Assembly (NCBI RefSeq): GCF_008728835.1
Contig: NZ_CP042582.1
Span: forward strand, 434,001 to 498,000
Direction: 5' to 3'
DNA: 64,000 nucleotides
Source: Hypericibacter adhaerens
GTDB lineage: Bacteria; Pseudomonadota; Alphaproteobacteria; Dongiales; Dongiaceae
Part shown: positions 1 through 64,000 of the stretch, piece by piece
Layout: the number at the start of each line of letters is the position of its first letter
Numbering within the stretch: the stretch's first letter is position 1
Program-made: the position numbers and the translations under genes
Notes under the pieces: model-generated
Told to the model about the DNA's origin: nothing
The model's input: only the letters and a program-made list of their open reading frames with translations
The model's database searches: none

Positions 1-1235
1 CGCGTCACGCGCTCCGGATGGCGGACCGCATAGGCGATCGAGACGGCGCAGCCCTGCGAGATGCCGAACAGCGGGAAGCGGTCGAGCCCGGCCGCATCCA
101 CCACCGTCTCCAGATCGTCCAGGAACGAATCGAAATCCAGGTTGCGGGCCGACCAGTCCGACAGGCCGTTGCCGCGCTCGTCATAGCGGATGAGCTGGTG
201 ATAGCGCGCCAGCGCATGGAGCAGATGGCGCCAGACCGGGCTCTGCCAGTCGAACTCGAGATGGTTGAGCCAGTTGGCCGACTTCACCAGCGCCGGCCCC
301 TGGCCCGCCGTGCCATAGGCGATCCGCACCCCGTCGCGGGCGGTGCAGAAGCGGATCTCCTGCTCGATGTCGCGAAGCGGCTCGATCTGCGGGAAGGGCG
401 CGGCCGGCTCGCTGCGCTCCATCACCTCGACCGCGACCGGCGCCGCCGGCCGGCGGCTGGAGGCGGCCTCCGCTGTCGCGACGGCCATCTCGGGCAGCGT
501 CGCGACCGAAGGCGGAAGGCCGCGCAGCTCGCGCCAAGCATGGGTCAGCATGGCGGCCGGCATGCCCGTGAGCGCCTGGATATGGCGGCGCGCGATCTCG
601 TACTGTTGTTCCGCCTCGTGCGTCAGGCCGTTGCGCGCCAGGAGCTGGACGAAATAGGTGCGCGCCTCTTCGCAGTCCGGCTCGACCTCGATCATGCGCC
701 GCATATGGGCGAGCGCTTCCTGGGGACGCGAGTCCGCCAGCCGCTTGGCCATCTGGGCCAGGCTGCGCGCATGCAGGATGCGCGCCTGCTCGCGCTCGGC
801 CACCATCCAGGACTGGAAACCGGGGCAGCGCTCGAGTTCGATGCCCTCGAGGAACGGCCCGCGGAAGGCCCCGAGCCCCTCGAGCAGGGCCGTCTGCGGC
901 GCCCCGTCGAAATCCTCGCCGATGGCGTCGCGCACCGTCAGCAGATCGACATCCAGGCCGCTGCAGTCGAGCGACACGGCCTCGCGGTCGGCCTGCATCC
1001 GCTCCACCCGGTCGTCATTCACCAGCGCGCGCAGCTTGGACAGGCTCCAGCGCAGCGAGCCGCGCGGATCGTCGGGCAGGTCCCAGAACATCTCGCAAAG
1101 CTTGTCACGCGAATGTGAGCGCCGCGTGACCGCGAGATAGGCCAGCAGGGCCCGCGTCTTTTTCGATTGCGGCAGCGATATGGGGGCGCCGCCCCGCGCC
1201 AGCTCCATCCTGCCCAACACGCGAAGCTGCAGCAT
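1..1235 (-). CDS. BTAD-type transcriptional activator fused to alpha/beta hydrolase (partial, C-terminus off left edge)
   Basis: The reading frame is open from about 1298 down to base 1, so the gene is cut by the window edge. The N-terminus (MLQLRVLGRMEL...) is the winged-helix DNA-binding domain found in front of bacterial transcriptional activator domains (BTAD, SARP-like). It is followed by a helical, TPR-like BTAD region of roughly residues 95-240. After a linker, an alpha/beta-hydrolase fold begins (TARDGVRIAYGTAGQGPALV), with an oxyanion/Asp region (RYDERGNGLSDW) and a nucleophile elbow GISQG (GxSxG). In this architecture the hydrolase may sense or process a small molecule; that is inference. 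I chose ATG 1235 because it begins the conserved domain. An in-frame ATG at 1298 would add 21 unconserved residues. Neither has a strong ribosome-binding site. Confidence 0.75.
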   Translation of the reverse strand, partial: MLQLRVLGRMELARGGAPISLPQSKKTRALLAYLAVTRRSHSRDKLCEMFWDLPDDPRGSLRWSLSKLRALVNDDRVERMQADREAVSLDCSGLDVDLLTVRDAIGEDFDGAPQTALLEGLGAFRGPFLEGIELERCPGFQSWMVAEREQARILHARSLAQMAKRLADSRPQEALAHMRRMIEVEPDCEEARTYFVQLLARNGLTHEAEQQYEIARRHIQALTGMPAAMLTHAWRELRGLPPSVATLPEMAVATAEAASSRRPAAPVAVEVMERSEPAAPFPQIEPLRDIEQEIRFCTARDGVRIAYGTAGQGPALVKSANWLNHLEFDWQSPVWRHLLHALARYHQLIRYDERGNGLSDWSARNLDFDSFLDDLETVVDAAGLDRFPLFGISQGCAVSIAYAVRHPERVT

Positions 1236-1444
1236 CTCTGCTCTTTCGGAGGCAAACCGGCAGGCGCGCCGAACCAGAGCCTCTGTGGCGGCCGCCATCG
1301 CCGATAAGGGAATTCCATGCCAGTTACAACGAATGGCGATGGGATTCAACGCCTATCGCCACCGCATTTCCCACGAGCGTAGGGGAAATAGCCTCCCGAC
1401 GCGGGGCCGATCGCGGGCCCCGTTCCGCATCCCGGGAGAAAGAC

Positions 1445-2359
1445 ATGACGATCGAACGTTTTAGCTATCAGGCGGCTCTCGCCGCCGCCCAGCGCGTCAA
1501 CTGGAAGATCGAGGACATCGTCGGCGGCGATAGGCGCCTGGACTTCACCCGGCCCTTTCTGCCGGAGGCCCTGGCACAGACGGGGCGCCTGATCTTCCTG
1601 ACGGGAGAGGAGCGCCGGGTGCTGAACCAGATCCGCGGCCACGCCTATCTCCATATCTTCGGCCTGGTCGAGGAGTTCATCCTGCCCTTCCTGCTCGATC
1701 ACGCCCGGGCGCGGCTCGACGGCGACGATCACGAGATCCGCGCGCTGTTGCAGTTCGCCGGTGAAGAGGCGAAGCATATCCAGCTCTTCAAGCGCTTCAG
1801 GGCCGAGTTCGAAGCCGGCTTCGGCTATGGCTGCGCGGTGATCGGCCCGGCCGATGAGATCGCCAAGGCGGTGCTGGCCCATCATCCGCTGGGGGTGGCG
1901 CTTACCATCCTCCATATCGAGTGGGTGACGCAGCGCCATTATCTCGACAGCGTCAAGGACGACCCGTCGCTCGATCCGCAATTCGCGAGCCTCTTGAAGC
2001 ATCATTGGATGGAGGAGTGCCAGCACGCGAAGCTCGACACGCTGATGGTGACGGGCCTGGCGCAATCCCTGGATGCGGAGGAGATCGTCCAGGGCGTCGA
2101 GGACTATCTCGCCATCGGCGGCTTGATCGATCGCGGCCTCGAGCAGCAGGTGGCGCTGGATCGGCAGAGCTTCGAGCAGGCGACCGGCCGCCGTCTGACC
2201 TCGAGCGAGACGGAGATCTTCGGCCAGCTCCAGCACCAGGCCAACCGCTGGACCTTCCTCGGTTCCGGCATGAGCCATCCGCGCTTCCTCGCGACGCTCG
2301 AGGCCCTGGGTCCGCAGCACCGCCAGCGCGTCGAAGCGATCGGGCCGGCCTTCTGCTGA
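1445..2359 (+). CDS. Ferritin-like (AurF-like) diiron-carboxylate protein
   Basis: 304 aa, all-helical in appearance. The sequence carries the spacing of diiron-carboxylate ligands seen in AurF-type N-oxygenases: Glu76/77, E108-x2-H111 (in GEEAKH), Glu159 (in ILHIEW), His187, and E191-x2-H194 (in HHWMEECQH). The extra His three residues before the second ExxH glutamate is characteristic of the AurF group rather than of plain ferritins. It is therefore probably an oxygen-activating diiron protein; the substrate cannot be read from sequence. An OsmC-like gene follows 51 bp downstream on the same strand, suggesting cotranscription and a possible oxidative-stress or detoxification role (inference). 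ATG 1445 follows a GGGAGAAAG stretch a few bases upstream, a reasonable ribosome-binding site. Confidence 0.6.
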   Translation: MTIERFSYQAALAAAQRVNWKIEDIVGGDRRLDFTRPFLPEALAQTGRLIFLTGEERRVLNQIRGHAYLHIFGLVEEFILPFLLDHARARLDGDDHEIRALLQFAGEEAKHIQLFKRFRAEFEAGFGYGCAVIGPADEIAKAVLAHHPLGVALTILHIEWVTQRHYLDSVKDDPSLDPQFASLLKHHWMEECQHAKLDTLMVTGLAQSLDAEEIVQGVEDYLAIGGLIDRGLEQQVALDRQSFEQATGRRLTSSETEIFGQLQHQANRWTFLGSGMSHPRFLATLEALGPQHRQRVEAIGPAFC

Positions 2360-2410
2360 CGGCCGGCCCGAGTCATGCCCGCCTTCCCACCCTGCCCCAG
2401 GAGAACCGCC

Positions 2411-2983
2411 ATGAATGTGATGACGCCCGCCCCGGCACCCACCCATGTCAACGGCTACGATCTGGCCCGGATCCAGGCGATCGTCGCCACGATCCAGAAG
2501 GATCCCGACCAGGCCCGGATCGAGTTCAAGGTCCGCACGGCCTGGAAGGGCCAGACCCGCAGCGAATCCACGATCGACAGCTACCGCCTCGGCGATCGCG
2601 AGATCGCGCGCAGCTTCAAGATCGCGGCCGACGAGCCGCTGGAGCTGGACGGCAGCAACATCGCGCCCAACCCGCAGGAGCTGCTGATGGCCGCGCTCAA
2701 TGCCTGCCTGATCGTCGGCTACACCGCGACCGCGGCGGTCAGGGGCGTGACGCTCGACCGGGTGGAGATCGAGACCAAGGGCGCGCTCGATCTGCGCGGG
2801 TTCTTCGGTTTGGATCCGGACGTGCCCGCCGGCTACAGGAAGCTTCGCGTCAAGGTGCGCATCAGCGGCGACGGCACGCCCGAGCAGTTCCGCGAGATCC
2901 ATGCCATGGTGCAGGCGACCTCGCCCAACCTCTTCAACCTGACCCGCGCCGTCCAGATCGTGCCCGAGCTGGTGGTGTCCTAG
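2411..2983 (+). CDS. OsmC-like protein
   Basis: 190 aa. Recognised by the OsmC/Ohr fold signature: the central helix NPQELLMAALNACLIVGY with Cys99, preceded by a beta-rich N-terminal half and followed by a KLRVKVRISGDG strand and an EIHAMVQATSPNLFNL helix. Family members usually reduce organic peroxides with a Cys pair. Here the second position (ATSPN, Ser171) is not Cys, so the classical two-Cys peroxidase mechanism is doubtful. I chose ATG 2411 because AGGAG lies 8 bases upstream; an ORF extension to 2375 lacks such a site. It follows the diiron protein gene on the same strand and is followed by a MalT-type regulator. Confidence 0.75.
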   Translation: MNVMTPAPAPTHVNGYDLARIQAIVATIQKDPDQARIEFKVRTAWKGQTRSESTIDSYRLGDREIARSFKIAADEPLELDGSNIAPNPQELLMAALNACLIVGYTATAAVRGVTLDRVEIETKGALDLRGFFGLDPDVPAGYRKLRVKVRISGDGTPEQFREIHAMVQATSPNLFNLTRAVQIVPELVVS

Positions 2984-3094
2984 GACAGCGGAAGGGCCGG
3001 TGGGCGCCATCGCCGCCGGCCCTTGCCTCCCGGGCCTTTGCCGCTAAAGTCGATCCCTGCAGCCGGCCGGCGCGTGCACAAGGACCGGTTCCAA

Positions 3095-3114
3095 GCCGCT
3101 CTTCAAGAGGCGGC
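3095..3114 (+). promoter_or_regulatory. Leader hairpin ahead of the MalT-type regulator
   Basis: GCCGCTCTTCAAGAGGCGGC can fold into a stem of about 10 bp with one bulged G and a one-base loop. It ends about 10 bases before the AAGGGAGG stretch and about 40 bases before ATG 3157. It could influence translation or stability of the regulator mRNA; a function is inference only. Confidence 0.25.
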
Positions 3115-3156
3115 ACTCAGGCAAGGGAGGATGCGGCCTCGAAGGCCGCCGCGACC

Positions 3157-5919
3157 ATGTGGCAATCCGATCTCAATCTGATCGGGACGAAATACCGGCT
3201 GCCGCCCTTGAACGCGGCGGCTGTCGACCGGCGTCGTCTGCATGCGCTCCTGGCCAAGGCCGGCGGCAGCCGGCTCACCACCATCGCGGCCCCGGCGGGG
3301 TTCGGCAAGACCACGCTGCTGCTGCAATGGGCGCGCCGCCTCGAGGCCGAGGCGGTGCCGGTGGCCTGGCTCTCGCTCGACGAGGATGACGACGAGATCG
3401 GCCGCTTCCTCTGCTACCTGATCGCCGCGATCCAGGCGGTCCAGCCGAAGCTGGGCAAGGGCGCCGTCTCGCTGCTGCGCTCCAGCCCCGGCCTGCCGGT
3501 AGCGCCCGTGCTGGCCAGCCTCGTCAACGATCTGGCGCGCGTCGAGGGCCGGTTCACCGTCATGCTCGACGACGTTCATTGGCTGACCCAGCCGGCGCTG
3601 CTCCAGGCGCTCGAGAGCCTCCTCACCTATGCGCCGCCCACGGTGCATTTCGTGCTGGCCGGGCGCGGCGCCCTGCCGCTGGCGGCGGCCCGGCTCAAGG
3701 TGCGCGGCCAGGTGACCGAGCTGCACGAGACCGACCTGCGCTTCGATCTCGACGAGACCCAGGAGTTCCTCAACACGCGGCGCGCGCTGGCGCTCTCCTC
3801 GGCCGATCTGGTGGTGCTGCAGCACCGCACCGAGGGCTGGGCCGCGGGCCTGCAGCTCGCCTCGCTCTCGCTCGAGCGCCGGATCGAGCGCAGCGCCTTC
3901 ATCGACAGCTTCTCCGGCACCGATCGTGATATCGCCGACTTCCTGGCGAGCGACGTCTTCACGCGCCAGCCGCGGGCGCTGCAGGAGTTCATGCTGCGCA
4001 CGGCCTTTCTGCGGCGCATGAATGCGGAGCTGGCGGCCGAGCTTACGGAGCTGACGCCGGCCGAGGCCCGCGACCGGCTCAAGCATATCGAGCGCGCGGG
4101 GCTCTTCCTGGTGCCGCTCGACAGCGAGGAGAAGTGGTTCCGCTACCACCATCTCTTCAGCGACTTCCTGTGCCACCAGATGAGCCGCCGGCAGCCCGAG
4201 GCGATCGCGGGCCTGCACCGCAAGGCCGCCGCCTGGCTCGAGGCGGCCGGCGAGACCGCCGACGCGATCCATCACCTGATCGCGGCGGATGCGGGCGAGG
4301 CCGCGGCCGACAAGGTCGAGGCCTGCGCCATGGACCTGATCCGGCAGAGCCACGTGCTCCGCCTCAACGACTGGCTGCGTCGCCTGCCGCCGGAGCTCGT
4401 CAAGCGTCGGCCCCGTCTGCTGCTGAGCCAGGTCTGGCTGGAGTTCCAGTTCAACCGGCCGACCGAGGCGGCGCGGGCGCTCCGCCTCGCGCGGCGCGCC
4501 ATTGCCCAATCCTTGCCCGGCGCCGCGGACCGGCGGCAATGGCAGAGCGAGCTTCGCGTGCTGATGTGCGGGACGGTGAGCGCCAGCGACCGCTCGGCCC
4601 GCGCCCGCGCCTTGGCGCGGCGCTGGATTCCCGACCTGCCCGAGGACCAGCCCTTCCTCATCGGCGCGCTCAACAACATCCTGGCCTATTGCGAATATTC
4701 GCTGGGCAACCTGGAGGCCGCGCGCGCGGCCTGCCAGACGGCGCGGGCCAGCCATGTCCGGGCGCAGTCGCTCTTCGGCATCGTCTATTCCGATCTGATC
4801 CTGGGCCTGGCCGAGAAGGCCGCGGGCGACCTCAAGGAGGCCTCGCGCCTGTTCCAGCGGGTGCGGGGCATCGCCGACGAGGCGCTGGGCACCGGCTCCT
4901 ATGCGGCGGCCCTGGTCGGGGTGTTCCAGGGCGAGCTGCAGTACGAATGGAACAATCTCGAGGAGGCGGCGCGCTCGCTCGACGAATATCGCGACATCGT
5001 CGAGGAAAGCGCCCTCATGGCGCATGAAAGCGTGGCCCATATGCTGGGCGCCCGGCTGGAGGCGGCGCAGGGCCGCATCGACGCGGCGCTGGCGAGCCTC
5101 GATCGCGGCGAGCGCCGCCATGGCCGGCGCGCGCGTCACACACGGCTGGGGGCGGGACTGCTCCATGAGCGGGTGCGGCTGCTGCTGAGCCGCGACGACC
5201 GGATGGGCGCCCGGCTCGCGATCCAGAATTTCGGCCTCGATCCCGACACCGGCCAGTTCTCGCGGGCCCTGGCACCGGTTCCTTCCTCCGATTTCGAGCG
5301 GCTGGCCCTGGCACGGCTCTGGATCGCGGAGGGGCGCGGCTCGGCGGCCGTCGCGTCGCTGGAGCCTCTGGCCCTGCGCCTCGCGCAGCAGGGACGGGGC
5401 CGGCGGCTGCTCCAGGCGCGGCTGCTGATGGCGATCGCCCGGCTCAGGAGCGGCGCCCCCGACGCCGCCGAACGGGTGCTCCTGCCGGCGATGGCCGAGG
5501 CGCGGCGGCAGAACCTGCTGCGCAGCTTCCTCGACGAGGGCGCGCCCGTGGCCGAGCTCGTCGAGCGGCTGCGGCGGCGATGCGCCGGCCGGGCCGCCGC
5601 CGATCTGGTCGGCAGCGAGCTCGAACCGGTGCGCCATTATCTCGACCGCCTCGCCGGCGCCTTCGCCAGCCAGCGCATCGGTGCCGCCCGCCCGCGGCCC
5701 GATCATCCCGCCCTTCATCTCAGCCAGCGCGAGCTCGAGGTGGTGAAGCTGCTCTGCAACGGCTTCAGCAATCACCAGCTCTCGCGCCACCTCGCCATCT
5801 CGCCGGACACGGTGAAGTGGCACCTCAAGAACATCTTCGGCAAGCTCGGCGTCGACAACCGCTCCCAGGCCATCGTGACCGCCGAACGCCTGGGGCTGAT
5901 CTCGATAAGAGAGCAATAG
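3157..5919 (+). CDS. MalT-type LuxR family ATP-binding transcriptional regulator
   Basis: 920 aa, the usual size for the MalT/LAL class. Residues 40-60 hold a Walker A P-loop (APAGFGKTT, residues 46-53) in a STAND-type NTPase, with a Walker B-like VMLDDVHW further on. The middle of the protein (about 420-820) is rich in Ala/Leu/Arg helical repeats typical of the TPR-like sensor arm. The last 68 residues are a LuxR/FixJ helix-turn-helix (LSQRELEVVKLLCNGFSNHQ, then SPDTVKWHLKNIFGKLGV). Such proteins oligomerise on binding ATP and an inducer and activate nearby operons. The frame is open far upstream to 1921, but that stretch is antisense-like filler and overlaps two genes. ATG 3157 begins the conserved domain, with AAGGGAGG about 27 bases upstream. 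Targets may include the diiron/OsmC genes or the downstream deacetylase/ABC operon (inference). Confidence 0.85.
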   Translation: MWQSDLNLIGTKYRLPPLNAAAVDRRRLHALLAKAGGSRLTTIAAPAGFGKTTLLLQWARRLEAEAVPVAWLSLDEDDDEIGRFLCYLIAAIQAVQPKLGKGAVSLLRSSPGLPVAPVLASLVNDLARVEGRFTVMLDDVHWLTQPALLQALESLLTYAPPTVHFVLAGRGALPLAAARLKVRGQVTELHETDLRFDLDETQEFLNTRRALALSSADLVVLQHRTEGWAAGLQLASLSLERRIERSAFIDSFSGTDRDIADFLASDVFTRQPRALQEFMLRTAFLRRMNAELAAELTELTPAEARDRLKHIERAGLFLVPLDSEEKWFRYHHLFSDFLCHQMSRRQPEAIAGLHRKAAAWLEAAGETADAIHHLIAADAGEAAADKVEACAMDLIRQSHVLRLNDWLRRLPPELVKRRPRLLLSQVWLEFQFNRPTEAARALRLARRAIAQSLPGAADRRQWQSELRVLMCGTVSASDRSARARALARRWIPDLPEDQPFLIGALNNILAYCEYSLGNLEAARAACQTARASHVRAQSLFGIVYSDLILGLAEKAAGDLKEASRLFQRVRGIADEALGTGSYAAALVGVFQGELQYEWNNLEEAARSLDEYRDIVEESALMAHESVAHMLGARLEAAQGRIDAALASLDRGERRHGRRARHTRLGAGLLHERVRLLLSRDDRMGARLAIQNFGLDPDTGQFSRALAPVPSSDFERLALARLWIAEGRGSAAVASLEPLALRLAQQGRGRRLLQARLLMAIARLRSGAPDAAERVLLPAMAEARRQNLLRSFLDEGAPVAELVERLRRRCAGRAAADLVGSELEPVRHYLDRLAGAFASQRIGAARPRPDHPALHLSQRELEVVKLLCNGFSNHQLSRHLAISPDTVKWHLKNIFGKLGVDNRSQAIVTAERLGLISIREQ

Positions 5920-5951
5920 GGCGAGGCAACAAGGGGCTTGGTGTTTGTTTT

Positions 5952-6126
5952 CTATCCCCTCCCCCATTTTTGGGGGAGGGCAGGGAGGGGGATGACTCGT
6001 TCTCTCCGCGGCGCGGATGCATAAACCGGTATTCACCGTTGCCGCGCGACCGGTGCAGCCCCCTCCCTAACCCTCCCCCGCGATGCGGGGGAGGGGATAG
6101 GAAACGCCCACCCGTTCGGGTGGGCG
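5952..6126. repeat. GC-rich palindromic intergenic repeat, inverted pair plus third hairpin
   Basis: The 318-bp gap 5920-6237 holds three hairpins. The first has 9-10 bp arms at 5957-5965 and 5972-5980 around a T-rich loop. The second has perfect 11-bp arms at 6071-6081 and 6085-6095. The blocks around them (5952-5991 and 6059-6100) are reverse complements of each other apart from the loops, so this is an inverted pair of one repeat unit. A third perfect 10-bp hairpin lies at 6105-6126 with a TT loop. Related C/G-rich hairpins occur at 31793-31884 and 51987-52023. They resemble dispersed REP-like elements and could also act as terminators. Confidence 0.65.
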
Positions 6127-6237
6127 AAAATATCGGGCCGCCCCACCTGTCCGGGGCGTGACCGGCGCCCAGGCGTCGCCGCACAGTCTTCGCCGCGCCC
6201 CAGGATCGCGAAGCCGAACAAGGAGGCTGGGCAGGCC

Positions 6238-7338
6238 ATGACGACCGGATGGGTCTTCCACGAGCTCTATCTCTGGCATGACACGGGCACCTATGCCTCC
6301 GTGTTCCAGCCGGGCCTCACCATCGAGCCCGGCGAGCATTCGGAAAACCCGGCGACCAAGCGCCGCTTCCGCAACCTGCTCGAGGTCTCGGGGCTGCTGG
6401 AGAAGCTGACCGCGATCAGGCCCGAGCCCGTGAGCGAGGCCGACATCGCGCTGTTCCACACGCCGGACTACATCGCGAACATCAAGGCCATGAGCGCCGA
6501 GCGCGGCGGCGATGCGGGCGAGCTCACCCCCTTCGGCCAGGGCAGCTACGAGATCGCGCTGCTCGCGGCCGGCGGCACCTACGCCGCGGTCGACGCGGTG
6601 CTGAAGGGGAAGCTGCGCAACGCCTATGCGCTGGTGCGCCCACCCGGTCATCATGCGGAGCGCGACAAGGGCCGCGGCTTCTGCATCTTCGGCAATGTCG
6701 CGGTCGCCATCATGAAGGCGCGCAAGACCCACAAGCTCGGCCGCGTCGCCACGGTCGACTGGGACGTCCATCACGGCAACGGCACGCAGCAGGCCTTCTA
6801 CGAGGACCCCAACACCCTCACCATCTCGATTCACCAGGACCGGCTCTTCCCGATCGACAGCGGCACGGTCGAGGAGAACGGTTCGGGCGCCGGCGAGGGC
6901 TACAATCTCAACATCCCGATGCCGCCGGGCTCGGGCGTCGGCGCCTATGTCGCGGCCTTCGAGCGGGTGGTGATCCCGGCGCTCAGGCGCTTCAAGCCCG
7001 AGCTCATCGTGGTCCCGTCGGGCTTCGATGCCGGCGGCACCGACCCCCTGGGCCGCATGATGATCCATAGCGGCGGCTATCGCGAGCTGACGCGGATGCT
7101 GATGGAGGTCGCCGACGAGCTCTGCGGCGGACGGCTGGTGCTGTCGCACGAGGGCGGCTATTCCGCCACCAACGTGCCCTATTGCGGCCTTGCCGTCATG
7201 GAGCAGCTCTCGGGCACGCGCACCGCGGTCGAGGACCCGTGGCTCAAGATCATGGAGCGCTGGGGCTGGCAGGATCTGCAACCGCACCAGGAAGCCGCCA
7301 TCGACAAGGCGGCGCTGGCGCTCTCGCGCATCAAGTGA
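6238..7338 (+). CDS. Class II histone-deacetylase-like amidohydrolase
   Basis: 366 aa. All hallmarks of the arginase/deacetylase-fold class II HDAC family are present: the active-site His pair in RPPGHHA (138-139), zinc ligands D176 and H178 in VDWDVHHGNG, the third zinc ligand D264 in SGFDAG, and the catalytic Tyr in HEGGYS. Bacterial members remove acetyl or other acyl groups from polyamines, acetoin-pathway proteins or small amides. ATG 6238 is preceded by AAGGAGG about 11 bases upstream. The stop is only 46 bp from the start of an ABC binding protein, so the enzyme is probably cotranscribed with the importer and may deacylate the imported compound (inference). Confidence 0.85.
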   Translation: MTTGWVFHELYLWHDTGTYASVFQPGLTIEPGEHSENPATKRRFRNLLEVSGLLEKLTAIRPEPVSEADIALFHTPDYIANIKAMSAERGGDAGELTPFGQGSYEIALLAAGGTYAAVDAVLKGKLRNAYALVRPPGHHAERDKGRGFCIFGNVAVAIMKARKTHKLGRVATVDWDVHHGNGTQQAFYEDPNTLTISIHQDRLFPIDSGTVEENGSGAGEGYNLNIPMPPGSGVGAYVAAFERVVIPALRRFKPELIVVPSGFDAGGTDPLGRMMIHSGGYRELTRMLMEVADELCGGRLVLSHEGGYSATNVPYCGLAVMEQLSGTRTAVEDPWLKIMERWGWQDLQPHQEAAIDKAALALSRIK

Positions 7339-7384
7339 TCCATCATATTCAAGCAAACCGGCTGTTAGGGAGGAGTTGATTCCA

Positions 7385-8722
7385 ATGACCAGGAAGACCG
7401 AGACCGACCACCAATCCGGCCCGTCGATCCCGTCGCGCCGCGCTTTCTTCGGCAAGACCGCCGCGGTCGCGGCCGGCTCGACCGCTCTGCTGGCGGCCCT
7501 CAATGACGGCGCCAAAGCCGACGGCGATCCGATCCCCGTGGGCCAGGCGGCGCCCTTGACCGATTTCGCCGCCGCCGACGGCATCGAGTTCAAGAACGGC
7601 CTGACCCTCGCCTGCGAGGAGATCAACGCGGCCGGCGGCATCCTCGGCCGCCCGGTGGAGCCCTATTTCGAAGACACCAAGCAGATGGGCGATGCCACCA
7701 ACGTCCAGGCCGTGCAGCGCCTGATCGACCGGCATTCGGTCCATGCCATCCTCAACGGCTACAATATCGGTTCGGGTGCCGCGATCCAGGAGCCGGTCGC
7801 GGATGCCGGCATCATCTATGTCCACTACGACACCACGATCGGCCACAACAACCTGATCAAGTCCAATCCGGACCGCTATTTCGGCTCCTTCCAGGGCGAT
7901 CCGCCCGAATATTGGTACGGGCCGGGCTTCCTCAAGTTCGTCCAGGGCCTGGAGCAGAGCGGCCAGTACAAGCGCACCAACAACAAGATGGCGGTGATCC
8001 TCTCGGCCGGCGTCTATGCGGCCAACATCGCCAACGCGGTCAAGGACACGGCCAAAGACTATGGCTGGGAGATCAGCCTGTTCGAGACGGTGAACGTGCC
8101 GATTTCCGAATGGGGCCCGGTCCTGGCCAAGATCCGCCAGGATCCGCCCTCGGTCATCTGCATCACGCATTTCCTACCCGCCGACCTGGCGCAGTTCTGC
8201 GTGCAGTTCGCGCCGAACCCGACGCCCTCGCTGGTCTATATGCAGTACGGCCCGTCGGTGCCGGCCTTCCGCGAGATCGGCAAGGAAGCCACCAACGGCA
8301 TCCTCTATGCCACCGTCGTCGGCTGCCTCCAGGACGAGATCGGCACCGCCTTCGAGAAGCGCTACAAGGCGAAGTTCGGCGCGAATGCGGGCCACAATTC
8401 GGGCGCCCAGTCCTATGATGGCGCCATGGTCTGGGCCACGGCGGCGGCTCTCGCCGGCGGCTCGGGCGAGCCCGGCAACGATGCCCAGAACCGCAAGGTG
8501 GCGGCGCGGATGCGTTCGCTCATCTGGCGCGGCGTGACCGGCACCACCCGCTTCGATCCGGAGGGGCAGTCGGCCTACACCTATCCGACGCAGACGAACG
8601 ACTCCTCGCTCGGCATGCCGCATCAGTTCCTGCAGATCCAGGACTACACCAAGGGACCGGGCCTGATCGCGCCGGAGCCCTATGCGACCGCCAAGTTCGC
8701 GATGCCGCCCTGGATCAAGTAG
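7385..8722 (+). CDS. Branched-chain-type ABC transporter periplasmic substrate-binding protein
   Basis: 445 aa. The N-terminus carries a twin-arginine-like signal (SRRAFFGK followed by an Ala-rich stretch and a likely cleavage near AKA), suggesting export in folded form. The mature part is a type I periplasmic binding fold of the LivJ/urea/amide class (PIPVGQAAPLTDF, then EINAAGGILGRPVE). The ligand cannot be deduced; the neighbouring deacetylase suggests an acylated amine or amide rather than leucine (inference). AGGGAGGAG lies 10 bases before ATG 7385. It is the first gene of the transporter block and is followed by an intercistronic hairpin, a common arrangement for keeping binding protein in excess over the membrane parts. 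Confidence 0.85.
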   Translation: MTRKTETDHQSGPSIPSRRAFFGKTAAVAAGSTALLAALNDGAKADGDPIPVGQAAPLTDFAAADGIEFKNGLTLACEEINAAGGILGRPVEPYFEDTKQMGDATNVQAVQRLIDRHSVHAILNGYNIGSGAAIQEPVADAGIIYVHYDTTIGHNNLIKSNPDRYFGSFQGDPPEYWYGPGFLKFVQGLEQSGQYKRTNNKMAVILSAGVYAANIANAVKDTAKDYGWEISLFETVNVPISEWGPVLAKIRQDPPSVICITHFLPADLAQFCVQFAPNPTPSLVYMQYGPSVPAFREIGKEATNGILYATVVGCLQDEIGTAFEKRYKAKFGANAGHNSGAQSYDGAMVWATAAALAGGSGEPGNDAQNRKVAARMRSLIWRGVTGTTRFDPEGQSAYTYPTQTNDSSLGMPHQFLQIQDYTKGPGLIAPEPYATAKFAMPPWIK

Positions 8723-8746
8723 CGGCAACCGGTCCAGTCAAGCTTC

Positions 8747-8777
8747 GGGTCCTTTCCCCGTCTTGGGGAGGGGACCC
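8747..8777 (+). terminator. Intercistronic hairpin between binding protein and LivG genes
   Basis: GGGTCCTTTCCCC (8747-8759) pairs in RNA over 13 bp with GGGGAGGGGACCC (8765-8777) if two G-U pairs are allowed, with a 5-base loop. No T-run follows, so it more likely protects the upstream mRNA 3' end or causes partial termination. It sits in the 117-bp gap after the binding-protein gene. Confidence 0.5.
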
Positions 8778-8839
8778 GTTGCGCCTTATGATGATCCGCA
8801 GGGTCGAGTCCGGCCGAGGGGCGTCCGCAGCAACATCAC

Positions 8840-9640
8840 ATGGCAGTCACTGAACCGACCGCGCTCCTTTCGGTGCGTAACGTCAGCAAGCAGTTCGGCG
8901 CGCTGATGGCCGTGAAGGACCTCTCCTTCGATGTGCAGGAAGGCGAGGTGCTCGGCATCGGCGGGCCCAACGGCGCCGGCAAGACCACGCTGTTCGAGGT
9001 GATCTCGGGCCTCAACCCCGCGACCCGGGGCGCCATCCTCTTCAACGGCCAGGACATCACCCACGCTCCGCCCGAGGCGATCTGCCATGCGGGCGTCGCC
9101 CGCACCTTCCAGCTCAATGCCGGCTTCGACTCCTTGAGCCTGCGCGACAATGTCCGGGTCGCGGCCTATTTCGGCCGGGACAACCGGCGCATCCCGGGCC
9201 TCTCGATCGGCCGCGATGTCGAGGCCGAGGTCGATGCGGCCATCGCCATGGTCGGGCTCAAGGGCCGCGAGCATCTGATCACCGGCCGCCTGCCCGTCCT
9301 CGACCGCAAGCTCCTGATGCTGGCCGGCGCCATCGCCACCCGGCCCAAGCTGCTGCTGATGGACGAGCCGGTCGGCGGGCTCAATCCCAAGGAGATCGAC
9401 CAGATGATGGGGCTGGTGCGCGATTTGCGCGCGCGCGGCATCACCATCGTCCTGATCGAGCATGTCATGCGCTTCCTGGTGCAGCTCTCGAGCCGCGTGC
9501 TGATCCTGCATCATGGCGAGCGCATCTATGAGGGCTCGCCGCAGGGCCTGGTGCGCGACCGCACCGTGATCGACGTCTATCTGGGCGAGGGCGCGTCGAA
9601 GCGCCTGGGCTCGCTCCTCGAAGCCAAGGCGGGCGCCTGA
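8840..9640 (+). CDS. livG: Branched-chain-type ABC transporter ATP-binding protein LivG-like
   Basis: 266 aa, usual size for LivG. Walker A is GGPNGAGKTT (41-50), the Q-loop lies in RTFQLNAGF, and Walker B with the catalytic Glu is LLLMDEPVGGLN (about 171-182). The H-loop is IEHVM. The ABC signature expected at 151-155 (LSGGQ/LSYGQ) reads LPVLD, which is unusual. Its partner LivF has a canonical signature, so the dimer would have one normal and one degenerate composite ATP site. ATG 8840 has only a weak ribosome-binding site. It stops 3 bp before livF. Confidence 0.85.
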   Translation: MAVTEPTALLSVRNVSKQFGALMAVKDLSFDVQEGEVLGIGGPNGAGKTTLFEVISGLNPATRGAILFNGQDITHAPPEAICHAGVARTFQLNAGFDSLSLRDNVRVAAYFGRDNRRIPGLSIGRDVEAEVDAAIAMVGLKGREHLITGRLPVLDRKLLMLAGAIATRPKLLLMDEPVGGLNPKEIDQMMGLVRDLRARGITIVLIEHVMRFLVQLSSRVLILHHGERIYEGSPQGLVRDRTVIDVYLGEGASKRLGSLLEAKAGA

Positions 9641-9643
9641 GCC

Positions 9644-10360
9644 ATGGCCGAGGCCCTCCTCAAGATCGACAATCTCTCGGCCGGCTATCACGGCCAGGAT
9701 GTGCTGCGCGGCCTTTCGCTCTCGATCGCCGAAGGCGGCCTGGTGGCGATCGTCGGCCCCAACGGCCACGGCAAATCGACGCTGCTGCGCGCCATTTCGG
9801 GCTTGCTGCGCCTGACCGGCGGCAGCATCGAGCTCGAAGGCAAGCGGATCGACCGGCTCCGGCCCGACCAGATCGTCGCCGCCGGCATCGTCCATGTGCC
9901 CCAGGGCGATCTGCTGTTCCCCGAGATGACCGTGCTCGAGAACCTGCAGATGGGCGCCTACCTGCCGGCCGCAGCGTCGCAGATGGCCGAGCGCCTCGAG
10001 CAGGTCTATGCGCTCCTGCCCAAGCTAAAGGACCGCCGGAGCCAGGTCGCCAGCACGCTCTCGGGCGGCGAGCGGCGCATGGTCGGGATCGGCCGCGGGC
10101 TGATGGCGGATGCGCGCGTCATGCTCCTGGACGAGCCGTCGCTGGGGCTGGCGCCGATCATCATCGACCAGATCTACGAAGTGATCGACGCCCTCCGGCG
10201 CTCCGGGCGCACCATCCTCCTGGTCGAGGAGAATGCCAGCCGCGTCGCCGACAAGGCCGACCATATCCATCTGCTCGACCATGGCGAGTTCGTCTGGTCG
10301 GGCGCGGGTTCGGCGCTGATGGCCCGGCCCGAGATCCTCGCGACCTATCTCGGGAGCTGA
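9644..10360 (+). CDS. livF: Branched-chain-type ABC transporter ATP-binding protein LivF-like
   Basis: 238 aa. Walker A GPNGHGKST (about 39-47), a normal signature LSGGERR, Walker B VMLLDEPSLGL and H-loop LLVEEN are all present. This is the second ATPase of a type I importer for hydrophobic amino acids or amides. It begins 3 bp after livG and is followed 6 bp later by livH, so the genes are translated as an operon. Confidence 0.9.
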   Translation: MAEALLKIDNLSAGYHGQDVLRGLSLSIAEGGLVAIVGPNGHGKSTLLRAISGLLRLTGGSIELEGKRIDRLRPDQIVAAGIVHVPQGDLLFPEMTVLENLQMGAYLPAAASQMAERLEQVYALLPKLKDRRSQVASTLSGGERRMVGIGRGLMADARVMLLDEPSLGLAPIIIDQIYEVIDALRRSGRTILLVEENASRVADKADHIHLLDHGEFVWSGAGSALMARPEILATYLGS

Positions 10361-10366
10361 GCCGCC

Positions 10367-11245
10367 ATGGACGTCGTCATCCAGGTCATCGCCTCGGGCC
10401 TCACGCTGGGCGCCATGTATGCGGTCTCGACCGTCGGGCTCTCGCTGGTCTACGGCTCGCTCAACATGTTGAACATGGCCCATGGCGCGCTCCTGGCGCT
10501 GGGCGGCTATATCTGCTTCTACGCCATGACCGCGCTGGGCTTCCCGGGCATCGTCGGCGTGCTGGCCGCGGTCGCGATCTGCGGCCTGGTCGGCCTCCTG
10601 ATCTATGTCACCACGGCGGCACCCCTGCTGGGCTCGCCGCAGTTCGAGACCGGCGTCTTCATCGCCACCATCGGCTTCGGCGCGGTGGTCGAGAACGTGA
10701 TCCTGCGGCTGTTCGGCCCGCAGCCGCAGCCGCAATCGCTCCAGGTGCCGGGCGATATCGTGATCGGCCATGTCCATATCCCGAACCAGAACCTGATGAT
10801 CCTGGCGGTGGCGCTGGCGCTGATGGTCGCGATGGCCCTGCTGCTGAAACGCTCGCGCCTGGGCCGGGCCATCCGGGCGACCGCGCAGAACCGCGAGGCG
10901 GCCCAGCTCATGGGCGTCCGCGTCGGCCGCATCTACGCGATCGTGCTGGCCTTGTCGGGCGGGCTCGCCGCGATCTCGGGCATCATGGTCAGCTCGCTCT
11001 CCTCGCTGCTGCCCAACATGGGCGGCGATCCCATGCTCAAAGCCTTCATCATCTGCATCGTGGCCGGGCTCGGCAATGTGGCCGGCGCCGTGATCGCGGC
11101 GATCGCGCTGGGCCTCCTGGAGGCCACGGCGCAATACAATCTCGGCGTCCAGTACAGCTTCGCCCTGCTGCTGCTCCTGGTGATCGTGGTGCTGATCTGG
11201 CGCCCCTACGGGCTCTTCGGCCGCAAGCAGGTGGTGCGGCTGTGA
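10367..11245 (+). CDS. livH: Branched-chain-type ABC transporter permease LivH-like
   Basis: 292 aa inner-membrane permease with about eight hydrophobic segments. It starts with the family-typical LTLGAMYAVSTVGLSLVYG and has the EAA-like stretch AIRATAQNREAAQLMGV that contacts the ATPase. The stop TGA overlaps the GTG start of livM (GTGA), indicating translational coupling. Confidence 0.9.
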   Translation: MDVVIQVIASGLTLGAMYAVSTVGLSLVYGSLNMLNMAHGALLALGGYICFYAMTALGFPGIVGVLAAVAICGLVGLLIYVTTAAPLLGSPQFETGVFIATIGFGAVVENVILRLFGPQPQPQSLQVPGDIVIGHVHIPNQNLMILAVALALMVAMALLLKRSRLGRAIRATAQNREAAQLMGVRVGRIYAIVLALSGGLAAISGIMVSSLSSLLPNMGGDPMLKAFIICIVAGLGNVAGAVIAAIALGLLEATAQYNLGVQYSFALLLLLVIVVLIWRPYGLFGRKQVVRL

Positions 11246-12255
11246 CCATGACCCCGCTCAGGCGCGACATCCTCGTCACCGTGCTGCTGGTGGCGTTCGC
11301 CGCCACCGTGCCCTACCTCACCTCGACGCGCTACATCGTCACCCAGACGACGCTGTTCTTCATCTGGGCCATCGTCGTGACGCAATGGAACCTGGTGCTG
11401 GGCGTGGCGGGGATCTTCTCGCTGGCCCAGATGGCACTCTTCGCCGTCGGCGCCTATACCACGGCCATGCTGGGCTACTATTTCGGCGTGCCGGTGGCGC
11501 TCGCCATGATCCTGGCCGCCATCGTGGTCGTCATCGTCAGCGTGATCATCGGGCTGGCCTGCCTGCGCCTGCGCGGTCCCTATGTCGCGCTCCTGACGCT
11601 CGCCATCGCCCAGATGCTCTATCTCCTGATCGTCAACGATACCGACTGCTTCACCAATCCGCCCTCGGGCTGCATGCCGCTCTTCGGCGGGGTGCGCGGG
11701 ATCAACCGCTTCGGCGATCTGGGCTTCCGCGCGCTGTTCGGCTCCAAATGGTACATCGCCCACTACTATCTGGGGCTGGTGCTGCTGGCGCTCGCGATCC
11801 TGGTGTCGATCCTCATCATCCGAGGGCCCCTGGGCCTGGCCTTCCAGGCGCTGCGCGACAATCCCGGCTATGCCATGTCGCGCGGCATCAGCCGGTTCAA
11901 GTATCAGCTCTGGGTCTTCGCGGTCTCGGCCTTCTTCACCGGCCTGGCCGGCGGCTTCTACGCCGCGCAGTTCGCCGTGGTGGGCCCCACCGTCTTCTCG
12001 ATCTCGCAGCTCCTGCTGCTGCTGTCGATGATGGTGGTGGGCGGTCTCGGCCGCATCTGGGGCCCGGTGCTGGGGGCGCTGCTGCTGATGCTGGCGGACG
12101 AGGGCATGCGCGAGCTCGGCGACTGGCGCGACATCGGGCTGGGGATCATCCTGATCCTGTTCGTGGTGCTGCTGCGCCAGGGCCTGGTGGGGGCGGCCGA
12201 GGGTCTCTGGCGGCGCCTGCGGCCGGCGAAAGCCCCGGCGGTCGCCAGCCGCTGA
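11242..12255 (+). CDS. livM: Branched-chain-type ABC transporter permease LivM-like
   Basis: 337 aa permease with about nine to ten hydrophobic segments. The family motif LRGPYVALLTLAIAQML and the ATPase-contact helix GLAFQALRDNPGYAMSRGI are clear. Start is GTG 11242, overlapping the livH stop, or ATG 11248 two codons later. It is the last gene of the importer operon and converges on the ABC-2 permease gene 27 bp away; a short GC hairpin at 12260-12280 lies between the two stops. Confidence 0.9.
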   Translation: MTMTPLRRDILVTVLLVAFAATVPYLTSTRYIVTQTTLFFIWAIVVTQWNLVLGVAGIFSLAQMALFAVGAYTTAMLGYYFGVPVALAMILAAIVVVIVSVIIGLACLRLRGPYVALLTLAIAQMLYLLIVNDTDCFTNPPSGCMPLFGGVRGINRFGDLGFRALFGSKWYIAHYYLGLVLLALAILVSILIIRGPLGLAFQALRDNPGYAMSRGISRFKYQLWVFAVSAFFTGLAGGFYAAQFAVVGPTVFSISQLLLLLSMMVVGGLGRIWGPVLGALLLMLADEGMRELGDWRDIGLGIILILFVVLLRQGLVGAAEGLWRRLRPAKAPAVASR

Positions 12256-12259
12256 CAAG

Positions 12260-12280
12260 GGGCGGCGCGCGGCCCCGCCC
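12260..12280. terminator. Short GC hairpin between convergent genes
   Basis: GGGCGG (12260-12265) can pair with CCGCCC (12275-12280) between the stop of livM and the stop of the convergent ABC-2 permease gene. Its position suits a bidirectional terminator, but there is no T-run and the stem is short. Confidence 0.3.
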
Positions 12281-12282
12281 GC

Positions 12283-13416
12283 TCACCCCTGCAGGGCGGC
12301 GATGCTGCGCCGGAAGCGGAGCCCCGCCAGGATCAGCAGCACGATGCCGGCGACCGCGGTCGCGGCGAAATCCAGCCAGACCGCGTCGATCCCCGCGCCG
12401 CGATAGAGGATCGCCTGGGAAAAGCGCACGAAATGCGTCGAGGGCACGAGCTGCATGATCTTCTGCAGCGCCTCGGGCTGGCTCTCGATCGGCGTCTGGC
12501 CGCCCGAGAGCAGGTTCATCGGCAGGATCACCAGGATGAAGAGCAGGCCGAACTGCGGCATGGACCGCGCCAGGGTCGCGAGGAAGATGCCGATCGCGGT
12601 CGAGGAGAAGAGGTAGAGAGCCACGCCCGCCAGATAGAGCGGGATCGAGCCTTCGATCGGCACCGCGAGCAATCTCTCCACCACCAGCCAGAGCGAGGCC
12701 GCCGTCGCCACCACGATCACCAGCGCGTTGGACCAGATCTTGGCCATCATGATCTCGAACGAGGTCAGCGGCATGACCAGGAGATGCTCGATCGTGCCGT
12801 GCTCGCGCTCCCGGATCAGCGCGGCGCCGGTGAGCACGACCGAGAGCATGGTGATGCTGTTGATCAGCTGCATGACGCTGGTGAACCAGGCGCTCTCGAG
12901 GTTCGGGTTGAAGGCGATGCGGGTGTGGAGCTCGACCGGTTGCGCGGAGCTGCCCGCATCCTGCCGCAGGAAATTCGTCACCTCCTGGGCGACGATGTTC
13001 GAGAAGTAGGTGGCGCCGATGCCGGCCTGCATCATGGCGGTGGCGTCGATATCGAGCTGCAGCTCCGGCCTTCGCCCGGCCAGGAGGTCGGATTCGAAAT
13101 CCGCCGGGATCACCAGGACGAAGGTGTAGCGCCCGCTGTCCATGTCGGGATCGATCTCGTCGAACCGGATCATGGCCGGCGGCTGGAACTGCGGCGGCAG
13201 CATCGCGTCGCGGAACCGCAGGGAAAGCTGCGAGCGGTCCAGATCCACGATGCCGACCGAGGCGTTGCGCAGCTCGTGCGAGATGCCTTCCGCCGCCGTA
13301 TAGACCGAGAGGGAGAAGGCCCAGATGATGAGGATCACCATCACCCGGTCGTGGCGCAGGCTGTAGAGCTCCTTGACGCCGAGCCTGTAGATGGCGAGGA
13401 GGGAGGCCAGCATCAC
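12283..13416 (-). CDS. ABC-2 type exporter permease (YhhJ-like)
   Basis: 377 aa. One N-terminal membrane helix (VMVILIIWAFSLSVYTA), a large periplasmic domain (about 45-180), and a C-terminal cluster of five membrane segments form the ABC-2 membrane domain. The stretch REREHGTIEHLLVMPLTSFEIMMAKIW is the family hallmark. It is the third gene of a three-gene export operon. Start is GTG 13416 or ATG 13413; the latter overlaps the TGA of the upstream ATPase gene (TGATG), so translation is coupled. Substrates of this type are drugs or unknown lipophilic molecules. Confidence 0.85.
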   Translation of the reverse strand: MMLASLLAIYRLGVKELYSLRHDRVMVILIIWAFSLSVYTAAEGISHELRNASVGIVDLDRSQLSLRFRDAMLPPQFQPPAMIRFDEIDPDMDSGRYTFVLVIPADFESDLLAGRRPELQLDIDATAMMQAGIGATYFSNIVAQEVTNFLRQDAGSSAQPVELHTRIAFNPNLESAWFTSVMQLINSITMLSVVLTGAALIREREHGTIEHLLVMPLTSFEIMMAKIWSNALVIVVATAASLWLVVERLLAVPIEGSIPLYLAGVALYLFSSTAIGIFLATLARSMPQFGLLFILVILPMNLLSGGQTPIESQPEALQKIMQLVPSTHFVRFSQAILYRGAGIDAVWLDFAATAVAGIVLLILAGLRFRRSIAALQG

Positions 13417-16175
13417 CGCTCCTGCTTGGGCAACAGGATCGCGCTCAGGATGAGCAGGATCGGGAAGAAGAGCGCCAGCGCGCCGAGCTGGCTCGCCAGG
13501 TCGCGGAAGGACAGCGCCTTGGTGAAGACGCCGACGCTGACCTGGAAGAAATAGGTCGTGGGGAAGATCGTGCCCAGGAAGGCGGCGTTGCCCTCCAGCG
13601 AGGAGACCGGCTGCATCATGCCCGAGAACTGCACGGCGGGCAGCATGGTGATGATCGCCGTGGCGAAGAGCGCCGCGATCTGGCTGCGGGTGAAGGCCGA
13701 TATCAGCAGGCCCAGCGCGGTCGAGGCCAGGAGGTAGAGGAAGGCGCCGAGGCTGAGCGTGGCGAAGCTCCCCTTGATGGGGACGCCGAACACGATGAGG
13801 GCCATGGCCGTCATCAGCAGGAAGTTCGCCATGCCCAGGATCACATAGGGCACCTGCTTGCCGACCAGGAACTCGAGGCGCGTCACCGGCGTGACATAGA
13901 GATTGGTGATCGAGCCCAGCTCCTTCTCGCGCACAATCCCGAGCGCCATGAGGATGGCGGGGATGAAGAGCAGCAGCAGGGCCACCACGCCCGGCACCAT
14001 CGCGTAGACGCTGCGGAAGTCCTGGTTGTAGCGGTAGCGCGGCTCGAGATCGTAGGGCGTGACCGACGGCGTCTCGCCCGTCTTCTCGCGGCCGAGATTC
14101 TGCAGATAGCCCAGATGCAGCCCCTCGACATAGCCGCGGATGGTCTCGGCCCGGAACGGCATGGCGCCGTCGATCCAGACGGCCACGTCGGCGGTCTGGT
14201 CGCGCAGGATGTCCTTGCCGAAGTCGGGCGGAATCTCGATCGCGAGCGTGATCTCGCCGTCCTTCAGCCGGCGATCGAGATCGGCATCGTCGGCGAGCGG
14301 CGCCTTCTGGTCGAAATAGCGCGACCCGGCATAGTTCTCGAGATAGGTCCGGCTTTCCGGCGTCCGGTCGCGGTCGAGCGTCGCATAGGACAGATTCTCG
14401 ACATCGAAGGTGATGCCGTAGCCGAACACCAGCATCAGCAGCGCCGTGCCGAAGAGCGCCACGGCCAGCCGGACCGGATCGCGCAGGATCTCCAGGGTTT
14501 CTCTGAGCGCATAGGCGAACAGCCGGCGCGGCTTGAACAGCGACAGCCCGCCTCGCCCCGCGGCGGGCGGCGCGGGCATCGCGGGCGGGGGATCGGCGAC
14601 CGGTGGCGTCGCGGCCGGCCCGGCCTTCGCCGCGTCCGCTTTTGCGGCGTCCTGGAGATAGTGGATGAAGGCGGCCTCCAGGCTGTCGCTACCGGCCTTG
14701 GCGACGAGGCCGGTGGGCGTGTCGGTCTCGAGCACGCGCCCCGCATGCATGAGCGAGATGCGGTCGCAGCGCGCGGCCTCGTTCATGAAATGGGTCGAGA
14801 TGAAGATCGTGACGCCGCGGTCGCGCGAGAGCCCGATCAGGAGCTCCCAGAACTTGTCGCGGGCGACCGGATCGACGCCCGAGGTGGGCTCGTCCAGGAT
14901 CAGGAGCTCCGGCTCATGGATCACCGCCACGGCCAGCGACAGCCGCTGCCGCACGCCCAGCGGCAATTGCTCGGCCAGCTCGTCGGCATGGTCTTCGAGC
15001 CCGAATTCGTCGAACAGGCGCTTGATCGATTGCGCCATCTTGCCGGCCGGGACCTGGAACAGCCGCGCATGCAGCTCGAGATTCTGCCGGACCGTGAGCT
15101 CGGCATAGAGCGAGAAGGATTGCGACATGTAGCCGACACGCCGGCGGGTCGCGAGATCGTCGGGACGCGGCACCTTGCCGAAGAGCTCCACGCTGCCGGC
15201 CGTCGGCGGCAGCAGCCCGGTCAGCATCTTCATGGTCGTGGTCTTGCCGCAGCCGTTCGAGCCGAGGAAGCCGAAGATCTCGCCGCGCTCGATGCGGAAG
15301 CTGACCCGGTCGACCGCGGTGAAATCCCCGAAACGGCGCGTCAGCCCCTCGGCCAGGATCGCCGGCTCGCCATCTCCATGCTCGCGCGGCCTCAGGACGA
15401 CCGGGCGGTAGCCGGCCCGCGCCGCCTCCGGCAGCAGGGCGATGAAGGCGGCTTCCAGCGAGGCGCTGCCCGTCCGCTGCCGGACCTCCGCTGGCGTTCC
15501 CTCGGCCAGGATCCGGCCGGCGTTCATGGCGATGAGATGATCGAACCGCTCGGCCTCGTCCATATAGGCCGTCGCGATCAGCACCGTGAGGCCCGTCCGC
15601 GATCGCCGGATCTCGTCGATCAGCTCCCAGAACTGGCGGCGCGACAGCGGATCGACGCCGGTGGTGGGCTCGTCCAGGATCAGGAGGTCGGGATCGTGGA
15701 TCAGCGCGCAGCAAAGCCCGAGCTTCTGCTTCATGCCGCCGGAAAGCTTGCCGGCGGGCCGCGCGGCGAACGGCGTCAGGCCGGTCGCGCGCAGAAGCTG
15801 CTCGATGCGAAGGACGCGCTCGGCATGGCCCTGGTCGAACAGGCGGCTGAAGAACTCGAGATTCTCCCGCACGCTCAGATCCATGTTGAGGTTGCGGCCG
15901 AGACCTTGCGGCATATAGGCGATGCGCGGGCAGGCACGCATCCGGTGGCGCGGATCGGCCATGTCGCCGCCCAGCACCTCGATGCGGCCCTGCTGACGAC
16001 GCCGGGCGCCGGCGACGAGGCCGAGCAGGGTGGATTTGCCCACGCCGTCGGGCCCGATCATCGCGATCATTTTTCCCGCCGGCAGCGCCACGGACAGGCC
16101 GTCGAGCGCCAGCACCTTGCCATAACGGTGCGTCACCGTTTCCAGCCTGATCGCGTCGGGCGGGGCGGCGGTCAT
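13413..16175 (-). CDS. ABC exporter with two ATPase domains fused to ABC-2 permease (RbbA/YhiH-like)
   Basis: 920 aa, the length and order of RbbA/YhiH-type proteins. NBD1 covers about 1-230 (Walker A GPDGVGKST, signature LSGGMKQ, Walker B LLILDEPTTGVD). NBD2 covers about 270-510 (GSNGCGKTT, signature LPLGVRQ, LLILDEPTSGVD). A Pro/Ala-rich linker precedes the ABC-2 membrane half, which has an external loop and the family stretch REKELGSITNLYVTPVTRLE. It pairs with the downstream permease and upstream adaptor to form an export system across the envelope. It starts 10 bp after the adaptor stop. Confidence 0.9.
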   Translation of the reverse strand: MTAAPPDAIRLETVTHRYGKVLALDGLSVALPAGKMIAMIGPDGVGKSTLLGLVAGARRRQQGRIEVLGGDMADPRHRMRACPRIAYMPQGLGRNLNMDLSVRENLEFFSRLFDQGHAERVLRIEQLLRATGLTPFAARPAGKLSGGMKQKLGLCCALIHDPDLLILDEPTTGVDPLSRRQFWELIDEIRRSRTGLTVLIATAYMDEAERFDHLIAMNAGRILAEGTPAEVRQRTGSASLEAAFIALLPEAARAGYRPVVLRPREHGDGEPAILAEGLTRRFGDFTAVDRVSFRIERGEIFGFLGSNGCGKTTTMKMLTGLLPPTAGSVELFGKVPRPDDLATRRRVGYMSQSFSLYAELTVRQNLELHARLFQVPAGKMAQSIKRLFDEFGLEDHADELAEQLPLGVRQRLSLAVAVIHEPELLILDEPTSGVDPVARDKFWELLIGLSRDRGVTIFISTHFMNEAARCDRISLMHAGRVLETDTPTGLVAKAGSDSLEAAFIHYLQDAAKADAAKAGPAATPPVADPPPAMPAPPAAGRGGLSLFKPRRLFAYALRETLEILRDPVRLAVALFGTALLMLVFGYGITFDVENLSYATLDRDRTPESRTYLENYAGSRYFDQKAPLADDADLDRRLKDGEITLAIEIPPDFGKDILRDQTADVAVWIDGAMPFRAETIRGYVEGLHLGYLQNLGREKTGETPSVTPYDLEPRYRYNQDFRSVYAMVPGVVALLLLFIPAILMALGIVREKELGSITNLYVTPVTRLEFLVGKQVPYVILGMANFLLMTAMALIVFGVPIKGSFATLSLGAFLYLLASTALGLLISAFTRSQIAALFATAIITMLPAVQFSGMMQPVSSLEGNAAFLGTIFPTTYFFQVSVGVFTKALSFRDLASQLGALALFFPILLILSAILLPKQER

Positions 16176-16185
16176 GGCGCGGGAC

Positions 16186-17169
16186 TCACTCCGGCAGCTT
16201 GACCTCGAGGCTCGGCGGCCAAGGCTGGTCCGGCGCCAGCAGGACGTAGGCCTCTCCTGGAAGCCCCGTCTTGACCTTCTCCTCGTTGGCCTTCAGCAGC
16301 GAGGGATCGATCTGGACCTTGACGCGGAACATCAGCTTCTCGCGCTCGTCCTTGGTCTCGACCTGCTTCGGCGTGAACTGCGCCTCCGCGGCGATGAAGG
16401 AGATGTTGGCCGGGATCACATATTCCGGAACGGCGTCGAGAACGACGCGCGCCGAGGAGCCGATCCGGACCCGCCCCACCTGATCGGTCGGCAGGAAGAT
16501 CGTCATATAGACGTCGGTCAGATCGAGCAGCGTCAGCACGCGCCCGCCGGCCGCGAGCACCTCGCCCGGTTCCGCCAGGCGGTGCTGGATCCGGCCGTTG
16601 ATGGGCGCCTTCAGCGCCGAATCGTCGAGCTGGGCCTGGATCCGCCGCATCTCCGCCTTGGCGGAGTCGACCGCGCGCTGGCTGGTCTCGCTCTGGGCCT
16701 GGGCGCCGTCGAGGGCGGCCCGGGCCGCGTCGAGCAGGCTGCGCCGCTGGTCGACGATCTCGCGCGAGATGTCGCCGGTCTTGGCGAGCGACACCGCCCG
16801 GTCATATTGCTGCTTCGCGAAGGCCAGTTCCGCCTGACGCTGGGTGATCACCGCCTGGGCCGAGGCCACGGCCTTCTCGGCCTGGGCCGCGTCGGCGCCG
16901 GCCTTGTCGAAGCTCGCCTCGAGCTCGGTCGTGTCCATGCGGGCCAGCACCTGGTTGGCGGCGACCAGATCGCCCTCCTGCACCAGCACCTCGGCGATGC
17001 GCCCGCTATATTTCGCCGCGACCTGGACTTCCTGGGCCTCGATCCGGCCATTGCCGCTGGCGATATAGTCGGGGAGGCGCGATTGATGCTGCTGCCACCA
17101 GCGCCAGCCGCCCGCCGCCGCGAGCGCCGCCAGCCCTATCAACACGGCCACCAGGATCAGACGTTTCAT
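16186..17169 (-). CDS. HlyD-family membrane fusion/adaptor protein (YhiI-like)
   Basis: 327 aa. A single N-terminal membrane anchor (LILVAVLIGLAALAAAGGW) is followed by a barrel-sandwich half (GRIEAQEVQVAAKYSGRI), a long coiled-coil hairpin (about 80-200, rich in A/Q/E/K) and the second lipoyl half (LKAPINGRIQHRLAEPGEVL). It links the inner-membrane ABC exporter encoded immediately downstream to an outer-membrane channel. It is the first gene of the operon; its promoter would lie in the gap shared with the divergent sensor kinase. Confidence 0.9.
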   Translation of the reverse strand: MKRLILVAVLIGLAALAAAGGWRWWQQHQSRLPDYIASGNGRIEAQEVQVAAKYSGRIAEVLVQEGDLVAANQVLARMDTTELEASFDKAGADAAQAEKAVASAQAVITQRQAELAFAKQQYDRAVSLAKTGDISREIVDQRRSLLDAARAALDGAQAQSETSQRAVDSAKAEMRRIQAQLDDSALKAPINGRIQHRLAEPGEVLAAGGRVLTLLDLTDVYMTIFLPTDQVGRVRIGSSARVVLDAVPEYVIPANISFIAAEAQFTPKQVETKDEREKLMFRVKVQIDPSLLKANEEKVKTGLPGEAYVLLAPDQPWPPSLEVKLPE

Positions 17170-17550
17170 CGGAAGATCGCCGCACCGAGGGGTTGATGCC
17201 GCAAGTCATGGCTTGGAAGCCAGTACCCTGCCCCGCGGCCGGTCGCCGGGTCCGGAACCCGGAACCCATGGAAGGGGTGCGACTATAGCCAGATGGCGCG
17301 GGCGGCAGGGAGGGTTGCGCTGTCGCAGACGCCACCCGTGCCGGTCATCCGAAAGGACCGGTCCGGTCCCCTCGGCCAGGAGCGCCAGTCGCTTTTTATT
17401 GAAATCGCAGGGCTTTGCAACCCCTGTCCGGGTATCGTGCCGATCCGGCGGCGGCGCCGATCTTGCCGCTGGCGGTTAAGGACCCCATTTTTCACAAAGA
17501 AACGAGGGGGATTGGCCTGGCCCGGGGCGGACGCCAGGACAGTCGGCAAG
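17170..17550. other. Divergent intergenic region, exporter operon / sensor kinase
   Basis: 381 bp between two divergently transcribed units. A kinase-frame ORF extends back to 17293, but the extension looks non-conserved. The segment 17393-17510 is locally richer in A/T (CTTTTTATTGAAATC and CCCATTTTTCACAAAG) and is the likely promoter zone. A tandem GGAACCC GGAACCC repeat is near 17257. No RNA gene or recognised operator is visible. Confidence 0.4.
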
Positions 17551-19536
<1,986 letters not shown>

Positions 19537-19545
19537 GCAGAAGCG

Positions 19546-20016
19546 TCAGCAGCTGGGCCAGGCGAGCCAGCCCACCAGGTCCTTGCCGGTGGTGAAGACC
19601 GGTTCCTTGTCGGTGCTGGTGCAGGCGCTCACCGGCCCGACATGGTTTTCCGGATAGAAGTAGGGTCCCTTCAGCACCGCCCCGTCGTCCGGCTCGTTGG
19701 CGCTGGGATCGCCGCCATTGGCCGCGACCGAGCATTTGAAGACGCTGCCGTCGGCGCCCACGGTGTGGACCGCGAGCGTGCCGTCATCCTGCGTCGCCAC
19801 GTCGCCGACATAGGCGGGCTTGGACGGGTTGGCCTCGAGACAGGCCAGCAGCCCCGGATAGACGGAAGGCAGATGGGCGCTCCAGTCGCCGGACTCCTCC
19901 ATCCGGCTCGAGCTCTCGAGCGAAGGAATCGAGCTCCCGCCGCCGGTCTGGGTGCAGCCCCAGCCGGCCAGCGAGAGGGCAAGCGCGAATGCGGTCAGGA
20001 CTCTTTGGGCCTTCAT
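19546..20016 (-). CDS. Small exported protein, possible lipoprotein, unknown function
   Basis: 156 aa. The N-terminus MKAQRVLTAFALALSLAGWGC is a signal sequence ending in Cys. The residues before the Cys (G-W-G) only loosely fit a lipobox, so lipidation is uncertain. The mature part is Gly/Ser/Asp-rich with four further Cys, which could form disulfides in the periplasm. ATG 20016 has GCAGGAGAAG just upstream; the frame is open 14 codons further but without a start signal. It follows the next gene by 16 bp, forming a two-gene unit. No family recognised. Confidence 0.6.
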   Translation of the reverse strand: MKAQRVLTAFALALSLAGWGCTQTGGGSSIPSLESSSRMEESGDWSAHLPSVYPGLLACLEANPSKPAYVGDVATQDDGTLAVHTVGADGSVFKCSVAANGGDPSANEPDDGAVLKGPYFYPENHVGPVSACTSTDKEPVFTTGKDLVGWLAWPSC

Positions 20017-20032
20017 TGGTCTTCTCCTGCTT

Positions 20033-20638
20033 TCAAAACCGGATGGCGCCGACGTCATCTTGGCTCATGCGGTCGAGCATGCCGATACGATCGTTTTCCA
20101 TCGTGTAGGTCGTCGAGCGACAGATGATCGCCAGCGTGACCGTGCCGTCGTCCAACGCCATCAGGCAGACGGCGTTCCTGCCGCTCTCGTCGGCGTGCAG
20201 GACGAAACCCAGCGCATGCAGGGCCGGGTTTCCACCCAGGTCCTTGTCGAAAGGCAATGCGCTCACGGTTCCCCCATCGAACTGCGCTTTCGCCAGGTCC
20301 AACGGCCTGCCCACGTCGACTTCTCGGTCGAAGCGGAGGATGAAGACGACGAGCCAAGGGGCTTTCCCGCTGCTGTCTTCGCCGCCTTCGGGGTCGACGG
20401 CGCCGAGTGTCGGCTTGATCTTGCCGTCAGCGCTCAGCACCAATGCATTTTCGTTGAACTTCGCAATGCGCCGGGACCTGGGACATTCCGGCGGCGGCTT
20501 CATGGTCGTCAGATCGACCTTTAACCGCGTCCCGGGCCGGATGAAATCGGCGAGGCACGGTTTGATGTCCTCGGCACGGGCGATCGAAGGCGCCGCAATC
20601 ACGATCGCGAGCACCAGCAGCATGAAGCCCAAGCGCAT
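20033..20638 (-). CDS. Small exported protein, unknown function
   Basis: 201 aa. A clear Sec signal peptide (MRLGFMLLVLAIVIAAPSIARA) with likely cleavage after ARA is followed by a soluble domain with four Cys residues in the mature part. No enzyme motif is visible and no family is recognised. It lies upstream of, and on the same strand as, the other small exported protein, and 101 bp downstream of kdpE. The spacing leaves room for its own promoter. Confidence 0.6.
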   Translation of the reverse strand: MRLGFMLLVLAIVIAAPSIARAEDIKPCLADFIRPGTRLKVDLTTMKPPPECPRSRRIAKFNENALVLSADGKIKPTLGAVDPEGGEDSSGKAPWLVVFILRFDREVDVGRPLDLAKAQFDGGTVSALPFDKDLGGNPALHALGFVLHADESGRNAVCLMALDDGTVTLAIICRSTTYTMENDRIGMLDRMSQDDVGAIRF

Positions 20639-20739
20639 GAAACCGTCCCCCTCGGTCCTGGCTGGCGATGGATTTTCTGCAACCTGGCCGAGAGCCTACC
20701 GCTCGCCCCGGCCGATGACAATCACCCGGCAGAAGGACC

Positions 20740-21432
20740 CTATTGTACCTGCAGCCTGTATCCCACGCCCGGTTCGGTCAGGATATGGACCGGCTGTTCC
20801 GGATCGGCCTCGATCTTCTGCCGAAGCTGGCGCACATAGACGCGCAGATACTGCACGTCGCCGCCGTTCTCGTCCTTCCAGACCTCGCGCAGCAGGTGCC
20901 GGTGGGTCAGGACCTTGCCGGCATGGAGCACGAACTGCTGCAGCAGGTCGTATTCCTTCGGCGAGAGCTTCACCTCCTCGCCGCGCACCGTCACGATCCG
21001 GCGCACCAGATCGACCGTGAGATCGCCGCTGCGGAAGAGCGGCCGGCCGCCCTGCTGCTGCAGCCGGTGGCGCAGCGCCGTCCTGAGCCGCGCCACCAGC
21101 TCCTCCATGCCGAAGGGCTTGGTCACATAATCGTCGGCGCCGAGATCGAGCGCCTCGACCTTGCCCTTCTCGTCGTCGCGGCTGGAGAGCACGACGATGG
21201 GCACCGGCGATTCCGCGCGGATCTTGCGGATCAGCTCCAGCCCGTCGATGTCGGGCAGGCCCAGATCGACGATCAGCACGTCCGGCCGCTCATGCCGGAG
21301 CAGGCTCAGGCCCTCGGCGCCGTCGGCGGCCTCGACGACGCGATAATCCTGCACCGCGAGCGTGGTGCGCAGCAGGCGGCGGATCGGCGGCTCGTCGTCG
21401 ATCACCAGCACGGTGGCGCGATCGCTGGTCAT
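20740..21432 (-). CDS. kdpE: KdpE response regulator
   Basis: 230 aa OmpR-family regulator. Receiver residues are visible: the acidic pair in VLVIDDEPP, the phospho-acceptor Asp in VLIVDLGLPDIDG, and the Lys in YVTKPFG. The winged-helix output domain (LTVDLVRRIVTVRGEEVKLS ... EYDLLQQFVLHAGKVLTHRHLL) ends with VHILTEPGVGYRL. It receives phosphate from KdpD and activates the kdp operon under K+ limitation or osmotic stress. Its start overlaps the kdpD stop by 4 bp. Confidence 0.95.
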   Translation of the reverse strand: MTSDRATVLVIDDEPPIRRLLRTTLAVQDYRVVEAADGAEGLSLLRHERPDVLIVDLGLPDIDGLELIRKIRAESPVPIVVLSSRDDEKGKVEALDLGADDYVTKPFGMEELVARLRTALRHRLQQQGGRPLFRSGDLTVDLVRRIVTVRGEEVKLSPKEYDLLQQFVLHAGKVLTHRHLLREVWKDENGGDVQYLRVYVRQLRQKIEADPEQPVHILTEPGVGYRLQVQ

Positions 21433-24140
21433 GCGAGGCTCGCCGCTCCCTCGGGTTCGGGCGCGACCGACAGGGGCAGCGCGATCCGGAAGAGGGCGCC
21501 GGTGCGGTCGGTACGGTTCTCGGCGACGATCGTGCCGCCCATCGCCTCGACGAAACCGCGGCAGATGGCGAGGCCCAGGCCGGTGCCGGCGCGCTGGCGG
21601 TCCGCGGCCTTGACCCGGAAGAACTTGTCGAAGATGCGCTCGAGCGCGTCTTCGGGAATGCCCGTTCCCTCGTCCATGACCTCGATGATGACCTGCTTGT
21701 CTTCCTGCCGGGCGCGGATGGCGATCCGCGACTGAGGCGGGCTGTATTTTGCCGCATTGTCGAGCAGGTTGACGAGCACCTGCTCCATCAGCACGAAATC
21801 GAGCCGCAGCAGCGGCAGGTCGGGCGCGAGGCTGACATCGACCTTGCGGTGGCCGATCATCGGCTGGGCGCGGCGCAGCGCGGTTCCCACCAGGTCGCCG
21901 AGATCGACCGGCTCGCGCTTGAGCTCGAGCGCGCCGGTGTCGAGCCGGGTCATGTCGAGCAGATTGGCGACGAAGCGGTTGAGCCGCTCGCCTTCCTCCT
22001 GGGCCGCCGCCAGCATCTCCTCCCGCGTCGCGTCGTCATAGAGCGCGCCGTAGGTCCTGAGGCTCGAGATGGTGCCCATGATGGTGGCCAGCGGCGTGCG
22101 CAGGTCGTGCGAGATCGAGGTCAGGAGCGCCGCGCGCAGCCGCTCCGTTTCCGAGAGCATGCGCGCCTCGTCGGCGCTCTCGGCGAGCCGGACCCGCTCC
22201 ATCGCCACCGCGATCTGGTCGATCAGCGCGTCGAGCAGGCGGCGCTGCTCGGAGGTCAGCAGCACGCCCTCGTCCGCGCGGGTGATGCCGACCACGCCGA
22301 GCTTGCCGCTGGCCGTCGTCATCGGCAGGAACAGCCGCCGGGCGCCCGGCAGCGTGTCCGAGCCGCGGCCGGCCGCGCGGTTATGGTCCCAGCACCATTG
22401 AGCGGCCGCCAGGTCGGCCTCGTCGAGGCGGTCCTCGGGCGGGAAGCCGGCGCGCACGGCGAGCCCGTCGGGCTTGGGCGTCAAGAGCACCACCTCGACC
22501 TTCAGCATCGCGGCGATCTGATGGGCCGAGGCCCAGAGCAGATCGTCCAGGGTGGCGATGCCGGCCAGCTTGCGGCTGAAGCCATAGAGCTCGCCGATCG
22601 CGGCCGCGCGGTGGCGCGCCGCCTCCGCCTGGATCCGGGCACGGCCGGCGAGCCCGCCGGTCAGGAGCGCCGTCAGGGTGAAGAAGACCAGCGCCACGAC
22701 GTTCTCGGGGTCGGTGACGGTGAGGGTGTAGAGCGGGGGCGTGAAGAAGAAATTGTAGGCGACGGAACTCAGGAGCGCCGTCGCCAGCGCCGGCATCAGC
22801 CCGTCGCGGATCGCGCTGATCAGGACCGCCGCCAGGTAGATCAGCGACAGGCTCTGGATCGTAACCAGCTCCTGGACGGCTTCGCCCAGGCCCGTGGCGA
22901 CGGCCACCAGCAGCAGGCTGCGGACATAGCGCCAGGGATTGACCGGCTCATGCGTCGATGCGTCGGCTTCGGCCTCGCGAGCCTGCTCGCGGGTCTCGCC
23001 CGGCACGACATGGACGACGATGCTACCGGCCTTTGCCGCCAGCTCGTGCACCACCGAGCCGTGCAGCAGCTCGAACCAGCGCGAGCGGCTCGACTTGGCG
23101 AGCACGATCTGGGTGATGTTGTTGTCGCCCGCGTAGGCGAGGAGCGCGTCGGCGATGCGTTCGCCGGGCAGGTGGCGCGTATCGGCGCCGAGCCGCTCCG
23201 CCAGCCGCAGCGTCTTGGCGATGCGGTCGCGATCCGCCTCGCTGAGCCGCGCATGTCGCGGTCCTTCGATATAGACCGCCTGCCAGGGCGCGCGCAGCCG
23301 GTCGGCCAGCCGCTTGGCGTAGCGCACGGCGCCCTCGGCGTTGGGCCGCTCGTTGACGCAGACCAGCACGCGGTCGCCGGCGGCCCAGGGTCCCTGGATC
23401 GCGTGCGCGCGCATATAGTCGACCATCTGCTCGTCGACGCGCTCGGCCGTGCGCCGCAAGGCGAGCTCGCGCAAGGCCGTCAAGTTGCCGGGCTGGAAGT
23501 AGTGACGGACGGCGCGCTCGGCCGCCTCGCGTACATAGACCTTGCCCTCCTTGAGCCGCTTGAGCAGCTCCTCGGGGGTGATGTCGATGATCTCGATCTC
23601 GTCGGCGCGGTCGATGACGCTGTCGGGCACGGTCTCGCGCACCCGGATGCGGGTGATGCGTGCGACCACGTCGTTCAGGCTCTCGATATGCTGGATGTTG
23701 AGCGTCGCATAGACGTCGATCCCGGCCGCGAGCAGGTCTTCGACATCCTGATAGCGCTTGAGATGGCGGCTGCCGGGCGCGTTGCTGTGGGCGAGCTCGT
23801 CCACCAGGGCCAGTTTCGGGCGCCGCTTAAGCAGGCCGTCGAGGTCCATTTCCTGCAGCGTCTTGCCCTTGTAGGAAACGGGACGCCGCGGCAGGACCTC
23901 GAGCCCTTCGATCATCGCCTCGGTCTCGCGCCGCCCGTGGGTCTCGACCACGCCGACCACGACATCGACGCCCTCGGCCCGCTTGCGCCGCGCCGATTGC
24001 AGCATCTCGTAGGTCTTGCCGACGCCGGGTGCGGCGCCGAGGAAGATCTTGAGACGGCCGCGCCCCTCGGCATTGACGGCGGCCAGGAGAGCATCGGGCG
24101 AGGGCCGGCGATCGGCCTCGGGAGGATCGGAAGCGGCCAT
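21429..24140 (-). CDS. kdpD: KdpD osmosensitive K+ channel histidine kinase
   Basis: 903 aa, the normal KdpD size. The N-terminal KdpD domain has a Walker A-like motif (GAAPGVGKTYEML, about 34-46). A universal-stress-like domain follows (about 250-370), then four membrane segments (about 400-500) and a GAF region. The H-box is LLTSISHDLRTPLATIMG and the ATPase domain is NLLDNAAKYSPP ... GLGLAICRGFVEAMGG. KdpD senses K+ and phosphorylates KdpE. A strong terminator-like hairpin separates it from kdpC, so kdpDE may be expressed at a lower level or from its own promoter. Confidence 0.95.
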   Translation of the reverse strand: MAASDPPEADRRPSPDALLAAVNAEGRGRLKIFLGAAPGVGKTYEMLQSARRKRAEGVDVVVGVVETHGRRETEAMIEGLEVLPRRPVSYKGKTLQEMDLDGLLKRRPKLALVDELAHSNAPGSRHLKRYQDVEDLLAAGIDVYATLNIQHIESLNDVVARITRIRVRETVPDSVIDRADEIEIIDITPEELLKRLKEGKVYVREAAERAVRHYFQPGNLTALRELALRRTAERVDEQMVDYMRAHAIQGPWAAGDRVLVCVNERPNAEGAVRYAKRLADRLRAPWQAVYIEGPRHARLSEADRDRIAKTLRLAERLGADTRHLPGERIADALLAYAGDNNITQIVLAKSSRSRWFELLHGSVVHELAAKAGSIVVHVVPGETREQAREAEADASTHEPVNPWRYVRSLLLVAVATGLGEAVQELVTIQSLSLIYLAAVLISAIRDGLMPALATALLSSVAYNFFFTPPLYTLTVTDPENVVALVFFTLTALLTGGLAGRARIQAEAARHRAAAIGELYGFSRKLAGIATLDDLLWASAHQIAAMLKVEVVLLTPKPDGLAVRAGFPPEDRLDEADLAAAQWCWDHNRAAGRGSDTLPGARRLFLPMTTASGKLGVVGITRADEGVLLTSEQRRLLDALIDQIAVAMERVRLAESADEARMLSETERLRAALLTSISHDLRTPLATIMGTISSLRTYGALYDDATREEMLAAAQEEGERLNRFVANLLDMTRLDTGALELKREPVDLGDLVGTALRRAQPMIGHRKVDVSLAPDLPLLRLDFVLMEQVLVNLLDNAAKYSPPQSRIAIRARQEDKQVIIEVMDEGTGIPEDALERIFDKFFRVKAADRQRAGTGLGLAICRGFVEAMGGTIVAENRTDRTGALFRIALPLSVAPEPEGAASLA

Positions 24141-24213
24141 GCGCGTCAGTCTAGCCGAAGCCGTCGTTCCGGCGCAGGCCTTACGGCGGCGGGCCCGGCC
24201 GGTCGTCCGGCGG

Positions 24214-24275
24214 AAAAAGAAGAGGCCGAAGGCCGGGCGGCGGTGGGATGACCGCCGCTTCCGGAGCCTTCGGCC
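24214..24275 (-). terminator. Rho-independent-type terminator between kdpC and kdpD
   Basis: Read on the minus strand, GGCCGAAGGC (24275-24266) pairs with GCCTTCGGCC (24233-24224). Inside it GCGGCGGT pairs with ACCGCCGC (24258-24251 with 24244-24237). The long two-part stem is followed at once by TCTTCTTTTTCC. This is the best intrinsic terminator in the window and lies in the 201-bp kdpC-kdpD gap. Confidence 0.75.
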
Positions 24276-24341
24276 TTCAAACAGCGCCGCGGCATCGGGG
24301 AAGGGATGCCATGGCGCCGTATCATCGGTGCCCCCGGATCG

Positions 24342-24941
24342 TCAGCCGCCCAGCCCGTCGAGCGCCATGTTGAGCTTCAGGACGTTCACATGGGGCTCCC
24401 CGACGAGGCCGAGGAAGCGACCCTCGATATTGTCCTGGACCAGCTGGCGCACGCGGTCTTCGCTCAGGCCCCGTGCCTTGGCGACGCGCGGCACCTGGAA
24501 CAGGGCGGCCGCCGGGGTGATGTCGGGATCGAAGCCGCTGGCCGAGGTCGTGACCAGATCGACCGGCACCGGCGTCGAGGGATTCTCGGCCTTCAGCGTC
24601 GCGCTGTCGGCGGTGACCCGATCGATCAGGGCCTTGGCGGTCGGCCCGAGCTGCGAACCCAGCGAGTTGGCGGCGTTGTAGGGCTCGGCAACGCTGTTGC
24701 CCTGGGCGTCGGTCCCGGTGGTGACCGAGGGCCGGCCGTGGAAATACTTCTCCGAGGCGAAGTTCTGCCCGATCAGCTCGGAACCGATGACGGTGCCGTT
24801 CTTGCCGAGGATCAGGCTGCCATTCGCCTGGTAGGGGAAGAGGAGCTGTGCCAGGCCCGTCATCCCGAGCGGATAGGCGACGCCCAGGATCAGGGTCAGC
24901 AGCAGCAGCAACAGGATGGCGGGACGGAGTTCTTTTGCCAT
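24342..24941 (-). CDS. kdpC: KdpC subunit of K+-transporting ATPase
   Basis: 199 aa. One N-terminal membrane helix (AILLLLLLTLILGVAYPLG) and a soluble domain with family motifs LIGQNFASEKYFHGRPS, PVDLVTTSASGFDPDI, and RVAKARGLSEDRVRQLV ending in LGEPHVNVLKLN-like sequence. KdpC helps the KdpB ATPase bind nucleotide. It lies 32 bp downstream of kdpB. Confidence 0.95.
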   Translation of the reverse strand: MAKELRPAILLLLLLTLILGVAYPLGMTGLAQLLFPYQANGSLILGKNGTVIGSELIGQNFASEKYFHGRPSVTTGTDAQGNSVAEPYNAANSLGSQLGPTAKALIDRVTADSATLKAENPSTPVPVDLVTTSASGFDPDITPAAALFQVPRVAKARGLSEDRVRQLVQDNIEGRFLGLVGEPHVNVLKLNMALDGLGG

Positions 24942-24973
24942 GGTGGAGGATCCTTCTCAGGTCCGGTTTCTTC

Positions 24974-27067
<2,094 letters not shown>

Positions 27068-27077
27068 GATATCGACC

Positions 27078-28805
27078 TCAATAGAGCGAGCCGGCCTGCA
27101 TCTGCAGGTGCTCGACGATCGGACCCAGCGCGTCGGCCGGGAAGAAGGTGAGACCGCCGGTGATCAGGATCACGCCGATCAGGAGCGCGACGAAGAGCCC
27201 GTTGTCGGTCGGGAAGGTACCGACGGAGGCCGGCACCAGCTTCTTGGAGGCCAGCGACCCGGCGATGGCGAGCACCGGCACGATCATGGCGAAGCGGCCG
27301 ATCATCATCGCGGCGGCACCGGTCAGGTTGTAGAACAGGGTGTTGCCGGTGAGGCCGCCGAAGGCGCTGCCGTTGTTCGCCGTCTGCGAGCTGAAGGCAT
27401 AGAGGATCTCGCTGAAGCCGTGCGGGCCCTGGTTCAAGGGACCGGCGAGACCCGCCGGCAGCACGCTGGCCAGCGCGGTGAAGCCCAGGATCGAGAGCGG
27501 CAGGATCAGGATCGCCAGCATGGCCATCTTGACCTCGCGCGATTCGATCTTCTTGCCGACATATTCGGGCGTGCGCCCGACCATGAGGCCGGCGATGAAG
27601 ACGGCGAGGATGGCGAAGAGCAGCATGCCGTAGAGGCCGGCGCCCACGCCGCCGAAGATGATCTCGCCCAGCTGCATGTTGACGATCGGGATCAAGCCGC
27701 CCAGCGGCATCATGCTGTCATGCCAGCTGTTGATGGCGCCGCAGGAGGCGTCGGTCGTGATGGTGGCGAAGAGGGCGGAGTTGGCGATGCCGAAGCGGAC
27801 CTCCTTGCCCTCCATGTTGCCGCCGGCCTGGAGCGCCGAGGCGGTCTGGTCGACGCCAAGCGAGGCGAAGGCGGGATTGCCGCCGGCCTCGGCCCCGTAG
27901 GCGACGAGGGCGCCTGCCAGGAACAGGAGGCCCATGGCGCCGAACAGCGCCCAGCCCTGCCTCATGTTGCCGACCATGCGCCCGAAGGTCATAGTCAGGC
28001 CCGCGCCGAGCACGAAGATCATCACGATCTGGATCAGGTTCGTGATGGCGTTCGGGTTCTCGTAGGGATGCGCCGAGTTGGCGTTGAAGAAGCCGCCGCC
28101 GTTGGTGCCCAGCATCTTGATCACGAGCTGCGAGGCGACGGGCCCCTGCGCGATCGCCTGATGCGCACCCTCGAGCGTGGTGGCGTCGGTATAGCTGCTC
28201 AGGTTCTGCGGCATGCCCTGCCACACCATGACCAGCGTCAGGACGATGCAGGCCGGGAGCAGCACATAGAGGGAGCAGCGCGTCAGGTCGACCCAGAAAT
28301 TGCCGATGGTCTGGGTGGAGCGCCGCGCGAAGCCGCGGATCAGCGCCACCGCGATGGCGATGCCGGTGGCGGCCGAGACGAAGTTATGGACCGTCAGCCC
28401 CGCCATCTGGACGAAATAGCCCAGCGTGGTCTCGCCGCCATAGTTCTGCCAGTTGGTGTTGGTGGTGAAGCTGATGGCGGTGTTGAGGGCGAGATCGGGC
28501 GCCATGGCGCCCATGCCCTGCGGGTTGAAGGGCAACAGCCCTTGCAGCCGCAGCAGGCCGTAGAGCGAGAGGAAGCAGACCAGGTTGAAGAGCAGCATGG
28601 CGACCGTGTAGGTCAGCCAGTGCTGTTCCTTGTTCGGGTCCACGCCCGAGAGCCGGTAGAGAATGGTTTCGACCGGCCGCAGCAGGGGCGAGAGGAAGGT
28701 GCGTTCGCCCGAGAAGACGCGCGCCATATAGAGGCCCACCGGCACGGCCAGGGCCAGGATGATCGCGCAATAGAGCGCGATCTGGAGGATTCCGTTCGCG
28801 GTCAT
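27078..28805 (-). CDS. kdpA: KdpA K+-translocating subunit
   Basis: 575 aa with about ten membrane segments and four selectivity-loop repeats, including [14 protein letters not shown] and [21 protein letters not shown]. KdpA binds and channels K+ and belongs to the SKT superfamily. It begins 9 bp after the kdpF stop. Confidence 0.97.
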
Positions 28806-28814
28806 GGCAGAGCC

Positions 28815-28901
28815 TCAGAATTTTTCGGGGCGCAGCAGCGCGTAGACGAGATAGACGAGGATGGCGAGCGAGACGCCGCCGCCCAGCAGATAGTCGAACA
28901 T
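28815..28901 (-). CDS. kdpF: KdpF small membrane subunit
   Basis: 28 aa: MFDYLLGGGVSLAILVYLVY... ending in LLRPEKF. One hydrophobic helix ending in the typical ALLRPEKF tail identifies it as KdpF, which stabilises the KdpABC complex. AGGGAGCG lies just before ATG 28901. It is too short for ordinary gene finding. Confidence 0.9.
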   Translation of the reverse strand: MFDYLLGGGVSLAILVYLVYALLRPEKF

Positions 28902-28923
28902 CGGGTTCGCTCCCTAGGTCCGT

Positions 28924-29007
28924 TTACAGACGCGTGCAAATCGCGGCATAGCCGATCATCAGGCCGAAACCGGCCAAGCCCAGCACCAGCATCAAAATGT
29001 CCAACAT
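28924..29007 (-). CDS. 27-residue membrane peptide upstream of kdpF
   Basis: The peptide MLDILMLVLGLAGFGLMIGY... ends AAICTRL and is a single hydrophobic helix with a short basic tail. AAGGAGAACGAGC directly precedes ATG 29007, a strong ribosome-binding site, and kdpF follows 22 bp later. It resembles KdpF in size but not in sequence. It may be a second small accessory subunit of the Kdp complex or a leader peptide (inference). Confidence 0.65.
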   Translation of the reverse strand: MLDILMLVLGLAGFGLMIGYAAICTRL

Positions 29008-29564
29008 GCTCGTTCTCCTTGGCCTGCATGAGGCCGTCGCGTCGCGCCCGGTCGGCGCGTGGCCGATCGGGGGGACGCATGGCTTCGGTGAGAGAGAAGC
29101 GCTTCCGCGGGTATGAATTCGAGCGGGTTGCGCCGGCGCATCGATAGGAGCGGGATGTGGGACCGGCCCCCGCCCCATAAGAAATCCATAAAGGCCGCGA
29201 CGGGACCCGGCCCCGCCGATCCCGGAACGCGGCCGATCGAGGCATGAGCGGCGCCTCCGGGGCGGCCCCATCGCCCGCCGATATTGGCGATGCGACCAAT
29301 GTCCAGCGCCGGTGAATCCTCATGATTTCTGATGATTTTCCCGGCGTATCCCGTCACTCTGGCGGGGACCGTCGGATCTCAAGCCGCTGCCGGCTCTTGC
29401 GAATGCCGTCACGCCATGGCGAACGAGGCTGACCCAGGCGAGATGTTCGGGAAGGAACATCGATCTCGCGACGTCGCATCCCGGCCGGGAGGGCCGGTCG
29501 GGGTCGGCCCGGTTGTGCTCTTTGCGGTTGCAGATCGCCCGACCGATGGGCCTGAGGGCGCGCG
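29008..29564. other. Divergent intergenic region kdp / PAS hybrid kinase
   Basis: 557 bp. The part nearest the kdp genes would hold their promoter, including the TTTATGG direct repeat. The right half contains a small A/T-richer block (CTCATGATTTCTGATGATTTTCC, about 29317-29341) that may be the kinase promoter. ORFs read through here look like compositional noise. No RNA gene is recognised. Confidence 0.4.
29175..29193 (-). promoter_or_regulatory. Candidate KdpE-binding direct repeat
   Basis: On the minus strand CTTTATGG and TCTTATGG occur 11 bp apart (29193-29186 and 29182-29175), about 170 bp upstream of the first kdp ORF. OmpR-family regulators bind tandem half-sites one helical turn apart, and the E. 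coli kdp site also uses T-rich TTTAT-type repeats. Assignment to KdpE is inference. Confidence 0.4.
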
Positions 29565-31820
29565 ATGATCTTCCTTCTTCGGCATCGCCCGGAGGGGGAT
29601 TTCCGTTTCGACTATGTGAGCCCTCGCTGCCTCGAGCTGAACGGCATCCCGCCCGAGCGGATCCTGGAAAACGCGGAGCGTTTCTTCGATCTGACCGCCG
29701 TCGCCGCGCGCCAGGATCTCCGCGACCGGATCGCCGAGTCGGAACGGCATCTGACGCCGCTTCGCTGGGAGGGGCCCTTCGACGTCCAGGGGCGGCCGCG
29801 GCGGATGCGGATCGAGGCCATCCCCTATCGGGCGGAAGACGGCGGCACGGTCTGGGAGGGAAGGCAATCGGACCTGGCGACGGCCCGGACGCTCGAGGAG
29901 GAGCGGCTCCGCCTCGTCACCGACGCCCTGCCCGTGCTGATCGCCTATTTCGATGCCGGTCTGCGCTACCGCTATGTGAACCGCACCTTCGTCGAATGGT
30001 GGTGCATGCCGGCCGAGCGGGCCATCGGGCGCAGCATGATGGAGGTCCTGGGCCGGCAGGCTTGCGAGGTGGTGCGGCCCTATGTCGAAGCCGCCCTGCG
30101 CGGCGAAAGGCAGGAGTTCGACCGCGATCTGACCCATCCGGACGGCAAGCGCAGGCTATGCCACGCGCACTACGTGCCGCATATCGACGCGGGCGGGCGG
30201 GTGCTGGGGATCGTGGCCCTGCTCGAGGATGTGACCGAGCGGCGGCAGGCGGAGGCAGCCTTGCGCGAGAGCCGGGAGAGCCTGGCCAACGCGCAGCGCA
30301 TCGCCCATATCGGCAACTGGGACTGGGACATCGCCACCGGCCGGATCGGCTGGTCGGACGAGGTGTTCCGGATCTTCGGATACGAGGCCGGCGCGTTCGA
30401 GCCGAGCTACAACGCCTATCTGCAGCAGGTCCATCCGGAAGACCGCGAGTTCATCGTCGCCTCGGCGAGCCGGTCGCTGCACAGCCAGAGTAACTATCGC
30501 ATCGACTACCGCATCGTCCGTCCCGACGGCGAGCAGCGGACCGTCCAGGAACGGGGCGAGATCGCCCGCAGCGAGACCGGCGAGCCGGTGCGCATGTCCG
30601 GCACGGTCCAGGACGTGACCGACCAGCGGGCGGTCGCGGCCCAGCTCCAGCAGGCGCAGAAGATGGAGGCGGTGGGCCAGCTCACCGGCGGCATCGCCCA
30701 CGACTTCAACAATCTCCTGGGCGTCATCGTCGGCAACCTCGATCTCCTCATCGTCCGGCTGGCGGACCGGCCCGAGGATCAGCGCATGCTCCAGCGCGCG
30801 ATGGAGGCGGCCGAGCGCGGCGCCTCCATGACCCACCGGCTCCTGGCCTTCTCGCGGCGGCAGACGCTGCAGCCGCGGCGGGTCGAGGTGAATCTGCTCG
30901 TCAACGAGATGTCGGAGCTGCTCGGCCATACGCTGGGCGAGACGATCGAGATCCGCACCGCGCTGGGCGAGAGCGTCTGGCCTATCAATGCCGATCGGGT
31001 GCAGCTCGAGAGCGCCATCCTCAATCTGGCGATCAACGCCCGCGATGCGATGCCCTCGGGCGGCCGGCTCGCCATCGCCACCTTGAACCAGACCTTCGAG
31101 GAGGCCGACAGCCCGGCCGACAGCACGATCACGCCGGGCGACTATGTGATGATCGCGGTCAGCGACAATGGCGGCGGCATGGCGCCGGAGGTGCTGACCC
31201 GCGTCTTCGAGCCCTTCTTCACCACCAAGCAGGTGGGCAAGGGCTCGGGTCTCGGGCTGCCCATGGTCTACGGCTTCGTCAAGCAGTCGGGCGGCCATGT
31301 CACGATCTATAGCGAGAGCGGCCGCGGCACCACGGTCAAGCTCTACCTGCCCCGGTCGAGCGACGGCCGCAGCGCGCCGCCTCTCGAGGCGGCGGCTCCG
31401 ACCGCCGCCATCCTGGGGCGCCGGATCCTGGTGGTGGAAGACAACCCGGCGATGCGGGAATTCTCGCGCACCGCCCTGACGGCGCTGGGCTACGAGGCGG
31501 TCGTGGCGGACGGCGCCCCGGAAGCGCTGCGCCTGCTGTCGGCGGACCTGTCCGTCGATCTGCTTTTCACCGACGTGATCCTGGGAGCGGGCATGAGCGG
31601 GTTCGAGCTGGCGCGCGAGGCGCAGCGCCAGCGCCCGGATCTGCGGGTGCTCTTCACCTCCGGCTTTGTCGAGCGCGACATGATCTCGGCGCAAGGGGTC
31701 GATCCCGACCAGGAGCTCCTGTCGAAGCCCTTCCGCACCGCCGAGCTCGGCCGGCGCCTATCGCAGATCCTGGCGAAAGATTCGGTATCGTCCCCTCCGC
31801 CGTCTTCGGGGGAGGGCTAG
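29565..31820 (+). CDS. PAS-domain hybrid histidine kinase with C-terminal receiver
   Basis: 751 aa, soluble, no membrane segment. Three PAS domains lie at about 1-115 (FRFDYVSPRCLELNGI), 120-235 (LPVLIAYFDAGLRYRYVN) and 245-355 (IGNWDWDIATGRIGWSDEVF). The H-box is LTGGIAHDFNNLLGVI, with NLAINARDAMPSGG and GSGLGLPMVYGFVKQSGG in the ATPase domain. The receiver (about 622-740) has VVEDN, phospho-acceptor Asp in LLFTDVILG, and SKPF. The first PAS lacks its usual N-terminal cap: an in-frame TGA lies 9 bp before ATG 29565. The last residues (SPPPSSGEG) are encoded by a palindromic repeat. No partner regulator is adjacent. Confidence 0.85.
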   Translation: MIFLLRHRPEGDFRFDYVSPRCLELNGIPPERILENAERFFDLTAVAARQDLRDRIAESERHLTPLRWEGPFDVQGRPRRMRIEAIPYRAEDGGTVWEGRQSDLATARTLEEERLRLVTDALPVLIAYFDAGLRYRYVNRTFVEWWCMPAERAIGRSMMEVLGRQACEVVRPYVEAALRGERQEFDRDLTHPDGKRRLCHAHYVPHIDAGGRVLGIVALLEDVTERRQAEAALRESRESLANAQRIAHIGNWDWDIATGRIGWSDEVFRIFGYEAGAFEPSYNAYLQQVHPEDREFIVASASRSLHSQSNYRIDYRIVRPDGEQRTVQERGEIARSETGEPVRMSGTVQDVTDQRAVAAQLQQAQKMEAVGQLTGGIAHDFNNLLGVIVGNLDLLIVRLADRPEDQRMLQRAMEAAERGASMTHRLLAFSRRQTLQPRRVEVNLLVNEMSELLGHTLGETIEIRTALGESVWPINADRVQLESAILNLAINARDAMPSGGRLAIATLNQTFEEADSPADSTITPGDYVMIAVSDNGGGMAPEVLTRVFEPFFTTKQVGKGSGLGLPMVYGFVKQSGGHVTIYSESGRGTTVKLYLPRSSDGRSAPPLEAAAPTAAILGRRILVVEDNPAMREFSRTALTALGYEAVVADGAPEALRLLSADLSVDLLFTDVILGAGMSGFELAREAQRQRPDLRVLFTSGFVERDMISAQGVDPDQELLSKPFRTAELGRRLSQILAKDSVSSPPPSSGEG

Positions 31821-31884
31821 GGGCCGCTCGCTGTCTGACATCGCGCAGCCCCCTTCCTGACCTCCCCCCGTTCCGGGGGAAGGG
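31793..31884. repeat. GC-rich palindromic repeat pair overlapping the kinase stop
   Basis: The first hairpin (31793-31816, CCCTCC with GGAGGG) encodes the last codons of the hybrid kinase and ends just before its TAG. A second hairpin (31859-31884, CCCCC with GGGGG around GTTCC) follows in the 81-bp gap. Composition and layout match the inverted pair at 5952-6100. It sits between two convergent genes, where it could terminate both. Confidence 0.55.
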
Positions 31885-31901
31885 ACAGAACGAATCGGCC
31901 T

Positions 31902-33379
31902 CTACAGCCCCGCCACCATCTGCGTGTCCTGCCAGCCGCCGCCCATCGCCTTGGCGAGGTCGGCCACGGCCTGGAGCCGGGCGAGGCGGGCCTGCACCAG
32001 GCTGTCCTGCGCCTGAAGCTGGGCGCGCTGCGCGTCGAGCACGGTCAGAAGGTCGGCGGCACCCTCGCGATAGAGCAGGTTGGCGAGCGTCAGGGCCGCC
32101 TGCGCCTGGTCCGCGGATTCCTGGAGGGCCGCTTCCTGATCGGCGCTGCTGCGCTGGGCCGCGAGCGCCACCTCGACATCGCGGAAGGCGGTGAGTGCCG
32201 TCTGCTGATAGGTCTCGGCCAGCTCCCTGAAGCGCGCGACCGACTGGTCGTAGTTCGCCTCGCGCAGGCCGCCGTCGAAGAGCGGCGCCACCAGCGAGGC
32301 CGCGAGGTTGTAGAGGGCGCTCTCCGGCTGGAACAGCGCCGTCAGCGCGTCGCTCGCCAGTCCGCCGCTGCCGGTGAGCTGGATCGTGGGCAGGAAATCG
32401 GCGCGCGTCACGCCGATCTGGGCATTGGCGGCGCGCAGATCGGCGTCGGCCTTGCGCAGATCGGGCCGCCGCTCGAGCAGCGTCGAGGGCAGGCCCGCCG
32501 CGATGCCCGGCAACTTCACCGAATCGAGGCTCGCCTGCTCGAGCTCGAGCGAGGCGGGCGGCAGGCCCAGCAGCAGGGCGAGGGCCGCCTGGTTCTGGTC
32601 GTACTGGTTCTGCAGCGACGGGATGGTGGCGCGGGTGCTGGCGACCTGCTGGCGCTGCTGCGCCACGTCGAGCGCGGAGGCCGCGCCCTCCTTGTAGCGG
32701 ATCTCGACCAGGTTGAGGGTGTCCTCGGAATCCTTGAGGTTCGCCTGCGCGACCTTGAGGCGGTCGCCCAGCGACAGCAGGGTCAGGTAGGTCGTGACCA
32801 CATCGTCCTGCAGCACGAGGTCGGTGGCCGCCGCGTCATAGACGCTGCTCTGGAAGCTGGCATCCGCCCCCTCGAGCGCGGCGCGGTTCTTGCCCCAGAG
32901 ATCGAGCTCGTAGCCGACCGAAAGCCCGGCATTGTAGGAGACGGAGACGTCGGAGGTGCGGCCATTGCCGCTGCGGCTGGAGCCGGCATCGGCCTCGACG
33001 GTCGGGAACAGGGGAGCGGCCGCCGCGTGCGACTGGGCGCGGGCCTGGTCGATCCGGCGCATCGCGGCCAGGAGATCGTGATTGTCGTTGCGGGCCGTCT
33101 CGACCATCCGGTCGAGCTCGTCATTGCCATAGGCGGTCCACCAATGGTCCGACAGCTTGTCGCTGCCTGCCTGCGCCATGACCGAAGCCGCCTCGTCGCT
33201 GCCAACGGCAGCGGGTGTGACGCTGGCGCTCTGGTTGCGCCAGTCGGCCGGAGCCGCGACCGTGGGCTGGCTGTAATCCGGGACCAGGCTGCAGGCGCCC
33301 AGCGCGAGGGCCAGTGCCAAGGCGCTCGACTGCAGCCAACGGCGTTTGCGTGAGATCGCGAATATCTTGCCCATATTCG

Positions 33380-33383
<4 letters not shown>
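31902..33383 (-). CDS. Outer-membrane efflux lipoprotein (NodT/TolC family)
   Basis: 493 aa. A basic N-terminus and hydrophobic stretch end in the lipobox LGAC (Cys31), followed by SLVPDYSQP, typical of RND/ABC outer-membrane factors. Two repeated helical halves (for example [25 protein letters not shown] and [30 protein letters not shown]) form the TolC-like tunnel. The start is GTG 33383, overlapping the macB stop (GTGA), or ATG 33374. It completes a tripartite efflux system with MacA and MacB. Confidence 0.9.
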
Positions 33384-35370
<1,987 letters not shown>

Positions 35371-35374
<4 letters not shown>

Positions 35375-36648
35375 AACCCGAGCCTCGCCGGGGGCTGCTG
35401 GCTGCGCTGCGCCGCCGCCTGGCCGCTGCTGCCCGTGGCGGTCGGCAGCACCACATGGTCGCCTTCGGACAGGCCGGCGATGACGGCCGCGTTGGCGCGG
35501 TCGCTGAGGCCGACCCGGATCTCGCGGGTCTCGGTGCCGGTGGCGGTGCGGACCTTCACCCGGTAGGGCGTGCCTTCGCCGGTGTCGTTACTGGCGACGG
35601 TCACGGGCTGGAGGGCCGCCATCGGCACCAGCAGCGCGTCCTTGGCCTCGCCCAGCACGAAGAAGACCTGGGCGCTCATCTGGGTCATCAGCGCGTGATC
35701 CGGGTTGGCGACATCGATCAGCACGTCATAGAGGATGACGTCGTTGATGACTTCCGGGGTCGGCAGGATCTGGCGCACCGTGCCCGTCCACTGCCGGTCG
35801 GGCATGCCGAGCGTGCTGAAATGCACGGGCATGCCGGTCTTGACCTTGACGATGTCGGCCTCGGCGACCTGGGCCCAGACGGTCATGGTGTCGAGGTCGG
35901 CGATCCGCAGGATCACCGGCGCCGACTGATTGGCATTCAGGGTCTGGCCCTGCTGCGCCGAGATCGACACCACCGTGCCGGTGATCGGCGCATAGATCTT
36001 GGTGTATTGCAGGTTGGCGAGGTCGCCATCGAGGGTCGACTGCGCCTGCTCGAGCTGCGCCTGGAGGGCCGCGATCTGCGCGTGCGCCACGGCCTCGGCG
36101 GCCTCGCCGGTCTGCAGCACGTCCTGGCTCACGGCGTTCTGCTTGTAGAGGCGCTGGTTGCGGGCGTTCTGCGATTGCGCCAGGGCGAGCTGGGCCTGCT
36201 GCTCGGCGATCTGGGCCTTGAGGATCTTGAGCTGGGCCTGCTCGGAGGCGACCTTGGCGCTATAGACCGCCGGATCGATCTCGGCCAGGAGGTCGCCCTG
36301 CTTCACCTCGGAGCCGTAGGTGACATGGAGCGCCTGCAGCTGGCCCGACACCTGGGCGCCGACATCGACATAGTTCTTCGGCTGCAGCGCGCCGACCGCG
36401 GTGAGCGAGGCTTCGAGATTGCCGCGCGTGACGGCCACGGTCGGGACATGGGTCGGCGCGGTGGAGGCCCGGGCGAAATGCCAGGCCGCGGCCCCGCCGG
36501 CCGCCAGCAGAAGCAGGACCAGCACGGCCAGGAGGCGCCGGCGGCGGCTCTTCGACCGGGCGCGGGTGGGTGCGGCCTTGAGGGCGGCGGGCGCCCGGTT
36601 GGGGCCTTCGGCGCGCAGGCGCTCGCTCGCCAGAATGGTCTCGGTCAT
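35371..36648 (-). CDS. macA: MacA-type periplasmic adaptor
   Basis: 425 aa. A short Lys/Arg-rich cytoplasmic stretch, one membrane anchor ([18 protein letters not shown]) and the adaptor fold follow: barrel-sandwich halves around [25 protein letters not shown] and [20 protein letters not shown], with a coiled-coil hairpin at about 140-220. The C-terminal membrane-proximal domain ends [11 protein letters not shown]. It bridges MacB and the outer-membrane factor. It is the first gene of the macAB-omf operon, with 203 bp separating it from the LuxR gene upstream. Confidence 0.92.
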
Positions 36649-36773
36649 CGGATCGTCCGCCCATCCACGGGGAAGTTCGAGGGATCCGGCCCCTCGATCG
36701 CCCCCGGAGTGACGGATCGGGCGACGCGGCCGGTGTCGGAAATCTGTTCCGAGAGCTACACGGCAGAGCCGCC

Positions 36774-36795
36774 CGATTCCTGCGGAAAGGAATCG
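36774..36795 (-). promoter_or_regulatory. Dyad-symmetric candidate operator upstream of macA
   Basis: CGATTCC (36774-36780) and GGAATCG (36789-36795) form a perfect 7-bp inverted repeat with an 8-bp spacer, about 130 bp upstream of ATG 36648 and just past the stop of the LuxR gene. An A/T-rich patch (TTGATAAACCTAAAC) is adjacent. It may bind a regulator of the efflux operon; the identity is unknown. Confidence 0.35.
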
Positions 36796-36851
36796 AACCG
36801 ATTGATAAACCTAAACGATCGGCAATGTACCGCGGCGGGCCGGAATCTTGC

Positions 36852-37904
36852 CTAGCGGTCCAGCAGCCCCAGCGTGCGGGCCAGATGGGCGGCCTCGGTG
36901 CGGTTCTTGCCGCCAAGGACGCGCAGGATGCGGTGGACATGGAGCTTGACCGTCGCCTCGGACAGCTCGAGGCGGCGCGCGATCTCCTTGTTCGAGGCGC
37001 CGTTGGCCAGGAGCGCCAGGATGTCGCTCTGGCGGGTGGTCAAGGTGGGCCGCGGTACGCCCGGGGGCGGCGCGGTGCGGTCGTCGGCCGGGCGTCCCTC
37101 CCAGCCGTCCGGGCTGGGCGTGCAGATCGTGGCGACGGCGGTGCGGCCGGCGATCCGGGTGAGGCAGGAGAACCACTCGGTCTGGACCAGCTTGCCGCCG
37201 GCGCCCAGGAAGGTCACCGGCATCCGCGCGACGATCGGCTCGCCCCGCTGCCAGCCGAGCACCAGATCCCGCACCTCCTGGCGGCGCGTCGGCGCGACCC
37301 GGTCCCAGAAGCGCAGCCGGAGCAGTTCCTCGTCGGCAACGGCCAGCATCGCTTTGGCCGCCATGTTGGCATAGACGAAGCGCTCGCCCTGGATGATCAG
37401 CATGGGAACCGGCAGGTCCTCGAGCAGGAAGGACCGCCATCCGCAGCTGGCCAGCAGGCTGCAGGGCACTTCCTGTCGGCTGCCGGCCAGGAACAGGCCC
37501 GGCGACACGTAGCGATTGCCGGCGAGAACGAAGGTGATCGTGTCGAGCACCTCGTTGGCGGGCATGTTGCGCTCGATCAGCGCATCGACCCCGTGACGCA
37601 GCCAGGTCTGCACCGCCAGATCGTCGAAACTTCCATAGATGGCGACCTGCAGCCGCGGCAGACGGGCCCTGAGCGCGGCGATCCATCCCTCTTGCGCCTC
37701 GGCGGCGGCGGAATCGAGCACAAGCAGCATGGCCGGGGTCTCCCCCGCTGCAATGCGGCCCGCGATGGCCGCCACTGTCGCTGCCGAACCGATCTCGCCC
37801 TGAGGACGGAGCTGAGCCAGCAATCCCTTGATTGCTTCCTGCTCAACGGATGCCGGGCCGACGCAGACGATGGTATTCTCTATCGTCTGGCCCTGCTTCT
37901 GCAT
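36852..37904 (-). CDS. LuxR-family regulator with degenerate receiver and PAS domain
   Basis: 350 aa. The N-terminal receiver-like domain keeps an Asp in LVLDSA but lacks the usual acidic pair (IVCVGPASVEQE) and the conserved Lys (LIERNMPA), so it is probably not phosphorylated in the usual way. A PAS-like domain follows (PVPMLIIQGERFVYANMAAKAML, about 165-275). The C-terminus is a LuxR helix-turn-helix (LTTRQSDILALLANGASNKE and SEATVKLHVHRILRVLG). It lies directly upstream of the macAB efflux operon on the same strand and is a candidate regulator of it (inference). Confidence 0.85.
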   Translation of the reverse strand: MQKQGQTIENTIVCVGPASVEQEAIKGLLAQLRPQGEIGSAATVAAIAGRIAAGETPAMLLVLDSAAAEAQEGWIAALRARLPRLQVAIYGSFDDLAVQTWLRHGVDALIERNMPANEVLDTITFVLAGNRYVSPGLFLAGSRQEVPCSLLASCGWRSFLLEDLPVPMLIIQGERFVYANMAAKAMLAVADEELLRLRFWDRVAPTRRQEVRDLVLGWQRGEPIVARMPVTFLGAGGKLVQTEWFSCLTRIAGRTAVATICTPSPDGWEGRPADDRTAPPPGVPRPTLTTRQSDILALLANGASNKEIARRLELSEATVKLHVHRILRVLGGKNRTEAAHLARTLGLLDR

Positions 37905-38703
37905 GTCAACGATTCACCCCCTCAATTGGCCGTGACCCTGCGATCTTCCGCCGCCTAGGTCCTTGTTCTTGGGCACTTGCTTAGGCCAGTCTTCCATCCC
38001 GGTAGGCCGCGCATAGGGTCTATCCTATAGTCATTTCGATCTATGGCCCCTTGTCCGGCATCGTCGGAGTAGCACAAGCCTCCGCACCGTGCGTCTAGGA
38101 AGCTCTTCACAAAAATCGATGCCGCCCGGGCCGGCCCGCCGTTGCGACGACCCGGATGGCGCCGTTCGATCCGCCAGGTCCGCAAGGACTCCATCGATGG
38201 GATGGCACAGCCAAGCACGGGAACCAATTCTGCCGATCGCAATGTCGCCCGCGCGTCGAAGCAACGGATGAAATGATCGATCCAATGCATGAATTCAAAA
38301 TTGAGGTCGACGTCGAAATTCGGTCGGACTTTATACCCACGCGCCCGCGGTGTCGCAACCGCCGATGCGATCGACATGATCACACGGCATTGCCGTCCCG
38401 TGCGTGATCGTCCGATGGGATCGCGATGATCGCAAATCGGGATGATCTCGAGAGCGTGCGCTCTTCGTTATTAACCATGTTCCGGCGCGATGATGCAAAG
38501 CCGTGCTCCCCCGCGCGCCGGCGTCGGCCGACCGGCGAGGGACCTCGCGCGAAACCGTAATGTCGCCACAACCTGGAGGTCGCTCGGGCGAAAAGTCCGC
38601 GCGGGGGCTGGGGCTGTCGCCGGACGTTCGGTCTGGCTAAACTCGAAGATGCCAGGGCCGTGAGCGATCGGCTCGCGAGCGGGCGGGGGAGGGCCTTCGA
38701 ATT
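37905..38703. other. Long intergenic region without a supported gene
   Basis: 799 bp between divergently transcribed genes. Base composition is less GC-rich than the neighbours. ORFs on both strands (for example 37955-38383 minus and 38156-38407 plus) have no recognisable domain and no ribosome-binding site. A short dyad ATAGG-GTCTAT-CCTAT lies near 38012-38027, about 110 bp upstream of the LuxR gene, and may be an operator. The part 38395-38500 is rich in GATC/GATGATC words. It could hold regulatory DNA, a small RNA or a decayed gene. Confidence 0.4.
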
Positions 38704-39963
38704 TTGCGGGAGTTCCTGCGAGTATACGGGCTCATCCTGCTGCTGGTGGCGATCGGCTTCTACATCGCGGCGCAGTACATGGCGCCGCTCCCGCCGCGCA
38801 CGCTGAAGCTGGCGACGGGCGTGCCCGGCGGCGTCTATGCCGCAATCGGCGATCTCTATCGCCAGTCTCTCGCCGAAGAGGGCGTGACGCTCGAGCTCGT
38901 TCCCACCGAGGGCACGGTGGCGAATCTGGCGCTGCTGTCCGATCCGGCAAGTCAGGTCGACGCCGCGCTCGTTCAGGGCGGCGTCGGCGATCCGGCCGCG
39001 CTACCGCATCTGCGCGATCTCGGCAGCCTGTTCTTTGAACCGGTTTGGGTGTTCGTGCGCGAAGGCAGCCGGTCCCGGCGGCTGACGGATCTCGCGGGAC
39101 AGCGAATCGCCGTCGGCCAGGCCGGGAGCGGGACGCAGGTCGTCGCGCGCCAGCTGCTGTCGGCCAGCGGCGTCGGGCCGGAGGATGCCGACCTGGTGGC
39201 GATCGGCGGCGGCGAGGCGGCGGCGCAATTGCAGTCCGGGGATCTGGACGCGGCCTTCTTCGTCAGCGCGCGGATCAGCCCGCTTCTCGCCAAGCTCGCC
39301 GCCGATCGCGATCTGGTGCTGCTGGATTTCACGCGGGCGGCCGCCTTCCGCTACGCGCTGCCCTTTCTTTCCGTCGTGACCCTGCCCGCCGGCACGATCG
39401 ATCTGCCGCGCGATCTGCCCCGCACGGATGTCACCATGGTGGCGCCGGCCGCCCAGCTCGTGGTTCGCGAGGATCTGCATCCGGCGCTGGTGCACCTGCT
39501 GCTCGAGGCGATGGCCAAGGTTCACGGTCCGCGCCAGGATTTCGCGCCCGAAGGCCGCTTCCCGTCGGCGAGCCTGGTCGATTTCCCGCTCGATGACGAC
39601 GCGGCCCGTTTCCTCGAAAAAGGGCCGTCGTTCTTCTATCGCTATCTTCCGTTCTGGGTTGCCGTCTGGGCCGACCGGCTGCTGATCCTTCTGGTGCCGG
39701 TCCTCACCTTGGCGATCCCGCTGTTCCGGCTGGGCCCCCCGCTCTATCGCTGGCAGGTGCAGCGCAAGCTCTACAAGCGCTACCGGCGATTGCGGCTGAT
39801 CGAGGCGGCGGCGCACCAGGAAGGCAGCGATCGCGAGGCGCTGCGCACCGACCTCGACCGGTTGCAGGGCGAGCTGAGCCGGATGAAGATTCCGCTGGCC
39901 TATGCCGAGCATCTCTATCATCTGCGCCAGCATATCGCCTGGGTCCGCTCGCAAGTGACGTGA
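38704..39963 (+). CDS. TAXI-family TRAP solute-binding protein with C-terminal membrane anchor
   Basis: 419 aa. An N-terminal signal or anchor (VYGLILLLVAIGFYIAAQYMAP) leads into a TAXI-type binding fold (LKLATGVPGGVYAAIGDLYRQ, GQRIAVGQAGSGTQVVARQLL). A second hydrophobic segment (about 325-345, LLILLVPVLTLAIPLF) and a charged cytoplasmic coiled tail close the protein. Such anchored TAXI proteins are unlike free periplasmic receptors. No TRAP permease gene is nearby, so transport by this protein alone cannot be claimed; it may be a membrane-tethered sensor. The start is TTG 38704, preceded by GGGGGAGGG about 12 bases upstream. Confidence 0.75.
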   Translation: MREFLRVYGLILLLVAIGFYIAAQYMAPLPPRTLKLATGVPGGVYAAIGDLYRQSLAEEGVTLELVPTEGTVANLALLSDPASQVDAALVQGGVGDPAALPHLRDLGSLFFEPVWVFVREGSRSRRLTDLAGQRIAVGQAGSGTQVVARQLLSASGVGPEDADLVAIGGGEAAAQLQSGDLDAAFFVSARISPLLAKLAADRDLVLLDFTRAAAFRYALPFLSVVTLPAGTIDLPRDLPRTDVTMVAPAAQLVVREDLHPALVHLLLEAMAKVHGPRQDFAPEGRFPSASLVDFPLDDDAARFLEKGPSFFYRYLPFWVAVWADRLLILLVPVLTLAIPLFRLGPPLYRWQVQRKLYKRYRRLRLIEAAAHQEGSDREALRTDLDRLQGELSRMKIPLAYAEHLYHLRQHIAWVRSQVT

Positions 39964-40147
39964 GCGCGCGAGCGGAACCCGTGACGTTACGTCGCGCCGG
40001 TCGTCGCGGTCGCCGATCGATAGCGCCACGGGAGGACCGGTCGCTTAAATGTTCTTTCATTTCCCGGATTGGATAGTGCGCCGAGATTCGTCGTTCGATT
40101 CTCCTGACCTATTGCCATTTGCCTGAAGCGGAGCCTGATTTCCCACC

Positions 40148-40735
40148 ATGACCGTCGCCCTCGCCGCTGCGGAACCTCTTGTGCCGCGGCAGAGCCAAGC
40201 TTCGCGCAAACTCGCGCAAGCGGTCTCCCCCACCAATGTCGAGCGCAGGTTCGAGCCTCACGAGATCATCGTCAGCAAGACCGATCTCAAGGGGCGCCTG
40301 ACCTACGTCAACCGCACCTTCATGGCGATCTCGGATTTCAACGAATCCGAGCTGTTGGGCCAGCCCCACAGCCTGATCCGCCATCCCGACATGCCGCGCT
40401 GCGTCTTCAAGCTGCTCTGGGACACGATCCAGGCGCGCAAGGAGATCTTCGCCTACGTCAAGAACATGACGAAGACCGGCGATCACTACTGGGTCCTGGC
40501 GCATGTCACGCCCAGCCTCGGCGCATCGGGCGAGATCCTGGGCTATCACTCGAGCCGCCGCCTGCCGGAGCGCCGCATCGTCGAGGGCACGATCGTCCCG
40601 CTCTATCGCGAACTGGCGGCGATCGAGAATGCCGAGGCCGATCGCAAGCGAGGCCTCGATCGGTCCTGGCAGCGGCTGCAGGGCTTGCTGAAGGAAAAGG
40701 GGGTGGCCTATGACCAGTTTGTCTTCTCTCTCTAA
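40148..40735 (+). CDS. Aer-like PAS domain protein (redox/energy taxis)
   Basis: 195 aa. One PAS domain (about 35-145) with the Aer signature: [20 protein letters not shown], then [16 protein letters not shown]. In Aer this domain binds FAD and reports respiratory redox state. Here it is a separate soluble polypeptide rather than the N-terminus of a receptor. Its C-terminal region is a charged helix. The end overlaps the next gene, a chemoreceptor, by 26 bp, which implies coupled translation and a likely complex of the two. Confidence 0.8.
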
Positions 40736-42017
40736 GGCCCGTCTCGCCGGCCTCGCCAGCGCCGTTTTCGTGGCCGCGTTCGCGGGCCTGGCCGCGCTCG
40801 ACGGCACGGCACCCTGGCATGCGGCGGCGGTGCTGTTGCCGCTTGGCGGCATCGTCTGGATGCTGCGGGAGCTCGGCCGGACGCGCCGCTCCCTGGCGCG
40901 CGCGCAGCAGGTCTGCAAGCAGGTCTCGCGCGGCGATTTCGAGGCCCGCCTGACCGATATCCGCGACAAGGGCGAGATCGGCGAGCTGATGTGGTCGATC
41001 AACGAGCTGATCGACCGCAGCGACGCCTTCGTCCGCGAATCGGCGGCCTCGATGGACCATGTCGCTCACAACCAGTATTTCCGGCGGATCGTCGATACCG
41101 GCATGGTCGGCGCGTTCCTCCTGAGCGCGCAGCGCATCAACGGCGCCACCGACTCCATCGCGGCCAAGGTCGGCGAGTTCCGCAAGCTGACCGGCGATTT
41201 CGAGATCGCGGTCAAGGATGTGGTCAAGACGGTGGCCGCCTCCTCGACCGAGATGAAGGCCGCGGCCGGGACGCTGGGCACGACCGCCAACGACACCACG
41301 CGGCGCGCCGACGCGGTGGCGACCGCGTCCGATCAGGCCTCGGCGTCGGTGACCACCGTCGCCGCGGCGACGGAAGAGGTCGCCAGCTCGATCCGCGAGA
41401 TCGGCACGCAGGTCCAGCGCTCGAGCGAGATCACGCTGGCCGCGGTGCGCGAGGCCGACGCCACCAACGAGACGGTCCACAGCCTCGCGGCGGCGGCCGG
41501 CAAGATCGGCGAGGTCGTGAATCTCATCACCGAGATCGCGGCCCAGACCAATCTCCTCGCCCTCAACGCCACGATCGAGGCGGCGCGTGCCGGCGAGGCG
41601 GGCAAGGGGTTCGCGGTGGTCGCCAGCGAGGTCAAGCAGCTCGCCAACCAGACCGCCAAGGCGACCGAGGAAATCACGCAGCAGGTGGCGAGCATCCAGA
41701 CCGCGACCCGGCGCGCCGTCGACGGCGTGGAGGGCGTGGGCCGCACGGTGCGCGAGGTCAACGAGATCGCGGCGACCATCGCGGCCGCCGTCGAAGAGCA
41801 GAGCGCCGCCACCCGCGAGATCTCGGCCAGCGTTCAGCGGGCCTCGGCCGGAACCACCGAGGTCGCCGGCAACATCCACGAGGTCACGGCCGCCGCGGCC
41901 GAGACGGGGCAGGCGGCAGGCACGGTGCTGAAGGACGCGACCGAGCTGTCCGAGCAGGCGGAGAGGCTCAACATGGCGGTCGACCGCTTCCTCGCGAGCG
42001 TGCGCAAGGTGGTCTGA
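40710..42017 (+). CDS. Methyl-accepting chemotaxis protein, partner of the Aer-like PAS protein
   Basis: 435 aa. Two close membrane helices (about 11-29 and 36-52) have almost no periplasmic loop. A HAMP-like region follows ([20 protein letters not shown]). The signalling domain carries the receptor tip [20 protein letters not shown] and [25 protein letters not shown]. With no sensor domain of its own, it probably takes input from the PAS protein encoded immediately upstream, making a split Aer receptor. The cytoplasmic helix bundle would dock CheA/CheW. Confidence 0.88.
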
Positions 42018-42244
42018 GGCCGGAGCGCCTCAGCCTCGAACGATTCCAAGGACCGGGCCGGCGGCGGCGTTCCGCGGGCCGGATTAGGTGGATTTCCCGA
42101 GGGCATCCGCTGCGATCCCCCGTTGCCCGCGCGGCCGTTGCGCTCCACATTCAAGTCAGTGGTCGCGACCGTCCATCGCCCTGCCCGAAGGCCCGGCAGC
42201 GGCGTGGCGACGGCGGAACCGGCCGGGGAACGAAGGGGAACGAC

Positions 42245-42670
42245 ATGTTTCAGGAATTCAAGACATTCATCAGCCGCGGCAACGTCATCGACATGGCCGT
42301 CGGCATCATCATCGGCGCGGCCTTCACCGCGATCGTGACCTCGCTGGTCAACGACATCATCATGCCGCCCATCGGCGTGATCCTGGGCGGGATCGATTTC
42401 TCGAACTTCTTCATCAGCCTCAAGGGCGGCGATTATGCGAGCCTGAAGGCGGCCCAGGATGCCGGTGCCGCCACCATCAACTACGGGCTCTTCATCAACG
42501 CGGTCATCAAGTTCCTGATCGTGGCCTTCGCCGTGTTCATGCTGGTGAAGCAGGTCAACAAGCTGACGAGCCTCGGCAAGAAGCCGGCCGCGCCCGCGGC
42601 GCCTCCGCCGACGCCGCCCGAGCAGGTGCTGCTGGCCGAGATCCGCGACCTGCTCAAGGCCCGCCAGTAG
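42245..42670 (+). CDS. mscL: Large-conductance mechanosensitive channel MscL
   Basis: 141 aa, standard length. The N-terminal helix and first membrane segment ([20 protein letters not shown], then [19 protein letters not shown]) and the second membrane helix ([22 protein letters not shown]) are textbook MscL. The C-terminal helix is [17 protein letters not shown]. It opens under membrane tension to release solutes on hypo-osmotic shock. AAGGGGAACGAC precedes ATG 42245. Confidence 0.96.
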
Positions 42671-42725
42671 GTTCGGACGGAACCCGGGCCCGCGGAATCC
42701 GCCGCGACGGCCTATCGGACGGCAA

Positions 42726-42917
42726 TCAGAGCCTGGTCACGCGATCCGGAGGCTGGCCGACGGTCTGGAGGCACCAGTCCCGGCCGGCGCGTTCGGCGGC
42801 ATCGGCCTTCACCGCGCCCTCGCCCATGCCGATCCGCTTGCCGCCCTGCCAGACGGACCAGAGATAGCGAAGGCTGCCGTCCGGCTGGCTCCATTGCTCG
42901 ATCATTAGTTCGACCAT
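42726..42917 (-). CDS. Small conserved-looking protein, unknown function
   Basis: 63 aa: MVELMIEQWSQPDGSLRYLW... with a repeating sandwich-like pattern and acidic/basic mix (GGKRIGMGEGAVKADAAERA). No signal peptide or membrane segment. The frame is open upstream to 43082 but that part looks like noise; ATG 42917 has AGGAAACAATGGC upstream, a modest ribosome-binding site. No family is recognised. Confidence 0.45.
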   Translation of the reverse strand: MVELMIEQWSQPDGSLRYLWSVWQGGKRIGMGEGAVKADAAERAGRDWCLQTVGQPPDRVTRL

Positions 42918-43107
42918 GCTGCCATTGTTTCCTGGTCTGCCGAGGCCGGTACGGAACGGGGAACGGGCTGAATCAACGGGATCGCCCGCATTTGAGAATG
43001 GAGCGATGCAGAGCCCCGGGCAAGGCCGGCGGTGTTGCGGGCGGCGATTGAGTGGCCAGATATAGCAGACTAGAATCAACATTCCTCACCGGGTGGCGGA
43101 GCATGAC

Positions 43108-44898
43108 ATGGCGATGAACGAAACCCGGCGTCGGCTGGCAGCGATTCTCGCCGCCGATGTGGTCGGTTTCAGCCGCCTCATCCAGCTCGACGAGGACGGC
43201 ACGGTGGCGGCGCTCACGCGCCATCGCCGCGAGATCATCGACCCGCTGATCGCGTCCCATGGCGGCCGCGTCTTCAAGACCATGGGCGACGGGCTCCTGG
43301 CGGAATTCGCCAGCGTGGTCGAGGCCGTCCGCTGCGCCGTCGCGATCCAGGAGCAGATCGCCCACCATAACCGCGAGCTGCCGGCCGAGCGCCGGCTCGA
43401 GTTCCGGGTCGGCATCAACATGGGCGACGTGCTGGCGGTCGCCGACGACCTCCTGGGCGACGGCGTCAACATCGCGTCGCGGATCGAGGCGGTGGCGGCA
43501 CCCGGCGGCGTGGTGCTGAGCGACGACGCCATGCGCCAGGTGGCCGGGAAGGTGCCTTTCGCCTTCACCGATCTGGGCCAGCATCGCCTCAAGAACATCG
43601 CGCGGCCGCTGCAGCTCCACGCGCTGGACCTCGTCCGCAGCGAGGCGCCTCCGAACCGGAACGGGAAGCGCGAGCTCGCCCTGCCGGACCGGCCCTCGAT
43701 CGCGGTGCTGCCCTTCGACAATCTGAGCAGCGATCCGGCCCAGGCGATGCTGTGCGACGCGATCGCCGAGGACATCATCACCGACCTGTCGCGCTTCCAT
43801 TCGCTGTTCGTGATCGCGCGCGATTCCTCCTTCCTCTATCGCAACCGGCCGGCCGACGTGCGCCAGATCGGCTCGGAGCTCGGCGTGCGCTATCTGCTGG
43901 AAGGCAGCCTCCGGCGCGCCGGCGGCAAGATCCGCGTCACGGTGCAGCTGATCGAGACCGCGACCAGCCATCATGTCTGGGCCGAACGCTACGACCGGAA
44001 CGCGGCCGAGCTGTTCGCGCTCCAGGACGAGGTCACCCATGCGATCGTCGGCCGGCTGGTGAGCCGGCTGCAGCGGGCCGATCTCGAGATCGCCCGGCGT
44101 AAGCCGCCCGACAGCCTGCAGGCCTATGAGTACTGGCTGGCGGCGACCATGGCGCATGAGCTCGGCACGCCCGACGGCCATGCCGAGGCGAAGGCGCTCT
44201 ATGAAAAGGCGCTGGCCGCCGATCCGCGCTATGCGCGGGCCCATGCGGGGCTCGCCGAGCTCTGCTACATGGAGCTTCTCGTCGGCGCCTGGGGGCAGCC
44301 GCGCGAGCCGCTGCTGGAGGAGGCCCTCCAGCATGCGCGCAAATCCGTCGAGCTCGACGAGAGCGACGCACAGCCTCATGTCATCCTGGGCTGGGTCCAT
44401 ATGATGCGCCGCGAGTTCGACCGGGCCGTCAAGCATTGGACCATCGCCGACGAGCTCAATCCCAACGATGCCGAGGTGGCCATGTCGCGCGCGACCGCGC
44501 ATGGTTTTCTGGGCGAGCCGGAGAAGGGGCTCGAGATCGCGGAACTGGCGATGCGGCTCAATCCCTATTGCCCGGACTGGTATCTCTCGGACAAGGCGGT
44601 GATCCATTTCATCGCCCGGCAATATGAGCCGGCGCTCGCGATCTACGGCTCGATCGGCGAGCTCTATCCGCATTCGGCGCTCTGGCATGCGGCCGCCGCG
44701 GCGATGAGCGGTCGCCTTGAGGAGGCCCGGGGGCAGGCCGATGCCTTCCTCGCTCAGGCGCGGCAATGCTGGGCGGGCGATCCGAAGGCGACGCCGGCCG
44801 ATCAGGTGAACTGGCTTGTCGACAGCCTGCCCTTCAAGCGCGAGGAGGATCTCGCCCACTTCCGCGACGGGCTGCGGCGGGCGGGCCTGCCGATCTGA
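43108..44898 (+). CDS. Class III adenylate/guanylate cyclase with TolB-like and TPR domains
   Basis: 596 aa. The N-terminal catalytic domain (about 5-175) has the two metal-binding positions in AADVVGFSRL and MGDGLLAEF, the purine-binding Lys in FKTMGDG, and the transition-state region GDGVNIASRIEA. A TolB-N-like region follows (RPSIAVLPFDNLSSDPAQAM ... RYLLEGSLRRAGGKIRVTVQLI), then several TPR repeats. This architecture is common in Rhizobiales and Rhodospirillales and gives cAMP or cGMP. GGAG lies 6 bases before ATG 43108; GTG 43093 is in frame but less likely. Confidence 0.88.
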   Translation: MAMNETRRRLAAILAADVVGFSRLIQLDEDGTVAALTRHRREIIDPLIASHGGRVFKTMGDGLLAEFASVVEAVRCAVAIQEQIAHHNRELPAERRLEFRVGINMGDVLAVADDLLGDGVNIASRIEAVAAPGGVVLSDDAMRQVAGKVPFAFTDLGQHRLKNIARPLQLHALDLVRSEAPPNRNGKRELALPDRPSIAVLPFDNLSSDPAQAMLCDAIAEDIITDLSRFHSLFVIARDSSFLYRNRPADVRQIGSELGVRYLLEGSLRRAGGKIRVTVQLIETATSHHVWAERYDRNAAELFALQDEVTHAIVGRLVSRLQRADLEIARRKPPDSLQAYEYWLAATMAHELGTPDGHAEAKALYEKALAADPRYARAHAGLAELCYMELLVGAWGQPREPLLEEALQHARKSVELDESDAQPHVILGWVHMMRREFDRAVKHWTIADELNPNDAEVAMSRATAHGFLGEPEKGLEIAELAMRLNPYCPDWYLSDKAVIHFIARQYEPALAIYGSIGELYPHSALWHAAAAAMSGRLEEARGQADAFLAQARQCWAGDPKATPADQVNWLVDSLPFKREEDLAHFRDGLRRAGLPI

Positions 44899-44932
44899 GC
44901 GGAGGCCCGATCCCGGCGGATGCCTGGCCTCG

Positions 44933-46045
44933 TCAGCGCTTGCGCTTCCTGGCCGCCGCCTTCTTCTTCGCGGCCTTGCGGGCCGGGCTTTTCTTTACCG
45001 CCCGCTTTGCGCCTTTCTTCGCGGCCGCTTTCTTGCCGACCGGCTTGCCGGCAGGCTTCGGCGCGCGCGCGACCCGCGACGGCGGCGCCTTGCCGCCGGA
45101 CTTGGACGGCCGGTTGGGATCGAGGGGCGGCTTGCCTTCCTCGAGCAGCAGGCGGAGGCTTTCCAGCCAATGCGCCTCGCCGGGCGAGCCCGGCAGGAAC
45201 GCGCCGCAGCCGAGCTCGAGCTGGACGGTCCAGCGCGGCTCCCGATCGGCGGCGACGCCCAGCGACATGGCTTCGCGGTTCTTGTGGAACTCGGCGATGG
45301 TGTCGGCGGCCTTCTGCTTCATCGCCGCTTCGCCGTTCTGCGCACGGCGTGCATAGCTCAGCGCCAGCAGCAGGCGGATGTCGTTGTTCGCATCCTTGGC
45401 CGCCAGCAGCGGCTCGAGCGTGGTGCAGGCCTCGACGTAGCGGTCCTGCTGATGCAGCGCGAAGGCGTAGGCCCAGTAGTACCAGGGCTCGAGCGCCGGC
45501 TTCTTCGCCGGATCCTTCTCGTTGCTGTAGAGCGCGATGGCGCGCGCGATCTCGGTCGCCGCAGCACCCGCCCGGTCCTGGTAGATCCAGCTCTCGGCGC
45601 GGTCGATCAGCACGTCGAGATAATGCTGGCGCGCGACGGCATCGCCGCCCTTGGGCAGGCCGTCATCCTCGAGCAGGCCGATCGCGCGCTGATAGGCGGC
45701 ATCGGCCTGGCCCATCTCGCCCCAGCCCTTCCAGCGGGCCCGGAACTTCAAGGCATAGGCCAGCATCCAGGAGACGAACCAGTCCTTGCCGTCATTCTTC
45801 CGGCCGAGCTTGGCGAAATGCTTCGCGTTGCCGACCGGCGACAGGCCGTCCTCGAAGCCGTCGAACCAGCCGTTGCGCCAGTCCTCGGTATAGACCCGCG
45901 CCGCCACGGCATAGTCCTGGGGCGTGGGGTTCTTCTCCAGCACCTTGCGGATTTCCTGGCGCGCGATTCGATTCTGGCCGCGCGAATATCGCTCCATCGC
46001 CTTGAAAGCGGCGACGGTGCCGCGGCTGAACTTCAGAACGGACAT
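44933..46045 (-). CDS. TPR-like protein with histone-H1-like Lys/Ala-rich tail
   Basis: 370 aa. Residues 1-300 are helical with tetratricopeptide-like periodicity (for example YYWAYAFALHQQDRYVEACTTLEPLLAAK). The last 45 residues (from about 326) are a low-complexity tail built of KKAAAK, KKSPARK and KKKAAARK units, resembling histone H1 or AlgP-type tails that bind nucleic acid. No signal peptide is present, so it is cytoplasmic. Function unknown; nucleic-acid binding through the tail is inference. Convergent with the cyclase gene, 34 bp apart. Confidence 0.7.
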   Translation of the reverse strand: MSVLKFSRGTVAAFKAMERYSRGQNRIARQEIRKVLEKNPTPQDYAVAARVYTEDWRNGWFDGFEDGLSPVGNAKHFAKLGRKNDGKDWFVSWMLAYALKFRARWKGWGEMGQADAAYQRAIGLLEDDGLPKGGDAVARQHYLDVLIDRAESWIYQDRAGAAATEIARAIALYSNEKDPAKKPALEPWYYWAYAFALHQQDRYVEACTTLEPLLAAKDANNDIRLLLALSYARRAQNGEAAMKQKAADTIAEFHKNREAMSLGVAADREPRWTVQLELGCGAFLPGSPGEAHWLESLRLLLEEGKPPLDPNRPSKSGGKAPPSRVARAPKPAGKPVGKKAAAKKGAKRAVKKSPARKAAKKKAAARKRKR

Positions 46046-46195
46046 GAAGACCCCCGAGAAAACCGGCGCGCGCCTTTGCGGCGCGCCCGACGCGAAAGAC
46101 CGGCATCATAGCTCAAGGATAGCGGGCGAAGGAGAGTCTATCGCCGCCGGCCACGATGCTGTCACGCCGGCGGGGTTGCGGTTTTGTAAGGGGGC

Positions 46196-47125
46196 TCAGC
46201 GATCGAGCCAGCGCTGCGCGACGCCGGCCATGGCCTCGACCATCACCTGGCCCGCCAGGAATGCGGTCATGCCGGCGGGATCGTGGGGCGGGCTCACCGT
46301 GTTGACATCGATCGCGACGATCTCGAGGCCGGCGAGGCCGCGCAGGATGGTCAGCCCTTCTGCCGCGCTGAACCCGCCCCAGACCGGATTGGCGACACCC
46401 GGCGCCGCGGAGGGATCGAACACATCCATGTCCCAGCAGAGATAGACCGGCTTGCCCGCCAGCCTTTCCCGCAGATGGGTCAGGAGCGCGTCGAGCCCGC
46501 GCCGGCGCAGCTCCTCCATCGTGATCACCTCATAGCCCATGTCGCGCGCCACGCCGACGATGGGCTCGACATCGATGGCGCCGCGCGTGCCGACATGGAT
46601 CGAATGCGCGACATCGACGAGCTGGTCCTGCGCCGCATGGGTGAAGGTGTTGCCGTTGTCGTAATGGCCGCCGTGACGAACCGGGTAGGCGTCGGTATGG
46701 GCGTCGAAATGCAGCACCGCCAGCCGCGGCCAGCGCCGCGCCACGGCGCGAATCTGCGGCAACGTCACCGCGCCGTCGCCGCCCATCGTCACCGGCAGGG
46801 CGCCGGCGGCGACGATTCCCGACACGGCATCCTGGATGGCGGTGAAGGAGGGCTCGATCGCCCCCGGCGTCACCGCCGCGTCGCCGCAATCGACCAGCCG
46901 CAGGGTGCGCACCAGGTTGAAGCTCGCATCGGCCATCGCGTCGGCGACCAGCGGCGAATGGGTGCGGATCGATTGCGGCCCCAGCCGGCAGCCGATCCGC
47001 GTCGGATGCTGTCCGCAATCGAAGGGCACGCCCAGGATCGCGGCACGGGCGCCGTCCGGCTGCGCCGCGAACGGCGCATCGAGAAAGGTGCCGACGGCGC
47101 TCCGGGTGGCTTGGTCGAGGCTCAT
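46196..47125 (-). CDS. Ureohydrolase (agmatinase/arginase family) with altered metal site
   Basis: 309 aa. The arginase fold motifs DAHTDAY (D141, H143, D145) and DMDVFDP (D233, D235) are present. The first metal-binding motif GGDHS/GGDHF reads GGDGA here, so the conserved His is Gly118. In arginase that His is a ligand of the binuclear manganese centre, so normal agmatinase or arginase activity is doubtful. The gene follows queG on the same strand (24 bp) and may be cotranscribed with it. The substrate is not inferable. Confidence 0.8.
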   Translation of the reverse strand: MSLDQATRSAVGTFLDAPFAAQPDGARAAILGVPFDCGQHPTRIGCRLGPQSIRTHSPLVADAMADASFNLVRTLRLVDCGDAAVTPGAIEPSFTAIQDAVSGIVAAGALPVTMGGDGAVTLPQIRAVARRWPRLAVLHFDAHTDAYPVRHGGHYDNGNTFTHAAQDQLVDVAHSIHVGTRGAIDVEPIVGVARDMGYEVITMEELRRRGLDALLTHLRERLAGKPVYLCWDMDVFDPSAAPGVANPVWGGFSAAEGLTILRGLAGLEIVAIDVNTVSPPHDPAGMTAFLAGQVMVEAMAGVAQRWLDR

Positions 47126-47149
47126 GGCGATCGCTCTCCCGCGCAGGAT

Positions 47150-48301
47150 TCAAAGACCGGCGGCGTCCTCGCCTTGCCATTCGGCGCGCACGCCCGCATC
47201 GGACTCTAGCGGGAGACGCCGGTCGCGCAACGCGTCAAAATCGGGCGCGTCGAGCAGCCGGCCCAGCGCCCAGACCGCCATGGCGCGCACCAGCGGCGAG
47301 GGATCCTCGAGCCGGCGCAGGACGACGGCCGCGAGCGAGGCCTCGCCGCTGTTGCCGATGGCGATCAGCACATTGCGCAGGAACCGGTCGCGGCCCGTGC
47401 GCTTGACCGCCGTGCCGGCGAAGAGCGAGCGGAAGCCCGGATCGCCGAGCTCGGCCAGGTCGGCCAGGCGCGGGGCCGCGATCTCGGCGCGCGGCCAGAA
47501 GGCCTCGTGGCGGCTGGCGCTGGCGAACTTGTTCCAGGGGCAGACGGCAAGGCAATCGTCGCAGCCATAGATGCGGTTGCCCATGGGTGCCCGAAGCTCG
47601 CGCGGGATATGCCCCTTATGCTCGATCGTCAGATAGGAGATGCAGCGGCGCGCATCGAGGCGATAGGGCGCGGGGAAGGCCGCGGTCGGGCAGGAATCGA
47701 GGCAGCGCCGGCATTGGCCGCAATGGTCGGCCTCGGCCGGGTCCGGCTCGAGCGCCAGGTCGGTGAAGATCTCGCCGAGGAAGAGCCACGACCCGTGCTC
47801 GCGCGAGACCAGGTTGGTGTGCTTGCCCTGCCAGCCGATCCCGGCCGTTTCGGCCAGAGGCTTTTCCATCACCGGCGCGGTGTCGACGAAGACCTTGACC
47901 GAGGGCCCGAGCCGCTCGGCCATGATCCGCGCCAGCGCCTTGAGCCGGTTCTTGACCAGGTCGTGGTAATCGCGCCCGCGCGCATAGACCGAGATGGCGC
48001 CGCGCTCGCGATGCGCGAGCAGAGGCAGCGGGTCCTCGGCCGGCCCGTAATTCATCGCCAGCACGATCACGCTGCGGGCCTCGGGCCAGAGCCTGCGCGG
48101 ATCGGCCCGGGCCTCGCGCCGATCGGCGAGCCAGCCCATGTCGCCCTGCATGCCCTGCGCCAGGAAATCGCGCAAGCCTTCCCGCGCCCGCTCGCTCTGG
48201 CTCGCGGGGGCAAACCCCACCGCATCGAATCCGAGCGCCAAGGCCTCATCGCGGATGAGCGCCTTGGGATCGTCGGTCGAGGGGCGGGCCGGTGCGAGCA
48301 A
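47150..48301 (-). CDS. queG: Epoxyqueuosine reductase
   Basis: 383 aa. The N-terminal domain binds a cobamide (motif [32 protein letters not shown]). A ferredoxin-like domain with two [4Fe-4S] clusters follows ([12 protein letters not shown] and [13 protein letters not shown]). The C-terminal part has HEAT-like repeats ([23 protein letters not shown]). QueG reduces epoxyqueuosine to queuosine in tRNA, the last step. It is separated from queF by a perfect inverted repeat. Confidence 0.93.
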
Positions 48302-48360
48302 TGGGTTCTTTCCCTCGTCTTTTTCTCTTGAAGTCAGGGCATCCGGCTCTTGCTCTCACC

Positions 48361-48440
48361 GTCATCCCCGCGAAAGCGGGGATCCATCTTGATCCAAGTC
48401 GCCGAGCGTTGACCTGGATCCCCGCTTTCGCGGGGATGAC
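48361..48440. repeat. Perfect 26-bp inverted repeat between queF and queG
   Basis: The arms 48361-48386 (GTCATCCCCGCGAAAGCGGG then GATCCA) and 48415-48440 are exact reverse complements over 26 bp, separated by 28 bp. Each arm also contains the internal palindrome CCCCGC-GAAA-GCGGGG. Similar GTCATCCCCGCGAAAGCGGGG palindromes are known as dispersed intergenic repeats in many Proteobacteria. In mRNA it would fold into one long hairpin or two, and could uncouple queF from queG expression. Confidence 0.85.
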
Positions 48441-48456
48441 AGTATAGAGTGTAGCC

Positions 48457-48921
48457 TCACCCGCGCCCGCGATAAGGGGCCACGCCCGGGTCGGGCAGCC
48501 AGAGATCCCTCGGCGGCGCGCCGGTCTGCCAGAACACGTCGATCGGGATGCCGCCGCGCGGATACCAGTAGCCGGCGATCCGCAGCCAATGCGGCTTCAG
48601 CTCGTCGACCAGCCGCTTGCCGATGGCGATGGTGCAATCCTCATGGAAGGCACCGTGGTTGCGGAAGGATCCAAGATAGAGCTTCAGCGACTTGCTCTCG
48701 ACCAGCCAGGCCTTGGGCACATAGTCGATCACCAGATGGGCGAAATCGGGCTGGCCCGTGACCGGGCAGATCGAGGTGAATTCCGGGCAGGCGAAGCGCA
48801 CCAGGTAGCGCTCGCGCGGCTGCGAGTTGGGGATGCGCTCGAGCACCGCCGCCGCGGGCGAGGCCGGGAGCCTGGTGGCATGACCGAGCTGGGTCAGCGC
48901 GGGGCGGGCTTTGCGTGCCAT
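48457..48921 (-). CDS. queF: NADPH-dependent preQ0 reductase (QueF, type I)
   Basis: 154 aa, the short unimodular type. The active-site Cys is in [21 protein letters not shown], and the NADPH-binding stretch [21 protein letters not shown] is typical. QueF reduces preQ0 to preQ1 in queuosine synthesis. I chose ATG 48921 because the homologous region begins there; the open frame to 49014 overlaps tgt and is not conserved-looking. The gap to tgt is 10 bp. Confidence 0.92.
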
Positions 48922-48931
48922 GGGGTTTCTT

Positions 48932-50080
48932 TCAGGCCGGCGCGGCGAGCGGATCGGGCAGGGGATCGAGATCGCCCTTGGCCTCGTTGGCGGCCACCTC
49001 GGCGGCGAACGCATCGAGCCTACCTGCCTCGATGGCGCCGCGCAAACCGGCCATCAGCGCCTGGTAGTGATGGAGGTTGTGCGCCGTGAGCAGCATCGGC
49101 CCCAGCATCTCCTCGGCCTTGAAGAGGTGATGGAGATAGCCCCGCGCATAATCGCGGCAGACGGGACAGGCGCAGTCGCCGTCGAGGGGCCGCGGGTCCT
49201 GGGCATGGCGCGCGTTGCGGATGTTCAGGGTGCCGCGCCGGGTGAAGGCCTGGCCGGTGCGGCCCGAGCGCGTCGGCATCACGCAATCGAACATGTCGAT
49301 GCCGCGCTGGACCGCGCCCACGATGTCGAGCGGCCGGCCCACGCCCATGAGATAGCGCGGCCGGTCCGCAGGCAGGAACGGGATCGTCGCCTCGATCATG
49401 CGGAACATCATCTCCTGGCCTTCGCCCACCGCGAGCCCGCCGATCGCATAGCCGTCGAAGCCGATGCCCGTGAGCCATTCCGAAGATTCCCGGCGCAGCG
49501 CCGGATAGACGCTCCCCTGCACGATTCCGAACAGGCCATAGCCCGGCCGGTCCTTGAAGGCCGTCCTGCAGCGTTCGGCCCAGCGCATCGAGCGGCGCAT
49601 CGAATCCGCCGCGACCGTCTCCTCGGCCGGGAAGGGCGTGCATTCGTCGAAGGCCATGGTGATGTCGGCATCGAGCCGATGCTGGATCTCGATCGAGCGC
49701 TCCGGCGTCAGATGATGCTGGCTGCCGTCGACATGGGAGCGGAAGGTGACGCCTTCCTCCTTGATCTTCCGGAGCTCGGCCAGCGACATCACCTGGAAGC
49801 CGCCGGAATCGGTCAGGATCGGGCCCGGCCAGTTCATGAATTTGTGCAGGCCCCCGAAGCTCGCGACGCGCTCGGCACCCGGGCGCAGCATCAGGTGATA
49901 GGTGTTGCCGAGGATGATCTCGGCCCCTGTGGCCTTGACCTGCTCGGGCCACATGCCCTTGACGGTCGCGGCCGTGCCGACCGGCATGAAGGCCGGCGTG
50001 TTGACGACGCCGTGCGCGGTGTGGAGGCGGCCGCGCCTTGCGGCACCGTTCTGGGCCAGGGATTCGTAGCGAAGGGTCAT
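48932..50080 (-). CDS. tgt: tRNA-guanine transglycosylase
   Basis: 382 aa. The substrate Asp region [12 protein letters not shown] and the catalytic loop [16 protein letters not shown] are present. Zinc is held by CACPVC and a later Cys/His region ([19 protein letters not shown]). The enzyme swaps G34 for preQ1 in tRNAs reading NAC/NAU codons. It sits between queA and queF in the queuosine operon. Confidence 0.96.
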
Positions 50081-50089
50081 GCGGGGATT

Positions 50090-51127
50090 CTAGCCGCGAT
50101 CGGGTTCGAGGAAACAGGCATCGCCATAGGAGTAGAAGCGATAGCCGCGTTCGATGGCGTGGGCATAGGCGCGCTTCATGCGCTCGAGCCCGGCGAAGGC
50201 CGCGACCAGCATGAAGAGGGTGGAGCGGGGCAGATGGAAATTGGTGATCAGCCGGTCCACCAGCTTGAAGCGGTAGCCGGGCGTGATGAAGAGGGCGGTG
50301 TCGCCGCTGAAGGGGGCCAGGGTTCCGTCCGCGGCGGCCGCGGTCTCGAGCAGACGCAGGCTGGTGGTACCGACCGCGGCGATGCGTCCGCCCTTCGCCT
50401 TGGCGCGATCGACCGCCGCCACCGCGTCGGCGCCGACCTCGCCCCATTCCGCATGCATGCGGTGTTCTTCGATGTTGTCGACCTTCACCGGCAGGAAGGT
50501 GCCGGCGCCGACATGGAGCGTGACGCGGGCGATCGCGATGCCGGTCGCGGCCAGCGCCGCCAGCAGGGCAGGGGTGAAATGCAGCGCCGCCGTCGGTGCC
50601 GCGACGGCGCCTTCGGCCCGGGCGAAGATGGTCTGGTAATCCTCGCGGTCGGAGGCGAGCTCGCCCTCGGGCCGGCGGATATAGGGCGGCAGGGGCATAT
50701 GGCCGTGGCGGTGCAGAGCGGCGATGAGATCGGCGCCGGCGGCGGAGAATTTCAGCGTCACCTCGCCGGCCTCGCCCTTGGCCAGCACCTCGGCCCGGAA
50801 ATCCCCGGCGATCTCGATCACGTCGCCGGGCTTGAGCCGCTTGGCGGGCCGCGCGAAGGCGCGCCAGCGATCGAGGCCCTCGGCCTTGTGCAGCGTCGCC
50901 TCGATATGGGCGGCCCCGCGCCGGCCCTCGATGCGGGCGGGGATGACGCGGGTGTCGTTCACCACCAGGAGATCGTCCGGCGCCAGCAGCGCCGGCAGCT
51001 CCCGGAAGATGCGGTCCTCGAGCCCGTTCTGCCGCACGACCAGCAGGCGCGCGGCATCGCGCGGGCTCGTCGGCCGGTCGGCGATCCGCTCGGGCGGCAG
51101 CTCGAAATCGAAGTCGGCGGTGCGCAT
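50090..51127 (-). CDS. queA: S-adenosylmethionine:tRNA ribosyltransferase-isomerase
   Basis: 345 aa. Family stretches include [63 protein letters not shown], and [17 protein letters not shown]. QueA adds a ribose-derived cyclopentane to preQ1-tRNA to form epoxyqueuosine. It is the first gene of the minus-strand queuosine operon and lies 167 bp from the divergent transporter gene. No preQ1 riboswitch was recognised in that gap. Confidence 0.95.
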
Positions 51128-51294
51128 GGCGGGGCGAAGCTATAGGCCCTTCGGACGGCCGGGGAAAGCATCCTTGAACCGGTCGGGGCCTCGCGGAGCG
51201 CGGGTCCCATTGACGTGAGGCGGGGCAATCTGCGAGAGGAAGCGCCGGCAAGGGAGGCCGGCTTGCGGCCTCCGCCCGACAGGCACCGGAAATC

Positions 51295-51975
51295 ATGCAA
51301 CCCAGCGGCTACTCGCCCCGGCTTCTGACCATCGCGGGGCTGTTCGTCACCTGCCTCATCATCTCCAACATCACCGCGGTCAAGCTGATCGCGGTCCATG
51401 GCTTCGTGCTTACCGCCGCCAATGTGCTGTTCCCGGTCAGCTATATCATCGGCGACGTGCTGACCGAGGTCTGGGGCTATGCCAAGGCGCGGCGCGTCAT
51501 CTGGCTGGGCTTCGGCTGCAATCTCGTGGCGGTGCTGGCGATCTATGTCGCGGGCATCCTGCCCGGCGCCGATTTCTGGCAGGACCAGGAGGCCTGGGAC
51601 AAGATCCTGGGCGCCACGCCGCGCATCCTGATGGCCTCCTTCTGCGCCTATCTGGCGGGCGAATTCCTCAATTCCTTCGTGCTGGCGAAGATGAAGATCG
51701 CCACCAACGGCCGGTATCTCTGGACCCGCACCATCGGCTCGACGGTGGTGGGCCAGATCGCCGACACCAGCATCTTCATGACGCTCGCCTTCGGCGGCCT
51801 GCTGCCGCTGGACGTGATGCTCAATGCCGCCGGCACCGAATGGGCCTCGAAGGTCGGCTACGAGATCCTGGCGACACCCTTCACCTATCTCGTGGTCGGC
51901 TGGCTCAAGCGCGTCGAGGGCATCGACTATTACGACCGCAACACGCGCTTCAACCCGGTGCTGCTGACGGACTGA
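51295..51975 (+). CDS. yhhQ: Queuosine precursor transporter (YhhQ/QPTR family)
   Basis: 226 aa membrane protein with about six helices. Diagnostic stretches are LFVTCLIISNITAVKLIAVHG, VLFPVSYIIGDVLTEVWGYAKARRVIW, and GQIADTSIFMTLAFGG. It takes up preQ0 or preQ1. It is divergent from queA. With QueF present, salvage of preQ0 followed by reduction is the likely route. Confidence 0.92.
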   Translation: MQPSGYSPRLLTIAGLFVTCLIISNITAVKLIAVHGFVLTAANVLFPVSYIIGDVLTEVWGYAKARRVIWLGFGCNLVAVLAIYVAGILPGADFWQDQEAWDKILGATPRILMASFCAYLAGEFLNSFVLAKMKIATNGRYLWTRTIGSTVVGQIADTSIFMTLAFGGLLPLDVMLNAAGTEWASKVGYEILATPFTYLVVGWLKRVEGIDYYDRNTRFNPVLLTD

Positions 51976-51986
51976 CGTCTCTCTAT

Positions 51987-52023
51987 CTTTCCTCTCCCCC
52001 CACATTCGTGGGGGAGAGGAAAG
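51987..52023. terminator. Long hairpin after the queuosine transporter gene
   Basis: CTTTCCTCTCCCCCCAC (51987-52003) pairs with GTGGGGGAGAGGAAAG (52008-52023) over 16 bp with one bulged C and an ATTC loop, beginning 11 bp after the stop. It has the C/G-rich style of the repeats at 5952 and 31793, so it may be both a repeat copy and a terminator. Confidence 0.6.
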
Positions 52024-52107
52024 ACAAAGTGACGGCGCCGCTTCCGCTTGATCGTTCGTGGCGCGCGACCTACCTCTCCTTCCACACCACCTCGGAGAGA
52101 TATCGTC

Positions 52108-53094
52108 ATGGAACGCCGCACGCTCGGCCATACCGGTCACAGGGTTTCCGCCATCGGCCTCGGCTGCATGGGGATGTCGGAGTTCTATGGCACGGGCGAC
52201 GACGAGAAGTCGCTCCGGACCATGGAGGTGGCGCTCGAGCAAGGGATCGATTTCTTCGATACCGCCGACACTTACGGCTTCGGCCGCAACGAGCGGCTGG
52301 TCGGCGCCTTCCTGCGCAACCACCGCCCGCGCATCACGATCGCCACCAAGTTCGGCATCGTGCGCCAGGAAGGCCGCTATGAGCGGCGCATCGACAATTC
52401 GCCGGCCTATATCGCCCAGGCCTGCGAGGCCTCGCTGGAGCGGCTGGGGATCAGCCATATCGATCTCTATTACGCCCACCGTCTCGAGCCCGGCCGGCCG
52501 ATCGAGGAGACCGTCGGCGCCATGGCGAAGCTGGTCCAGGCCGGCAAGGTGCGGTGGCTGGGGCTGTCGGAGGTGTCGCCCGCCACCTTGCGGCGTGCCC
52601 ACAAGGTCCATCCCATCGCGGCTCTCCAGAGCGAATATTCGCTCTGGAGCCGGGACCCGGAGCCGGAGCTGCTGGAGACCTGCCGCGAGCTGGGGATCAG
52701 CTTCGTCGCCTACAGCCCGCTCGGGCGCGCCTTCCTCACCGGCACCGTGACCACGGCCGACGATCTGCCGGCCAACGATTTCCGCCGCAGCAATCCGCGC
52801 TTCCAGGCCGAGGCGCTCGAGCGCAACCGCAAGCTCGCGGCGGCGCTGGCCGAGTTCGCCGCCGCGCGACAGGCCACCCCGGCGCAGATCGCGCTCGCCT
52901 GGCTGCTGGCCAAGCATCACCACGTCATCCCGATCCCCGGCACCAAGCAGCCCGCCTATGCGCAGCAGAACGCGGCCGCGGCGGGGCTTCATCTGTCGGA
53001 AACGGAGGTCGCGACCCTCGACCGGATGTTCCCGCCCGAGGCCGTCGCCGGCGAGCGCTACACCCCGGAGGGGATGAAAGGGCTCGGGCTCTGA
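52108..53094 (+). CDS. Aldo/keto reductase
   Basis: 328 aa. The AKR catalytic tetrad is visible: Asp and Tyr in FFDTADTYGFG, Lys in ATKFG, and His in YYAHRLEPG. The NADP-binding end IPIPGTKQPAYAQQNAAAAG is typical of the YghZ/perakine-type AKR group (long-chain or alpha-ketoaldehyde reductases). GGAGAGA lies 7 bases before ATG 52108; the open frame back to 52048 lacks a site. Physiological substrate unknown. It stands alone between the queuosine and sulfite-reduction loci. Confidence 0.88.
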   Translation: MERRTLGHTGHRVSAIGLGCMGMSEFYGTGDDEKSLRTMEVALEQGIDFFDTADTYGFGRNERLVGAFLRNHRPRITIATKFGIVRQEGRYERRIDNSPAYIAQACEASLERLGISHIDLYYAHRLEPGRPIEETVGAMAKLVQAGKVRWLGLSEVSPATLRRAHKVHPIAALQSEYSLWSRDPEPELLETCRELGISFVAYSPLGRAFLTGTVTTADDLPANDFRRSNPRFQAEALERNRKLAAALAEFAAARQATPAQIALAWLLAKHHHVIPIPGTKQPAYAQQNAAAAGLHLSETEVATLDRMFPPEAVAGERYTPEGMKGLGL

Positions 53095-53431
53095 CCGGGG
53101 TTCCGGCGGTTCCCAATTCAACTGGAATTCCTGCGTAATTCGGTAAGGCGGGCCATCACAGGCCGTCGCCGGCCGCCTGCTGGCGCTTGCCGGTCGGCCA
53201 GGGTGGGGGGGGCTGCTATCCAGTTGCGATATAATTGAAAAATAAAGCCATCCTCTTTATTAACAGTAATAATATGTGTTGAAATTTAATAACACGACTG
53301 GTGAAAGGAATTCGTTTGACTCTTTCCCGCCCCAGAATGTGAAATATGCTCGCCAGCCGGATAATCCGGCGGGTCCCTCATGGGGACAGGTAGCGGTCCC
53401 TGAATTCGGCCTCGGAAGGGGCACGGGTCTC
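53095..53431 (+). promoter_or_regulatory. AT-rich leader of the sulfite-reduction operon
   Basis: The 337-bp region before cysG contains the most AT-rich block of the central window (53220-53300, including ATATAATTGAAAAATAAAG and TTTATTAACAGTAATAATATG). It probably holds the operon promoter. A perfect hairpin GCCGGA-TAA-TCCGGC lies at 53356-53370, about 60 bp before GTG 53432, and may be an attenuator or protein-binding site. No SAM riboswitch was recognised. Confidence 0.45.
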
Positions 53432-54844
53432 GTGAACGTATTTCCGGTTTTCTTCGACCTCGCCGGTCGGTCCGTCCTGCTGGTGGGCGGCGGCGAGACG
53501 GCGTTGCAGAAGCTGCGGCTTCTGCGCAAGGCGGGCGCCCGGCTTCGGCTGGTGGCGCCCGAGCTCGCGCCCGACTTGGCGTCCGCTCTCGAAGAGGGCG
53601 GCGTCGAATGGCGGGCGGAACCGCTGACGCCGGCACATTTCGCCGAGGCGACGCTCGCCGTGATCGCGACCGGCGACGAAGGCCGGGACCGCGCCGGCGC
53701 CGCCATGGCCAAGGAAGCGCGCGTGCCGGTCAATGTCGTCGACCGTGCCGATCTCTCCGATTTCATCGTGCCCGCCATCGTCGATCGCGATCCCGTGGTG
53801 ATCGGGATCTCGACGGCAGGGGCGGCCCCGCTGCTCGCGCGCCGGCTGCGCGCGACGATCGAAGCGCTCCTGCCGGCCAGGCTGGGCGCGCTGGCGCGCT
53901 TTGCCGAGCGCTTCCGTGGCGCCGTCGCCGCCAAGATCGACCATCGCCAATTACGGCTGCGCTTCTGGGAACAGGTGTTCGACGGTCCCGTGGCGAGCGC
54001 CGTGCTCGAGGGCCGCGAGAGCCAGGCGGCCGAGCGCATGCTGACGCTGGTCAACAGCGCCGCCGCCAACGACCCGGCCGAGGGCCGCGTCGCGCTGGTC
54101 GGCGCCGGCCCCGGCGACCCCGAGCTCCTGACGCTCAAGGCCCATCGCCTGCTGCAGGAGGCCGACGTCATCGTCTATGACCGGCTGGTGGCACCGGCCG
54201 TGCTCGAGCTCGCGCGGCGCGACGCGCGTCGTGTGGCGGTCGGCAAGGCGCGCGGGGCCCACAGCCTGCCGCAAGCCGAGATCAACCGCTTGCTGGCGAG
54301 CGAGGCGCGTGCGGGCAACCGCGTGGTGCGGCTCAAGGGCGGCGATCCTTTCATTTTCGGGCGCGGCGGCGAGGAGCTGGACCATCTGGAGCGCGAGGGT
54401 ATCGCGGTCGAGGTCGTGCCCGGCATCACCGCGGCCCTGGGTTGCGCCGCCTCGGCGCGGGTGGCTCTCACGCATCGTGACACGGCACAGGCTGTGATCT
54501 TCGCGACGGCCGAAGGGGCCGAGGGCGAGCCGGCTCTCGATTGGTCGGCGCTCGCGGGTCCTCACCGCACGCTCGCGATCTATATGGGTATCGGCGCGGC
54601 ACCCCGGCTGCAGCAGCGGCTCCTCGAAGGCGGGCTCGATCCCGCGACGCCGGTCGCCGTGATTGAAAACGGCACACGCGCCGACGAGCGGGTGCTGACG
54701 GGCCGGGTCGACGGGCTGGCGGCGCGGGTGGCCCGCCACGAGGTTTCCGGTCCCGCGATCATCCTGATCGGCGAGGTCGCGGCGAACGCCAAGGCCGCGG
54801 CGCTCGAAACCGCGGCGCGCCCTGCCGAAAGGCGGCGCGCATGA
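53432..54844 (+). CDS. cysG: Siroheme synthase CysG (dehydrogenase/ferrochelatase plus uroporphyrinogen methyltransferase)
   Basis: 470 aa. The N-terminal part (about 1-200) is the Met8-like NAD-dependent precorrin-2 dehydrogenase and sirohydrochlorin ferrochelatase, with GGGETALQKLRLLRKAGARL. The C-terminal part (about 210-460) is the SAM-dependent uroporphyrinogen III methyltransferase, with VGAGPGDPELLTLKAHRLLQ and VVRLKGGDPFIFGRGGEE. Siroheme is the cofactor of the sulfite reductase encoded downstream. I chose GTG 53432 because homologous sequence (VFPVFFDLAGR) begins there; an ORF extension to 53276 runs through the AT-rich leader. Its stop overlaps the next start (ATGA). Confidence 0.92.
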   Translation: MNVFPVFFDLAGRSVLLVGGGETALQKLRLLRKAGARLRLVAPELAPDLASALEEGGVEWRAEPLTPAHFAEATLAVIATGDEGRDRAGAAMAKEARVPVNVVDRADLSDFIVPAIVDRDPVVIGISTAGAAPLLARRLRATIEALLPARLGALARFAERFRGAVAAKIDHRQLRLRFWEQVFDGPVASAVLEGRESQAAERMLTLVNSAAANDPAEGRVALVGAGPGDPELLTLKAHRLLQEADVIVYDRLVAPAVLELARRDARRVAVGKARGAHSLPQAEINRLLASEARAGNRVVRLKGGDPFIFGRGGEELDHLEREGIAVEVVPGITAALGCAASARVALTHRDTAQAVIFATAEGAEGEPALDWSALAGPHRTLAIYMGIGAAPRLQQRLLEGGLDPATPVAVIENGTRADERVLTGRVDGLAARVARHEVSGPAIILIGEVAANAKAAALETAARPAERRRA

Positions 54845-55161
54845 CCGCGCAGATCGTGACGGCCAACAACCTGCTCGACGGTGCCGTGGTCTATCGCACC
54901 CCGGAAGGCCGCTGGACCACCCATATCGGTGCCGCGCAAGGCGCCGCGGGCGAGGCCGAGGCCAAGGCCCTGCTGGCGCAGGCCGAGGCCGACGCGCTGC
55001 ACCAGATCGTGGTGGGCCCCTATCTGGTCGAGGTCGAAGGCGCGCCCGGCCATTGGGAATACAAGAGCTGGCGCGAGCGCATCCGGGCCGAAGGGCCCAC
55101 CGTGCCGCATGATTTCACGCCCGAAGCCGAACCGCGGCGGACGGCGAACGGGAGAGAGTGA
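54841..55161 (+). CDS. DUF2849 family protein of the sulfite-reduction operon
   Basis: 106 aa, no membrane segment. It starts MTAQIVTANNLLDGAVVY and contains a Trp-containing motif RTPEGRWTTHI and a repeat-rich acidic middle. The family occurs between cysG and cysI in many alphaproteobacteria, so a role in siroheme or sulfite metabolism is likely, but no biochemical function is established. It overlaps both neighbours by 4 bp, showing coupled translation. Confidence 0.8.
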   Translation: MTAQIVTANNLLDGAVVYRTPEGRWTTHIGAAQGAAGEAEAKALLAQAEADALHQIVVGPYLVEVEGAPGHWEYKSWRERIRAEGPTVPHDFTPEAEPRRTANGRE

Positions 55162-56822
55162 CGATGTACCGCTATGACGACTATGACCGTCAGATCGTCG
55201 CGGAACGCGTCGAGCAGTATCGCGACCAGGTGCGCCGCCGCATCTCGGGCGAATTGTCGGAAGACGAGTTCCGGCCGCTGCGGCTGATGAACGGCCTCTA
55301 TCTGCAGCTCCACGCCTATATGCTGCGGATCGCCATTCCCTACGGCACGCTCTCGAGCGCGCAACTACGCCGCCTGGCCGAGATCGGCCGGCGCTGGGAT
55401 CGCGGCTACGGCCATTTCACCACGCGCCAGAACATCCAGTTCAACTGGCCGCGGCTTGCCGACTCGCCCGACATCCTCCAGGCGCTGGCCGATGTCGAGA
55501 TGCATGCGATCCAGACCTCGGGCAACTGCATCCGCAACACCACCGCCGACCAGTTCGCCGGCGTGGCCCTCGACGAGATCGAGGATCCGCGGCCCTGGTG
55601 CGAGATCATCCGGCAATGGTCGACCTTCCATCCTGAATTCACCTTCCTGCCGCGCAAGTTCAAGATCGCGGTCACGGGCAGCGCGCATGACCGCGCGGCG
55701 CTGCGCGTCCACGACATCGGCCTGGCGCTGAAGCGCAACGCCCAGGGCGAGGTCGGGTTCGAGGTCATGATCGGCGGCGGCCAGGGCCGCACGCCGATGC
55801 TGGCGCCGACCATCCGCGAGTTCCTGCCCAAGGCCGACCTGCTGCCCTATCTCGAGGCCGCCTTGCGCGTCTATAACCGCGCCGGCCGGCGCGACAACAT
55901 CTACAAGGCCCGCATCAAGATCCTGGTCGGCGCGCTGGGCGCCGCCGAATATGCGCGCCAGACCGAGGAGGAGTTCCAGAGGATCAAGGCCGAGGGCTCG
56001 GTCGAGCTGCTGCCGGCCGAGATCGAGCGCATCCACGCTTTCTTCGCGCCGCCGCCTTACGAGACCCTGTCCGCCGATGTGCCCGAGTTCGTCGCGGCCA
56101 AGCTCGACGACCGCCGCTTCGCGCGCTGGGCCCGCACCAACGTCTCGCCGCACAAGCAGCCGGGCTATGCCATCGTCACCATCACCCTCAAGCCCGTGGG
56201 CGGCGTGCCGGGCGACGCCACCTCCGACCAGATGGACGCGATCGCCGATCTCGCCGACCGCTACGGCTTCGGCGAGATCCGCGTGACGCACGACCAGAAC
56301 CTGGTGCTGCCCGATGTGAAGCAGTCGAATCTGTCGGCGCTCTGGGCCGCCCTCAAGGCGCTCAATCTGGGCGAGGCCAATGCCGGGCTCGTCTCCGACA
56401 TGATCGCCTGCCCGGGGCTCGACTACTGCAACCTCGCCAATGCCCGCTCGATCCCCGTGGCGCAGGCCATCAGCCGGCGCTTCGCCGATCTCGAGCGCCA
56501 GCACGAGATCGGCGAGCTCAGGATCAAGATGTCGGGCTGCATCAATGCCTGCGGCCATCACCATGTCGGCCATATCGGCATCCTCGGCGTCGACAAGAAC
56601 GGCGAGGAGTTCTACCAGATCACGCTCGGCGGCAGCGCCGACGAGAAGGCGAGCCTCGGCAAGATCCTCGGTCCCTCGGTGCCGCGCGAGCAGGTCGCCG
56701 ACGCGGTCGAGACCATCATCGACACCTATCTCGGATTGCGGAAGGACGGCGAGAAGTTCCTCGACACCTATCGCCGCGTCGGGATCGCCCCCTTCAAGGA
56801 GAAGCTCTATGCCACTGCTTAA
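55158..56822 (+). CDS. cysI: Sulfite/nitrite reductase hemoprotein
   Basis: 554 aa. Two nitrite/sulfite reductase ferredoxin-like halves with the siroheme and [4Fe-4S] Cys motifs CPGLDYC (about 417-423) and KMSGCINACGHHH (about 456-468). It reduces sulfite to sulfide for cysteine synthesis. The start is GTG 55158, overlapping the upstream stop, or ATG 55164. It is single-subunit here; no cysJ flavoprotein gene is present, so electrons probably come from ferredoxin or another donor (inference). Confidence 0.92.
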   Translation: MTMYRYDDYDRQIVAERVEQYRDQVRRRISGELSEDEFRPLRLMNGLYLQLHAYMLRIAIPYGTLSSAQLRRLAEIGRRWDRGYGHFTTRQNIQFNWPRLADSPDILQALADVEMHAIQTSGNCIRNTTADQFAGVALDEIEDPRPWCEIIRQWSTFHPEFTFLPRKFKIAVTGSAHDRAALRVHDIGLALKRNAQGEVGFEVMIGGGQGRTPMLAPTIREFLPKADLLPYLEAALRVYNRAGRRDNIYKARIKILVGALGAAEYARQTEEEFQRIKAEGSVELLPAEIERIHAFFAPPPYETLSADVPEFVAAKLDDRRFARWARTNVSPHKQPGYAIVTITLKPVGGVPGDATSDQMDAIADLADRYGFGEIRVTHDQNLVLPDVKQSNLSALWAALKALNLGEANAGLVSDMIACPGLDYCNLANARSIPVAQAISRRFADLERQHEIGELRIKMSGCINACGHHHVGHIGILGVDKNGEEFYQITLGGSADEKASLGKILGPSVPREQVADAVETIIDTYLGLRKDGEKFLDTYRRVGIAPFKEKLYATA

Positions 56823-57306
56823 ACATGGCCGGGTCGTCGACGATCCCTGGCATCTCGTCGGCGACGACGACCCGCTGCCGGCGGAGGGTCCCGTTGTCGT
56901 CACGCTGAAGCGCTGGACGGCCGAACGCGAGGCGCTGCTCGCGCGCGGCTGGCCGCTGGGTGTCCGGCTCGAGCCCGCCGATCTCGTGGAAACGCTGGTA
57001 CCCGACCTGGCGCGGCTCGAGCTGATCGAGGTCGATTTCCCGAAATTCAACGACGGGCGCGGCTACTCGACCGCGCGGCTGCTGCGCCAGCGCTACCGCT
57101 ATGCGGGCGAGCTCCGGGCGGTGGGCCGCGTGCTGCGCGACCAGCTCCTCTATCTTCATCGCTGCGGCTTCGACGCTTTCGAGATCGCGCGCGAGGATGC
57201 GGTCGAGACCTGGATCAAGGCGGTCTCGGAGTTCGGCGCCTGGTATCAGCGCGGCGCCGACGACCGCCAGACGGTGAACGCGCTGCGGCATCGTCGCGCC
57301 TCCTAG
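56809..57306 (+). CDS. DUF934 protein of the sulfite-reduction operon
   Basis: 165 aa soluble protein. Its ending and motifs (VDFPKFNDGRGYSTARLLRQ, ELRAVGRVLRDQLLYLHRCGF) identify the DUF934 family, which is found next to cysI in Proteobacteria and proposed to aid sulfite reduction. AAGGAGA lies 7 bases before ATG 56809. It overlaps the cysI stop by 14 bp. It is the last gene of the operon in this window; cysH, cysN or cysD are not downstream. Confidence 0.85.
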   Translation: MPLLKHGRVVDDPWHLVGDDDPLPAEGPVVVTLKRWTAEREALLARGWPLGVRLEPADLVETLVPDLARLELIEVDFPKFNDGRGYSTARLLRQRYRYAGELRAVGRVLRDQLLYLHRCGFDAFEIAREDAVETWIKAVSEFGAWYQRGADDRQTVNALRHRRAS

Positions 57307-57444
57307 GCGGCCCGTATAACCAGTTGATCTGAAGGGATATTAGCGGGGCGGCGCCCGGGGCGCGGCGCCATCCTCCCCCTCCCGGCCCGGGATGTTCCGT
57401 GCTAGGGTCGTTTCTGGCCCCAAGGGGTAGGAGTTTCCTTTCCG

Positions 57445-58662
57445 ATGTCGACTCGAGCGGCGCGCGACGCCGCGCTCAAAGCCGTACCCTCTGCCGAACC
57501 GCGCAGCGTCACCATCCTGGGTTCCACCGGCTCCGTCGGCCGCAACACGGTCGACCTGATCCGGCGCGACCCCACCGCCTATCGCATCGAAGCCCTGACC
57601 GGCAGCGACAATGTCGCGCTCCTGGCCGAGCAGGCGCGCCTGCTCAAGCCGAAGCTGGCGGTGGTCGCCAATCCCGCGCGGTACGGCGAGCTGAAGGAGG
57701 CCCTGGCCGGCACGGGCACGGAACTGGCCGCCGGGCCTGAGGCCGTGACCGAAGCCGCCCAGCGCCCCGCCAAATGGGTGATGGCCTCGATCGTGGGCGC
57801 CGCCGGCCTGAAGCCGACGCTGGCGGCCGTGCGTCGCGGCGCCGTGATCGGGCTCGCCAACAAGGAGACGCTGGTCTGCGCCGGCGCCCTGATGATGGGC
57901 GAGGTCAAGCGCCACAAGGCGACGCTGCTTCCCGTCGATTCCGAGCACAGCGCCATCTTCCAGGTGTTCGAGACCGAGCGGCGCGAGGCGGTGGACCGCA
58001 TCATCCTGACGGCCTCGGGCGGACCCTTCCGCACCGCGAGCCGCGAGGTGATGGAGAAGGCGACCCCGGCCCAGGCGGTGAAGCATCCGAACTGGAGCAT
58101 GGGCGCCAAGATCTCGATCGATTCGGCGACCATGATGAACAAGGGCCTCGAGATCATCGAGGCCCAGCATCTCTTCAACATGCCCGAGGACCGCATCGAG
58201 GTGCTGGTCCACCCGCAGTCGGTGATCCATTCGATGGTCGCCTATGTGGACGGCTCGGTGCTGGCGCAGCTCGGCACGCCCGACATGCGCACGCCGATCG
58301 CGGTGGCGCTGGCCTGGCCCAAGCGCATGGGTTGCCCCGCCGAGCGGCTCGATTTCGCCAAGGTTTCGACCCTGACCTTCGAGGCGCCGGACGAGGTCCG
58401 CTTCCCGGCCCTGCGGCTGGCGCGCGAGGCGCTGCGCACCGGGGGCGGCGCACCCGTGGTGCTCAATGCCGCCAACGAGGTCGCCGTCCAGGCCTTCCTC
58501 GACGGGCGCATCGGCTTCCTCGACATCGCGGCGATCGTCGAAACCTGTCTCGACCGGGTCAATGCGGGCGGTGCCGTCGATCTCGAGGAGGTGGCGATGG
58601 CCGACCAGGCCTCGCGCGCCGAAGCCCGCCGCCAGGTGGAGAGCCGCGCGGCGGCGCGCTAG
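57445..58662 (+). CDS. dxr: 1-deoxy-D-xylulose 5-phosphate reductoisomerase
   Basis: 405 aa. NADPH-binding [14 protein letters not shown] near the N-terminus and catalytic regions [31 protein letters not shown] and TASGGPFRT, then [15 protein letters not shown], are all conserved. It converts DXP to MEP in isoprenoid synthesis. It feeds precursors to the squalene/hopanoid genes that follow. TAGGAG lies 12 bases before ATG 57445. The gap to the next gene is 14 bp. Confidence 0.95.
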
Positions 58663-58676
58663 GGCCTCGGGATCCG

Positions 58677-59867
58677 GTGTCCTTGCTGTTCGGGATCGCC
58701 GCGCTCAGCCTCGCGGTCTGGATCTATCTCCTTCTGTTCCATGGCGGCTTCTGGCGCGCCCGCGAACGTCTGCCGCAGCAGCCCCCGGTTCCGGCGCGAT
58801 GGCCTTCCGTGGTCGCCGTGCTGCCAGCCCGCGACGAGGCGGAGACGATCCAGGCGGTGCTGGAGCATCTGGTCGCGCAGGACTATCCCGGCCCCCTCTC
58901 GATCCTGCTCGTGGACGACAACAGCAGCGACGGCACCGGCACGATCGCGCAGGAGGTGGCGCGCCGGGCGCCTTCGGACCGTCCCGTCATCGTGGTCGAT
59001 GGCGCTCCGCTGCCGGAAGGCTGGACCGGCAAGCTCTGGGCCCTGTCGCAGGGGGTCGCGCAAGGGCTCACCCTCGAGCCGCGGCCCGCGTTCTTCCTCT
59101 TCACCGACGCCGATATCGGCCATGGACCGCGGCAGCTGCGCCGGCTGGTGGCGCAGGCCGAAGCGTCCGGGTCCGATCTGGTCTCGCTGATGGCGCGCTT
59201 GCGCTGCGCCAGCTTCTGGGAGCGGCTGCTGATCCCGGCCTTCGTCTATTTCTTCCAGAAGCTCTATCCCTTCGCCTGGGCCAACGATCCGCGCCGCCGG
59301 ACCGCGGCGGCGGCGGGCGGTTGCGTCTTGATCCGCGAGTCCGCGCTGGCGCGGATCGGCGGCATCGCCGCGATCCGCGGCAAGCTGATCGACGATTGCT
59401 CGCTCGCGCGCGCTGTCAAGGCCGCCGGCGGGCGCACCTGGCTCGGCCTCGCCGACGATACCGTCAGCCTGCGCGGCTACACGGAGCTGGGGCCGATCTG
59501 GAGCATGGTGGCGCGCTCTGCCTACACGCAGCTCCTGCATTCACCGTTGCTTCTGGTCGGCACCGTCATCGGCATGGCCCTGCTCTATCTGGCGCCGCCG
59601 CTGCTGGCGCTGACCTGGCCCTTGCATCGCGATGCGCCGGCGGGGCTTGCCGGCGCGCTCGCCTGGCTGCTCATGGCCGCTTCCTACGGGCCGATGCTGC
59701 GCTACTACGGGCGCTCGCCGGTCGAGGGGCTGCTGCTGCCGGTCGCGGGTTTCCTCTACACGGCGATGACGATCGATTCGGCGCGGCTCTATTACGGACG
59801 CGGCGGCAATCGCTGGAAGGGCCGCGATTATGGCCGCGCCGGCACGGCCAACCGTTCCGCCTCGTGA
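58677..59867 (+). CDS. hpnB: Hopene-associated glycosyltransferase HpnB
   Basis: 396 aa. A first hydrophobic segment (LFGIAALSLAVWIYLLLFHGG) precedes a GT-A domain with VVAVLPARDEAETIQAVLEH, the metal-binding region LVDDNSSDGTGTIA and TDADIGHGPRQL. Two or three further membrane helices lie near the C-terminus. HpnB is encoded with hopanoid genes; its sugar acceptor is not settled. Start is GTG 58677, the first codon of the conserved N-terminus; the open frame further up is antisense-like and overlaps dxr. Confidence 0.85.
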   Translation: MSLLFGIAALSLAVWIYLLLFHGGFWRARERLPQQPPVPARWPSVVAVLPARDEAETIQAVLEHLVAQDYPGPLSILLVDDNSSDGTGTIAQEVARRAPSDRPVIVVDGAPLPEGWTGKLWALSQGVAQGLTLEPRPAFFLFTDADIGHGPRQLRRLVAQAEASGSDLVSLMARLRCASFWERLLIPAFVYFFQKLYPFAWANDPRRRTAAAAGGCVLIRESALARIGGIAAIRGKLIDDCSLARAVKAAGGRTWLGLADDTVSLRGYTELGPIWSMVARSAYTQLLHSPLLLVGTVIGMALLYLAPPLLALTWPLHRDAPAGLAGALAWLLMAASYGPMLRYYGRSPVEGLLLPVAGFLYTAMTIDSARLYYGRGGNRWKGRDYGRAGTANRSAS

Positions 59868-59910
59868 CGATCTCCTGGCCAAGCGTCGCGCGAGCCGCTA
59901 GGTAGGGCCG

Positions 59911-60792
59911 ATGAAAAGCGGCGGCATGACGAACGCGGTCGAGACCCCGTCGGGCAAGGGATCCGGCGATGAGAATTTTCCGGTGGGGTCGTTCCTGCTG
60001 CCGGCGCAGTTGCGCCCGCATGTGGCGCGCTACTACGCCTTCGCGCGCACCATCGACGACATTGCCGACAATCCCGATCTGGCGCCGGAGGAGAAGATCC
60101 GCCGGCTCGACGGTTTCGCCCGCGCGCTCGAGACCGGCGAGGGCGGCCCGGACTATGCCAAGGCCCTCAGCCTTCGCGCGAGCATGGCCGAGACCGGCGT
60201 TCCCTTCCGCCATGGCACCGACCTCACGATCGCCTTCAAGCAGGACGCGGTGAAGCTGCGCTATCGCGACTGGGACGATCTCATGGGCTATTGCAACAAC
60301 TCGGCCGCCCCGGTCGGCCGCTATCTGGTCGACCTTCATGGCGAGGGGACGCGCTGCTATCCGGCCTCGGACGCGCTCTGCAACGCGCTCCAGGTGCTCA
60401 ATCACCTGCAGGACTGCCAGAAGGATTATCGCGCGCTCGACCGCGTCTATCTGCCCGAACCCTGGCTGATCGAGGCGGGCGGCGCCATCGCCGATCTCGA
60501 GGGCAGCCGCTCGACGCCGGCCCTGCGGCGCGTGATCGATCGCTGCCTCGAAGGCACCGCCGAGCTGGTGCGCCAGGCGCGGCCGCTGCCCGACCTCTTC
60601 CGCAGCCGGCGCTTCGCGATGGAAGCGGCCTTCATCTGGCGCATCGCCGACCGGCTGCTCCGGGAACTGCAGCGGCGCGATCCCGTCGCCGAGCGGGTGC
60701 AACTGACCAAGGGACAGTTCGCGGCCGCCGGGCTCTGGGGCGTGGCGCTGGTCCTGCGCACCCCGCGCCCGCGCTCCTTTCAGGGTGGGTAA
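59911..60792 (+). CDS. hpnC: Squalene synthase HpnC (hydroxysqualene synthase)
   Basis: 293 aa. The isoprenoid synthase helix motifs are in YYAFARTIDDIADNPDLA and LNHLQDCQKDYRALDR, with WDDLMGYCNNSAAPVGRYLV between. HpnC acts with HpnD and HpnE to turn farnesyl diphosphate into squalene via presqualene diphosphate and hydroxysqualene. In most hopanoid clusters hpnD follows directly. Here a 1.4-kb Fic/HTH module lies between them. The stop converges with the fic gene 26 bp away. Confidence 0.92.
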   Translation: MKSGGMTNAVETPSGKGSGDENFPVGSFLLPAQLRPHVARYYAFARTIDDIADNPDLAPEEKIRRLDGFARALETGEGGPDYAKALSLRASMAETGVPFRHGTDLTIAFKQDAVKLRYRDWDDLMGYCNNSAAPVGRYLVDLHGEGTRCYPASDALCNALQVLNHLQDCQKDYRALDRVYLPEPWLIEAGGAIADLEGSRSTPALRRVIDRCLEGTAELVRQARPLPDLFRSRRFAMEAAFIWRIADRLLRELQRRDPVAERVQLTKGQFAAAGLWGVALVLRTPRPRSFQGG

Positions 60793-60818
60793 GGCCGCTT
60801 TGAGGCCTCGGCCAGTGC

Positions 60819-61409
60819 CTAGAGATCGGCGCGAGGGCCGATGAACGCGATCAGAGGGCCGATATCGCCCCGATCCGCAGCTCGCAGCGCGGCGATGTAC
60901 GCCGTTCTTCGCTCGCCTATCTGCCCGAGATCACGCCCGCCAGCCCAATCGATCGGCGGGGCGCCATGGATGCGGGTGAGCATCGCGTCCGCCATGATGC
61001 GGGCGTGCCTGCCATTGCCGTTGGGAAACGGGTGAATCTGAACCAGCCGGTGATGGAACCTGACCGCCGCCTCCGAGGCGGGATAGGTTTCATGAGCGGC
61101 CCAGTATCGCGCGTCATCCATCAGGGTGCGGAGCTCCACCCTGATATGGATCGGGTCGATGCCGATGTTCTTGCCGGTCCGTCGGAACGAGCCCGCCCAA
61201 TCCCAGACTTCGCCGAACAATCTTTCATGAAGTGCTGCGGCAAAGGCGTCCGTGAGCACCTCGCCACGATAGCGTGCGAGCCAACGCATGCCGGATTCGA
61301 TATTGGCCTGCTCGAGCTCGTCGAGTTCCTCGCGCGTGGTGACATGTTTGAACTTCAAGCCACCGAGCTCGTTCGGGTCGAGCGGCGTCGCTCCGTCCGG
61401 GTACTCCAT
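60819..61409 (-). CDS. Fic-domain protein, mobile mystery protein B family
   Basis: 196 aa. The N-terminus ATPLDPNELGGLKFKHVTTREELDELEQAN and the middle VWDWAGSFRRTGKNIGIDPI fit the mobile mystery B family. The Fic motif is HPFPNGNGRHAR (126-137): the His and the GNGR loop are intact, but the acidic residue usual at the sixth position (D/E) is Asn130. Fic proteins transfer AMP or related groups to proteins. Asn in place of the acid may change activity or metal use. It is paired with the HTH gene immediately upstream (8 bp). Confidence 0.88.
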   Translation of the reverse strand: MEYPDGATPLDPNELGGLKFKHVTTREELDELEQANIESGMRWLARYRGEVLTDAFAAALHERLFGEVWDWAGSFRRTGKNIGIDPIHIRVELRTLMDDARYWAAHETYPASEAAVRFHHRLVQIHPFPNGNGRHARIMADAMLTRIHGAPPIDWAGGRDLGQIGERRTAYIAALRAADRGDIGPLIAFIGPRADL

Positions 61410-61417
61410 GGCATCTG

Positions 61418-61879
61418 TTACTTGTCGTTCCAGAGATCGGGGGGCATCTCCCGTGCAATCTCGCGGGTGAGGCGATCGACTTCCTGTGCGATTTTGTCAT
61501 TCGGTAGGGCTTGGCCTTCCAGGGCCATGTGAGTGCTGGCCATGCCGACAAGGGCCAGGGCCTTTTTCCGAGCCTGAGCGGTAATGACGTCGTCGATGCG
61601 CTTTTCGGGGACGATGGCATAGACGAAACGGCATCCCATGGCTTCGGCGGCGGCCTTCATGGACTTCAGGGTCGCACCGCCGCCCAGTTCGGCATGCTCG
61701 GCCTGCGCGATGCGGGCTCGCGTGACGCCGATCTTTCTCGCGAGCTGAGCCCCGGACATCCCGAGCGCCTTGCGCACCGTCCTTAGCCAGCCTTCGAGAG
61801 GCACCTGCAGATCGGCGTGACGGGCGGCGTTATCGACGATGCGCCGATATTGCTGCCGAGCGATGGCCTTGGCTGTCAT
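61418..61879 (-). CDS. XRE-type HTH protein, mobile mystery protein A family
   Basis: 153 aa. An N-terminal helical region (TAKAIARQQYRRIVD) and a helix-turn-helix at about 38-75 (ALGMSGAQLARKIGVTRARI) precede a conserved C-terminal half (MGCRFVYAIVPEKRIDDVIT, ALEGQALPNDKIAQEVDRLT) typical of mobile mystery protein A. It is likely the regulator and possible antitoxin of the Fic protein. An AT-rich region with three spaced dyads lies directly upstream and probably contains its operators. Confidence 0.88.
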   Translation of the reverse strand: MTAKAIARQQYRRIVDNAARHADLQVPLEGWLRTVRKALGMSGAQLARKIGVTRARIAQAEHAELGGGATLKSMKAAAEAMGCRFVYAIVPEKRIDDVITAQARKKALALVGMASTHMALEGQALPNDKIAQEVDRLTREIAREMPPDLWNDK

Positions 61880-61907
61880 GTTGCCCTACCGATTGGAGCT
61901 TGCGGTC

Positions 61908-62000
61908 TTGTCTATTTATAAGCATACACAATTATACAATATGTCAATTTATAAGTTGACATAATGACTCTAATTGTCAACTTTAAGATTAACATATTGA
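61908..62000 (-). promoter_or_regulatory. Triple operator array upstream of the HTH/Fic pair
   Basis: Three imperfect copies begin at 61908, 61941 and 61974, exactly 33 bp apart, with cores TTGTCTATTTATAAG, ATGTCAATTTATAAG and TTGTCAACTTTAAG. Each sits in a 20-bp dyad of TGTCAA-N8-TTGACA type (61909-61928, 61942-61961, 61975-61994). The middle copy is perfect and extends to 8-bp arms (61940-61963). The 33-bp spacing equals about three helical turns. The arms also supply TTGACA-like -35 boxes on the minus strand. Probable autoregulatory sites of the HTH protein (inference). Confidence 0.7.
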
Positions 62001-62006
62001 TGCAGG

Positions 62007-62230
62007 GGCGACGTTCTGTACGCCACAACCTGTCTATCGAGCGCGGCTCCACCAAGTGTGGTGCTTGGGGCACTCCGGCGCCGGCACCATTCGAAAGCTT
62101 TCTGGGAATTCCCTGGCGGCCGGTGCCGCCTTTGCAGGTCATTGAAATGACGAAAGCAATTGAGTTTCGTGACAAGGATGCGCTGGGCTATTCTCCCGCC
62201 CGGCAAAGGTGAAAGCGGGTTTCCCTCCTG
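62007..62230. other. Gap between operator array and hpnD
   Basis: 224 bp of intermediate base composition with no supported gene. Short ORFs on both strands (61964-62212 plus, 61912-62175 minus) run across the operator array and lack ribosome-binding sites. The region probably keeps the right junction of the inserted module and the hpnD promoter; no terminal repeat or target duplication was recognised. Confidence 0.4.
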
Positions 62231-63097
62231 ATGGCGGATCAGGCGACAGAGACATGGCGGACGGATGACGCCGACCGCGCCGAGATGGCGGAACGGGTCG
62301 AGCGGTCCGGCACGTCCTTCTACTGGTCGATGCGGCTGCTGCCGCGCGCCAAGCGCGAGGCCATGTTCGCGATCTATGCCTTCTGCCGCGCGGTGGACGA
62401 CATCGCCGACGAGCCGGCGCCGCTCGAGAGCAAGCAGGCGGGCCTCGCCGAATGGCGCGCCGAGATCGAGCGCCTCTATGCCGGCCGACCGACCCACGCG
62501 GTGGCGCGCGCGCTGGTCGATCCGGTCCGTCGCTTCGCGCTCCGCCGCGAGGATTTCCTGGCCGTGATCGACGGCTGCGAGATGGACGCGCATGGGCCGG
62601 TGGTGGCGCCCGACTGGTCCACCTTGCGGCTCTATTGCGCCCGGGTCGCCGGCGCCGTGGGCCATCTCTCGGTGCATGTGTTCGGGGCGCCCGACCGCCA
62701 GGGCTACAAGCTGGCGGCGGCGCTGGGCGAGGCGGTGCAGCTCACCAACCTCTTGCGCGACGTGGCCGAGGATGCGCGCGATGGAAGGCTCTATCTGCCG
62801 CGCGAGCTGCTGCAGCGCCATAGCGTGCCGCCGCTGCCGGCCTCGGCGCTGGCCCATCCGGCGCTGCCGCTGGTCTGTCTCGATGTGGCGAAGGTCGCGG
62901 AGACCCGCTTCGCCGAGGCGGCCGAAGCCTTGCGCGTGCTGCCGCATCGCGCCATGACGCCCGCGCGTATCATCGAGGGCATCTATCATCGCCTGCTGGC
63001 CCGGCTCACGGCCGAGGGTTTCCGCCGTCTCGAGCCCAAGATGCGTCTCTCCAAGGGCGAGAAGCTGCGCATCGCGCTGGCGCGGCTGGTGTGGTGA
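62231..63097 (+). CDS. hpnD: Presqualene diphosphate synthase HpnD
   Basis: 288 aa isoprenoid synthase fold. Motifs are SFYWSMRLLPRAKREAMFAI, the first Asp-rich helix CRAVDDIADEP, and the second LTNLLRDVAEDARDGRLYLP. HpnD condenses two farnesyl diphosphates to presqualene diphosphate. ATG 62231 has no strong ribosome-binding site. The stop overlaps the hpnE GTG (GTGA), so the two are coupled. Confidence 0.92.
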   Translation: MADQATETWRTDDADRAEMAERVERSGTSFYWSMRLLPRAKREAMFAIYAFCRAVDDIADEPAPLESKQAGLAEWRAEIERLYAGRPTHAVARALVDPVRRFALRREDFLAVIDGCEMDAHGPVVAPDWSTLRLYCARVAGAVGHLSVHVFGAPDRQGYKLAAALGEAVQLTNLLRDVAEDARDGRLYLPRELLQRHSVPPLPASALAHPALPLVCLDVAKVAETRFAEAAEALRVLPHRAMTPARIIEGIYHRLLARLTAEGFRRLEPKMRLSKGEKLRIALARLVW

Positions 63098-64000
63098 CAG
63101 ACGTGGCGTCCGAGCGCGGCACCGTTCATGTGGTGGGCGCGGGCCTGGCGGGCCTCAGCGCCGCGCTGCGGCTGGCCGAGGCGGGCGAGCGGGTCGTGCT
63201 GCACGAGGCCGCGAACCATGCCGGCGGGCGCTGCCGCTCCTACGAGGATCGCGAACTCGGGCGGCGCATCGACAACGGCAATCACCTGCTCTTCAGCGCC
63301 AACCGCGCGGCGCTCGATTTCCTGACCGCGATCGGCGCGCGCGACAGCCTGATCGAACAGGCGGAGCCGGTCTTTCCCTATCTCGATCTGGCGACCGGCG
63401 CGCGCTTCACGCTCAGGCCCAATGCGGGACGCATCCCCTGGTGGCTGTTCTCGACCCGCCGGCGCGTGCCGGGCAGCCGTCTCCGCGATTATGCCGTGCT
63501 CTGGCGCCTGATGCGGGCGACGCGCCGTGACACGGTGGCGGCGCTGGCGCCGGCCGACGGGCCGGTCTATCGCGCCCTGGTGGAGCCTTTGTCGGTGGCC
63601 GTGCTCAACACCGCGCCTGAGGAAGGCTCGGCCTGGCTCCTCGGCCGCATGCTGGGCCTGAGCTTCGCCAAGGGCGGCCAGGATTGCCGCGCGCTCATCG
63701 TGCGCGAAGGCCTGTCGGAAAGCTTCATCGAGCCGGCGCTGCGGCGCCTCGCGGCGCTGGGTGTCGAGACGCGCTTCGCAACCAGGCTGCGCAGCCTGAC
63801 CCTTGAAGGCACTCGCGTCGTAGCCTTGCAATTCAATGCCGCCACCGTCGCGCTGGGGCCGGCCGATCGCCTGGTGCTGGCGGTGCCGGCCCCGGTCGCG
63901 GCGTCGCTGCTGCCGGATCTGGCCGCGCCGACCGAGATGCGGGCGATCGTCAATGCCCATTACCGCTTGAAGCGGCCTTACCTGCCGGCCAACGGCGTTC
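63094..64000 (+). CDS. hpnE: Squalene-associated FAD-dependent desaturase HpnE (partial, C-terminus off right edge)
   Basis: 302 codons are in the window and the frame stays open at the edge. The N-terminal FAD-binding Rossmann motif is VHVVGAGLAGLSAALRLAEAG, followed by GGRCRSYEDRELGRRIDNGNH, typical of amine oxidase/desaturase-type flavoproteins of the hpn cluster. HpnE reduces hydroxysqualene to squalene. GTG 63094 overlaps the hpnD stop. The full protein would be about 420 residues. Confidence 0.92.
   Translation, partial: MTDVASERGTVHVVGAGLAGLSAALRLAEAGERVVLHEAANHAGGRCRSYEDRELGRRIDNGNHLLFSANRAALDFLTAIGARDSLIEQAEPVFPYLDLATGARFTLRPNAGRIPWWLFSTRRRVPGSRLRDYAVLWRLMRATRRDTVAALAPADGPVYRALVEPLSVAVLNTAPEEGSAWLLGRMLGLSFAKGGQDCRALIVREGLSESFIEPALRRLAALGVETRFATRLRSLTLEGTRVVALQFNAATVALGPADRLVLAVPAPVAASLLPDLAAPTEMRAIVNAHYRLKRPYLPANGV

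What the first reader, a model, noticed from the sequence alone, without database searches (positions are those of the whole stretch)
60793..62230. Fic/HTH module inserted between hpnC and hpnD of the squalene pathway
hpnC and hpnD are normally adjacent, but here a minus-strand mobile mystery B (Fic) and A (HTH) pair with an AT-rich control region splits them. The lower GC of the control region suggests acquisition. The pair may be a toxin-antitoxin-like addiction or defence module that stabilises or regulates an essential-membrane-lipid locus. hpnD would need a promoter inside or after the insertion.
Basis: partly seen in the sequence, partly recalled or inferred. Interest (0 to 1): 0.72.

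Follow-up and report, generated by a model that had tools for sequence, protein, structure and literature searches.

The report
Mobile Fic toxin-antitoxin-like pair splitting hpnC-hpnD
A small travelling gene pair, probably an enzyme and the DNA-binding protein that restrains it, entered a membrane-lipid gene cluster of this bacterium long ago and has been kept there; comparing its relatives suggests how this widespread but little-studied 'mobile mystery' pair may work.

Summary
In detail: between hpnC (59911-60792) and hpnD (62231-63097) lies a minus-strand mob_myst_A/B pair with an AT-rich upstream region.

hpnC and hpnD are tightly packed in 18 of 20 other relatives showing both, two unresolved. 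The module is at this spot in the one other species of the genus held, under purifying selection. Its Fic protein groups with Bradyrhizobium/Mesorhizobium copies, not with that of the neighbouring genus: horizontal acquisition before the two species split.

The AT-rich stretch is best read as an operator array, three 20-bp palindromes 33 bp apart, a phasing seen before mob_myst_A in other genomes.

MmyA has a conserved M-x-L-E-x-Q segment (Glu 110 of 110), loosely resembling the inhibitory helix of class I Fic antitoxins. MmyB lacks such a motif and has Asn where AMPylating Fic enzymes have Asp/Glu (109 of 109).

Best reading: an autoregulated Fic toxin-antitoxin-like module with a DNA-binding antitoxin; no functional tie to hopanoids was found. 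Activity, toxicity and the complex are unshown; the complex fold was inconclusive. A modification-removing role is the bold alternative.

The parts
59911..60792 (+). hpnC, squalene synthase HpnC; left neighbour, convergent with mmyB
   Evidence: NCBIfam TIGR03464 264.4 bits over cut-off 250.45
60819..61409 (-). mmyB: mobile mystery protein B, Fic-domain protein (196 aa)
   Evidence: TIGR02613 267.7 bits; Pfam Fic PF02661 48.2 bits; AlphaFold2 pLDDT 90.7, closest folds VbhT/FicT/FICD
60999..61034 (-). Fic active-site motif HPFPNGNGRHAR (residues 126-137); Asn130 in the place of the usual Asp/Glu
   Evidence: read from the sequence; N at this column in 109 of 109 aligned MmyB
61418..61879 (-). 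mmyA: mobile mystery protein A, XRE-type HTH protein (153 aa), first gene of the pair
   Evidence: TIGR02612 166.9 bits; HTH_3 31.9 bits, residues 32-86
61511..61531 (-). MmyA residues 117-123, HMALEGQ: proposed inhibitory segment with invariant Met118, Glu121 and Gln123
   Evidence: 110 of 110 MmyA share M118, E121 and Q123; resemblance to [S/T]xxxE[G/N] is relaxed, strict form at this place in 9 of 110
61909..61928 (.). operator-like palindrome, mmyA-proximal, weakest copy (4 mismatches to GTCAA-N8-TTGAC)
   Evidence: 33 bp from the next copy
61942..61961 (.). operator-like palindrome, perfect GTCAA-N8-TTGAC copy
   Evidence: the only mismatch-free match to TGTCAANNTATAANTTGACA in the genome
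61975..61994 (.). operator-like palindrome, one mismatch to GTCAA-N8-TTGAC, 33 bp further out
62141..62200 (+). candidate own promoter region of hpnD (contains TATTCT)
   Evidence: 80% identical between the two species of the genus, against 43% for the spacer 61995-62140; no consensus sigma-70 promoter found
62231..63097 (+). hpnD, presqualene diphosphate synthase; right neighbour, divergent from mmyA
   Evidence: TIGR03465 331.2 bits over cut-off 278.6

Best explanation
A horizontally acquired, autoregulated toxin-antitoxin-like module. MmyA binds three phased palindromes upstream of its own gene through its HTH domain and represses the mmyA-mmyB operon. Its C-terminal half places an invariant glutamate (E121) in the MmyB active site, probably against the last Arg of the Fic motif (R137), and keeps MmyB off. 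When MmyA is lost or degraded under stress, repression and inhibition fall together and MmyB acts on an unknown target. The module entered between hpnC and hpnD in an ancestor of the two species; hpnD then runs from its own promoter. Shown: gene identity, pairing, phylogeny, purifying selection, phased palindromes, invariant residues. Inferred: DNA binding, inhibition, salt bridge, toxicity, target, hpnD promoter.
For: Pairing: MmyA on the same strand within 1.5 kb of MmyB in 95 of 95 loci (domain distance at most 118 bases) and in 17 of 17 further loci found by HMM alone. In the 192-genome sample 3 of 18 genomes with MmyA lack an MmyB over cut-off, and in the 398-genome sample one genome has two full-length MmyA without MmyB beside them; MmyB without MmyA was not seen. 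Operator: 17 of 95 upstream regions hold a perfect GTCAA-N8-TTGAC site, 0 in 50 rounds of shuffles; a test that ignores the sequence of the arms finds palindrome pairs 33 bp apart 14 times against 0.7 in dinucleotide shuffles, and 66 bp apart 9 against 0.3 (73 of 75 representatives). Antitoxin segment: M118, E121, Q123 and W150 invariant in 110 of 110. One orphan MmyA (G129) lacks this stretch but keeps the C-terminal Trp, and three proteins that share only the HTH domain and continue as another domain lack both the segment and MmyB. Class I logic: the glutamate of the antitoxin helix pairs with the last Fic-motif Arg (PMC5033356, passages); that Arg is 109 of 109 here and no conserved inhibitory motif lies in MmyB itself (3 of 109, at three places). 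Selection: dN/dS about 0.12 (NG86) for both genes. Acquisition: 66-76% identity to the six Bradyrhizobium/Mesorhizobium MmyB of its clade, while HpnD is 47-49% to the three Bradyrhizobium genomes tested; tree 100/99. A Mesorhizobium loti mobile mystery B gene is in the top 50 of heat-shock induction, M-value 4.02 (PMC3989490, passages).
Against: The strict [S/T]xxxE[G/N] motif is met at E121 in only 9 of 110 MmyA, not in the window's, and it is met by chance at E29 in 12 of 110, so the strict motif itself carries no weight; the case rests on the invariant residues. The fold of a read-through MmyA-MmyB chain gave pTM 0.55, so the docking is not supported, and the structural alignment covered the Fic part. 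The C-terminal 62 residues of MmyA match no known antitoxin among PDB sequences or Pfam. MmyB has Asn in place of the acidic residue; in Fic-1 the Ala mutant at that position lost AMPylation and toxicity (PMC13327609, passages). 47 of 95 upstream regions have no site within 2 mismatches of the GTCAA consensus. Four of five full-length orphan MmyA keep the segment without MmyB. No toxicity or binding was tested.
Confidence: 0.58

Rival explanations
1. MmyA-MmyB is a modification-removing enzyme (for instance a de-AMPylase). With Asn in the place of the acidic residue MmyB cannot load AMP, but with the glutamate that MmyA supplies it can remove it; the pair would be an antidote to other Fic toxins or a signalling eraser.
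For: The acidic residue is Asn in 109 of 109 MmyB. In Fic-1 the acidic-position mutant E139A lost AMPylation and toxicity, whereas of the Fic-1 mutants tested only H135A lost de-AMPylation in complex with AntF, and the antitoxin glutamate E28 is needed for it (PMC13327609, passages and Discussion). In MmyB the His is 108 of 109, and MmyA Glu121 is 110 of 110. The own genome has three other weaker Fic matches whose motifs carry Asp.
Against: 7 of 15 MmyB genomes of the relatives sample list no second match to the MmyB profile at E<=0.001, so a second Fic protein does not look obligatory (the profile may miss distant ones). The analogy is from Ala, not Asn, at that position. Metal binding by Asn is untested.
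Confidence: 0.17
2. An anti-phage (abortive infection) module in which phage interference with MmyA or its operon releases MmyB.
For: MmyB matches PADLOC candidate family PDC-S04 (E 5e-19) and SoFic (7.5e-12). Sofic is reported as anti-phage (PMC12249575, start of abstract in a listing only). TIGR02613 is listed with Doc among Tn7-like transposon cargo in a defence table (PMC8649781, passage).
Against: PDC-S04 is a candidate family, and the PADLOC output gives no curated cut-off. No other defence gene was sought beside the module.
Confidence: 0.12
3. A host-adopted regulator of the hopanoid branch, for instance one that senses farnesyl diphosphate, the HpnD substrate, through the Fic pocket.
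For: FICD is the closest solved relative by sequence (E 1.1e-16), the FICD-FPP entry 9yz5 is among the best folds, and FICD binds FPP in the active site (PMC12974487, abstract and sections 7 and 9). Site and pair are kept in both species of the genus.
Against: FPP binding to FICD uses D367 to hold Mg, and this is Asn in MmyB; FPP did not affect the two bacterial Fido proteins tested there (sections 7 and 9). The pair occurs on plasmids and in contigs of many other bacteria. The conserved block before hpnD lies outside the operator array.
Confidence: 0.05
4. MmyB is catalytically dead and serves only as a co-repressor of MmyA; the module is a selfish repressor pair.
For: The acidic residue is lost; Khater and Mohanty suggest that Asn variants in the Doc clade may be inactive in AMPylation (PMC4454073, section 6).
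Against: His126 (108 of 109), N132 and G133 (109), R134 (108) and R137 (109) are kept and dN/dS is about 0.12, which suits an enzyme better than a scaffold.
Confidence: 0.08

Closest known systems
[quoted passage not shown]
   Same: both over cut-off; A upstream of B; plasmid relatives
   Different: nothing in kind; this copy sits inside a hopanoid gene cluster. The families are named without function (model type hypoth_equivalog)
class I Fic toxin-antitoxin pairs VbhTA, EcFicTA, Fic-1-AntF
   Same: Fic fold (Z 17.4-18.0); antitoxin gene upstream (for EcFicA: PMC5033356); invariant Glu in the partner and invariant last Arg in the Fic motif
   Different: acidic residue of the Fic motif is Asn; inhibitory motif relaxed; partner carries an XRE DNA-binding domain and an operator-like array, unlike the small antitoxins described in the passages seen
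FICD (human Fic, class II)
   Same: closest solved relative by sequence, similarity runs past the Fic core to the C-terminus; first by Foldseek, Z up to 17.0
   Different: FICD carries its own inhibitory glutamate (E234) and Asp367 (PMC12974487 and PMC13327609); MmyB has no conserved inhibitory motif and an Asn
XRE-type antitoxins and repressors (HigA, HipB, P22 C2 kinds)
   Same: HTH domain of MmyA matches such chains weakly among solved structures (best of these HigA3, E 2.7e-4)
   Different: partner is a Fic protein, and the C-terminal half of MmyA is not covered by those matches
PADLOC candidate PDC-S04
   Same: Fic domain similarity, E 5e-19
   Different: only a candidate; membership not decided

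Membership tests
mobile mystery pair (TIGR02612/TIGR02613) | both proteins over the curated cut-offs | tested here: met
   166.9 vs 122.6 bits and 267.7 vs 124.4 bits
mobile mystery pair (TIGR02612/TIGR02613) | A directly upstream of B on the same strand | tested here: met
   61418-61879 then 60819-61409 on the minus strand, 8 bases between
class I FicTA (VbhTA/EcFicTA kind) | Fic fold in the toxin | tested here: met
   Pfam Fic 48.2 bits; model pLDDT 90.7, Z 18.0 to VbhT over 175 residues, rmsd 2.7
class I FicTA (VbhTA/EcFicTA kind) | active-site motif HxFx[D/E]GNGRxxR | tested here: not met
   HPFPNGNGRHAR; Asn at the [D/E] place here and in 109 of 109 aligned MmyB
class I FicTA (VbhTA/EcFicTA kind) | separate antitoxin with [S/T]xxxE[G/N] | tested here: not met
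   strict form absent at E121 in the window's MmyA (HMALEG) and present there in 9 of 110, against 12 of 110 at E29; a relaxed form with invariant Glu121 in 110 of 110
class I FicTA (VbhTA/EcFicTA kind) | no inhibitory motif inside the Fic protein | tested here: met
   3 of 109 MmyB have any such match, at three different places
class I FicTA (VbhTA/EcFicTA kind) | antitoxin helix docks into the Fic active site | tested here: inconclusive
   read-through chain of L067 folded with pTM 0.55; alignment covers the Fic part only
class I FicTA (VbhTA/EcFicTA kind) | AMPylates a target and is toxic without the antitoxin | not testable with these tools
   needs bench work
type II toxin-antitoxin system | two-gene operon, toxin not found without antitoxin | tested here: met
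   112 of 112 MmyB loci have MmyA beside them; by a start-codon rule the genes overlap in 79 of 95 and have a gap in 16
type II toxin-antitoxin system | antitoxin autorepresses through an operator at its promoter | tested here: inconclusive
   HTH domain and phased palindromes present; binding not tested
type II toxin-antitoxin system | spreads horizontally | tested here: met
   250 plasmid records with a match, 237 over at least 80% of the protein; tree and identity contrast
type II toxin-antitoxin system | toxicity relieved by the antitoxin | not testable with these tools
   needs bench work
anti-phage candidate PDC-S04 | match to the PADLOC models | tested here: inconclusive
   E 5e-19, 66.8 bits, no curated cut-off given

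The most novel reading that the evidence does not exclude
MmyA-MmyB is a widespread Fic variant that cannot add AMP (Asn for the metal-binding acid) but, with a catalytic glutamate lent by its DNA-binding partner, removes nucleotides from proteins; binding of the partner to a 33-bp-phased operator array couples that erasing activity to its own transcription.
Probability: 0.14. Interest if true: 0.82.

Novelty: new variant of a known kind. Interest (0 to 1): 0.5.

Why it matters
In the paper searches made here (open-access library only, some listings capped) no functional study of the pair was seen, only mentions in genome or expression listings. The results give three sharp, cheap tests: does MmyA bind the 33-bp-phased array, is Glu121 the inhibitory or catalytic residue, and what does a Fic enzyme with an invariant Asn do. 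They also give an example, bracketed by a sister species and other relatives, of a mobile pair entering a tightly packed lipid gene cluster with no recombinase gene in the insert.

Tried and rejected
Farnesyl-diphosphate sensing: attractive because FICD is the nearest solved relative and binds FPP, but the Mg-holding Asp is Asn in MmyB and FPP did not affect two bacterial Fido proteins; kept only as a weak rival.

MmyA regulon: the operator pattern with up to 3 mismatches gives two sites of the array and two other 3-mismatch sites in the genome, against 3 matches for the reversed control pattern; no sign of a regulon.

hpnA displaced by the module: the epimerase between hpnC and hpnD in G002 is a below-cut-off HpnA relative (344.1 bits, cut-off 367.65); G000 and G001 carry an HpnA over cut-off elsewhere. 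Whether the two interruptions are related could not be decided.

Insertion mechanism: direct and inverted repeats at the two edges are short or weak and no target-site duplication was recognised.

Complex structure: MAFFT misplaced MmyA tails in two tries (alignments A3 and A4); row sets were then screened locally until the Glu, Trp and Fic columns aligned, and the row set was chosen on that criterion. The fold of that set (A5) had pTM 0.55 and is not used as support. Known folds absent from the VIA list mean nothing.

C-terminal half of MmyA: no match in PDB sequences or Pfam that would name it (best hits weak and below cut-off).

Promoters and terminators: none by consensus scan in 60700-62300.

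Natural MmyA-MmyB fusions: 0 of 95.

dN/dS against the neighbours: by NG86 and LWL85 the two module genes (0.12-0.13) lie a little below hpnC, hpnD and hpnE (0.15-0.19), but by YN00 the order turns (module about 0.10 and 0.14; hpnD and hpnE about 0.04-0.05; hpnC failed). Purifying selection holds by each method; a comparison with the neighbours does not (ratios worked out from its dN and dS).

Sampling limits: the genome-contig scan used a peptide pattern containing NGN, so its 80 loci are biased for Asn; the HMM-only sets are not (14 of 14; 15 of 15 readable of 17). Of 95 MmyB, 93 are different. MmyA counts drop L117 and L164 as too short. The GTCAA consensus was read by eye from the first 15 loci and then counted in 95 that include them; the sequence-blind test was made for that reason. 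It dropped 2 of 75 representatives for lack of upstream sequence, and besides 32-33 and 65-66 bp it also shows some excess at other distances (for instance 20 bp, 7 against 0.9). The shuffles keep single-base make-up only; those keep dinucleotides. With two mismatches allowed, 48 of 95 loci have a site against 10.0 in shuffles. Only one other species of the genus was listed.
Full report
What is there. The window gap 60793-62230 between hpnC and hpnD holds two minus-strand genes and an AT-rich upstream region. NCBIfam names them mobile mystery protein B (a Fic protein, 60819-61409) and A (an HTH protein, 61418-61879), both far over cut-off, and confirms hpnC and hpnD on either side; hpnB (58659-59867) and the start of hpnE (63091 onward, cut by the window end and so below its cut-off) flank them. 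MmyA comes first, with 8 bases between the genes. mmyB and hpnC converge, mmyA and hpnD diverge.

Is it an insertion? Of the 30 HpnD loci examined, 18 have hpnC and hpnD -46 to +31 bp apart, 2 gave no clear boundary, 8 show no hpnC in the stretch held (the sister species among them), and the remaining two are the window (+1438) and G002 (+1131). The sister species G001, the only other one of the genus listed, has the same module at the same place. The nearest other genus, G002, has a different gene there, an epimerase below the HpnA cut-off, and keeps its MmyB on another contig. The window's MmyB groups with its sister and with six Bradyrhizobium and Mesorhizobium copies in a strongly supported clade (100/99); its exact place within that clade is weaker (90/77), and the G002 copy falls elsewhere. 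Identity to those six copies is 66-76%, while HpnD is 47-49% identical to that of the three Bradyrhizobium genomes tested and 65% to that of G002. The module was therefore most likely acquired horizontally before the two species split. Both genes are under purifying selection, dN/dS about 0.12 by NG86; whether this is stricter than in hpnC, hpnD and hpnE depends on the method. GC3 is still low, about 0.75 against 0.87-0.89.

The AT-rich region. It contains TGTCAATTTATAAGTTGACA at 61942-61961, a perfect GTCAA-N8-TTGAC palindrome, with a one-mismatch copy 33 bp further out (61975-61994) and a weak copy (4 mismatches) 33 bp nearer to mmyA (61909-61928). The consensus was read from the first 15 loci. 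Across 95 loci, 17 upstream regions hold a perfect site and 28 a site with at most one mismatch, against 0 and 0.76 in shuffles; 47 of 95 have none within two mismatches. Successive sites lie 33 bp (17 times) or 32 bp (7 times) apart. A test that asks only for palindromes of any sequence, on 73 of 75 representatives, finds pairs 33 bp apart 14 times against 0.7 in dinucleotide shuffles and 66 bp apart 9 against 0.3; some other distances are also in excess, less so. So a phased operator array looks like a common trait of mob_myst_A promoters, while the half-site sequence drifts. The own genome shows no excess of the pattern elsewhere. The array is 69% conserved between the two species, the spacer 61995-62140 only 43%, and the block 62141-62200 before hpnD 80%, which fits separate control of mmyA and hpnD; no consensus sigma-70 promoter was found.

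The two proteins. MmyB folds confidently as a Fic domain (pLDDT 90.7). By sequence its nearest solved relative is FICD (E 1.1e-16), which is also first by Foldseek; by VIA-align, VbhT, EcFicT and Fic-1 (Z 17.4-18.0) stand level with or just ahead of FICD (up to 17.0). Its motif is HPFPNGNGRHAR. The place that is Asp or Glu in AMPylating Fic proteins is Asn in 109 of 109 aligned MmyB. One set of those loci was found with a pattern containing Asn, but the HMM-only sets agree (14 of 14; 15 of 15 readable of 17). Khater and Mohanty describe the Asp as the metal ligand and list an Asn group only within the Doc clade, with a different motif end (PMC4454073, section 6). The motif His (108 of 109), both Arg (108 and 109 of 109) and the Gly-Asn-Gly core (109) are kept.

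MmyA has an N-terminal HTH domain and a C-terminal half without known relatives. In that half Met118, Glu121, Gln123 and Trp150 are invariant in 110 of 110 sequences, and Leu120 is Leu in 106. The segment H/T/S-M-x-L-E-x-Q closes a long predicted helix (helix 96-121 of the L067 chain). Class I Fic antitoxins carry [S/T]xxxE[G/N] in a helix whose Glu meets the last Arg of the Fic motif (PMC5033356, passages). The strict motif is met at Glu121 in only 9 of 110 MmyA, and at an unrelated place, E29, in 12; so the strict motif carries no weight here, and the argument rests on the invariant Glu in the obligate partner of a Fic protein. This is a resemblance, not membership. MmyB has no conserved motif of this sort itself.

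Natural experiments. All 112 MmyB loci examined have MmyA beside them: 95 of 95 and 17 of 17. The reverse is not true. In the 192-genome sample 18 genomes have MmyA and 15 have MmyB over cut-off, and in the 398-genome sample one genome has two full-length MmyA without MmyB. Of these five orphans four keep the segment; one of the four (G004) is followed by what looks to the eye like a toxin remnant, without an HMM match. The fifth (G129) lacks the M-x-L-E-x-Q stretch and keeps the terminal Trp. Three further proteins share only the HTH domain and continue as another domain, nucleotidyltransferase-like in the two run against Pfam; they have neither the segment nor MmyB. This asymmetry and the segment's absence in those proteins fit an antitoxin whose C-terminal half serves MmyB; the four orphans that keep it show that it can be present without a partner.

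How it most likely works. MmyA represses its own operon through the array and holds MmyB through the Glu121 segment. Loss of MmyA under stress would raise transcription and free MmyB at once. A Mesorhizobium loti mobile mystery B gene is among the 50 most heat-induced genes (M-value 4.02; PMC3989490, passages), which fits. What freed MmyB does is open. In Fic-1 the acidic residue is needed for AMPylation and toxicity, while de-AMPylation with AntF needs the His and the antitoxin Glu but not the acidic residue (PMC13327609, passages and Discussion). MmyB looks like a natural version of that mutant, so a modification-removing complex is a serious alternative. Against it, 7 of 15 MmyB genomes list no second match to the MmyB profile.

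What was not shown. The attempt to fold MmyA and MmyB as one read-through chain of a relative gave pTM 0.55, and structural comparison covered only the Fic part; docking is unproven. No binding, toxicity or chemistry could be tested.

Known and new. The pair is a known annotated family without function. In the searches made here it appears only in mentions: Ferrovum genomes, rickettsial plasmids, Tn7-like cargo and the heat-shock table (passages; a second Ferrovum paper seen only in the listing). Makarova and colleagues counted xre genes next to Fic/Doc genes 22 times (PMC2701414, passages). New here, as far as those searches reach, are the phased operators, the invariant MmyA segment, the orphan and fusion pattern, and the bracketed entry into a hopanoid cluster.

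Noticed in passing
L007 about 355-1375 (G002): A plus-strand epimerase, a below-cut-off HpnA relative, sits between hpnC and hpnD in the neighbouring genus: a second interruption of the same otherwise tight junction.
   Followed up: partly
L209, L210, L212 (G230, G318, G400): Proteins that join the mob_myst_A-type HTH domain to another domain (nucleotidyltransferase-like by Pfam in L209 and L210), without MmyB: a possible further module.
   Followed up: partly
L189 (G129): An orphan MmyA in which the conserved M-x-L-E-x-Q stretch is missing while the rest of the C-terminus, with the terminal Trp, is kept.
   Followed up: partly
L006 about 65-86 (G001): The sister species has a GC-rich inverted repeat between the convergent hpnC and mmyB ends (seen by eye, not folded); the window lacks it and the scan shows no terminator there.
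   Followed up: no
L170 4525-5579 (CP048491.1): On an Agrobacterium pAt plasmid the pair lies about 0.5 kb from traG, with the relaxase gene traA about 3 kb on; in Ruegeria (L171) it follows mobC and a relaxase gene.
   Followed up: no
window 57445-58662: A 405-aa ORF that I would call dxr (1-deoxy-D-xylulose-5-phosphate reductoisomerase; recalled, not searched) lies just before hpnB, so an isoprenoid precursor gene may adjoin the hopanoid cluster.
   Followed up: no
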